Source: Bacillus sp. ISL-41 (GTDB lineage: Bacteria > Bacillota > Bacilli > Bacillales > Cytobacillaceae). From it: a stretch of 36,662 bases of DNA. Shown here in pieces: positions 1 through 36,662 of the stretch. The position numbers were made by a program, and so were the translations under genes. Numbering within the stretch: position 1 is the first letter of the stretch; the number at the start of each line of letters is the position of its first letter. The stretch covers positions 1 to 36,662 of the forward strand of contig NZ_JAGGQP010000050.1 in assembly GCF_018613235.1 (NCBI RefSeq). The letters are read 5' to 3'. A model generated the notes under the pieces. That model was given only the letters and a program-made list of their open reading frames with translations. It searched no databases and was not told where the DNA came from.

Positions 1-30
1 GAAGTCAAAGAACGACTTCACTGTTCGGCC

Positions 31-66
31 CTCCAGCGCTTGTCGGGGCTGAGCAAGCCGCTTGCG
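31..66. repeat. Hairpin-rich intergenic repeat-like segment
   Basis: This short GC-richer stretch contains nested inverted repeats: GCTTG at 38-42 pairs with CAAGC at 54-58, and GCAAG at 53-57 pairs with CTTGC at 61-65. It is unlike the AT-rich spacer beyond ykvS. The form recalls dispersed hairpin elements in Bacillus-group intergenic regions, but that is from memory and only one copy lies in this window. It could instead act as a terminator region for a gene left of the window. Confidence 0.3.
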
Positions 67-76
67 CATTTCTAGA

Positions 77-265
77 TTAGTAGGCTGCGTCTTTAACAAT
101 TTTATAGTTTTTATGATTGATGACAGTGCGTTGATCGAGCTCCAGATCCCGGAAATTGTTCATATATGTTAAATCAACAATTACTGAGTTTTCATTTACC
201 TTCTCTACAACACCTTGCAGTCCTTCTTTGAATTCGATTACATTTCCAACTTCGGCTTTCTTCAA
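77..265 (-). CDS. ykvS: YkvS-like DUF2187 family small protein
   Basis: This is a 62-residue protein of the DUF2187 (YkvS) family, of unknown function. The conserved core is visible: VGNVIEFKEGLQGVVEKVN, then NSVIVDLTYMNNF, then TVINHKNYKIV, an SH3-like small beta-barrel pattern. I chose the TTG at 265 because AAGGAG lies 9 nt upstream on the minus strand and known YkvS proteins begin just before KKAxVG. An in-frame ATG at 304 would add 13 residues but has only a poor ribosome site. It stands alone, reading toward the left edge. The family is clear; the role is unknown. Confidence 0.85.
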   Translation of the reverse strand: MKKAEVGNVIEFKEGLQGVVEKVNENSVIVDLTYMNNFRDLELDQRTVINHKNYKIVKDAAY

Positions 266-561
266 ATAAACTCGCTCCTTCGTTATATTTCGAATTACTA
301 ACATTTTGCCTTAATTTTTACCTAGCGTAAAGGAAAATCCGCATTAAATTTGAATGTTCACGAAATTTTCATTTTATAAAAGTTAGAAAATTCAATTTAT
401 ATTACCTATTATATAAAAGAAATACATTTCCATCCAGAAAAAAATTATTTTGTTTATCATTTCATTCCCTCCATACCTTTCCGAAAACATGGCAAAGGGA
501 TTTGCAAATTCATCACCAGAAGATAAAATAGTCATAGTATAAGAAACTTGAGGTGGTTCAC

Positions 562-756
562 TTGGATAAAGAACAGGCTATTAGAATGCTGGAAAGTTTA
601 AAAAATAACGAAGTAGAGGAAATCTTTGTCGCGAAACAAGATTTCATGGAATTTCGTGAATTTCTTGTGAAAAGGGATGATTTCAAACATTTTAAGGGAA
701 TCGCTCAAAGAGGCGGAGATGTCATCTTCAGATATATAGATGAGGCAAGGAGCTAA
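562..756 (+). CDS. Conserved small protein of unknown function
   Basis: A 64-residue acidic/basic mixed protein with no membrane segment. The start is probably the TTG at 562, because GAGGTGG (550-556) sits 5 nt before it; a GTG at 553 lies inside that ribosome site and is unlikely. Residues are dominated by predicted helix, followed by a conserved-looking tail DDFKHFKGIAQRGGDVIFRYI. I recall similar small Bacillus hypothetical proteins but know no function. It lies between ykvS and a Spo0E-type gene in the same direction, with no clear terminator after it. Confidence 0.72.
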   Translation: MDKEQAIRMLESLKNNEVEEIFVAKQDFMEFREFLVKRDDFKHFKGIAQRGGDVIFRYIDEARS

Positions 757-851
757 ATAAGAAGAAAAAGCGGTCTGTCAGTGTAAAATTTACTATCCCT
801 ATTAGTGGAATAGTAGTAAAATATTAACATAGACTGGTGAGGTGATCGCTG

Positions 852-1025
852 ATGGAAACATTGTCCCCTGAAAGGCTAATGGAAGAAATCGAACTCAAAC
901 GAAGAGAAATGATTTCAGCCGCGAAGGAAACAGGTTTTCTAAGCGTACAGACCATTTCAGCAAGTCAGGAGCTGGATAAGCTTTTAAATGTAGTTCAGGA
1001 AGAAGGTTTCTTTTTAACAAAATAA
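852..1025 (+). CDS. Spo0E-like aspartyl-phosphate phosphatase
   Basis: A 57-residue protein with the Spo0E family signature: two short helices, the second carrying SQELDKLLN (S38, Q39, E40, L41, D42), the SxxLD motif that inserts next to the phospho-Asp of a response regulator. Family members dephosphorylate Spo0A~P and so delay sporulation (family knowledge). This one is a short member (Spo0E is 85 aa; YisI and YnzD are about 56-57). The ATG is preceded by GGTGAGGTGATC, a strong ribosome site, and the gene ends 8 nt before an intrinsic terminator, so it looks like an independent unit. The exact target among Spo0A-like regulators cannot be told. Confidence 0.85.
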   Translation: METLSPERLMEEIELKRREMISAAKETGFLSVQTISASQELDKLLNVVQEEGFFLTK

Positions 1026-1032
1026 ATCTATC

Positions 1033-1060
1033 AGGAGCACTTGGAAAAAGTGCTCCTTTT
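1033..1060 (+). terminator. Terminator after spo0E-like gene
   Basis: A perfect 10-bp stem, AGGAGCACTT (1033-1042) with AAGTGCTCCT (1048-1057), has a 5-nt loop and is followed by Ts. It closes the Spo0E-like gene and separates it from the MoxR operon. Confidence 0.9.
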
Positions 1061-1168
1061 CATTTGGATAAAAATGGTTGAAAATTCACATTTTTACTGG
1101 CTGATGGTAAACTTTTTATAAGCTTTTAAAAGGAAACCAAAAGAACATTCACATTAGGGGGAAAATGA

Positions 1169-2113
1169 ATGGAACTGGCAAATAAACTAGAGCAGTTAAA
1201 AATAGAAATAGGTAAAAATGTTGTCGGGCGAGATGATGAAATAGAGATGATGGTGATTGCCCTTTTGAATAATGGCCATATACTTATGGAAAGTGTGCCA
1301 GGGACGGGGAAAACGCTGCTGGCTAAAACATTTGCACGTGCAATAAGCGGACAATTCTCAAGGATTCAATTTACACCTGACGTCTTGCCCAGTGATATTA
1401 CAGGAATCCAGTTTTTTAATCCTAAACTTCAGGAGTTCGAATTGAAACCAGGCCCAATTGTCACCAATATTCTTCTGGCAGATGAAATCAATCGCGCAAC
1501 TCCGAGAACCCAGTCAAGCCTGCTGGAGGCTATGGAAGAACACCAGGTAACAATCGACGGTCACACGATTCCCTTGAAAACCCCTTTCCTCGTAATCGCA
1601 ACCCAGAATCCTGTGGAATCACAGCAGGGGACATTCCAGCTTCCGATCGCGCAGATGGATCGCTTCTTTATTAAGTTATCCCTGGGGTATCCAGAAGTTA
1701 CTGAAGAAAAGGAAATGATCAAAAAACATAGATTTGGAACATCAGCGAAAGAAGTCAACCCGGTTATCAGTGAAGAGGATATCAATTCATTGAAGCAGGA
1801 AATCATGAATGTTAAGTTAACTGAGGTTGTTGAAGATTACCTATTGCAGATTGTACGAAAAACAAGGAACCATTCTTCGATTGAATTAGGAATCAGTCCG
1901 AGAGGGACGCTTGCATTAGTAAAGGCAGCCCAAGGGAGAGCACTGATTAAGGGTCGAGATTATGTAGTACCGAATGATGTCAAAGAGATGGCTCCCTTTG
2001 TGTTAGGACACAGAATTTATTTATCTGCTGAGGCATCGCTGACAATGACTCCCGAAAAAGTAGTCGAGGATTTGCTGGAATCCATTCCGCTGCCTGTTGA
2101 AGTAGAGGTTTAA
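1169..2113 (+). CDS. MoxR-family AAA+ ATPase
   Basis: A 314-residue MoxR AAA+ ATPase, similar to B. subtilis YeaC. The Walker A motif VPGTGKTLLAK is at about residues 43-53, Walker B ILLADEINR is at about 102-110, and sensor 1 lies in FLVIATQNP. The C-terminal lid has the family motif SPRGTLAL. MoxR ATPases act as chaperone-like remodelers of partner proteins that often carry VWA or DUF58 folds. The ATG follows AGGGGGA. It is the first gene of a three-gene operon: the DUF58 gene begins 4 nt after its stop. The stress or envelope role usual for such loci is inferred from the family, not visible here. Confidence 0.93.
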   Translation: MELANKLEQLKIEIGKNVVGRDDEIEMMVIALLNNGHILMESVPGTGKTLLAKTFARAISGQFSRIQFTPDVLPSDITGIQFFNPKLQEFELKPGPIVTNILLADEINRATPRTQSSLLEAMEEHQVTIDGHTIPLKTPFLVIATQNPVESQQGTFQLPIAQMDRFFIKLSLGYPEVTEEKEMIKKHRFGTSAKEVNPVISEEDINSLKQEIMNVKLTEVVEDYLLQIVRKTRNHSSIELGISPRGTLALVKAAQGRALIKGRDYVVPNDVKEMAPFVLGHRIYLSAEASLTMTPEKVVEDLLESIPLPVEVEV

Positions 2114-2117
2114 GCAC

Positions 2118-3314
2118 ATGCAATGGAAAAAAATCGTCATCGAGGACCGTTTTCTATCCATATTGGCTTTTCTCGGAATTTTATTACTGATCGCAAGCTT
2201 TTACATAAATTCCTGGCTGATGTTCGGTGTCGGCCTGATGATCCTATTTATCGCTGGAGGAAATTCCTATTATCTGAAGCATATAGGAGAAGGTTTGTTT
2301 TTTGATAATGAACGTAAACGGAATCGCTTCTTTATCGGGGACAAAGGAGAGTGGAGCCTTCAGTTTCACAATCAAGGGCTTCCGATCATGAAAGGAAATC
2401 TCTCCATTTATTTTGATAGTGCGGTCGTCCCTGTGATGGGTGAATATCATATCCATTCTTCAAGAGTCGATGTAAGCCTGCCGTTTTCTGTTGGACAGCG
2501 AGAAAGGATTATGATTAATGTTCCATTTGCCGCAGAAAAGCGAGGATTATCAAAGATAAGGAAAATGGAGCTCCATATACCGCATTTCTTTGGTTTCGGA
2601 GATACAATTCTTGAGTTCTCTGACGTAATCAATAACGAGGCGCTCGTCTATCCACAAACTATTTCGGTGCATAATTTGGATAAGCATAAGTCAGTTAAGC
2701 CAGGCCAGAATCCATCTTTTTTCTCACTATTCGAAGATAATATGGGACCAATAGGCACAAGGGATTATCTGCCGACAGACAGCTTCAACAGAATTAATTG
2801 GAAAGCAAGTGCAAGGAAGATGGTCCTGCAGACGAAGGAATATGAGCGAATTAACGAAGCAGGTGCCGTATTGTTCATCAATATTTCAGATGGTTACTCA
2901 GTGACAGGCAAGCTGGAGTTTTTGATGAGCAGTACAGCGGAAATGGCTTATTTCTTTAACCGGAGAAATATTCCCTTCTCGCTCTGCCTGAATATCAGGT
3001 CTGCTGGATTTACACCATTTACCTACCTGCCATTGGGATCCGGGAAGGATCATCTGCAAAAGCTGCTTGACTTACTGGCTATCGCCGATTTTCATTCACC
3101 AACAATCCCGCATGAACAAATGCTGTTCTTTTACAAGCGGCATTTGCCGATTGCGCCGACCATGATCCATGCCGGAATCCGGACAAGGGGTGCGGATTCC
3201 TATATTCAGGAATGGACAAATGCTGGTGTCCAGTTATTCGAGCTGAAAATGCATAATGAACATGCATTATTGGAGCCGATGAAAATTATTTTGAAGGATG
3301 TGGCAGGCAAATGA
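2118..3314 (+). CDS. DUF58 domain protein (YeaD-like)
   Basis: A 398-residue protein with two N-terminal transmembrane helices (about residues 13-50), an extended beta-rich middle, and the DUF58 signature RDYLPTDSFNRINWKASAR at about residues 215-233. DUF58 has a vWA-like fold and is the usual partner of MoxR ATPases. A GAGG ribosome site overlaps the end of the moxR gene, and the stop overlaps the next gene's start (ATGA, 3311-3314), so translational coupling is likely. The predicted topology is a membrane anchor with the DUF58 domain in the cytoplasm. The molecular function is unproven. Confidence 0.9.
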   Translation: MQWKKIVIEDRFLSILAFLGILLLIASFYINSWLMFGVGLMILFIAGGNSYYLKHIGEGLFFDNERKRNRFFIGDKGEWSLQFHNQGLPIMKGNLSIYFDSAVVPVMGEYHIHSSRVDVSLPFSVGQRERIMINVPFAAEKRGLSKIRKMELHIPHFFGFGDTILEFSDVINNEALVYPQTISVHNLDKHKSVKPGQNPSFFSLFEDNMGPIGTRDYLPTDSFNRINWKASARKMVLQTKEYERINEAGAVLFINISDGYSVTGKLEFLMSSTAEMAYFFNRRNIPFSLCLNIRSAGFTPFTYLPLGSGKDHLQKLLDLLAIADFHSPTIPHEQMLFFYKRHLPIAPTMIHAGIRTRGADSYIQEWTNAGVQLFELKMHNEHALLEPMKIILKDVAGK

Positions 3315-4567
3315 CAAGCCGTGTCATAAATGTATTTTTTCGCTTTTTTATAGAGTGGACTTTTGTAAGCCTCATTCTGGTGCTATTTCATTTGCTATCA
3401 TCACAACGAATGCCTTTGTTTTCAACTATGATAATAGCCGCTGCAGCCTCCATTCTCTTCACGCTTTTATTGGAGCTGAAGCCGCGTCTGGCAAAGCCTA
3501 TGTATCTTCTTGTATTCATGCCGCTTCTCTTTGCTGCAGGCAGCTTCAGCAATCTTGAGAACTTTTATACAGGGATTATGGCAATATTCATTTTTTGGAG
3601 AGTGCTTAAGTTCCACCAGGATTCAACGAGTCACTCAGAAAGTGTCTGGCTAGTCCTCACCTTTTTGATTGGGTTATTTCTTTCGCCGCTTGCTTATTTT
3701 TATGGCGGCTCATATTTGATCCAAATCGTGTTCCTTCTTCTCTTCCAGCTGCTGTTTATATTGTCAGGGCAATTTTTGCTGAAGTGGATTGATGTCGAAC
3801 TGGCTTTGAAAAGGAGATTTGCAGTCACCTACTCGAAGCTGCTGGGGATTATTCTCCTCCTTGTTGCTGTATTAACTTTAGGAAGAGGTATTTTAAAAGA
3901 AATGTTCTTTTTTGTACTGCAAGTGGCAGGGTGGACGCTATCCATGCTGCTGTATCCCTTTTTTGCCTGGATTGGTTCGGCGGATATGCAGGCCAGAGCC
4001 AACAAAGCATTTTCGGGACAGTTGCCGAATATGGAAAATGAATCACCATTTGAGCAGTCCCGGCAGGTTTTCGACCCGGATTTCTGGGGACCTATTCTTT
4101 TCGCTGCCCTGATTGCCATTGGTTTTTATTTCATTTATAAAAAAAACAGTCTTTTCAGCATGCAGAGGGAGGAAGAAGCGCCAGAAGCCAGATTAATAAC
4201 GACTGCCCATATCGAAGGGGGAGCAAATACCGGTGAGTTTACAAGAAGGCAGAAAGCGGCTCCTGAAAACCAGATAAGGAAGGAAATCTTCCAGCTTGAA
4301 AAATATGCACATAAAAAGGAACTGGGCCGGCTTAACCATGAAGATGTCAAAGAATGGTTCGACAGGCTTAGCATACAATATGACCCACGGACGATCCAGA
4401 CGTATGAAAAGGTCAGGTATGGTGAGCAGCTGAACGAAAAATCGGATGGTTGGTTTAAGGACGAAATAAAGAAGGTCAAAAAGCAAATCAACGCATTGGA
4501 AAAAGTAAAGAAGGAAGAGAGCAAAAAAAGTTTGAAGGAAAACTTCAAACACCTTTTCAGACGATAA
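3311..4567 (+). CDS. Membrane protein, transglutaminase-less YebA-like with DUF4129-like tail
   Basis: A 418-residue membrane protein with about six helices in residues 1-230, a further helix near 257-275 and a charged cytoplasmic tail. The tail contains TYEKVRYG, which resembles the DUF4129 region at the C-terminus of transglutaminase-like YebA proteins. In related MoxR/DUF58 operons this third gene usually encodes about 700 residues with a periplasmic-side transglutaminase core (Cys-His-Asp). Here the loop between the membrane blocks (about 215-255) is too short to hold it. The gene is intact, with no frameshift, and overlaps the DUF58 gene by 4 nt. It is probably a scaffold rather than an enzyme. 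Confidence 0.8.
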   Translation: MTSRVINVFFRFFIEWTFVSLILVLFHLLSSQRMPLFSTMIIAAAASILFTLLLELKPRLAKPMYLLVFMPLLFAAGSFSNLENFYTGIMAIFIFWRVLKFHQDSTSHSESVWLVLTFLIGLFLSPLAYFYGGSYLIQIVFLLLFQLLFILSGQFLLKWIDVELALKRRFAVTYSKLLGIILLLVAVLTLGRGILKEMFFFVLQVAGWTLSMLLYPFFAWIGSADMQARANKAFSGQLPNMENESPFEQSRQVFDPDFWGPILFAALIAIGFYFIYKKNSLFSMQREEEAPEARLITTAHIEGGANTGEFTRRQKAAPENQIRKEIFQLEKYAHKKELGRLNHEDVKEWFDRLSIQYDPRTIQTYEKVRYGEQLNEKSDGWFKDEIKKVKKQINALEKVKKEESKKSLKENFKHLFRR

Positions 4568-4595
4568 AATACTTTTTGTCACAATTTCGATAAAA

Positions 4596-4609
4596 TGAAA
4601 ACGTTTTAC
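4596..4609. promoter_or_regulatory. cre-like catabolite response element (weak)
   Basis: TGAAAACGTTTTAC matches the CcpA cre consensus TGWAARCGYTWNCW at 12 of 14 positions, with mismatches at the last two. Its core is a perfect AAAACGTTTT palindrome. It lies about 45 bp upstream of the candidate ptsH -35 box, a plausible position for CcpA action. AT-rich palindromes like this also arise by chance. Confidence 0.35.
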
Positions 4610-4651
4610 TGAAAAAAATGCTCAAAACCTTTAAAAATCAATGTTTTTTCA

Positions 4652-4680
4652 TTGTCTATGACTATGCAAAATGCTATTCT
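4652..4680 (+). promoter_or_regulatory. Candidate sigma-A promoter for ptsHI
   Basis: TTGTCT (4652-4657) is followed after 17 nt by TATTCT (4675-4680), which has the extended -10 TG dinucleotide at 4672-4673. It is the best sigma-A-type match in the spacer and would give a leader of about 195 nt before ptsH. Confidence 0.5.
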
Positions 4681-4882
4681 TTTGTGTGGGATGCCAATCC
4701 GAATTTCTGCGGAAATGATTGGAAACAATATATGGTGTGAAAGAACAATACAAATGGGTAAAATACAAATATCATTTTGGCTAGGCCTGAGTTTTGACCT
4801 TTCGCTGAATTGAACCATTTAGTTTGGAAAGGCATCATGTATGGTCATCTTAATCATCTAATTAAAAGGAGAATGATATAGT

Positions 4883-5149
4883 ATGGTACAAAAACAATTC
4901 AAGGTTGTTGCTGAAACAGGAATCCACGCACGCCCTGCAACGATGCTGGTACAGGCTGCAAGCAAGTTCGATTCAGAAGTGCACTTAGAATATAAAGAAA
5001 AAAAGGTTAACCTTAAGTCAATCATGGGTGTAATGTCTTTAGGTATCGGCCAGGGAGCAGAAATCACAATCATCGCTGAAGGAAGCGACGAGCAAGATGC
5101 TCTTAACACACTAGAAGAAACTTTGAAAAAAGAAGGATTAGCTGAATAA
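4883..5149 (+). CDS. ptsH: Phosphocarrier protein HPr
   Basis: This 88-residue HPr is the small phosphocarrier of the sugar phosphotransferase system. The phosphorylated His15 lies in GIHARPAT. The regulatory Ser46 lies in [12 protein letters not shown], the site used by HPr kinase to make the CcpA co-repressor in Firmicutes. Length is exactly standard. The ATG follows AAAAGGAG with a slightly long spacing. Its stop overlaps the ptsI start (TAATG), so the two are co-translated. Unlike in B. subtilis, no ptsG lies immediately upstream; a MoxR operon does. Confidence 0.98.
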
Positions 5150-6864
5150 TGGGCTTTCTCCAGGGAATTGCCGCTTCAAACGGCATTGCAATTGCGAAAG
5201 CCTATAAGCTGGTAGAACCGGATTTTTCTTTTGAAAAAAAGACAATAGATGCTCCTGCAGACGAAATTGCCCGTTTTCAGTCAGCGCTTCAGACAGCAAA
5301 AGCTGAGCTGGAAAAAATCCGCGATCATGCTGGAACTGCTTTAGGAGCTGATAAAGCAGCAATTTTTGATGCTCATCTTCTAGTATTGAGCGATCCAGAA
5401 TTGATTTCACCCATCGAAGACAAAATCAAAACGGAAAATGTTAATGCAGAGCATGCATTAAAAGAAACGGCTGATATGTTCATCAGCATGTTCGAATCCA
5501 TGGACAATGAATATATGAAAGAACGGGCGGCAGATATCCGTGACGTAACAAAACGGGTATTAGCCCATCTGTTGGGTATCCAGATTCCTAATCCTAGCAT
5601 GATTGCTGAAGAAGTAGTCATCGTGGCGGAAGATTTGACTCCTTCTGATACGGCTCAATTGAATCGCCAGTTTGTAAAAGGTTTTACTACGAACATCGGC
5701 GGCCGTACTTCCCATTCAGCGATCATGGCTCGTTCAATGGAAATTCCTGCAGTCGTAGGCACAAAGGCAGCTACAGAAGAAATCAACAATGGGGATATCG
5801 TTGTTGTTGATGGTTTGAAAGGTGAAGTTCATTTCAATCCAACTCCTGAAGTGCTTGAAGCCTATAAGAAAATACAGGAAGATTTCGAAAAGCAAAAAGC
5901 TGAATGGGCTAAGCTCGTCAATGAAAAATCTGTATCAGCAGATGGCCATCATGTTGAACTTGCTGCGAATATCGGTACACCTAAGGATTTGAAGGGTGTA
6001 ATTGAGAATGGCGGCGAGGGAGTAGGCCTTTACCGAACAGAATTCCTATACATGGACAGGGACCAGCTTCCTACTGAAGAAGAACAATATACTTCTTATA
6101 AGGCAGTGCTTGAGGGCATGGAAGGCAAGCCGGTTGTTGTTCGTACATTGGACATCGGCGGCGACAAAGAGCTTCCATACTTGAACCTGCCTAAAGAAAT
6201 GAATCCTTTCCTTGGTTTCAGGGCTATTCGCCTTTGCCTTGAGGAAGTGGATATTTTCCGTACACAATTGCGCGCTCTTTTGCGAGCTAGTGTACATGGC
6301 AATTTGAAAGTTATGTTCCCGATGATCGCAACTCTGAATGAGTTCAGGGAAGCGAAAGCAATGCTTGAAGAAGAAAAAGCAAAATTGATTCAGGAAGGCA
6401 TCGAGGTTGCTGACCATATCGAGCTAGGCATCATGGTTGAGATTCCTTCTACTGCGGTCCTTGCAGATCAATTTGCGAAGGAAGTCGACTTCTTCAGCAT
6501 CGGAACAAATGACTTGATCCAATACACAATGGCAGCGGACAGGATGAACCAGCAAGTATCCTACTTGTACCAGCCGTACAATCCATCAATCCTTCGACTT
6601 GTAAAAATGGTCATTGATGCAGCCCATAAAGAAGGCAAGTGGGCTGGCATGTGCGGTGAAATGGCCGGAGACGAAACAGCGATTCCGATCCTGCTTGGTC
6701 TTGGCCTTGATGAGTTCTCGATGAGTGCCTCTTCAATCCTGAAAGCACGCTCGTTGATCAGGAACTTAAACAGAGCCGATATGGAAAAGCTGGCTTCAAA
6801 CGTGCTCAACATGAGTACTACCGAAGAAGTAGTAGAAGCAGTAAACCAGGCAATTTCTTTGTAA
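5149..6864 (+). CDS. ptsI: PTS enzyme I (PEP-protein phosphotransferase)
   Basis: Enzyme I, 571 residues, transfers phosphate from phosphoenolpyruvate to HPr. The active-site His189 lies in [20 protein letters not shown], the swivelling phosphohistidine domain. The N-terminal HPr-binding helices are intact. The C-terminal PEP/Mg barrel shows [19 protein letters not shown] and the Cys of GMCGEMAG. Length and motifs are normal for Bacillaceae. It is translationally coupled to ptsH by a 1-nt overlap and ends about 110 nt before a strong terminator. It acts in the cytoplasm and supplies all sugar-specific enzyme II systems. Confidence 0.98.
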
Positions 6865-6973
6865 TATAATTGTATATAAAAAATGTTTTAACCTATACAA
6901 GGCGGGTATATATGAGTAAGCACTTTGGTTAGACTTTAATTAAGCTAATCATTCTCATTTTCCCCCAGATTTG

Positions 6974-7001
6974 GCCGGCTGATTATCAGCCGGCATTTTT
7001 T
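6974..7001 (+). terminator. Terminator of ptsHI
   Basis: GCCGGCTGA (6974-6982) pairs perfectly with TCAGCCGGC (6986-6994) around a 3-nt loop and is followed by ATTTTTT. It is a strong intrinsic terminator. Confidence 0.93.
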
Positions 7002-7020
7002 GTGTTTAAGTTTATTAAAA

Positions 7021-7093
7021 GTCAGAAGCCGGAGCAACTTCAGACAGGTTTGCAGGAAAAAGCAGAAAAGCTGTCAGAAGCCGTAGCGACTTC
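7021..7093. repeat. Two 21-bp direct repeats between ptsI and ykwB
   Basis: GTCAGAAGCCGGAGCAACTTC at 7021-7041 recurs at 7073-7093 with two changes; the starts are 52 nt apart. Each copy is imperfectly self-complementary (GAAG near the start with CTTC at the end), so it can form a small hairpin. The sequence lies between the ptsHI terminator and the ykwB terminator. It looks like a dispersed intergenic element, but copies elsewhere cannot be checked. Confidence 0.6.
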
Positions 7094-7111
7094 GGAACCT
7101 CTTATGGAGAA

Positions 7112-7143
7112 GAATAAAAGAAGCTGCCAGACAGGCAGCTTCT
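7112..7143 (-). terminator. Terminator of ykwB
   Basis: AGAAGCTGCC (7119-7128) pairs with GGCAGCTTCT (7134-7143). On the minus strand it is followed by TTTTATT. The stem begins within the stop codon of ykwB. Confidence 0.9.
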
Positions 7144-7807
7144 AAACTCTAAAAGGATTCTTCCATTCCATCAGCATTCCATAATTCATTGATTCTTCGT
7201 CTTCCAGGTAATTTGCCACAGGTCTGACCGGTGTACGGCCGCAGCGCAGCAAGAAGGAAACGACTGGATCCTTCAACTCACCTTGTAGTACTTTTTCTAC
7301 ATACTGGTCAATGGACATGTCAGCAGAGTGTAAGTGGTAACCTGGCATTCGGCCGCCGCCCAAAAGTCTTTCAAGACCTAATTTCACGACCGTCTCATAC
7401 ATAGATTGCATCATCCATTTTCCAAGCCCAAGCTTGCGGTAAGCCGGACTTATGCTAATATCGACAATGTAAAGGGTATTGCCTTTCGGGTTATGATTCC
7501 GGATATAGCCGTTATCGGTTATATCTGCCCAGGAATGGTCTTCGTCACCATTGTCTAAACGAACAAGCAAGCCAGTTATGGAACCGACGATTCTGCCGCC
7601 GATTTCCACGCATAGTGCACCATCCTGAAATAAGTTAATATGATTGGTCAGCTGTTCGGTATTCCACAAGAGTTCTTCAGGAAACGGAGGCGGGAAAGCT
7701 TCCTTTTGTATCCTGATCAACTGGTCAAAATCATCTGCTGTGTAGTTTCTAATGATGGCTTTTAACGGTTTGTTGCCGTCATTTACATATAGCTCTTTAT
7801 AAAACAT
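7142..7807 (-). CDS. ykwB: GNAT-family N-acetyltransferase (YkwB-like)
   Basis: A 221-residue acyl-CoA-dependent N-acetyltransferase. The GNAT fold is seen from about residue 16 (IIRNYTADDFDQLIRIQKEAF), with beta4 LYIVDISISPAYRKLGLGKW at about 111-130 carrying the acetyl-CoA pyrophosphate loop (R/K-x-L-G-x-G). The C-terminal 70 residues are an extension typical of YkwB rather than of minimal GNATs. AGGGGTG precedes the ATG. It is monocistronic, divergent from ykwC as in B. subtilis, and ended by a hairpin overlapping the stop. The substrate is unknown. The symbol rests on likeness and on the ykwB-ykwC neighbourhood. Confidence 0.85.
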   Translation of the reverse strand: MFYKELYVNDGNKPLKAIIRNYTADDFDQLIRIQKEAFPPPFPEELLWNTEQLTNHINLFQDGALCVEIGGRIVGSITGLLVRLDNGDEDHSWADITDNGYIRNHNPKGNTLYIVDISISPAYRKLGLGKWMMQSMYETVVKLGLERLLGGGRMPGYHLHSADMSIDQYVEKVLQGELKDPVVSFLLRCGRTPVRPVANYLEDEESMNYGMLMEWKNPFRV

Positions 7808-7879
7808 ATCCGCACCCCTAAATATAGTATAGACATAGTATAGGAATAATTTTGACGCAAGGTCAAATCGAATAATGTG

Positions 7880-7902
7880 AACTTATTTAACTAAATAAAG
7901 TT
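7880..7902. promoter_or_regulatory. Operator-like dyad in ykwB-ykwC divergent spacer
   Basis: AACTTATTTA (7880-7889) and TAAATAAAGTT (7892-7902) form a near-perfect inverted repeat around a 2-nt centre, with one extra base in the right arm. It sits between the divergent ykwB and ykwC genes, where a shared repressor could bind. AT-rich dyads are common, so this is tentative. Confidence 0.3.
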
Positions 7903-7987
7903 ATTTCAAATAAAACATATTACAGGTTTGGAAGGGCTTCTGTCAGGGTAAACTAACATTGCGCATAAAATGGTAGATCGTTCTGGA

Positions 7988-8014
7988 GGCCGAGGAGTAA
8001 ATTCTCGGCCTTTT
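7988..8014 (+). terminator. Terminator-like hairpin upstream of ykwC
   Basis: GGCCGAG (7988-7994) pairs with CTCGGCC (8004-8010) and is followed by TTTT. No upstream plus-strand gene ends here: ykwB is divergent. It could be a leader attenuator for ykwC or the end of a short untranslated RNA. Confidence 0.6.
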
Positions 8015-8069
8015 GCTATTTCTAGTGTTAAAATATATCTAAAATATAAAAAGGGAAGAAGGAGTACAT

Positions 8070-8951
8070 ATGCTGTCTAAAGAAGATACGGTAATTGGCT
8101 TTATTGGAACCGGCGTTATGGGAAAAAGCATGGCAGGGCATTTGCTTGATGCGGGTTATCAGCTCACTGTTTATACAAGGACGAAGGAAAAGGCGGCTGA
8201 TTTGCTGGAAAAAGGAGCAGTCTGGTCAGATTCTCCACGTGACGTAGCACAAAAGGCAGATGTCATTTTTACGATTGTCGGTTACCCATCAGACGTGGAA
8301 GAAATTTATCTGGGTGAAGACGGCCTTATCGCCAATGCAAAGCAAGGCAGTTATTTAATTGATATGACTACGTCGACTCCATCCCTTGCAAAAGAAATTT
8401 ATGAAAAGGCAAAAGAGAAAGGGATTCATGCAATTGATGCGCCAGTTTCCGGCGGTGATATTGGTGCCCGCGAAGCAAGACTTGCCATCATGGTGGGCAG
8501 CGATGATGAGGCTTTTCTTAAGGTAGAGCCACTGCTTAATATCCTTGGAACAAATATTGTTCACCAGGGAGAGGCAGGTGCCGGGCAGCACACAAAAATG
8601 TGCAACCAAATCGCGATTGCTTCCAATATGATAGGAGTATGTGAAGCGATTATCTATGCAGAAAAAGCAGGGCTGGATCCGGAAACCGTGTTGAAGAGCA
8701 TATCGACGGGAGCAGCAGGCAGCTGGTCTCTCTCCAATCTGGCTCCACGGATGATTGACGGTAATTTCGAGCCTGGTTTTTACATCAAGCACTTTATCAA
8801 GGATATGAAAATCGCCCTCGATGAAGCAAAGCGGATGGATATGGAAGTGCCAGGGCTTTCTTTGGCATTGTCGCTGTATGAACAACTAGCGGAAAAAGGC
8901 GAAGAAAACAGCGGCACTCAAGCGCTGTATAAGTATTGGAAACAAACATAA
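8070..8951 (+). CDS. ykwC: Beta-hydroxyacid dehydrogenase (YkwC-like)
   Basis: A 293-residue NAD(P)-dependent dehydrogenase of the 3-hydroxyisobutyrate/6-phosphogluconate family. The N-terminal Rossmann motif GFIGTGVMGKSMAG is at residues 10-23, the substrate loop DAPVSGGDIGA at 123-133, and the catalytic Lys176 lies in GQHTKMCNQ. The all-helical C-terminal half is full length. AAGGAG lies just before the ATG. Candidate substrates include 3-hydroxyisobutyrate, tartronate semialdehyde or succinic semialdehyde; none can be chosen from sequence. It lies beside ykwB, as in B. subtilis, and is followed by a hairpin that also contains the ribosome site of the next gene. Confidence 0.92.
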   Translation: MLSKEDTVIGFIGTGVMGKSMAGHLLDAGYQLTVYTRTKEKAADLLEKGAVWSDSPRDVAQKADVIFTIVGYPSDVEEIYLGEDGLIANAKQGSYLIDMTTSTPSLAKEIYEKAKEKGIHAIDAPVSGGDIGAREARLAIMVGSDDEAFLKVEPLLNILGTNIVHQGEAGAGQHTKMCNQIAIASNMIGVCEAIIYAEKAGLDPETVLKSISTGAAGSWSLSNLAPRMIDGNFEPGFYIKHFIKDMKIALDEAKRMDMEVPGLSLALSLYEQLAEKGEENSGTQALYKYWKQT

Positions 8952-8967
8952 TATTTGCTAGTCATAG

Positions 8968-9014
8968 ACCCCTCTCCAGGTAAAGATACTATAACCTAAA
9001 GGAGGGGATTTTTT
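8968..9014 (+). terminator. Terminator that traps the next gene's ribosome site
   Basis: CCCCTC (8969-8974) pairs with GAGGGG (9002-9007), and an inner AGGT (8978-8981) pairs with ACCT (8994-8997). Six Ts follow (9009-9014), directly before the ATG at 9015. The 3' arm is also the Shine-Dalgarno of that gene, so the same hairpin can end ykwC transcription or block translation. Confidence 0.6.
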
Positions 9015-9191
9015 ATGGCTAAAAGGACGAAAAAGAACGACCCGCAGCAAAAGAACAAGAAGGGTTTTGATTCTGCAGTCATTGATTCTGAGTTCTCACA
9101 TGAGATTGGCAGTGCTGCGACTAATAAGATCCATAAGGATAAAGCAAAAAAAGAGAAAGCTCCCAAGAATAACGGAAAATATAAGGGATAA
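9015..9191 (+). CDS. Lysine-rich 58-aa protein of unknown function
   Basis: A 58-residue, strongly basic hydrophilic protein. About a quarter of its residues are Lys, concentrated at both ends (MAKRTKKN... and ...KDKAKKEKAPKNNGKYKG), around a neutral/acidic centre DSAVIDSEFSHEIGSAA. GGAGGGG lies 7 nt before the ATG. The composition resembles small spore or nucleic-acid-binding proteins. The central EFSHE is faintly like the EFASE of gamma-type small acid-soluble spore proteins, but the match is too weak to assign. It has no membrane segment. Expression may be limited by the hairpin holding its ribosome site. Confidence 0.72.
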   Translation: MAKRTKKNDPQQKNKKGFDSAVIDSEFSHEIGSAATNKIHKDKAKKEKAPKNNGKYKG

Positions 9192-9194
9192 TAA

Positions 9195-9225
9195 AAAGCC
9201 GTTCCTGCTGACGAGGAACGGCTTT
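9195..9225. terminator. Bidirectional terminator between 58-aa gene and patA
   Basis: AAAGCCGTTCC (9195-9205) pairs perfectly with GGAACGGCTTT (9215-9225). On the minus strand the stem continues into TTTTTATTA, so it is strongest for patA. On the plus strand the T tract is interrupted. Confidence 0.9.
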
Positions 9226-9232
9226 CCTAGTT

Positions 9233-10375
9233 TTATCGCAAATAACTTTCCAAACGATCGAGCCCTTCTTTTAGCGTATCCATTGAGTACGCATATGAAA
9301 GCCGGAAATATCCCTCTCCAAATTCAGAGAAAGCACTCCCTGGAACCACTGCCAATTTTGCTCCATTGACCAATTCCATACAAAAATCAAATGATGAAAT
9401 ATTGGAAGCTGGAATTTTGACAAAGAAATAAAACGCGCCCTCTGGCTTGATTACATCAAGTCCCATAGACTGGAGTCTGCTGAATACATAATCCCGCCTT
9501 GAAGCATACTCCTGCTTCATTGGCAATGCATCATCAATCCCAGCTGTCAACGCCTCTAAAGCAGCCATTTGCGAAATCGACGTTGCACAAGTTACATTGT
9601 ATTGATGTACTTTCAATATATGCTTGGCCAAATATTCAGGCGCAAACAGCATGCCTATCCGCCAACCGGTCATCGAGTGGGATTTGGAAAGTCCGTTGAT
9701 GACAATGGTTTTTTCTTTCATGAATTGGGAAATTGAAACATGCCTTTGCTCATAAACCAGTTCACTGTATATTTCATCCGCAAGGACAAAGATGTCCTTG
9801 TCCTTAAGCAGCTGGGCTATTTCTTTCAGTTCTGCCTCATTCAAACTGACTCCAGTAGGGTTTGAGGGATATGGAAGGACGATACACCTTGTTTTATCGG
9901 TAATCAAACTTTCAATCAACTCTGCGGTCATCCTGAATTGTGTATTCCTGATATCCGCATAGACCGGTGTAGCACCGCATAGCTTGATAATCGGTTCATA
10001 CCCTGGATAAACAGGACCAGGGATGATCACTTCACATCCTTCTTCAAGAATGGTCCTGAAAGTGATATCTATAGCCTCGCTGGCGCCAACAGTAATAATC
10101 GCTTCATGATCCGCTGAATAATCTACATTATATTTGTTACGATAAAAATCAGTTGCAGCTTTTCTTAGCTGGATCAGTCCAGCATTATGTGTATATGTAG
10201 TGACGTTCTCATCAATTGCTTTTTTGCCAGCTTCCTTGACATGTTCAGGTGTCGGAAAATCTGGCTGGCCTATGGTCAGGGATACCATGTCTTTAACATC
10301 TGCCACCATGTTAAAGAATTTCCTGATTCCAGATATTTCAATATTTTTAACCCGATTGTTAATTAAATGTTCCAC
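9233..10375 (-). CDS. patA: PLP aminotransferase PatA (aminotransferase A)
   Basis: A fold-type I, class I/II aminotransferase of 380 residues. The PLP Lys lies in GLSKSHSMTGWRIG (residue 231); SNPTG and LADEIYSEL supply the cofactor-binding Asn, Asp and Tyr. B. subtilis PatA is assigned to N-acetyl-L,L-diaminopimelate transamination, which would complete the acetylated lysine route with dapH and dapL in this same window. I chose the GTG at 10375: it gives the MEHL start of B. subtilis PatA and has GGAGG 10 nt upstream, while the ATG at 10384 lies 1 nt from that ribosome site. It is monocistronic. Confidence 0.93.
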   Translation of the reverse strand: MEHLINNRVKNIEISGIRKFFNMVADVKDMVSLTIGQPDFPTPEHVKEAGKKAIDENVTTYTHNAGLIQLRKAATDFYRNKYNVDYSADHEAIITVGASEAIDITFRTILEEGCEVIIPGPVYPGYEPIIKLCGATPVYADIRNTQFRMTAELIESLITDKTRCIVLPYPSNPTGVSLNEAELKEIAQLLKDKDIFVLADEIYSELVYEQRHVSISQFMKEKTIVINGLSKSHSMTGWRIGMLFAPEYLAKHILKVHQYNVTCATSISQMAALEALTAGIDDALPMKQEYASRRDYVFSRLQSMGLDVIKPEGAFYFFVKIPASNISSFDFCMELVNGAKLAVVPGSAFSEFGEGYFRLSYAYSMDTLKEGLDRLESYLR

Positions 10376-10514
10376 TTCTTTCATCCCTCCGATTGAATAT
10401 CACTATTTTACCATGATGAACTCAAAAGGTGTATGGAACGGCTGCCTAACAAAAAGGAAATTTATAAATGGCAGCGAATATTAATATTGAAAGAATCAAA
10501 AGGAGTGAATCTGT

Positions 10515-10988
10515 TTGAAAATGGAAGAAATGAAAGCTCATTATACAGAATTTGATGGATGGATTGATTCATTAAAAAGTCTAACGGACTCTGAATGGAA
10601 TATGCCTTTGGGGGAGGGGAAATGGTCTGTAGCAGCGGTTGTATCGCATCTGCTTTTCTGGGATCAATATTCATTAAAGGAAAGGTTCCCTTATTTCAAA
10701 GAAGGAGCGGAACTGGATTCCTATCCTGATTTCCAAATTGTCAACGAACGAGCAAGAGAGTATGCAGAAAATACAGCCACAAAGGAAGAAATTCTTGATG
10801 GACTGATTGCCGTACGCGCAGAATTCCATAAGATGCTTGATAAAATGGATGATGAAAATTTGGCTGCGGCATTCAAAATTTCTGACCACCACATGACGGT
10901 CGGTACATATATCATCGATTTTATCGAGCACGACCTTCATCATCAGAATCAGATAAATTCGGTATTAGGCAGGACATTAGTTAAATGA
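10515..10988 (+). CDS. DinB/YfiT-like putative metalloenzyme
   Basis: A 157-residue four-helix-bundle protein of the DinB superfamily. The three His ligands expected for the metal site are visible: VSHLLFWD near residue 46, and HDLHHQNQI near 139-147. GKWSVAAVVSHL is the usual DinB_2 entry motif. Members include thiol-dependent transferases (such as bacillithiol S-transferase) and proteins of unknown function; the substrate cannot be named here. The start is probably the TTG at 10515, because AGGAGTG lies 7 nt upstream; the ATG at 10521 is 13 nt away. It diverges from patA and is not part of an operon. Confidence 0.88.
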   Translation: MKMEEMKAHYTEFDGWIDSLKSLTDSEWNMPLGEGKWSVAAVVSHLLFWDQYSLKERFPYFKEGAELDSYPDFQIVNERAREYAENTATKEEILDGLIAVRAEFHKMLDKMDDENLAAAFKISDHHMTVGTYIIDFIEHDLHHQNQINSVLGRTLVK

Positions 10989-11098
10989 TTAAGCTCTTTT
11001 CATATACAGGTTGCTTGCACTGACCATTTCTACCTGCACTTATTAAGCTGCGGAAGCAAGGGGACATTCGAAAAGCGGCAATCGTTAAAATAAGAGAA

Positions 11099-11126
11099 GT
11101 AAACCGAGCTTTCGGTTTGCTTTTTT
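11099..11126 (+). terminator. Terminator between dinB-like gene and cheV
   Basis: AAACCGA (11101-11107) and TCGGTTT (11112-11118) form the stem, extended to 9 bp by flanking G-C and T-G pairs, and are followed by six Ts. It lies about 110 nt after the DinB-like stop. Confidence 0.82.
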
Positions 11127-11200
11127 ATTTGGTTTTATTCTGTATATTTTCCATGCAGGCATGCCATTTTGACTACTATAGCACATTCAACCTCATTAAC

Positions 11201-11228
11201 TAAACAGTTTAAATCATCCTGCCGATAA
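11201..11228 (+). promoter_or_regulatory. Sigma-D (motility) promoter of cheV
   Basis: TAAA (11201-11204) and GCCGATAA (11221-11228), 16 nt apart, match the SigD consensus TAAA-N15-GCCGATAT at all but one base, with near-ideal spacing. It lies 40 nt before the cheV ATG. CheV is under SigD in B. subtilis, so position and partner agree. Confidence 0.82.
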
Positions 11229-11267
11229 GAGGTATATAGTACTAATTCTATAACGAGAAGGAAGATC

Positions 11268-12173
11268 ATGATGAATGACAGCAGTATATTATTAGAATCA
11301 GGCACGAATGAACTTGAAATTGTTGAATTTGGCATAGGCCAGAATAAGTTTGCGATAAATGTCATGAAAGTGAAAGAAATTCTTAACCCAGTACCGGTAG
11401 TAGCGATTCCTAACGCTCACCCATTTGTTGAAGGAATCATGGAGCTGAGGGGCGAAGTGCTGCCAGTCATCAATGTCGCTTCGGCGCTAGGGCTTAAAGA
11501 ATCAACAAACCCACAGTTGGATAAGTTCATCGTTGCGGAATTCAATCAAATCAAGACAGTGTTCCATGTCCATGCAGTTTCACAAATCCACCGAATCTCC
11601 TGGTCTCAGATTGAGAAGCCGTCAGACATGTATCAGGGTCAGGAGAGCCAAATTATCGGAGTCATCAAGCTGGGAGGAGAAATGGTACTTTTCCTGGACT
11701 TTGAAAAAATTCTTCTTGAGATCAACCCTGAGTCTGGCATAAAGGTTAGCGATGTTAAGAAACTTGGTCCCAGGGAACGCTCTATGAAAAAGATCGTGAT
11801 TGCGGAAGACTCTGCAATGTTAAGGAAAATGCTTCATGACACCTTGAGTGAAGCTGGATTCCAGTACCTTGAATTCTTTGAGAATGGCCATGATGCCATA
11901 ACCTATCTGGAACAACTGGCAGTAGATGCAGATGTTTTTTCAGAGTCAGTACAACTGGTGATCACAGACATAGAAATGCCACAGATGGATGGACATCATC
12001 TTACTAAGAGAATTAAAGAGCACTCCGTTCTGCAAAAACTTCCTGTCATCATTTTTTCATCTTTGATCACGAATGAACTGCGGCATAAGGGGAGTGTAGT
12101 GGGAGCAGATGCACAGATCAGCAAGCCGGAGATTAGTGAACTGGTGCTGATGATTGATGAGTTGATTTTATAG
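11268..12173 (+). CDS. cheV: Chemotaxis coupling protein CheV
   Basis: A 301-residue two-domain chemotaxis protein. Residues about 15-155 form a CheW-like coupling domain (LRGEVLPVINV motif), and residues about 175-300 form a response-regulator receiver with acidic pocket E180-D181, phospho-acceptor Asp234 in VITDIEMPQMDG, and the conserved Lys in ISKPE. CheV couples receptors to CheA and aids adaptation through its phosphorylation. It sits alone behind a SigD-type promoter and is ended by a shared terminator. The ATG follows GAAGGAAG; the second ATG at 11271 is also possible. Confidence 0.97.
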   Translation: MMNDSSILLESGTNELEIVEFGIGQNKFAINVMKVKEILNPVPVVAIPNAHPFVEGIMELRGEVLPVINVASALGLKESTNPQLDKFIVAEFNQIKTVFHVHAVSQIHRISWSQIEKPSDMYQGQESQIIGVIKLGGEMVLFLDFEKILLEINPESGIKVSDVKKLGPRERSMKKIVIAEDSAMLRKMLHDTLSEAGFQYLEFFENGHDAITYLEQLAVDADVFSESVQLVITDIEMPQMDGHHLTKRIKEHSVLQKLPVIIFSSLITNELRHKGSVVGADAQISKPEISELVLMIDELIL

Positions 12174-12187
12174 TTCAAAAAAAGCAA

Positions 12188-12216
12188 AAAGAAAGCTGAA
12201 TACCCAGCTTTCTTTT
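12188..12216. terminator. Bidirectional terminator between cheV and ykyB
   Basis: AAAGAAAGCTG (12188-12198) pairs perfectly with CAGCTTTCTTT (12205-12215). T-rich tails are present on both strands. It serves the two convergent genes and touches the stop of ykyB. Confidence 0.92.
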
Positions 12217-12685
12217 ATGGATACCGTTCTCCCAGTTTCTTGAATACAGGTTTGGCATATTTCCTCGCCCTGCCTGCTCCGGCGGTTTCGTTGGATTCTT
12301 TCAGTCCTGTGTAGGATGACAATAGCTTTTTCGCGTTGGTCAATGAAATGGAGGCCCTTGGATTTCTCACTGACTGATCGAGTTTTCCTAAGTGGGGAAG
12401 CTGCTCGAAGTCCTGTTTAGTCGGCGGGATGTGGAATGTGTACTCACCGCAAACCACCAAGACATCTGATTGCTGCTGGCTGTTTCTCGGATTGTTTGAA
12501 AAATGGAGTCCTGTCTTCTTAGCTTTGCCTTCAGCAAGCATTTTTTTAATCGCATCATGTTTCAACTGATATAAAAACTTCGGATTGGGAGCAGTCTTGG
12601 CATGACGGTTCACGGTGAAGATTGCTTGTGAGAGGTTCTCGATCGTTGGGCGGAGTGAGGGGATCTTGTTCCTTTCATTATTCAA
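12215..12685 (-). CDS. ykyB: YkyB family protein
   Basis: A 156-residue basic soluble protein of the YkyB family, close in length to the B. subtilis protein and in the same place after cheV. Recognisable blocks are IFTVNRHAKTAPNPKFLY near the N-terminus, TGLHFSNNPRNSQQQSDVLV, and the Arg-rich end GAGRARKYAKPVFKKLGERY. No catalytic motif or membrane segment is visible and the function is unknown. The start is a TTG with AAAGGAG about 10 nt upstream. It is monocistronic and convergent with cheV. Confidence 0.93.
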   Translation of the reverse strand: MNNERNKIPSLRPTIENLSQAIFTVNRHAKTAPNPKFLYQLKHDAIKKMLAEGKAKKTGLHFSNNPRNSQQQSDVLVVCGEYTFHIPPTKQDFEQLPHLGKLDQSVRNPRASISLTNAKKLLSSYTGLKESNETAGAGRARKYAKPVFKKLGERYP

Positions 12686-12797
12686 TGGGATAGGCTCCTT
12701 TCATTATTACGGCATTGGTTTATAAAGACTTTCATTATCTAATATCATTATACCCTTAATTTGGCTGATTGAGAAATAGAAGCCTTCCGATGGAGAA

Positions 12798-13295
12798 TTA
12801 TCGTGTGATCGTTACTCTAGTTCCATTCGGTACTTGCCGAGCCAGCTCCAACACATCATGATTATGCATACGAATGCACCCTTTCGAAACAGCCTTGCCA
12901 ATCGAACCTGGATTATTTGTCCCATGAATGCCATAACCAATTTTTGATAACGACAGCCACATGGAGCCGTATGGGCCGCCGGGATCAGGTTCTCTGTTTA
13001 CAACCACAAATTCGCCGACAGGAGTTTGCGTCAGCATTTTCCCGATTCCTACGGGATAGGATTTTATCAGCTTGTCGGAGCGGAAAAGTGTAAGCCTTTT
13101 CCTGCCCAATGATACCGAAATCGAGTAAGGAATAGTAGCCGGGTCAGGAAGTCCAGGAATGACGATTCGCTGGCCAGGATAGATAAGTGAAGGTATGGTA
13201 ATACCAGGATTTGCTGCCAGTATTTGTTGAAGCGACCTGCGATAGTTTGCGGCAATCACTGCCAGCGTCTCACCTCTTTTAACAATATGATACAT
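12798..13295 (-). CDS. ykuD: LysM L,D-transpeptidase YkuD
   Basis: A 165-residue cell-wall crosslinking enzyme. An N-terminal LysM domain ([18 protein letters not shown], residues 1-48) is followed by a YkuD catalytic domain with His124 in [11 protein letters not shown] and the catalytic Cys140 in SKGCIRMHN. It forms 3-3 peptide crosslinks and can resist many beta-lactams (family knowledge). There is no classical signal peptide, as in B. subtilis YkuD, a spore-associated protein. The start is the ATG at 13295 with GGAGGAG just upstream; an upstream in-frame start at 13349 would add 18 unrelated residues. No terminator is evident after it. Confidence 0.96.
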
Positions 13296-13457
13296 AAAAT
13301 CTCCTCCTCTAATGCAGTGTATGCCGCTTTTTTGAGGAGGGCTCCTCACAGTTAGTGATTGTCGTTTTTTAGCGAAAAATTGTAAATTTTTAAAAAATAG
13401 TATCGTTTTTCCTTATTTTAAAAGGTAAAATAGGAATATAAAACTAGTTCGGAGTCA

Positions 13458-13470
13458 TGTACCAGGTACA
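13458..13470. promoter_or_regulatory. Palindrome before the GGDEF-EAL gene
   Basis: TGTACC and GGTACA flank a single A, a perfect 13-bp inverted repeat 28 nt before the start codon of the c-di-GMP gene. A third GTAC follows at 13474-13477. It could be an operator in the leader, but no regulator is known to me for this sequence. Confidence 0.3.
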
Positions 13471-13498
13471 ATTGTACTTCTGGAATGAGGATGGTTAG

Positions 13499-15616
13499 AT
13501 GAATCAGATCAAGCAATCAAGAATAACAAAACTAAAAAGCAATCTTGTTTCGACAAAAATAGAACAGATGATTTCAGATATTATCTTTAAACATGTGAAG
13601 GACCTTGTTTTTATCATGAAAGTCGAACCGGGTAATCAATTCCGTTATTTATTTGCCAATGAGAACGGACTGATCCATGCTGGAATGGCTGCACATGATA
13701 TCGGCAGGACGATGGACGAGGTTTTACCTCAAGATCATCTGAACCCTTTGAAAAAACATTATATAAAGGCAGTGAAAGAGGGAGTGGAAGTTGTTTTCCA
13801 TGATGAGGTAGACTTGGAGAATGACAGACTGGTTTTTGGCGAGACACTGTTGACTCCCATCAAGGCAGCTGAAGGAAAAGTTCAATATGTTGTAGCAGTC
13901 ACTAGGGATATGACAGAAAACTTCAAAGAAAAGAATAGATTGATTGATAGCGAGCAACGGTACCGCTCACTCATTGACCATAATCTTGATGCGGTCTTTT
14001 CAATTGATTTGAAGGGGAAGATATTGGATGTCAACCCGGCCGCTCAATTATTGACAGGCTATACTGTCAAACAGCTTAAAACGAGAAAAATCACTGGTTT
14101 GATCTGTGAAAGTGATCTGCCGACTTTAAAGGAAGTCATATCCGAAACAAAATTGGGGAATGCAAAGGAATCGCTCGATTGTCGGTTCATGCACCGAAAG
14201 GGTAAATTGCTGACGGTCCATTTGAAGACGATTCCCATCGTGGTCCATTCTGAAATAAAAGGTATGTATATCATTTTACGTGATCTATCCGAACAGGCGA
14301 AAAACACTGAACTGATTAAATACATGGCATTCCATGACCAGCTGACAGGTTTGCGCAACAGGCGCGCACTTTTGGACCAACTGGATAGTCTTGTTAAAAA
14401 TGTAAAAAAGCAAAGAGCCGAATTTGCATTACTATTTCTGGACATAGACCGTTTCAAGTACTTAAATGATACGCTAGGGCATCTTGTTGGTGACCAAATT
14501 CTAAAGCAAGTAGCACATCGGTTGGTTGATATCCAAAAAGAAAACTGTACTGTTTACAGACAGGGAGGCGATGAATTCATCATTCTCCTGGAAAAGACAG
14601 GCAGGAATGGTGCTGGGGAGTTTGCGCAAAAAGTATTATGCAGGTTCAATGAATCTTTTTATTTCAATTCCCAGGAGTATTATATCACGCCTAGTATTGG
14701 GATCAGTCTGTTTCCGAATGATGGCAAAGATGCAGAAACATTGATTAAATATGCTGATGAAGCTTTATATAGTGTCAAAGAAAAAGGAAAGGCCCATTAT
14801 CAATTTTATCGCTCGGATATGCAGTCAACCGGTGTTAATGTCATAACGCTCGAAGCCCATTTGCGAAAAGCGATTGAACGAAACGAACTTGAACTCTATT
14901 ATCAGCCGCAAATCAATTTAGTTACCAACGAAATATCCAGCTTCGAAGCATTGCTGCGCTGGAATAACAGTGAGCTGGGCTTTATTTCACCAGCCGAATT
15001 CATCCCGCTTGCAGAGGACACTGGACTGATCATCCCGATTGGGAACTGGGTTATTGACAGGGCATGCCGGCAAATCAAGGAATGGACGAAGAAAACAGGG
15101 AAACCAATCAGGATCGCTATCAATATATCTCCCAAGCAATTCATGCAGTTGGATTTAGTGCGAGTCATCAGGAACTCGATTGAGAAGCATGATATTGACC
15201 CATCACTACTGGAGATTGAAATTACCGAAGGCGCCATGCAGGATACAAAAGAGACAATCCCGATCCTGAAACGGTTGAAGGACCTGGGAATCAAAATCTC
15301 CGTAGATGATTTTGGAACAGGGTATTCTTCGCTTAGTTATTTGAAACAGTTTCCGATTGATGTATTGAAAATTGACCAGAGTTTTATAAGGGATATCAAA
15401 TACAGCGGCAAGGATGCCGCAATTATTACGACGATTATCCACCTGGGCAATAGTCTCGGCATGGAAGTGATTGCAGAGGGTGTTGAGGAGCAGATTCAGG
15501 TTGACTTCCTGACGAATGCCGATTGCGAAAAAGCACAGGGATTCTTTTTTGCCAGACCATTAAGGGCAGAGGAAGCAGAGGAAAAGTTCATCCTGCAACC
15601 AAAAACAAGCAGCTGA
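13499..15616 (+). CDS. PAS-GGDEF-EAL c-di-GMP turnover protein
   Basis: A 705-residue cytoplasmic protein with PAS-like domains at about 27-140 and 150-265, GGDEF at about 273-435 and EAL at about 448-695. The diguanylate cyclase signature GGDEF (356-360) is intact, but no RxxD inhibitory site lies upstream of it. The EAL set is complete: EALLRW (E483), NISPKQF, EIEITEG, DDFGTGYSS (D603, D604), KIDQSF and AEGVEE (E660). So it could both make and destroy c-di-GMP under PAS control; which activity dominates is unknown. No membrane segment is seen. Its last codons lie inside a perfect palindromic terminator shared with ykuE. Confidence 0.96.
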   Translation: MNQIKQSRITKLKSNLVSTKIEQMISDIIFKHVKDLVFIMKVEPGNQFRYLFANENGLIHAGMAAHDIGRTMDEVLPQDHLNPLKKHYIKAVKEGVEVVFHDEVDLENDRLVFGETLLTPIKAAEGKVQYVVAVTRDMTENFKEKNRLIDSEQRYRSLIDHNLDAVFSIDLKGKILDVNPAAQLLTGYTVKQLKTRKITGLICESDLPTLKEVISETKLGNAKESLDCRFMHRKGKLLTVHLKTIPIVVHSEIKGMYIILRDLSEQAKNTELIKYMAFHDQLTGLRNRRALLDQLDSLVKNVKKQRAEFALLFLDIDRFKYLNDTLGHLVGDQILKQVAHRLVDIQKENCTVYRQGGDEFIILLEKTGRNGAGEFAQKVLCRFNESFYFNSQEYYITPSIGISLFPNDGKDAETLIKYADEALYSVKEKGKAHYQFYRSDMQSTGVNVITLEAHLRKAIERNELELYYQPQINLVTNEISSFEALLRWNNSELGFISPAEFIPLAEDTGLIIPIGNWVIDRACRQIKEWTKKTGKPIRIAINISPKQFMQLDLVRVIRNSIEKHDIDPSLLEIEITEGAMQDTKETIPILKRLKDLGIKISVDDFGTGYSSLSYLKQFPIDVLKIDQSFIRDIKYSGKDAAIITTIIHLGNSLGMEVIAEGVEEQIQVDFLTNADCEKAQGFFFARPLRAEEAEEKFILQPKTSS

Positions 15617-15632
15617 TCAGCTGCTTGTTTTT
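15601..15632. terminator. Perfect 32-bp palindromic terminator spanning two stop codons
   Basis: Positions 15601-15616 are the exact reverse complement of 15617-15632, giving a 16-bp inverted repeat with flanking A and T runs on both strands. The centre CTGATCAG holds the TGA stops of both convergent genes, back to back. Confidence 0.93.
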
Positions 15633-16510
15633 TCACTTTTGAAGGTGAAAATCGCAAGTTCAGGCTGGGATAAGAACCTGAAAGGAAGCCTGGTCGTTCC
15701 AAGGCCGCGATTCACGTATAGTGTTAGACCATTATTACGGCCTGCAGTGTAAAAGCCCTCCACATATTTTTCGGCAAAAGGCGGTGTTACCAGTGGGCCG
15801 TAAAATGGGATCTGAATTTGTCCTCCGTGGCTGTGACCGCTCAGCTGCAATTGTATGGGATGTTCTGCAGCTTCTTCTGCTTTGTCAGGTGCATGGGATA
15901 AGAGGATGGTATATGAGTTGTTTGGTATGTTGGCCATAGACGCGTTCAAATCAGGCCTGCCAAGCATAGCATCATCGATTCCGGCTATCCAAATCGAACT
16001 GCCATCAAGCAGCTTGATGTTAGCTGAGGTGTTCAGTAATAAAGAGAAACCTGATTGTTCCATGATCTGCTTATATAAATCTGAACCGTAGCCGCCATGG
16101 TCATGGTTTCCGTATACGGCAAACTTTCCAAGAGGCGCATTCAAGCGGCTCAATATGGAAATAAGCCTGGTTTTTTCGGCAAAATGTCTAGGGTCATCTA
16201 TCAAATCCCCTGTAAAAACGATCAGGTCAGGGTTCAGCTTATTGATTTTGGTGATCAACTGCTTCAGCTGTTCCATCGTATACTGGAATCCAATATGGGT
16301 ATCACTGAACTGAATAAGCCTCACTCCATCAAACCCGGATGGCAGCGCCGCATTTTTAATAGTATGACGGGTAATATCAAGCATACGGGGTTCGACTTCA
16401 CGGGCATAGAAATAGCCTCCTGTGCCGAGTCCAGCAGCAGTTAATGCGGTTCCAACTGCCCTTTTAATAAAAGTCCTCCGAGTGATTTGTTCAGACATGA
16501 AAAATACCAA
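15617..16510 (-). CDS. ykuE: Tat-exported metallophosphoesterase YkuE
   Basis: A 297-residue calcineurin-like phosphoesterase. The N-terminus carries a twin-arginine signal, TRRTFIKRAVGTALTAAGLG, so the protein is exported folded. Metal-binding motifs are in order: FSDTHIG, FTGDLIDDP, YGNHDHGG and SGHSHGGQ. B. subtilis YkuE is a known TatAyCy substrate bound to the wall. The start is either the TTG at 16510, with GGAG 5 nt upstream, or the ATG at 16498; both keep the Tat signal. It is convergent with the GGDEF-EAL gene; no gene is fused or overlapped. The substrate is unknown. Confidence 0.95.
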   Translation of the reverse strand: MVFFMSEQITRRTFIKRAVGTALTAAGLGTGGYFYAREVEPRMLDITRHTIKNAALPSGFDGVRLIQFSDTHIGFQYTMEQLKQLITKINKLNPDLIVFTGDLIDDPRHFAEKTRLISILSRLNAPLGKFAVYGNHDHGGYGSDLYKQIMEQSGFSLLLNTSANIKLLDGSSIWIAGIDDAMLGRPDLNASMANIPNNSYTILLSHAPDKAEEAAEHPIQLQLSGHSHGGQIQIPFYGPLVTPPFAEKYVEGFYTAGRNNGLTLYVNRGLGTTRLPFRFLSQPELAIFTFKSEKTSS

Positions 16511-16660
16511 CCTATCTCCGAATTTTCTCTACTATACTAGCAAACATACATGCAAAATAGAAGTGCCATTTTAGGGAAAGGTTTTTTAGACACGACATAA
16601 GGGAAGAGAAAGGAAATATGGAAAGCCCTTTTGTAGCTAAGCAGAATTGAGGTGTTGTGG

Positions 16661-16885
16661 ATGGGTGATCATGAACTGAAGATGGAAATGATTTTTATTC
16701 CCGCAAAAAATGGGCATATAAAAGTTTTTGTGTATGGTTTTAATCATTTAGGAACATGGGGGAATGCGGTAGCCGTCTTTAATGGTGAAAGTGTAAGCGC
16801 AAAAGGGTTCAATAAGAAGAGGACAATCGTCCATTCGCTTGCAAAGCTTCATAGGTCGCTTCTGAAAAAGAGGAGAGAAAATTAG
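16661..16885 (+). CDS. Small basic protein of unknown function
   Basis: A 74-residue protein ending in a very basic helix (HSLAKLHRSLLKKRREN). The first half is predicted beta-rich, with alternating hydrophobic residues (MIFIPAKNGHIKVFVYGF). GAGGTG lies 6 nt before the ATG at 16661; upstream in-frame GTG and TTG codons lie inside or against that site and are unlikely starts. I do not recognise a family. It sits between the divergent ykuE and the convergent C39-like gene, so it is monocistronic. Support comes from the ribosome site and the lack of a better ORF here. Confidence 0.6.
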   Translation: MGDHELKMEMIFIPAKNGHIKVFVYGFNHLGTWGNAVAVFNGESVSAKGFNKKRTIVHSLAKLHRSLLKKRREN

Positions 16886-16930
16886 AAGGAATTCCCCCAT
16901 TCTTAAAAATTCTTTGAATAGAGATAAATA

Positions 16931-16961
16931 AAAAGACAAGGCCGGAATAATATCCAGCCTT
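16931..16961 (-). terminator. Terminator of C39-like lipoprotein gene
   Basis: On the minus strand AAGGCTGG pairs with CCGGCCTT (one G-U pair) around an 8-nt loop and is followed by GTCTTTTT. Confidence 0.82.
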
Positions 16962-16971
16962 ACCCCATAAC

Positions 16972-17757
16972 TTAACGGTAACTGACTGCTCTGGATTGCA
17001 TCGCTTTCCATGTTTCTATAAATCGATTTTTGTTTACTGGCACCTGTTTTCGGCCAGACAGAGGGTCGTTCAGATAGACCGTTGTTTCATTGAAACCGAC
17101 CAGGACTACTGCGTGCAGGTCTAGTGGCGTCTTGATGACCTCATTGCCATGCGTCCAGGATTCCCAGCGATCGGGCAGCCGATAGTCGCCGGTAGTCCAT
17201 ACAACTGCTGGATAACCAGCAGACACTTGGTCAAGTACTGCTTCAAAGTCCTTGCCCGTCAAATTGACGGCCCTGCCTGGTAAATAACGATTGATTAAAT
17301 CAACCATTGGTTTATCGAAGACCGCATATCCTGCGCGTCTACCTGTCATATCTCCAACAAAACCTTCAGCTGGATTACCCCAACTCAAAATATCTCCATT
17401 TGCTGACCTTTTCAGGGGATCATTATCTTTTTGTATCTCCTTGAAAAGCTTCATTTTATTTGTATCAGCTCCGGCAAAGTTCAGCATCATTGCCAGACTG
17501 GTCACTTCACAACCGTATTTTAATTCTGGATTTTGTTTGATCAAGGGTACGTTCAGTAATGCCTTGCTTTTTCGTTGCTGGTGTTGGTCTTGCTTTTGAT
17601 TAGGGTTTGGGACCGCTATTTCCTGAATTGGCTCAGGACTTTCCATAATGATGGGTTCATTTTTGTTTTGTTGAACTTGTGCTTCATTTTCGGCGGGCGA
17701 GCCGTGGCTGCATCCAAGCAATGGAAGAAGAATGCCAATGAAATGCCACGTTTTCAT
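16972..17757 (-). CDS. C39-like peptidase lipoprotein
   Basis: A 261-residue secreted lipoprotein. The lipobox PLLGC puts the modified Cys at residue 16; a Gln/Asn-rich linker runs to about residue 65. The rest is a papain-like C39_2 domain: Cys83 in KYGCEVTSLAMML, His215 in DLHAVVLVGF, and Asn230-Asp231 in VYLNDPLSGRK form a plausible catalytic set. It is like B. subtilis YvpB. No ABC transporter or double-glycine peptide lies next to it, so bacteriocin processing is not suggested. The ATG follows GGAAGGATGATG. The substrate is unknown. Confidence 0.9.
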   Translation of the reverse strand: MKTWHFIGILLPLLGCSHGSPAENEAQVQQNKNEPIIMESPEPIQEIAVPNPNQKQDQHQQRKSKALLNVPLIKQNPELKYGCEVTSLAMMLNFAGADTNKMKLFKEIQKDNDPLKRSANGDILSWGNPAEGFVGDMTGRRAGYAVFDKPMVDLINRYLPGRAVNLTGKDFEAVLDQVSAGYPAVVWTTGDYRLPDRWESWTHGNEVIKTPLDLHAVVLVGFNETTVYLNDPLSGRKQVPVNKNRFIETWKAMQSRAVSYR

Positions 17758-17956
17758 GTCATCATCCTTCCATAAGCTTGTATTTAGTTTTAGGTTATCA
17801 TAATGATTTTATGACTTGAGGAAAATGGAAACAGTGTAACTGAGGGAATACTCATATTATGATAAAATCATTCATATCAAATTAGTGGTAAGAAGTTTTA
17901 AAAACGTTTTGGAGCGCAACAAAATTTTGCAGGTTTTAGGGAGGTTTCAGATTGAA

Positions 17957-19165
17957 TTGGATGCTCTGGATATTTTAACCGACCTTGAACATGTCGTCCC
18001 TTTTTTTCAGCCGATTTTTAATGCGGAGGAGCATAAAATCATTGGATATGAGGTCTTAGGCCGGTATATAAGCGAAAATGAGGAAATCAGTCTCGGATCT
18101 TTTTTTCAGGATGATACAATCCCTGAAGAGTACCGGATTGAAGTGGAAAATGTCGTTTTTTCTAAAGCGATGGAAATAGCGTCACGCTCAGGTGACCAGG
18201 ACCTTTTATGGTTTGTCAACAAGGATGCTGGATTATTGATGGTGGATGATGGGGAAGGATTTTTGCAATTGCTCCTTTCATTCCATGATAAGGGGTTGAG
18301 GCCTGAGCATATAGTGCTTGAAATATCTGATCGTAATGTACAAAGCCATATTGAGCATCTAATCAATTACTATAAATCCTTTGGAATAAAAATTGCGATG
18401 GCCCAAGTGGGCAGTGAAAGCAGATATTTTGAGCGAATAGCCGGCATAGAGCCAGAGATTCTAAAAATTGATATGTCCTCGCTAAGATCAAACAATGCAG
18501 GCCCAGCCTATCTGGATGTCCTTCATTCTTTATCGATCCTTGCCCGCAAAATTGGTGCGACACTTTTGTTTGAAAACATTGAAACGCCGTATCAGCTGCA
18601 GTTTGCCTGGAAGAATGGAGGCAGGTTTTATCAAGGATTTTATCTAATAAAACCTCAGGGGAATTTAGTTGAAAAAGATATTCTAAAGGAAAAAATAAAG
18701 TCAGAAATACATGGGTTTATCTTATCTGAGAAGAAACGGCTTCATTCTTTTTTTGATTTGCGAATCGAGCTGAACACGAAACTCCAGGAATTGACAAGCC
18801 GAAATAAAAAAGGTCAAAATCCTAGTGAGTTCCTGATGGCAATGGGAGAAAGTCTTGATGGAATCGCATTCCGTATGTATATATGTGACGAAGACGGATT
18901 CCAGCTGTCACCTAACCTTTATAAAACAGGTGAGCATTGGATTTTGCAGCCTAAATACCTGGATAAGAATTGGAGCTGGCGACCTTATTTTCTTGAGAAC
19001 ATTATTAGAATGAGAACGGGGAAAAAGGGGATCTTGTCAGACCGATACAGTGATATTGAAACGGGGGAGGTAATCCGGACGTTTTCGCTGCCTTTGAATG
19101 GAGCTGAATTCTTATTTGTCGATTTAAGCGCATCTTTTCTTAATGAACGTGAAGGGTTATTTTAA
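17957..19165 (+). CDS. ykuI: YkuI-like EAL-domain c-di-GMP-binding protein, active site degenerate
   Basis: A YkuI ortholog: an EAL domain (about residues 10-250) plus the YkuI C-terminal PAS-like domain (PKYLDKNWSWRPYFLENI). In B. subtilis the protein binds c-di-GMP without detected hydrolysis. Here E32 (EVLGR), N88, E122 (LEISD), K170 (LKIDM) and E206 remain, but the DDFGTG loop has become AQVGSES, so both metal-ligand Asp positions are lost (A149, Q150). Hydrolysis is therefore unlikely; a receptor role is inferred. I chose the TTG at 17957, matching the B. subtilis start; GGGAGG lies 12 nt upstream. An open frame extends to a GTG at 17885. Confidence 0.93.
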   Translation: MDALDILTDLEHVVPFFQPIFNAEEHKIIGYEVLGRYISENEEISLGSFFQDDTIPEEYRIEVENVVFSKAMEIASRSGDQDLLWFVNKDAGLLMVDDGEGFLQLLLSFHDKGLRPEHIVLEISDRNVQSHIEHLINYYKSFGIKIAMAQVGSESRYFERIAGIEPEILKIDMSSLRSNNAGPAYLDVLHSLSILARKIGATLLFENIETPYQLQFAWKNGGRFYQGFYLIKPQGNLVEKDILKEKIKSEIHGFILSEKKRLHSFFDLRIELNTKLQELTSRNKKGQNPSEFLMAMGESLDGIAFRMYICDEDGFQLSPNLYKTGEHWILQPKYLDKNWSWRPYFLENIIRMRTGKKGILSDRYSDIETGEVIRTFSLPLNGAEFLFVDLSASFLNEREGLF

Positions 19166-19238
19166 CAAACAGGAAAAGCGCATAGTAAATTGAAATATGT
19201 ACAATTTATAGATACAGCCTTCTATAAAGGGGGATTTT

Positions 19239-19484
19239 ATGAGTATATATACGACAATGCTCTTATTGGCAGGGGCAGGGGTGCTAGTTGCCGGCCTTTT
19301 CTATACCTGGACTTTTGGAAAGGGGCAGAAAAGAGCTCAAGGAAATCTGGATTCTCAGGTCCCAGGGGCTGTTCAGGAGCACGCTTACATCCGGAACCCT
19401 ATTTTTTTGACATATATAATCGTGCTTTCTATAGCTCTGTTGTTCGTTGTTTATTTTGCGGTGACAACAGGATCACGATATTAA
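19239..19484 (+). CDS. Small two-helix membrane protein
   Basis: An 81-residue protein with hydrophobic segments at about 5-24 and 54-76, joined by a hydrophilic, Gln/Lys-rich loop (FGKGQKRAQGNLDSQVPGAV). AAAGGGGG lies just before the ATG. I do not recognise a family. It follows ykuI after 73 nt with no terminator between, so it may be co-transcribed with it. A strong terminator overlaps its stop codon. An out-of-phase longer frame over the same DNA (from 19190) lacks a ribosome site. Confidence 0.75.
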   Translation: MSIYTTMLLLAGAGVLVAGLFYTWTFGKGQKRAQGNLDSQVPGAVQEHAYIRNPIFLTYIIVLSIALLFVVYFAVTTGSRY

Positions 19485-19514
19485 CCTCCAAACCGGGGGT
19501 TATTTTTTTTTTTT
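19483..19514 (+). terminator. Terminator with 12-T tract
   Basis: AACCTCC (19483-19489) pairs with GGGGGTT (19495-19501), including one T-G pair, and is followed by A and 12 Ts. It closes the possible ykuI and membrane-protein unit. Confidence 0.88.
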
Positions 19515-19707
19515 ACTTCTGAAGAGTTACGGATAATACTACAAATTTTTTAACATTTACGTTAGTTCGAGTCAGTTAAGGGTAAATTGATACTGTAAAA
19601 CAGGTATCGTGTCAGATGCTGAAGTTATTTTACGAATGAATTTCATAATCATATAGGGTAAATGTTGGTAAAATTGTATTTACTAGTCATCATGGAGGAG
19701 GGGGAAG

Positions 19708-20385
19708 ATGGACAAGCGGTCAAAGCTATTATTTTTGTTTATAACATTTTTATTATTCTTGATGCCGGCCAATGCATTTGCTGACTCAGATTTGGATGGC
19801 AGGGAAGACGTTTTTGCATTCCTCGGAAAGGCTTTTGATTCACAGGTTTCCTTAAGTGAAAAAGGCAGGACTATGGATGAGATTGAAGCTGTATTAAGCC
19901 CTTATTTTACAGAAGAATATAAGTCCCAATTCATTGGAGAGAATGTGGTAGGACAGGAAAATGATTACCAGACTTACGGAACCGACTTTGCTCCATATTA
20001 CATTCCGTTTTATGCCTTTTCAGAAAAAACGAAAGTGGTTGAAATGGAGAATGAAATTTATGTAGTCGAGTTTTTTCCTGGGAATACAGAAGGACCAGTA
20101 GGCTATGAAGACCATTATGAAGGATTAAAGCTGGTTATTGAGGATGGTGACTGGAAGGTAGCTAAATATTTACATGATGAAGTTCCCGAGGAAGTAATCA
20201 ATAAAGCCTACCCGGAAAAAGCGAAGGAGCAGCAGGCTTCAAAGCCTGAAAATGTAGACAATGTAGACAAGGAAATGGTCAGAACAACCGTATTTGGACC
20301 GAATTTCTCTGCGCTGAAGACGTTCATGGAGTTGGGAGTCATTTTCAGGAATGAAAACAGGACATTATTATTCGGTTTATTATAA
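19708..20385 (+). CDS. Secreted DUF3993-like protein
   Basis: A 225-residue exported protein. A signal peptide (MDKRSKLLFLFITFLLFLMP) is followed by a likely cleavage after ANAFA at residue 25. The mature part is acidic and soluble-looking, with YYIPFYAF and a beta-strand pair LKLVIEDGDWKVAKYL typical of DUF3993 proteins of Bacillus; the function is unknown. The last 30 residues are more hydrophobic. GGAGGAGGGGG precedes the ATG. It is monocistronic with a strong terminator. A possible sigma-B-like promoter upstream is discussed under rejected items. Confidence 0.75.
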   Translation: MDKRSKLLFLFITFLLFLMPANAFADSDLDGREDVFAFLGKAFDSQVSLSEKGRTMDEIEAVLSPYFTEEYKSQFIGENVVGQENDYQTYGTDFAPYYIPFYAFSEKTKVVEMENEIYVVEFFPGNTEGPVGYEDHYEGLKLVIEDGDWKVAKYLHDEVPEEVINKAYPEKAKEQQASKPENVDNVDKEMVRTTVFGPNFSALKTFMELGVIFRNENRTLLFGLL

Positions 20386-20389
20386 AGAT

Positions 20390-20426
20390 AAAGCGTGAAA
20401 TCTAATCAGATTTCACGCTTTTTTTA
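20390..20426 (+). terminator. Terminator after DUF3993-like gene
   Basis: AAAGCGTGAAATCT (20390-20403) pairs perfectly over 14 bp with AGATTTCACGCTTT (20408-20421), with a 4-nt loop and a T tail. The stem can also serve the convergent glutaredoxin gene, though its minus-strand tail is weaker. Confidence 0.93.
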
Positions 20427-20444
20427 CTCTCTGTTAAACCCTAT

Positions 20445-20684
20445 TTAATCCTTGATATCCAAAACTCGCTTCAGCTTTTCAAGATCAAAGCCTGTGATGA
20501 TTTCTTCTCCAATCACTATGGTTGGCGTGGAATAGGAATTGTAAATTTCCGTTAGCTCCTGCTTGCTTTGGTCATCTAAATTGATATTTTTCTCTGTATA
20601 CGAGAAGCCGAATTCACTCAGGAACATCTTAATGATTTGGCAAGGAGGGCAGTCATTCTGGGTGTATACTATGATGTCATTCAT
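20445..20684 (-). CDS. Glutaredoxin-like thiol oxidoreductase
   Basis: A 79-residue glutaredoxin/NrdH-type thioredoxin fold. The redox motif is CPPC (residues 13-16, in TQNDCPPCQIIKMF), the cis-Pro lies in STPTIVIG, and the ITGFDLEKL helix is typical of NrdH/YruB-like proteins. The CPPC dipeptide is unusual for glutaredoxins (CPYC) or thioredoxins (CGPC). It starts one base after the stop of the MBL-fold gene (TAA-A-ATG), with a GGGGGAAG ribosome site inside that gene, so the two are coupled. A reductase role, perhaps for the neighbouring hydrolase or for bacillithiolated targets, is inference. Confidence 0.9.
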   Translation of the reverse strand: MNDIIVYTQNDCPPCQIIKMFLSEFGFSYTEKNINLDDQSKQELTEIYNSYSTPTIVIGEEIITGFDLEKLKRVLDIKD

Positions 20685-20685
20685 T

Positions 20686-21648
20686 TTATTTGCTTCCCCC
20701 GGTATTTTTGTTCAAATAATGGACCAGCCCCATGGCACTGACATTCACATCGAGATATAACAGTTCATATATTGGATGGTTGTCTGGCAGCCCTCGCTGG
20801 GTCAAGTGAGTTTTAATTTTATCATAAAGTTTCTGTGTAATCTGCTCAATTTGTTTTTCTGGATGCTTTTCTTCCATTACAACATTTTTTGCTTCTTCGA
20901 TGAAAACTTCAAGCCAGCTCTCCACTTGCCTGAAAGCTTCAGGAGGGTTTTCAGACACGCCATAATGTCCAAAAAATATCCGCTTTACCCCAAGTTCCTG
21001 GAAGCGACTCATGGAATGAAGCATCTTTTCAGGATCAAATTGATTTGGGGATGTCGAAGGCAGGTAGAATTCAATGCCTTCACGATCAAGCTGCGGGTAA
21101 TAAATTCCTGCAGTGTCACCAGTGAAGATGCCGTTGGCTAGCGGATGATAAATACTGAAATGGTGATTGGCATGGCCAGGAGTATCTAAAAACTTCAATG
21201 TAAGTTTATCGCTTATTTCTAATGTATCACCTTCACCTTTAATCATCAGGCGATCTTCCGGAATTTCAACGATCGGGTCAAAAAGCTGTGAAAATTTGTC
21301 GCCATATACAGCTTTTGCACCCATGATCAATCTTGAAGGATCAGCAAGATGCCTGGCACCCTTGGGATGTACAATTACTTTTGCATTCGGGCAGTGCTGT
21401 AACATCAGCCCCGCTCCGCCAGCATGGTCAAGGTGTATATGGGTCACGATTATGTATGAAATATCGGCAGGTGATACTCCTAATGTTTGTAAGCCTTCAA
21501 GGATATAGGGAATGGACGGGCTAGCGGATGTTTCGATAAGCGTCACCTTATCTTCTGTTAACACATATGTACCCGTGCGTTCAGGCATACTTAAATCAAA
21601 ATCATCGATTAGAAAGACATTTTCAGTTAGCTGGACTGTTTTTTTCAA
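20686..21648 (-). CDS. MBL-fold metallo-hydrolase
   Basis: A 320-residue metallo-beta-lactamase-fold enzyme. The metal-binding motif is VTHIHLDHAGGAG (HxHxDH); further ligands lie in TPGHANHHFSIYHP, GIFTGDTAGIYYP and GHYGVSENP. A roughly 90-residue helical C-terminal extension follows the domain. The substrate is unknown; related proteins include glyoxalase II-like and lactonase-like enzymes. The start is a TTG with AAGGAGTG upstream. It is the first gene of a two-gene unit with the glutaredoxin-like gene. Confidence 0.9.
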   Translation of the reverse strand: MKKTVQLTENVFLIDDFDLSMPERTGTYVLTEDKVTLIETSASPSIPYILEGLQTLGVSPADISYIIVTHIHLDHAGGAGLMLQHCPNAKVIVHPKGARHLADPSRLIMGAKAVYGDKFSQLFDPIVEIPEDRLMIKGEGDTLEISDKLTLKFLDTPGHANHHFSIYHPLANGIFTGDTAGIYYPQLDREGIEFYLPSTSPNQFDPEKMLHSMSRFQELGVKRIFFGHYGVSENPPEAFRQVESWLEVFIEEAKNVVMEEKHPEKQIEQITQKLYDKIKTHLTQRGLPDNHPIYELLYLDVNVSAMGLVHYLNKNTGGSK

Positions 21649-21833
21649 AAAATCACTCCTTTTCTCAAAGCTTTTACTTGTACATCTTCTGACATTATTT
21701 TATTCTGTTAATATTGACATGTAAAGAATTGTGTATAGAAAATTCTGAAATCATTTTACATGGATATAAATAGGCCAATTGCAAAATCTATTTATAAGTT
21801 ATTGGTTTTTGTTTTGAAAGGAGAGGGAGCATA

Positions 21834-22070
21834 ATGTCACAGCTTCAGGGAATAGTCACTCGTTTAAAGAATCTGCAAGAGCAGTCCAATGGAGGAGAAC
21901 CTGCTCAACGCTTTTTTGAAGTGAATGGAGAGCGTAAATGCCAGGTTACATACCATCCAAAAACTGAAACATACGAATTGGAAATATACAATGACAAAGA
22001 AAAGCCTAAGAAATATCAATTCGACAACATTGATATGATTACAATCGAGATCTTTGATCTGATTCAGTAA
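21834..22070 (+). CDS. ykuJ: YkuJ family protein (DUF1797)
   Basis: A 78-residue protein of the YkuJ/DUF1797 family, a small alpha-beta fold of unknown function with a known B. subtilis structure. Family blocks are visible: MSQLQGIVTRLKNLQ, RFFEVNGERKCQVTYHP, and KYQFDNIDMITIEIFDLI. AAAGGAGAGGG precedes the ATG. It sits directly before darB, as in the B. subtilis yku cluster, and has its own terminator. It has no catalytic residues that I can name. Confidence 0.95.
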   Translation: MSQLQGIVTRLKNLQEQSNGGEPAQRFFEVNGERKCQVTYHPKTETYELEIYNDKEKPKKYQFDNIDMITIEIFDLIQ

Positions 22071-22085
22071 TCCTCAATAACAATG

Positions 22086-22108
22086 GGACCCATCTGTGGT
22101 CCTTTTTT
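22086..22108 (+). terminator. Terminator of ykuJ
   Basis: GGACC (22086-22090) pairs with GGTCC (22098-22102) and is followed by six Ts. The stem is short but placed directly after the ykuJ stop. Confidence 0.8.
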
Positions 22109-22221
22109 GTTTTGAATTTTGCTAATATCCTCGTTTTCCTGAAGTAAACTAAATAAAAGCGCCCTCATTTATTATGTGGTAAAATGTAGTGGAAAGAAAT
22201 CCATTTTAGGGAGTTTTCGCC

Positions 22222-22668
22222 ATGATTAGTCTTTACAGCGGTGAGTTTTTGGAAGTATCAATTAAAGACCTGATGATTCCTTCTGAACGCGTAGCCCATG
22301 TTCAAGTTGGCAATAGCCTGGAGCATGCTCTGCTTGTTTTAACAAAGAGCGGGTATACTGCGATTCCTGTTCTTGATCCTCATTATCGTCTAATGGGTTT
22401 AATAAGTACACCTATCATAATGGATTCCATTCTCGGCCTCCAAAGAATCGAGTTTGAGCAGCTTGAGAGGAAGCGAGTAGAAGAAGCCATGAATACAAAA
22501 ATACCAAGAATCAACATCCACTCAACTCTCAAATCCTCATTGGACCTTCTTGTTGATCACCCCTTCCTCTGTATAGAAGATGACTCTGGTATATTTGAGG
22601 GTATTCTGACAAGGCGGACTGTACTACTGAAATTGAGCAAACAAGTAAAAAGGTATAATAAGAAATAA
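22222..22668 (+). CDS. darB: CBS-domain c-di-AMP receptor DarB
   Basis: A 148-residue protein of two CBS motifs, orthologous to B. subtilis DarB (YkuL) and Listeria CbpB. Diagnostic stretches are VAHVQVGNSLEHALLVLTKS, YTAIPVLDPHYRLMGLI and FEGILTRRTVLLKL. DarB dimers bind c-di-AMP; the apo form activates the (p)ppGpp enzyme Rel and pyruvate carboxylase (established in B. subtilis), linking potassium and second-messenger state to the stringent response. TTTTAGGGAG precedes the ATG. The gene order ykuJ-darB-ccpC is kept apart from an inserted MFS gene. Confidence 0.95.
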   Translation: MISLYSGEFLEVSIKDLMIPSERVAHVQVGNSLEHALLVLTKSGYTAIPVLDPHYRLMGLISTPIIMDSILGLQRIEFEQLERKRVEEAMNTKIPRINIHSTLKSSLDLLVDHPFLCIEDDSGIFEGILTRRTVLLKLSKQVKRYNKK

Positions 22669-22678
22669 TATCATAAGG

Positions 22679-22708
22679 CAGCTCCCGGATCCGGGGGCTG
22701 AATTTTTT
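22679..22708 (+). terminator. Terminator of darB
   Basis: CAGCTCCCGG (22679-22688) pairs with CCGGGGGCTG (22691-22700), including one T-G pair, and is followed by AA and six Ts. It ends 21 nt before the MFS start. Confidence 0.9.
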
Positions 22709-22728
22709 ACATCTCAAGAGGTGTGTAT

Positions 22729-24228
22729 ATGGGACAGGCTGAACAAGAAATGAACAAGAAAGAAACAAAACGCTCTTTTGTCCTGGCAACTGTCATGCTT
22801 GCCATGTTCATGGGAGCTGTTGAAGGAACGATTGTGTCTACGGCTATGCCGGCAATTGTCGGTGACCTGGGCGGCTTTGCATTATATAGCTGGGTTTTCT
22901 CTGCTTATTTGCTGATGAATGCTGTTACTGTTCTCATCTATGGCAAATTATCGGATTTATTTGGCAGGAAACCAATTTTAACATTTGGTATTATCATCTT
23001 CTTGATTGGTTCGATTTTATCCGGGACGGCTGAAACGATGGAAATGCTGATTCTGTACCGGTTCATTCAGGGATTTGGAGCTGGTGCGGTCATGCCGATT
23101 GCCACAACCATTGTAGGGGATATCTATTCCAGGGAAGAAAGGGCGAAGATACAGGGCTATCTCTCCAGTGTGTGGGGCATTTCAGCTGTATCGGGACCGG
23201 CGCTCGGAGGCTTGCTGGTGGAATATGCAAGCTGGAGATATGTTTTCTGGATCAATGTTCCACTCGGAATTCTGGCAATCGCGGGTCTCTGGCTTTACCT
23301 TCATGAAGACATTGAGAAAAAGAAGCATAAGATCGATTATCCTGGAGCGGTTCTTCTTACTGTGGCAATAAGTTCACTAATGATTATCCTCGTTGAGGCG
23401 GGTGCGAATTGGGCATGGACGTCTCCCAAAACAATTGGCCTGATCAGCTTGAGCGTTCTTACCTTGATTCTCTTTATACTTCAAGAGAGAAGGGCAGAGG
23501 AGCCGATGATGCCATTTAATATCTGGCGGGAGCGATCCATATTCATCGCCAATATGACTTCTCTGACAACTGGTGTCATGTTAATTGGCATTTCCAGCTT
23601 CTTGCCTGCATTTGTACAGGGAGTCATGGAGAGATCTCCGATTGTGGCTGGGTTTACGCTGACGGCCATGTCAATAGGGTGGCCGATTGCTTCGGCTCTC
23701 AGCGGCCGCCTGCTATTGAGTATCGGCTATCGCAAGACTTCTTTATTTGGCGGTGCCGCATTGATACTCGGCAGTATCCTGTTTGTCACCCTGTCGCCAG
23801 AAGGTGGACCTCTATGGGCAGCAGCTGGGTCGTTTTTCGTCGGAGTAGGTATGGGTCTGACTAGTACTGCATTCATTGTATCCATCCAAAGTACTGTTGC
23901 CTGGCAGCAAAGAGGGATTGCGACAGCAGCCAATATGTTCATGAGAAACCTAGGCAATACAGTCGGAGCTGCCTTACTCGGAGGAGTCTTAAACAGCAGC
24001 ATCTTGAGCTACATGAAAAACAATGGAGCAACAGGACAGGATCTCACGATAGATGCAGCGAATGTCCTGCTCAATGAATCAGAGCGGATGAAGCTTCCGA
24101 CAGAATTAAAGACAGTTCTACAGGATGCACTGACAAACGCCCTTCATTCGGTATACATTGTCGTGTTCATTTTTGCTATTATCAGTTTGTTGTTCATCTT
24201 ATTCCTGCCTAAAAAAGAGGAAGTTTGA
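22729..24228 (+). CDS. DHA2-family multidrug MFS exporter (14 TM)
   Basis: A 499-residue major facilitator protein of the drug:H+ antiporter-2 (14-helix) family. Signature motifs are GKLSDLFGRKPIL between helices 2 and 3 (motif A), LYRFIQGFGAGAVMPIATTI (motif B) and GPALGGLLVEYASWRYVFWI (motif C and the following DHA2 block). The ATG at 22729 follows AAGAGGTG. It most resembles Bacillus MDR-family MFS proteins such as YusP or LmrB; the substrate is unknown. It lies between darB and ccpC, where B. subtilis has no such gene, so it is an insertion or the remnant of a different order. Confidence 0.92.
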   Translation: MGQAEQEMNKKETKRSFVLATVMLAMFMGAVEGTIVSTAMPAIVGDLGGFALYSWVFSAYLLMNAVTVLIYGKLSDLFGRKPILTFGIIIFLIGSILSGTAETMEMLILYRFIQGFGAGAVMPIATTIVGDIYSREERAKIQGYLSSVWGISAVSGPALGGLLVEYASWRYVFWINVPLGILAIAGLWLYLHEDIEKKKHKIDYPGAVLLTVAISSLMIILVEAGANWAWTSPKTIGLISLSVLTLILFILQERRAEEPMMPFNIWRERSIFIANMTSLTTGVMLIGISSFLPAFVQGVMERSPIVAGFTLTAMSIGWPIASALSGRLLLSIGYRKTSLFGGAALILGSILFVTLSPEGGPLWAAAGSFFVGVGMGLTSTAFIVSIQSTVAWQQRGIATAANMFMRNLGNTVGAALLGGVLNSSILSYMKNNGATGQDLTIDAANVLLNESERMKLPTELKTVLQDALTNALHSVYIVVFIFAIISLLFILFLPKKEEV

Positions 24229-24357
24229 TTTATATGGTAGAGTGCGTTCACCTGCATTGCTCGAAAAAGAGAAAATGTGATGAAAACGGTAAAAGGAACA
24301 TCCCTGCATAGTGGACAAAAGTAACAAGAGGGGAGTTCCAGCAATAGCTTTAAAACG

Positions 24358-24384
24358 AAAAACTGCAGATTTCTGCAGTTTTTT
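24358..24384 (+). terminator. Terminator of the MFS gene
   Basis: AAAAACTGCAG (24358-24368) pairs with CTGCAGTTTTT (24373-24383) around ATTT and continues into the T tract. It lies 130 nt after the MFS stop and just upstream of the ccpC control region. Confidence 0.85.
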
Positions 24385-24404
24385 ATTATAATGTAATTAA
24401 TAAT

Positions 24405-24419
24405 ATAAGAAATACTTAT
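24405..24419. promoter_or_regulatory. CcpC operator box upstream of ccpC
   Basis: ATAA-GAAATAC-TTAT is an exact match to the CcpC dyad ATAA-N7-TTAT known from citB/citZ control. It lies 14 nt before the ccpC ATG, and a TATAAT (24387-24392) lies 12 nt upstream of it, so binding would block the promoter or early elongation. This indicates autoregulation. Confidence 0.7.
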
Positions 24420-24433
24420 TAAGAGGTTGAGTT

Positions 24434-25327
24434 ATGTCATCTATTTCGGAGTTCCATCTTTTGTCCATACTAGCGCAGGAAATGAATATGAGGAAGGCAG
24501 CGGAGAGATTATTTGTATCACAGCCCGCTTTGTCCCAAAGACTGCAATCGATCGAAAAAGATTGGGGTACTAAGCTATTCCTCCGTTCCCAGAAAGGGCT
24601 GACATTAACGCCTGCGGGAGAAGTCGTCATCCAATTTGTCAATGACACCATTGCCAGGGAGGAAAAAGCAAGGGAATCCATTCATGCATTAAATTCGGAG
24701 GTGTATGGAACCCTTAAAATAGCCGTTGCATCAATCGTTGGCCAAAATTGGCTGCCACAGGTCTTGAAGAAATATGTAAACCGTTACCCTCAGGCGAAAA
24801 TATCACTAGTGACTGGCTGGAGCAGTGAAATATCAAAGGCGCTATACGAAGATCAGGTGCACATCGGCATCATAAGGGGTACACCGGACTGGAAAGGTGT
24901 CAAGATCCACTTGTTCAAGGACAGCCTGTATTTGGTCGATACGGAAATAACAAGTCCAGAACAAGTATTGGATACGGACAGGCCGTTTATCCAATTTAAA
25001 AGTGACTCGAACTACTACCAGGAAATACAGGATTGGTGGTTAAGGCAATTTCAGACAGCGCCAAAAAGAACCATCATTGTCGATCAGATTGAAACGTGTA
25101 AACAAATGACCTTCAACGGCATCGGTTACGCTATCCTACCGGCAATAACACTGAATGGGGCGGAAAAGGACATCTTTAAAGTCCCGCTTCACGACGAAAA
25201 CAATGAGCCTTTGGGGAGGGACACCTGGCTTCTGGGTTACGAATCAGCTTTTCGCCTGAAGCAAGTCCAGGCCTTCATTGATATCGTCAAAGAACATATT
25301 GTTGAGACCAAGAAAACTGATAAATAG
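24434..25327 (+). CDS. ccpC: LysR-type citrate-responsive regulator CcpC
   Basis: A 297-residue LysR-family regulator. The N-terminal winged HTH (MRKAAERLFVSQPALSQRLQ) is followed by a linker helix and the periplasmic-binding-like effector domain (YGTLKIAVASIVG onward). Position between darB and dapH matches ykuM/ccpC of B. subtilis, which represses the TCA genes citZ and citB and is relieved by citrate. A perfect CcpC-type box just upstream supports this and suggests autorepression. AAGAGGTTG precedes the ATG. The ortholog call rests on synteny plus the box; other LysR members would look similar in motif. Confidence 0.9.
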   Translation: MSSISEFHLLSILAQEMNMRKAAERLFVSQPALSQRLQSIEKDWGTKLFLRSQKGLTLTPAGEVVIQFVNDTIAREEKARESIHALNSEVYGTLKIAVASIVGQNWLPQVLKKYVNRYPQAKISLVTGWSSEISKALYEDQVHIGIIRGTPDWKGVKIHLFKDSLYLVDTEITSPEQVLDTDRPFIQFKSDSNYYQEIQDWWLRQFQTAPKRTIIVDQIETCKQMTFNGIGYAILPAITLNGAEKDIFKVPLHDENNEPLGRDTWLLGYESAFRLKQVQAFIDIVKEHIVETKKTDK

Positions 25328-25474
25328 TTTTTCTTGTTTTAAAAACTTTTGTTTGTTAAAGTAATTTTTAGAAAAGGCTGTTTTCCGTGTTGTTGCTTTA
25401 GCAGATTAATTCTATAAACGAGCAGCACGCTAGCGGAATAAGGCAAAGACATACATAATTTGGAGGCAAAGTAT

Positions 25475-26185
25475 ATGAAAATGATGGATGCTAATGAAAT
25501 TATTTCGTTTATTCAAAATAGCAAAAAAGCTACTCCGGTAAAGGTATATATTAAAGGTGACCTTGAAGGAATCGACTTTGGCGAGAATGCCAAGACGTTC
25601 ATCACAGGCAACACCGGGGTTATTTTCGGTGAGTGGGCTGAAATCAATCCGGCAATCGAAGCAAACCAGGCTAAAATTGAAGATTATGTCATTGAAAATG
25701 ACCGCAGAAATTCGGCAATTCCTTTGCTGGACATGAAGAATATCAAGGCTCGTATTGAACCAGGTGCCATCATCAGGGACCAGGTTGAAATCGGCGACAA
25801 TGCTGTTATTATGATGGGTGCGTCCATTAATATCGGTGCTGTTGTAGGCGAAGGTACGATGATCGACATGAACGTAGTACTAGGAGGACGTGCAACAGTC
25901 GGCAAGAACTGCCACATTGGTGCAGGTTCCGTACTTGCTGGAGTGATCGAACCGCCTTCAGCAAAGCCTGTTGTTGTTGAAGATGATGTCGTCATCGGTG
26001 CGAATGCTGTTGTCCTTGAAGGTGTCACAGTAGGTAAGGGTGCGGTAGTCGCTGCAGGCGCAATTGTAATCGACGATGTTCCTCCATACACTGTTGTAGC
26101 CGGAACACCAGCACGTGTCATCAAGGAAATCGACGAGAAAACGAAATCAAAAACTGAAATCAAGCAGGAGCTTCGCCAGCTTTAA
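25475..26185 (+). CDS. dapH: Tetrahydrodipicolinate N-acetyltransferase
   Basis: A 236-residue enzyme that acetylates tetrahydrodipicolinate with acetyl-CoA in the acetylated branch of lysine/diaminopimelate synthesis. An N-terminal DapH domain ([16 protein letters not shown]) is followed by a left-handed beta-helix of hexapeptide repeats (for example [20 protein letters not shown]) and the end [14 protein letters not shown]. Length equals the B. subtilis protein. The ATG at 25475 has GGAGG 8 nt upstream; an in-frame TTG at 25460 precedes that site and is rejected. It is followed by dapL after an intercistronic hairpin. Confidence 0.97.
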
Positions 26186-26195
26186 TAGCAAGCAT

Positions 26196-26228
26196 GAAAG
26201 CGTGGATAATGAGTCCGCGCTTTCTTTT
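26196..26228 (+). terminator. Hairpin between dapH and dapL (attenuator-like)
   Basis: GAAAGCGTGGA (26196-26206) pairs with TCCGCGCTTTC (26214-26224), including one T-G pair, and is followed by TTTT. It is a full intrinsic terminator shape inside the dap unit, so it may lower dapL expression relative to dapH. Confidence 0.8.
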
Positions 26229-26246
26229 ATAAGGGGAGAGAACTCT

Positions 26247-27371
26247 ATGGATTTTACTACTTTCGTTAAAATTAGAAGAGATTTGCATCAAATTCCTGAG
26301 CTGGGTTTCAAGGAGTTCAAAACTCAGGCTTACCTCCTTGACTATCTAAGCAGTCTTCCTCAGGACCGCCTGGAAATAAAGACATGGAAGACAGGGATTT
26401 TTGTCAGGATCAAAGGAATGAATCCAAAGAAGACGATTGGCTACAGAGCTGATATCGATGGTCTTCCGATCACAGAAGCAACCGGTTTGGATTTCAAATC
26501 ACTTCATGAAGGGCAGATGCATGCATGCGGTCATGATTTTCATATGTCCATTGCCCTTGGGTTGATTTCGTACTTCGTTGCTCATCCGATTGAAGATCAT
26601 TTACTGTTCATTTTCCAGCCTGCAGAGGAAGGTCCGGGTGGTGCCGAGCCAATGCTTAAAACGGACATCATGCAGCAATGGAAGCCGGATATGATCATTG
26701 CCTTGCATATTGCTCCTGAGTATCCTGTCGGCACTATTGCAACTCGGGAAGGCCTTCTTTTCGCCAACACATCCGAACTGTTCATTGACCTTGAGGGGAA
26801 GGGTGGTCATGCGGCTTATCCTCACCAGACTAATGATATGGTCGTTGCAGCTTGTGCTCTTGTGAACCAGCTTCAGTCTGTTGTTTCGAGAAATGTCGAC
26901 CCCCTCGACAGTGCTGTTGTAACAATCGGCAAAATAACCGGAGGTACGGTACAAAATATCATCGCTGAAACAGCAAGGCTGGAAGGAACAATCCGCACAC
27001 TGTCTGTAGAATCTATGGCGAGAGTGAAGGAAAGAATTGAAGCACTCGTAAAAGGTATCGAAGTAGGCTATCAATGCAAGACGTCGATTGACTATGGGGC
27101 CATGTACCATCAAGTTTATAATAATGAAGAATTGGCACGTGACTTTATCGCCTTTGCTGAGGAAAGGGAAAATATCGACGTGATTGTATGCAAAGAGGCA
27201 ATGACTGGAGAAGACTTTGGTTATATGCTCAAAGAGATTCCTGGCTTTATGTTCTGGCTTGGTGTTCATTCAGACCATGGACTTCATCATGCCAGACTGG
27301 ACCCGGATGAGGACGCCATCGAGACAGCAATGAACTTGCTGACCAAGTATATTGAGTACAAAAGCAATTAA
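26247..27371 (+). CDS. dapL: N-acetyldiaminopimelate deacetylase
   Basis: A 374-residue M20-family deacetylase that releases acetate from N-acetyl-L,L-diaminopimelate, giving L,L-DAP for peptidoglycan and lysine. Metal-binding motifs are [31 protein letters not shown] and the C-terminal [13 protein letters not shown]. Length equals B. subtilis YkuR. The ATG at 26247 follows AAGGGGAG; the open frame runs back to 26115 inside dapH, but that extension is not conserved. It works between PatA (9233-10375) and downstream DAP epimerase (not in the window). Confidence 0.97.
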
Positions 27372-27435
27372 ACGATATTATTAATCCGCTTTAAAGTGTC
27401 AGTGAAATTGCCATTCCAAAAAAGAGGTGTTCGAT

Positions 27436-27891
27436 ATGAGATTGCGTCAACCTATGCCTGAAATAACCGGAGCCGCTGAATGGCTCAATGGAGAGGTTAC
27501 TAGAGAGCAGCTGGTTGGTGAAAAGCCGACTCTGATCCACTTTTGGTCAATCAGCTGTCATTTATGCAAGGTAGCAATGCCCTCGGTGAATGAACTGCGT
27601 GATCAATATAAAGATAATCTGAATGTGATGGCTGTCCATATGCCAAGGTCAGAAAATGACATGAATATGGAAGAAATCAAACAGGTGGCAACAGAACACA
27701 GCATATCCCAGCCTATTTTTGTTGATCATAACCATATATTGACGGACGCGTTTGAAAATCAATACGTACCAGCTTATTACCTTTTTGATCATAATGGTTT
27801 ATTAAGGCATTTTCAGGCTGGGGGAAGCGGCTTGAAAATGCTTGAAAAACGTGTGAATCGTGTGCTGGAAGAAATGGAAAAGGAAGAATGA
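27436..27891 (+). CDS. ykuV: Thiol-disulfide oxidoreductase YkuV
   Basis: A 151-residue thioredoxin-like protein (TlpA/ResA-like) with the redox motif CHLC in WSISCHLCKVAMPSV, the cis-Pro in YVPAYYLFD, and the end QAGGSGLKMLEKRVNRVLEE almost as in B. subtilis YkuV, whose structure and thiol-reductase activity are known. No signal peptide is present, so it is cytoplasmic. The ATG at 27436 has AAAGAGGTG upstream; an in-frame GTG at 27427 lies in that site. It is followed by tandem terminator repeats. Confidence 0.96.
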   Translation: MRLRQPMPEITGAAEWLNGEVTREQLVGEKPTLIHFWSISCHLCKVAMPSVNELRDQYKDNLNVMAVHMPRSENDMNMEEIKQVATEHSISQPIFVDHNHILTDAFENQYVPAYYLFDHNGLLRHFQAGGSGLKMLEKRVNRVLEEMEKEE

Positions 27892-27929
27892 TTCCAGACT
27901 TTCTTTGAGGTTTTTTAACGACCACTTTT

Positions 27930-28085
27930 CTGCAAAAAGACCACGAGTTTGTCCGATAGAGACCTTCTAAAAGACATTTTTCTGCAAAAAGACCACGAGC
28001 TTGTCCGATAGAGACCTTCTATCGGACATTTTTCTGCAAAAAGACCACGAGTTTGTCCGATAGAGACCTTATAAAGGACTTTTTT
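27930..28085. repeat. Three tandem 52-bp repeats
   Basis: Units start at 27930, 27982 and 28034, each 52 bp with no spacer. All begin CTGCAAAAAGACCACGAG and share TTGTCCGATAGAGACCTT; they differ mainly in the next few bases. Each has an inverted repeat followed by T5-6. In the middle unit the stem is perfect (TGTCCGATAGA with TCTATCGGACA); in the outer units it is partly decayed. The repeat length is not a multiple of three and no coding sequence fits. Confidence 0.9.
28002..28033 (+). terminator. Terminator in middle 52-bp repeat
   Basis: TGTCCGATAGA (28002-28012) pairs perfectly with TCTATCGGACA (28018-28028) around GACCT and is followed by five Ts. It is the best terminator for ykuV; the first and third repeats hold weaker versions. 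Confidence 0.85.
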
Positions 28086-28375
28086 CCTTTGATTCCTACG
28101 TCCAACACCATTGCTCATGCCTTTTCCGGTTAAAATCAGATAATTTCCATATACAAAAAAATATAAAAATTCTAAAAAATACTGGAAAAATATTTCGAAA
28201 CTCGATATATTAATGTATACGTGCTTTTTCTTTTTTACTAAGCTTTTCCAAAAATTTATCGTTAAGTGGCTATTTTTACAAGGTTGGGATTACGATTACT
28301 TAATACACTTACGAAGAAGGAAACAAAACATTATTGCCTAAACAATCTCTAATTTTTCAAAGGGGGGATATATGA
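28086..28375 (+). promoter_or_regulatory. AT-rich spacer before the ABC exporter genes
   Basis: This 290-bp stretch is markedly AT-rich, with long A and T runs (for example around 28155-28200). I see no gene, and no clear hairpin or sigma-A promoter that I can place with confidence. AT-rich DNA of this kind suits nucleoid proteins such as Rok or AbrB, which is only a suggestion. A strong ribosome site, AGGGGGG, ends it at 28361-28367. Confidence 0.4.
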
Positions 28376-30124
28376 ATGGAGACATTCAAAAAATTAAAAG
28401 AATATTATTGGCCTTTTAAAAATTACTTTATATGGTCAATATTATTTATGTTGATTGTAACAGCGATTACCGTTGTTTATCCGATGATCCTGCAGCTTAC
28501 AATCGATGAAGCTGTCATTGGAGGAAGGTATGATCTGATTCCACTTCTTGCTGCTGGTTTTGTGGGATCCATGGTCGTTAAAGGTATCTGTACCTACATT
28601 TATCAATATACAGGGGACCTGTTTGGGATTCATTCTGTCTATAAGCTGAGAAACTCGCTATATGAAAGGCTTCAGTTCCTTTCTTTCCGTTATTACGACA
28701 ATGCGAAGACAGGTGATTTAATGTCAAGGCTTACTGCAGATGTGGAAGGCTTCCGCTTTTTCCTAAGCTTTGGCTTCTCGGAGTTGATCCGTTTTGTCCT
28801 CTTAATTGGTATTAGTTTTTCAGTTATGTTCTATTATTCTATTTCATTGACTTTTGTGACTCTCGCTACACTGCCTTTCCTTGCTGTAGTCGTGTATAAG
28901 TTTGACAGGGCAGTCCATCCGGCGTTCAGGGGGATCCGGAAGTCGTTTGGGAAGCTGAATACTAAGGTTCAGGAGAATATAAGCGGAATCAACACTGTAA
29001 AATCTCTTTCTCGTGAAGATTATGAGATTGGCAGATTCAATGCATCAAATGGGAATTATAAGGATCAATATTTATTCACTTCGGAAATCTGGGCGAAGTA
29101 TTTCCCGTTAATGGAGTTTCTGGGGAATTTAAGTGTTGTCCTGCTTTTAGGTTATGGGGGCTTCCTGGTCATGAATGAATCTTTGCTGCCGGGAGAGCTG
29201 GTGGCTTTCTACAGCCTCGTTTGGTACATCATGTGGCCGATCATGAACCTCGGATTCGTGGTGAATCTATTTTCCCAATCCAAAGCCTCAGGAGAAAGGT
29301 TATTGGAGATTCTTGAAGCTGATGAGGAGATTGAAGAGAAGCGCGGGGCACTTCAGGTTGAAAAGCTCTCGGGAGACGTAGAATTCAATGATGTAACACT
29401 CCGATATGGCGATGATGAAAATGAAGCTTTATATAATATTACCTTTAAAGCATGTCCAGGACAGACAATTGGATTGATTGGGTCGACAGGTTCAGGAAAA
29501 ACAAGCATTACCCAGCTGATGACAAGGTTTTATGAGCCGGTCGATGGCCAGGTCCTGATTGATGGCCTGGATATAAAGGATTATTCAATCCGTTCGCTTC
29601 GCAGCAATATAGGGATTGTCCTTCAGGAATCTTTCCTATTTTCTTCCTCGATTAAAGCCAATATCTCTTATGGCAATCCGGACGCTACGATGGAGGAAAT
29701 CATTGCTGCCGCAAAAAGGGCACAGGCGCATAGTTTTATTATGGAGCTGCCAGATGGGTACGATACAATCCTTGGGGAAAGAGGAATGGGGCTGTCTGGC
29801 GGCCAAAAGCAAAGAATCGCGATTGCCAGGGCGATTTGTGTCAATCCGAGTATTTTAATCCTTGATGATGCCACCAGTGCGGTTGATATGGAAACTGAAT
29901 TCAAGATCCAGCAAGCACTTCTGGAAGTCATGAAGGGGCGGACGACTTTTATCATCGCACACCGCATTTCTTCCCTTAAGCATGCAGATGAAATTCTTGT
30001 GCTTGAAAATGGGGCAATTGCTGAGCGAGGAACCCATGAACAACTGATCAAGAATGGCGGAACATATCAAAAAATCTACGATATACAATTTAAGGATCGC
30101 CAAAAAGTATCGCAAACTGGCTGA
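28376..30124 (+). CDS. yknU: ABC exporter half-transporter, degenerate catalytic site (YknU-like)
   Basis: A 582-residue exporter half: six transmembrane helices (about 1-300) followed by a nucleotide-binding domain. Walker A GSTGSGKTS (K375), Q-loop VLQESF, signature LSGGQKQR (473-480), Walker B ILILDDATS and H-loop His529 are present. The catalytic Glu after Walker B is Asp (D498). Together with the next gene it forms a heterodimer: the degenerate ATP site uses this Walker pair and the partner's odd signature. The ATG at 28376 follows AGGGGGG. B. subtilis yknU is the likely ortholog by size and position. The substrate is unknown. Confidence 0.9.
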   Translation: METFKKLKEYYWPFKNYFIWSILFMLIVTAITVVYPMILQLTIDEAVIGGRYDLIPLLAAGFVGSMVVKGICTYIYQYTGDLFGIHSVYKLRNSLYERLQFLSFRYYDNAKTGDLMSRLTADVEGFRFFLSFGFSELIRFVLLIGISFSVMFYYSISLTFVTLATLPFLAVVVYKFDRAVHPAFRGIRKSFGKLNTKVQENISGINTVKSLSREDYEIGRFNASNGNYKDQYLFTSEIWAKYFPLMEFLGNLSVVLLLGYGGFLVMNESLLPGELVAFYSLVWYIMWPIMNLGFVVNLFSQSKASGERLLEILEADEEIEEKRGALQVEKLSGDVEFNDVTLRYGDDENEALYNITFKACPGQTIGLIGSTGSGKTSITQLMTRFYEPVDGQVLIDGLDIKDYSIRSLRSNIGIVLQESFLFSSSIKANISYGNPDATMEEIIAAAKRAQAHSFIMELPDGYDTILGERGMGLSGGQKQRIAIARAICVNPSILILDDATSAVDMETEFKIQQALLEVMKGRTTFIIAHRISSLKHADEILVLENGAIAERGTHEQLIKNGGTYQKIYDIQFKDRQKVSQTG

Positions 30125-30205
30125 ATTTTAAAAAGGGATGATTGATAGTTGTTCGTCATTCGGTCATACCGGATCAGTTATCTACAATGTACAGGGGGGA
30201 AGATT

Positions 30206-32023
30206 TTGAGCAAGAAAGGTAACTCTCAAGTTTTGAAAAGGTTCCATTATTCTACTGACCAGGTTATTGATAAGCCTTTTAACTGGAAACAGATGTCGAG
30301 GCTTTTCGGTTATATGCTCCCATATAAAAAGACGCTTGTGCCGCTGTCGATTGCCATGGTTTTAATCACGACAGCAGTTAGACTGGCAATCCCAATTCTG
30401 ATTGGGATCTATACTCTTGACAGAGCCGTTAAAGATAAAGACGCCACTATGCTTTTATGGCTCGTTGCACTTATTGGGGGGCTTTATACAGCTTCCTATA
30501 TTGCGAACATTTACAGAATCCGCTGGATGAATCAATTAGGCCAGAATGTCATATATGATTTGCGCAAACATTTATTCACACATGTACAAAATCTATCCCA
30601 TCGCTTTTTTGACCAGCGTTCTGCGGGGTCCATACTCGTGCGGATCATGAATGACATCAATTCCCTTCAGGAATTGTTCACCAATGGTGTCATCAACTTA
30701 TTGATGGACATTGTTCTGCTGGTCGGCATCTTCTTTATCCTGTTCTCGTTAAGTCCGCAGCTTACGCTGGCAATCATGATAATTTTACCGATCATGTTCT
30801 TGATCTCAACAAAGCTGAGGAAAAACATCAGGCGCTCCTGGCAGGATGTTCGCATGAAGCAATCCAAGCTGAATTCCCATCTGAATGAAAGTATCCAGGG
30901 TATCAGGGTTACACAATCTTTTACGCAGGAAAAGGAAAACATGGCCTTTTTTGATGGAGTAAACGATGAGACCTTCCAGAGCTGGAAGTCGGCTTCGCAA
31001 AAAAATGCGATGTTTCGTCCTATGGTTGAACTGACCAATGCACTTGGTACGGCAGTATTAATTTGGTATGGAGCGAGTTTGATTCAAAATGGTACGATCT
31101 CAATTGGTGTATTCGTTTCATTTGCCTTCTATCTAGGTATGTTCTGGGAACCAATCTCCAGGCTGGGCCAGGTATATAACCAGTTATTGATGGGGATGGC
31201 TTCATCGGAACGAATCTTCGAGTTTCTTGACGAGAAGCCGATTGTTTCTGAGGCTGATCATCCGGTTGAGCTTGAGGATATGAGAGGAGAAATCAAATTT
31301 GATAAAGTCGTCTTTTCATATGATGATAAGAGAACGGCGCTTAAGGGGATCAGCCTCGAAATGAAGGCTGGACAGACGGTGGCCCTCGTTGGTCATACAG
31401 GATCAGGGAAAACAACGATTGCCAATTTAATCAGCCGGTTCTATGATCCTACTTCAGGCAGGGTAATGGTTGACGGTCATGACCTAAAAGATGTCTCCAT
31501 AGGCAGCTTGAGGAAGCATATCAGTATCGTCCTGCAGGATACCTTTATTTTTTCAGGGACGATCTACGATAATATTCTGTTCGGCAGGCCGGATGCTGCA
31601 GAGGAAGATGTAATAGCTGCCGCAGAAGCCGTAGGAGCAGCCGAATTCATTAAGAAACTGCCTAAGGGGTATAAAACAGAAGTGGAAGAAAGGGGTAATA
31701 TCCTTTCAGTCGGTGAAAGGCAGCTTCTTTCATTCGCCAGGGCGCTGCTAGCCAATCCACGAATCCTGATCATGGATGAAGCGACAGCGAGCATCGATAC
31801 CGAAACAGAAATGAGAATCCAAAAGGCTCTAAAAACCCTGTTAAACGGCCGAACGGCTATCATCATTGCCCACAGACTATCGACCATCAGGGAAGCGGAT
31901 AATATCTTCGTGCTAGAGAATGGCCTGATCATTGAGCAAGGTAATCATGACCAGCTTATGGACCTCGAAGGAGAATATCATGACCTTGTCAAAGCACAAT
32001 TCAATATGCTAGATGCAGTGTAA
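30206..32023 (+). CDS. yknV: ABC exporter half-transporter, canonical Walker B (YknV-like)
   Basis: The partner half-transporter, 605 residues, close to the 604 of B. subtilis YknV. Six membrane helices are followed by an ATPase domain with Walker A GHTGSGKTT (K402), a non-standard signature LSVGERQ (500-506), Walker B ILIMDEATAS with the catalytic Glu525, and IIAHRLST (His556). Its Walker site plus the partner's LSGGQ makes the one active ATP site. I chose the TTG at 30206, which has AGGGGGGAAG just upstream; an in-frame TTG at 30149 would add 19 residues. It is in an operon with the previous gene (81-nt gap). Confidence 0.9.
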   Translation: MSKKGNSQVLKRFHYSTDQVIDKPFNWKQMSRLFGYMLPYKKTLVPLSIAMVLITTAVRLAIPILIGIYTLDRAVKDKDATMLLWLVALIGGLYTASYIANIYRIRWMNQLGQNVIYDLRKHLFTHVQNLSHRFFDQRSAGSILVRIMNDINSLQELFTNGVINLLMDIVLLVGIFFILFSLSPQLTLAIMIILPIMFLISTKLRKNIRRSWQDVRMKQSKLNSHLNESIQGIRVTQSFTQEKENMAFFDGVNDETFQSWKSASQKNAMFRPMVELTNALGTAVLIWYGASLIQNGTISIGVFVSFAFYLGMFWEPISRLGQVYNQLLMGMASSERIFEFLDEKPIVSEADHPVELEDMRGEIKFDKVVFSYDDKRTALKGISLEMKAGQTVALVGHTGSGKTTIANLISRFYDPTSGRVMVDGHDLKDVSIGSLRKHISIVLQDTFIFSGTIYDNILFGRPDAAEEDVIAAAEAVGAAEFIKKLPKGYKTEVEERGNILSVGERQLLSFARALLANPRILIMDEATASIDTETEMRIQKALKTLLNGRTAIIIAHRLSTIREADNIFVLENGLIIEQGNHDQLMDLEGEYHDLVKAQFNMLDAV

Positions 32024-32029
32024 ATGCAG

Positions 32030-32054
32030 AGCCTTCTTCGTGAAGGCTTTTTTT
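32030..32054 (+). terminator. Terminator of the ABC exporter operon
   Basis: AGCCTTC (32030-32036) pairs with GAAGGCT (32042-32048) around TTCGT and is followed by Ts, directly after the yknV-like stop. Confidence 0.9.
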
Positions 32055-32168
32055 GCAGTATTTTTGAAAATCTAAAAGGAAGGATAACCACTTAATTATA
32101 CATTCTGTAACTTTTTGACAGAGTTACCGTCAAATTCATAAATAGAAGTGTTTCAAGGGGGCCTTTCA

Positions 32169-33122
32169 TTGTTGAAAAAAATATTTATTATGTGTATTTT
32201 CCTTGTACTTTTGCTGGCAGGCTGCAGCGGTGGGATGTCACAGGAAAATAGTAAGATGAGTTCTGAAGGGGATATGAACTCTGCTGCTGATATGGAAAAT
32301 GTAAGTGAGGATAATATTGGTTTTTCAGAAGATGAAAAACAAGTTGCTGACGCTGGAGAGAAATCGAAAGCAGAGGGACAATCCGACAAGGATGCAGATG
32401 AATCGGCTGCTCAGCGGATGGTCATCTATAATGCTGAAATGGATATCAGGGTTAAAAATTTTGAAAATGCGCGAAATGCCTTAGAAGAGAAGGCCAAGCG
32501 TTACAATGGCTATATCGTACAATCTGATTCGAACCGTTATGATGACGTTCAGCAAAGTGGCACGATGACATTCAGAATCCCACAGGAGCATTTCCAGGCA
32601 TTCTTAACAGACGCCGAAGGTCTTTCTGTTCAAGTTAATAATCGGCGTGTGAGCGGGCAGGACGTTACTGAGGAGTATGTAGACCTGGAATCCCGGTTAA
32701 AATCGAAAAGAGCTGTCGAAGCCAGATTACTTGAGTTTATGAAAGGAGCTCAGAAAACAGAGGATCTATTGAAGATTTCTTCGGATCTGGCAGATGTTCA
32801 GGAACAGATTGAACAAATAGCCGGAAGGAAGAAATACCTCGAAAACCAGACGGCACTTTCAACAGTTACTATCACATTACAAGAAAATGAAGTGCCAGTC
32901 CCGAAAATAGATAACGAGAGCTTGAACACCTGGCAAAAAATTAAAAAGCAGTTTGCTGATAATATCAACATCCTGCTGGCGGCAGGCTCAGGAATCATTG
33001 TTTTCCTTATTGGGAACCTCCCTATCCTCATAATTGTAGGAGCGATTGTAGCTGCTATCATCTATTTTGTTAGAAAGAAAGCTGTGCGAGGACAAAACAA
33101 TAATGTAGATTCCGATAGCTGA
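32169..33122 (+). CDS. DUF4349 lipoprotein
   Basis: A 317-residue envelope protein. A signal peptide with lipobox LLLAGC places the lipid Cys at residue 19. An acidic low-complexity linker (Glu/Asp/Ser-rich, to about residue 80) is followed by the DUF4349 domain (ERVxxYNAEMDIRV-like opening; GYIVQSDSNR; VSGQDVTEEYVDLESRLKSK), a coiled-coil stretch and a C-terminal transmembrane helix with a basic cytoplasmic tail. The function is unknown. The start is TTG (32169; an adjacent TTG at 32172 is equally possible) with AAGGGGG upstream. Confidence 0.88.
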   Translation: MLKKIFIMCIFLVLLLAGCSGGMSQENSKMSSEGDMNSAADMENVSEDNIGFSEDEKQVADAGEKSKAEGQSDKDADESAAQRMVIYNAEMDIRVKNFENARNALEEKAKRYNGYIVQSDSNRYDDVQQSGTMTFRIPQEHFQAFLTDAEGLSVQVNNRRVSGQDVTEEYVDLESRLKSKRAVEARLLEFMKGAQKTEDLLKISSDLADVQEQIEQIAGRKKYLENQTALSTVTITLQENEVPVPKIDNESLNTWQKIKKQFADNINILLAAGSGIIVFLIGNLPILIIVGAIVAAIIYFVRKKAVRGQNNNVDSDS

Positions 33123-33208
33123 GGATAAGAAGTGAAAGTGCCTCGATAGGTAAGGCTCTGAAGATTGTAGTGACCCACAATGTTATGTTTTCCTGAACAA
33201 GAAATCAA

Positions 33209-33239
33209 AAAAACCGTTGCGACACTCGCAACGGTTTTT
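33209..33239. terminator. Bidirectional terminator between DUF4349 and rnjA genes
   Basis: AAAAACCGTTGCGA (33209-33222) pairs perfectly over 14 bp with TCGCAACGGTTTTT (33226-33239). T runs on both strands allow it to stop both convergent genes. Confidence 0.95.
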
Positions 33240-33242
33240 CTT

Positions 33243-34910
33243 TTAAACCTCCATAATGATCGGCAGGATCATTGGACGGCGTTTTGTTTTTTCGTAGAGG
33301 AAAGGTGCAAGCGTATCAGTGATTTCGTTTTTGATTTCTGACCACTGAGTTGTTTTTCTTTCCATTACTTTATTTAAGTGCTTATTAATCAGGCTTTGTG
33401 CGTCGTTGATCAGGTCGCCTGATTCACGCATATAGACAAATCCGCGTGAAATAAGGTCAGGACCCGCAGCAATCTTGAATTCTTTCATATTGATGCTTAC
33501 TACTACAACGACAAGGCCTTCCTCAGACAGGATTCGACGGTCGCGAAGAACAATGTTCCCTATATCGCCAACCCCACTTCCATCAATGTAGACATTGCCG
33601 GAAGGAATCTTGCCAGCTACGCCAACCTCATTATCGCCAAGAGCAAGCACTTCACCGTTATCCATGATAAAGCAGTTCTCTTGAGGAACTCCACAATCAG
33701 TTGCGAGTTTCGTATGCATCTTTTGCATGCGGTACTCACCATGGATTGGCATAAAGTATTTCGGTTTGATCAGGCGAAGCATCAATTTCTGCTCTTCCTG
33801 ACCACCGTGTCCTGAAGTATGAATGTCGTTCAATGAACCGTGGATAACATCTGCACCTGCACGGGACAACATGTTGATTGTCCTGTTAACGCTGATGGTG
33901 TTACCAGGGATCGGAGAAGACGAGAACACTACTGTATCGCCAGGCTGAATTTGGATTTGGCGGTGTGTACCGTTCGCAATCCTTGATAAAGCAGCCATTG
34001 GCTCGCCCTGACTTCCGGTACAAAGGATTGTAACCTGGTTGGCAGGGAGTCTGTTAATTTGCTGTGCTTCAATGAATGTATCCTTTGGCGCATTGATATA
34101 GCCAAGTTCTTGTCCAATAGTAATTGCCGATTCCATGCTTCGTCCGAATACAGCAACTTTTCTGCTATTAGCGACCGCAGCTTCGACAACCTGCTGCAGG
34201 CGATGGATATTGGAAGCGAAAGTAGCAAAGATGATCCGTCCATCCACTTTTCGGAAAATATCATGAATGCTTTCACCAACACGGCGCTCAGACATCGTGA
34301 AGTGCGGAACCTCGGCATTTGTACTGTCCGAAAGTAAGCAAAGGACGCCTTCTTTGCCGATTTCAGCCATTTTTGTCAAATTGGCTGGTTCACCAACAGG
34401 TGTAAAGTCAAACTTGAAATCGCCAGTGTGGACGATTTGGCCTGGAGGCGTTTTCACTACGACACCATATGAATCAGGGATACTGTGTGTCGTTCTGAAG
34501 AAAGTGACCGAAGTTTTACGGAACTTGATGATGTCGTCTTCCTTGATTTCGATCAGCTTCGCTTTACGCAACAAACCGTGCTCTTCAAGCTTGTTTCTGA
34601 TCAGGCCGAGTGCCAGCTTGCCGCCATAGATTGGAACATTGATTTCGCGCAGTAAATAAGGGATGCCGCCGATGTGGTCTTCGTGGCCATGGGTAATGAA
34701 TAGGCCCTTGATTTTGTCTTCATTTTTTACCAGGTAGGAATAGTCAGGGATAACATAATCGATACCCAGTAATTCATCTTCTGGGAATTTTATGCCGGCA
34801 TCGATCAGGATGATTTCATCCTGGAACTGCACCCCATAGGTATTCTTGCCGATTTCGCCTAGTCCACCGAGCGCGAAAACGGCTGTTTGGTCATTTTTAA
34901 CGAATTTCAT
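33243..34910 (-). CDS. rnjA: Ribonuclease J1
   Basis: Ribonuclease J1, 555 residues, the same length as in B. subtilis. It is a 5'-3' exonuclease and endonuclease central to mRNA decay and 16S rRNA maturation. The beta-lactamase/beta-CASP core shows [10 protein letters not shown] (H74, H76, D78, H79), [18 protein letters not shown], the beta-CASP motif around [15 protein letters not shown], and the late [15 protein letters not shown] and [19 protein letters not shown] precedes the ATG. It follows rpoY after 3 nt, so the two are co-transcribed, as in B. subtilis. Confidence 0.98.
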
Positions 34911-34913
34911 AAA

Positions 34914-35126
34914 TTATTCGATCTCCAATACTTCAAAGTTTTCTTTTTGCTTTTCATACTCAAAATAGTTACCCTCAACTGCCTCGACATATTCAATATT
35001 ATATTGGCGATCAGCTATTTTTGTCCGTACATCTTTTTCAGTGTCCGCTTTTACATAAATGGTTTGTGTTTTTTCGCGAACTGGTACTTGCTTGTTGGAT
35101 TCCTGGAAGTAAACTTTAAAAATCAT
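34914..35126 (-). CDS. rpoY: RNA polymerase epsilon subunit
   Basis: RpoY (YkzG), 70 residues, a small Firmicutes-specific subunit of RNA polymerase. It is recognised by MIFKVYFQESNKQVPVREKT, TIYVKADTEKDVR and YNIEYVEAVEGNYF, and by its fixed place before rnjA. AAGGAGAGAGA precedes the ATG. The gene's stop and the rnjA start are 3 nt apart. It binds near the secondary channel and is proposed to give phage resistance or to modulate the enzyme. Confidence 0.96.
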   Translation of the reverse strand: MIFKVYFQESNKQVPVREKTQTIYVKADTEKDVRTKIADRQYNIEYVEAVEGNYFEYEKQKENFEVLEIE

Positions 35127-35299
35127 TAAAAATCTCTCTCCTTAATTAACTTTTTCTATTTAATAGGCAATTTCCGATGAAACATTTTGAAGATTTATGC
35201 GATTCCCTGCCAGGGATATACCAAAGGTAGACGAACTGATTTGTAGGTAAAGCATAACTCTGTCAAAACGATAAACGAAATCCGCCATATATAAAAATT

Positions 35300-35317
35300 A
35301 ACAATGTTACCATTGTT
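35300..35317. promoter_or_regulatory. Operator-like dyad upstream of rpoY-rnjA
   Basis: AACAATG (35300-35306) and CATTGTT (35311-35317) form a perfect 7-bp inverted repeat around TTAC. It lies 175 bp upstream of rpoY and downstream of the peptide gene's hairpin, so it could serve either unit. No T tract follows, which argues against a terminator. Confidence 0.35.
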
Positions 35318-35368
35318 ATTATCCATCGTGTCATGTTTTCCGCTATTAACCAATTTACAATAAGGAAG

Positions 35369-35394
35369 GAGCCCTTCGCAAGTTTGAAGGGCTC
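35369..35394 (-). terminator. Hairpin after the 23-aa peptide gene
   Basis: GAGCCCTTC (35369-35377) pairs perfectly with GAAGGGCTC (35386-35394). On the minus strand it begins 6 nt after the peptide stop and is followed by CTTCCTTATT, a moderately T-rich tail. On the plus strand As follow, so it is meant for the minus strand. Confidence 0.75.
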
Positions 35395-35400
35395 AAAAAG

Positions 35401-35472
35401 TTAAGCGATTGTTTTTTTTCGAAGCAAATCTTTCCACTGTTTTAAAAGCTTCTTTCTTAGCTTCTTTAACAT
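35401..35472 (-). CDS. Putative 23-aa cationic amphipathic peptide
   Basis: A 23-codon ORF reads from ATG at 35472 to TAA at 35401. Ten residues are Lys or Arg and one is Asp (net about +9). Leu2, Leu5, Leu9, Leu10, Trp13, Leu16 and Leu17 fall on one helical face, with basic residues on the other: a textbook amphipathic helix. The ribosome site AAGGAGATGATC matches the 16S complement AAGGAGGTGATC at 11 of 12 bases, with 10 nt from AGGAG to the ATG. A hairpin follows the stop. I recognise no family. It is either a membrane-active or membrane-binding small protein or, less likely, a chance ORF in a regulatory RNA. Confidence 0.6.
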   Translation of the reverse strand: MLKKLRKKLLKQWKDLLRKKTIA

Positions 35473-35769
35473 AGTGGATCATCTCCTTAGTTCTTATTTT
35501 AAACTATCCTTGTCCAAAGTAAAGTAAACAAGGAAAAGTTTAACTAAGTTTATTTTTCAAATTCCTATCTTTTTGTTTATATTATATGATGAAATAGCAA
35601 ATTTTTTCATGGGTATTGATGGAATGACATAAATTGTCATTGTTTTGACACAGTTTTAGACTTCTTATTTCTGTACATGCACGCAGCGATTTGGTAGACT
35701 ACCGGGATTACATAATACAAATCAATAAGTAAGAAAATAATTTCAATCATTGCATCGAAGGAGAAGATC

Positions 35770-36540
35770 ATGAGCAAAATCGTATTTTTTGATATAGATG
35801 GTACACTGTTGGACCATGATAAAAACCTGCCGGCCTCTACAAAAGAGGCAATTGTTACATTAAAAAATAATGGGGTTTTTGTAGCCATTGCTACAGGGCG
35901 GGCTCCATTTATGTTCGAATACCTGAGAGAAGAGCTGGAGATAGATTCTTTTGTGAGCTTTAACGGACAATATGTGGTGTTTGAAGGGGAGCCAATCAGC
36001 CAGAACCCTTTAAATAATGGAAAGATAGAAGAACTTTATTTCGAAGCTGCTGATAAGGGCCATCCAGTTGTTTTTATGAACCATATGACCATGAAATCAT
36101 CAGTGAAGCACCATGAATACATTGAAAAAAGCCTGGGGGGCCTGAAGTTCGCCCATCCTGAACACGATGACCGATTTTATGTAGACCGCGAACTCTATCA
36201 GACACTATTGTTCTGTGAAGAAGGTCAAGAGAAGTATTATAGGGAGACCTACCCTGAGTTTAACTTTATCAGGTGGCATCCATACTCTGTTGATATCCTG
36301 CCAGCAGGAGGGTCTAAAGCAGAAGGAATTAAGAAGATGGTGGAGCGATTAGGTTTCAAACGGGAAGATGTATACGCTTTTGGTGATGGGTTGAATGACC
36401 TTGAGATGATTCAAGCAGTAGGTACAGGGGTTGCCATGGGCAATTCTGTCCCTGAATTAAAGAAACTCGCTAATATGGTTACCCGTGATGTAGATGACGA
36501 TGGAATCTGGCACGGTTTGAAAGAGCTGGAATTGATTTAG
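35770..36540 (+). CDS. ykrA: HAD-superfamily Cof-type phosphatase YkrA
   Basis: A 256-residue HAD hydrolase of the Cof (IIB cap) subfamily. Motif I is FFDIDGTLLDHD (nucleophile Asp8 and acid Asp10), motif II is VAIATGRAP, motif III is the Lys in GGSKAEGIKKM, and motif IV is FGDGLNDLEMI. The cap domain lies between about residues 85 and 180. It probably dephosphorylates a sugar phosphate or cofactor such as FMN or PLP; the substrate is not readable from sequence. GAAGGAGAAG precedes the ATG. Position after rpoY matches B. subtilis ykrA. Confidence 0.95.
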   Translation: MSKIVFFDIDGTLLDHDKNLPASTKEAIVTLKNNGVFVAIATGRAPFMFEYLREELEIDSFVSFNGQYVVFEGEPISQNPLNNGKIEELYFEAADKGHPVVFMNHMTMKSSVKHHEYIEKSLGGLKFAHPEHDDRFYVDRELYQTLLFCEEGQEKYYRETYPEFNFIRWHPYSVDILPAGGSKAEGIKKMVERLGFKREDVYAFGDGLNDLEMIQAVGTGVAMGNSVPELKKLANMVTRDVDDDGIWHGLKELELI

Positions 36541-36560
36541 GCGATATTTTATAACTGCCC

Positions 36561-36613
36561 CAAAATTAACATAGGGTGTCCCAAGTTATTTGGGACACCC
36601 TATGTTAATTTTG
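36561..36613. terminator. 24-bp perfect inverted repeat, bidirectional terminator
   Basis: The arm 36561-36584 is exactly complementary to 36590-36613, with a 5-nt loop. The AATT-rich ends give Ts on both strands, so it can stop ykrA and the convergent gene at the right edge. The stem is unusually long for an intrinsic terminator. Confidence 0.88.
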
Positions 36614-36625
36614 CTTATGTGAGGC

Positions 36626-36662
36626 TTATCTTTCCACTGGTTTTGCATCGGGAATTTCAGCA
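36626..36662 (-). CDS. def: C-terminal end of a peptide deformylase (partial)
   Basis: Only the last 11 codons and the stop (TAA, 36628-36626) are in the window; they read AEIPDAKPVER. This resembles the PENAIAIER-like end I recall for Bacillus peptide deformylase (DefB/YkrB), which lies after ykrA and in the opposite direction in B. subtilis. The enzyme removes the N-formyl group from new proteins. The call rests on a short tail and synteny. Confidence 0.5.
   Translation of the reverse strand, partial: AEIPDAKPVER

Follow-up and report, generated by a model that had tools for sequence, protein, structure and literature searches.

The window analyzed here is a stretch of 36,662 nucleotides of DNA from Bacillus sp. 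ISL-41, whose genome is assembled in 57 contigs and whose nearest named relatives, as judged by rpoY, include Mesobacillus. Its minus strand carries the genes for the RNA polymerase epsilon subunit (rpoY) and RNase J1 (rnjA), preceded by a 23-codon open reading frame (ORF), and a ykrA-like gene lies in the divergent orientation (Table 1). The ykrA-like gene is assigned to the HAD phosphatases, in line with PMC10433868.

The translation of the ORF (35472-35401) is the peptide MLKKLRKKLLKQWKDLLRKKTIA, which contains 10 Lys/Arg residues and one Asp. The ribosome site in front of it, AAGGAGATGATCC (35488-35476), matches the 16S complement AAGGAGGTGATCC at 12 of 13 bases, and in many relatives the locus comparison shows AAGGAG followed by TGATCC at this position. 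A hairpin of 9 bp (35394-35369), with a tail that is only moderately U-rich, begins 6 nt past the TAA stop codon. A highly basic ORF, a near-perfect ribosome site, and a hairpin after the stop had all been proposed in an earlier, sequence-only reading of the window, and each was found in place.

Table 1. Features of the peptide gene and its neighbors in the window
Feature	Coordinates	Strand	Basis
-35 hexamer TTTACT	35518..35523	-	Window; many relatives have TTTACT, TTTACA, or TTGACA there
-10 hexamer TAAAAT, with 23 nt between its end and the start codon	35496..35501	-	Window and relatives
Extended Shine-Dalgarno AAGGAGATGATCC	35476..35488	-	Window sequence; relatives
23-codon ORF with TAA stop, MLKKLRKKLLKQWKDLLRKKTIA	35401..35472	-	Window sequence; 91 distinct coding sequences of relatives
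Intrinsic-terminator-like hairpin and tail	35357..35394	-	Window; relatives
rpoY (RNA polymerase epsilon), downstream neighbor	34914..35126	-	Relatives match solved epsilon subunits
rnjA (RNase J1), downstream neighbor	33243..34910	-	3zq4, an RNase J1 structure, matches rnjA in two relatives
ykrA-like gene, divergent neighbor	35770..36540	+	Not detected in every relative

The peptide was initially described as resembling no known family, and this was borne out by the searches, as it has no match in Pfam, NCBIfam, or the PDB. When 28 members of the peptide family were compared with NCBIfam, one gave a weak match to the VraH family (NF033835, E 0.042) and the other 27 gave none, which does not support a relationship to VraH. 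The same comparison with PHROGs returned three weak single-member matches (best E 0.093). A known structured-RNA family was also rejected, as the Rfam covariance models did not match the region 34900-35800 up to E 5. Searches of open-licence papers in PubMed Central found no mention of the ORF among the matches listed, and the peptide strings matched no paper. A prediction of coding ORFs in B. subtilis sRNAs gave 69 ± 30.5 (PMC5521070), and its main text names neither ykrA nor ykzG; no passage on the ORF was found in PMC2784878, PMC8266666, PMC8216469, and PMC10433868, searched by term.

Conservation and genomic position of the 23-codon frame

For the comparison, rpoY was recovered in 60 of 61 related genomes (30 of which were turned into loci) and in 66 named contigs. 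A filter on length (23 codons) and on an -IA-type end left 125 copies of the ORF, 91 of them distinct, with 79 of the 96 rpoY loci passing; claims about length and C-terminus therefore rest on a set collected without the length filter. Start, frame, and stop are preserved in the 91 distinct coding sequences. The 33 closest have a pS of 0.54 and a pN of 0.05 (pN/pS 0.09, vs 1.70 and 4.21 in the other two frames), and the ratio is 0.30 and 0.46 in the more distant groups (n = 44 and n = 14) and 0.28 for all 91 sequences (other frames, 1.23 and 1.07). The other frames have a pN/pS of at least 0.95 in each of the three identity groups (33, 44, and 14 sequences). By codon position, the entropy is 0.73 bits (first), 0.47 bits (second), and 1.39 bits (third). 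Judged from these alignments, the peptide is under purifying selection and its ORF is a real gene. The synonymous/nonsynonymous comparison in relatives, which the earlier reading had named as a check, thus came out in favor of the frame, and a chance ORF is ruled out by the pN/pS of this frame vs the others. An overlapping frame of 29 aa that starts within the ribosome site is not conserved.

At E ≤ 0.05, a profile of the peptide (A2) matched 230 of the order's 299 genomes and missed the other 69. At E ≤ 0.01, it matched 75 of 398 genomes of the class: 34 of the 38 genomes of its own order and 41 others (38 in family f35, one in f41, and two in f58). All 25 inspected f35/f41 loci (17 and 8 in two batches) lie beside rpoY-rnjA. 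The two f58 matches do not and look like chance hits. Upstream of rpoY in the 66 named loci, 57 peptides scored above 25 bits, one (Gottfriedia, L062) scored 13 bits, and eight scored below 10 bits. Of these eight, L085, L089, L093, and L095 (Fictibacillus) have another basic ORF, preceded by a ribosome site, in the position of the peptide, and L094 seemingly does too when read by eye; no such ORF was seen upstream of rpoY in L068 and two Listeria loci. One genome, with an rpoY product identical at 68 of 68 residues to PDB chain 6wvk_E, encodes MLRKLRKKLRRQWNGMLRKKAIA at this place. This chain is from B. subtilis, and the genome that carries MLRKLRKKLRRQWNGMLRKKAIA is almost certainly B. subtilis too.

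Both genes were found in 173 distinct loci, and in each of them the peptide gene precedes rpoY on the same strand, at a distance of 22 to 997 nt including the stop codon. The ykrA gene is divergent in 130 of these loci, was not detected in 42, and falls beyond the end of one locus that is too short. This comparison excluded L001, L099, L146, L216-L220, loci without both genes, and repeated sequences. As many of the loci were fetched via rpoY, the unbiased support for linkage comes from the whole-genome profile matches, and those inspected sit upstream of rpoY-rnjA except in L099, a weak match, and in L146, L248, and L249, where the match lies within a longer frame. In the Bacillus sp. ISL-41 genome, a profile search found one strong copy of the peptide (next match, E 0.26). 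In this and 16 other genomes, further matches are weak and partial, with E 0.0076 or worse, and no match was found on plasmids.

Two departures from the usual arrangement were observed. Family f14 peptides have an extended C-terminal tail, and the stop codon is separated from rpoY by 19 (L251), 21 (L250), or 31 nt (L148); from these short gaps, the peptide probably heads the rpoY operon in the three loci. Longer gaps are kept in two further f14 loci (L147 and L216). All five share a GGGATTGGATCGG-like motif upstream of the peptide. In genome G043 (contig C1, locus L196), MLKKLRKKILKRWSKLINQNLLPEF is kept beside rnjA with no rpoY frame between them and no rpoY match in the whole genome. rpoY thus appears to have been lost there, which makes rnjA the most constant neighbor of the peptide. 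Two genomes (G694 and G717) have neither an rpoY nor a peptide match. The best RNase J found in them is only 49% identical; these assemblies therefore probably lack RNase J1 along with the rest of the locus, and a co-loss test based on these genomes was set aside as uninformative.

Promoter and terminator signatures and the predicted transcript

The -35 and -10 hexamers upstream of the ORF are separated by 16 nt and form a promoter-like site (35523-35496) that scores 9/12. In the window alone, such sites are not more frequent than expected by chance (9 in 34600-36400 vs 5.6 in shuffles), so the promoter is supported by the relatives rather than by the window. A sigma-A-type promoter is found within 60 nt upstream of the start codon in 67 of 91 loci (6.7 in shuffles), and in 63 of these 67 the -10 hexamer ends 21-23 nt ahead of the start. 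A sigma-H reading of the promoter was rejected by eye because its spacing departs from the consensus. At the other end, of 91 distinct loci, 69 carry a terminator-like hairpin no more than 75 nt past the stop (3.0 in shuffles). rpoY itself is directly preceded by a promoter-like site in 50 of 81 loci (16.3 in shuffles; 81 distinct upstream stretches out of 96). Within the genus (20 of 21 loci, L013 being too short), identity is 0.97 for the promoter-to-ribosome-site stretch, 0.96 for the ORF, and 0.98 for the hairpin and tail, with 0.80 in the upstream and 0.62 in the downstream flank. The parts at this locus had been read as a complete tiny gene, and promoter, ribosome site, frame, stop, and terminator indeed all recur in relatives. 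Because the peptide gene has its own promoter and terminator signatures and rpoY has a promoter-like site as well, the peptide gene looks like a separate short transcription unit in most lineages, with transcript ends that we infer from these signatures.

Several other elements were seen around the gene. The region upstream of the promoter (35530-35600) has an identity of 0.86-0.93 within the genus and could hold a regulator site, and TTTGGACAAGGAT recurs between the -35 and -10 hexamers in several genera. In three Priestia loci (L049, L070, and L079), the usual hairpin is replaced by a longer possible structure after the stop, with a shared TGCAGAG...CTGCATCGTA core. In two Niallia loci (L053 and L055), what follows the peptide is a different element (TCTTTCTATTAGGGCGAGACCTCGCAT in L053), and rpoY lies far downstream.

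The assumed transcript (35357-35488) is predicted to fold with a z score of -3.43, better than 200 of 200 shuffles, and its ribosome site pairs with the tail. In 90 predicted transcripts, counted with no shuffle control, the ribosome site is paired with the 3′ region in 55, paired within the ORF in 32, and open in three. Compared with codon shuffles, the folds of the ORF gave mean z scores of -1.28 (n = 33), -0.64 (n = 44), and -0.01 (n = 14). Synonymous choice looks constrained at codons 3, 4, 8, and 12. All 41 sequences with CCAC before the start codon have CAG at codon 12, and those lacking CCAC have eight CAG and 20 CAA; with sequences that are related, this association is suggestive only. 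The hairpin (35357-35394) is present once in the genome (up to three mismatches allowed). Its loop and tail, GCCCTTCNNNCTTGCGAAGGGC, are kept in 52 of 222 loci, same-genome repeats included, which exceeds the need of a plain terminator.

Properties and possible roles of the peptide

In 63 peptides (the filtered set and that of B. subtilis), charge ranges from +6 to +10, and the best-kept residues are L17 and K20 (63/63 each), L5 (60/63), L9 (57/63), and W13 (52/63). This set had been prefiltered for length (23 codons) and for an -IA-type end. Without the length filter, 45 of 48 places, all found with a full-length profile, end at position 23 (the exceptions are L117, L147, and L148). The usual C-terminus is -(T/S)IA. 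It is not universally fixed, as the Alkalihalobacillus-like, Fictibacillus, Gottfriedia, and f14 peptides lack the -IA end, and so does the one in G043. The Alkalihalobacillus-like versions finish with ...LLPKNRLLEV or similar. AlphaFold2 predicted a helix at residues 2-21 of a 33-aa homologue (single sequence, mean pLDDT 70). The conserved hydrophobic columns 2, 5, 9, 13, 16, and 17 span a helical arc of 120°, which is equaled by only 219 of 27,132 position sets (0.8%), but the hydrophobic moment of the window peptide is reached by 901 of 10,000 self-shuffles (9%). This peptide has a mean hydrophobicity of -0.39, a moment of 0.43, and a charge of +9.

The reading that we favor, tentatively and at somewhat less than even confidence, is that the peptide is a cytosolic basic amphipathic helix that docks on RNA machinery, with RNase J1 and the ribosome as the first candidates. 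The sigma-A-type promoter, strong ribosome site, 23 codons, and terminator would give an mRNA of ∼110-130 nt, and its product would be a strongly basic amphipathic helix of about residues 2-20 with a Leu/Trp stripe. In the cell, the Leu stripe and the basic face would dock on RNase J1, on the ribosome, where RNase J1 occurs according to PMC8152036, or on RNA polymerase. A specific partner in RNA machinery is favored by the linkage to rnjA, the strictly kept Leu residues, and the -(T/S)IA with which the peptide usually ends. The operon-like gaps in f14 and the retention beside rnjA in G043 point the same way. At positions 17, 5, and 9 of the 63 peptides, Leu is retained rather than any hydrophobic residue, and the peptide is kept where SpoIVA is absent or broken. 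However, gene order in Bacilli is conservative and the linkage may mean little, and the free exchange of Lys and Arg and the charge of +9 would also fit a helix at the membrane surface. The unmatched genomes of the order and the loci in which no such ORF was seen weigh against it as well.

The main rival, which is possible but unlikely, is a peripheral membrane helix that would lie flat within the inner leaflet and recruit or tune an envelope protein, as SpoVM-like or membrane-targeting amphipathic helices do. In addition to the charge, a Leu/Trp stripe inside 140° and a Trp in the middle of the face are consistent with it. However, the hydrophobicity and moment of the window peptide place it below the surface-seeking zone in the Eisenberg plot, Leu is seldom swapped for other hydrophobic residues, and the constant neighbors found are rpoY-rnjA. 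SpoVM is a 26-aa amphipathic membrane helix of Bacillus spores that is under sporulation control. The peptide is similar to it in length and as an amphipathic helix but differs in that its gene has sigma-A-like signals and persists in three genomes in which SpoIVA is absent or broken (G220, G062, and G434), so retention seems not to be tied to sporulation as expected of a SpoVM type.

It is improbable that the ORF acts as a leader peptide, whose translation would govern terminator read-through into rpoY-rnjA. Like leaders of the TnaC kind, it is a tiny ORF ahead of an operon with a terminator near its stop, and the constant position upstream of rpoY and the frequency of the terminator-like hairpin would suit this role. 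In contrast to such leaders, its distance to rpoY varies widely, a promoter-like site directly precedes rpoY in many loci, and three of the five f14 loci read leave no room for a terminator. Moreover, conservation extends along the peptide, and the C-terminus varies in several lineages. We give a similarly low probability to a dual-function RNA, in which the transcript would also base-pair through the C/U-rich tail of its hairpin. The hairpin and tail are slightly more conserved than the ORF within the genus, the hairpin occurs as a single copy, and the strong predicted fold pairs the ribosome site with the tail. However, the ends of this transcript are assumed, the hairpin sequence is limited to part of the family, with other lineages having a different one or none seen, and selection on the peptide extends further than the hairpin sequence.

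A toxin, bacteriocin, or antimicrobial-like peptide, as the sequence-only reading had guessed, is very improbable: the peptide is very short, like type I toxins, and has the cationic amphipathic composition of antimicrobial helices, but it lacks the hydrophobic membrane-spanning character of type I toxins, is present as one strong copy per genome in one conserved place in the 173 compared loci and in two order-level groups, is under purifying selection, and is without a match on plasmids. Its distribution in the order is not patchy, and the neighbors sought were rpoY, rnjA, and ykrA. A sporulation peptide is just as hard to credit, as a SpoIVA match in 22 of 23 carrier genomes tested is set against a sigma-A-like promoter and intact peptides in G220, which has no SpoIVA match, and in G062 and G434, where the SpoIVA matches are partial, contain an internal stop, and look broken; from these genomes, sporulation seems not to be needed for keeping the peptide.

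If the peptide does dock on RNA machinery, it could tune its partner as SR1P does for GapA-RNase J1. SR1P, a B. subtilis protein that binds GapA and increases the activity of RNase J1, is a different protein of 39 aa and is not a basic Leu-stripe helix. The likeness lies elsewhere: as described in PMC8152036, SR1P is a small protein confined to Bacillales, encoded at a conserved genomic place by a short RNA, and acts on RNase J1, and the peptide shares these traits, the action on RNase J1 being only a guess in its case. A bolder proposal, which we consider rather unlikely, is that the peptide is an overlooked 23-residue core protein of Bacillaceae and a neighboring order-level group that serves as a dedicated accessory factor of RNase J1 or of the RNA decay machinery on the ribosome, encoded beside its target and kept even where the intervening epsilon gene has been lost.

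Should the peptide gene be confirmed, it would be one that Bacillus relatives, very probably the model B. subtilis among them, have widely retained and that a length of only 23 codons has kept out of the protein family libraries. The locus of two central RNA enzymes would gain a conserved component with a ready genetic handle, and the variants found in nature and gathered here indicate which residues are worth testing.
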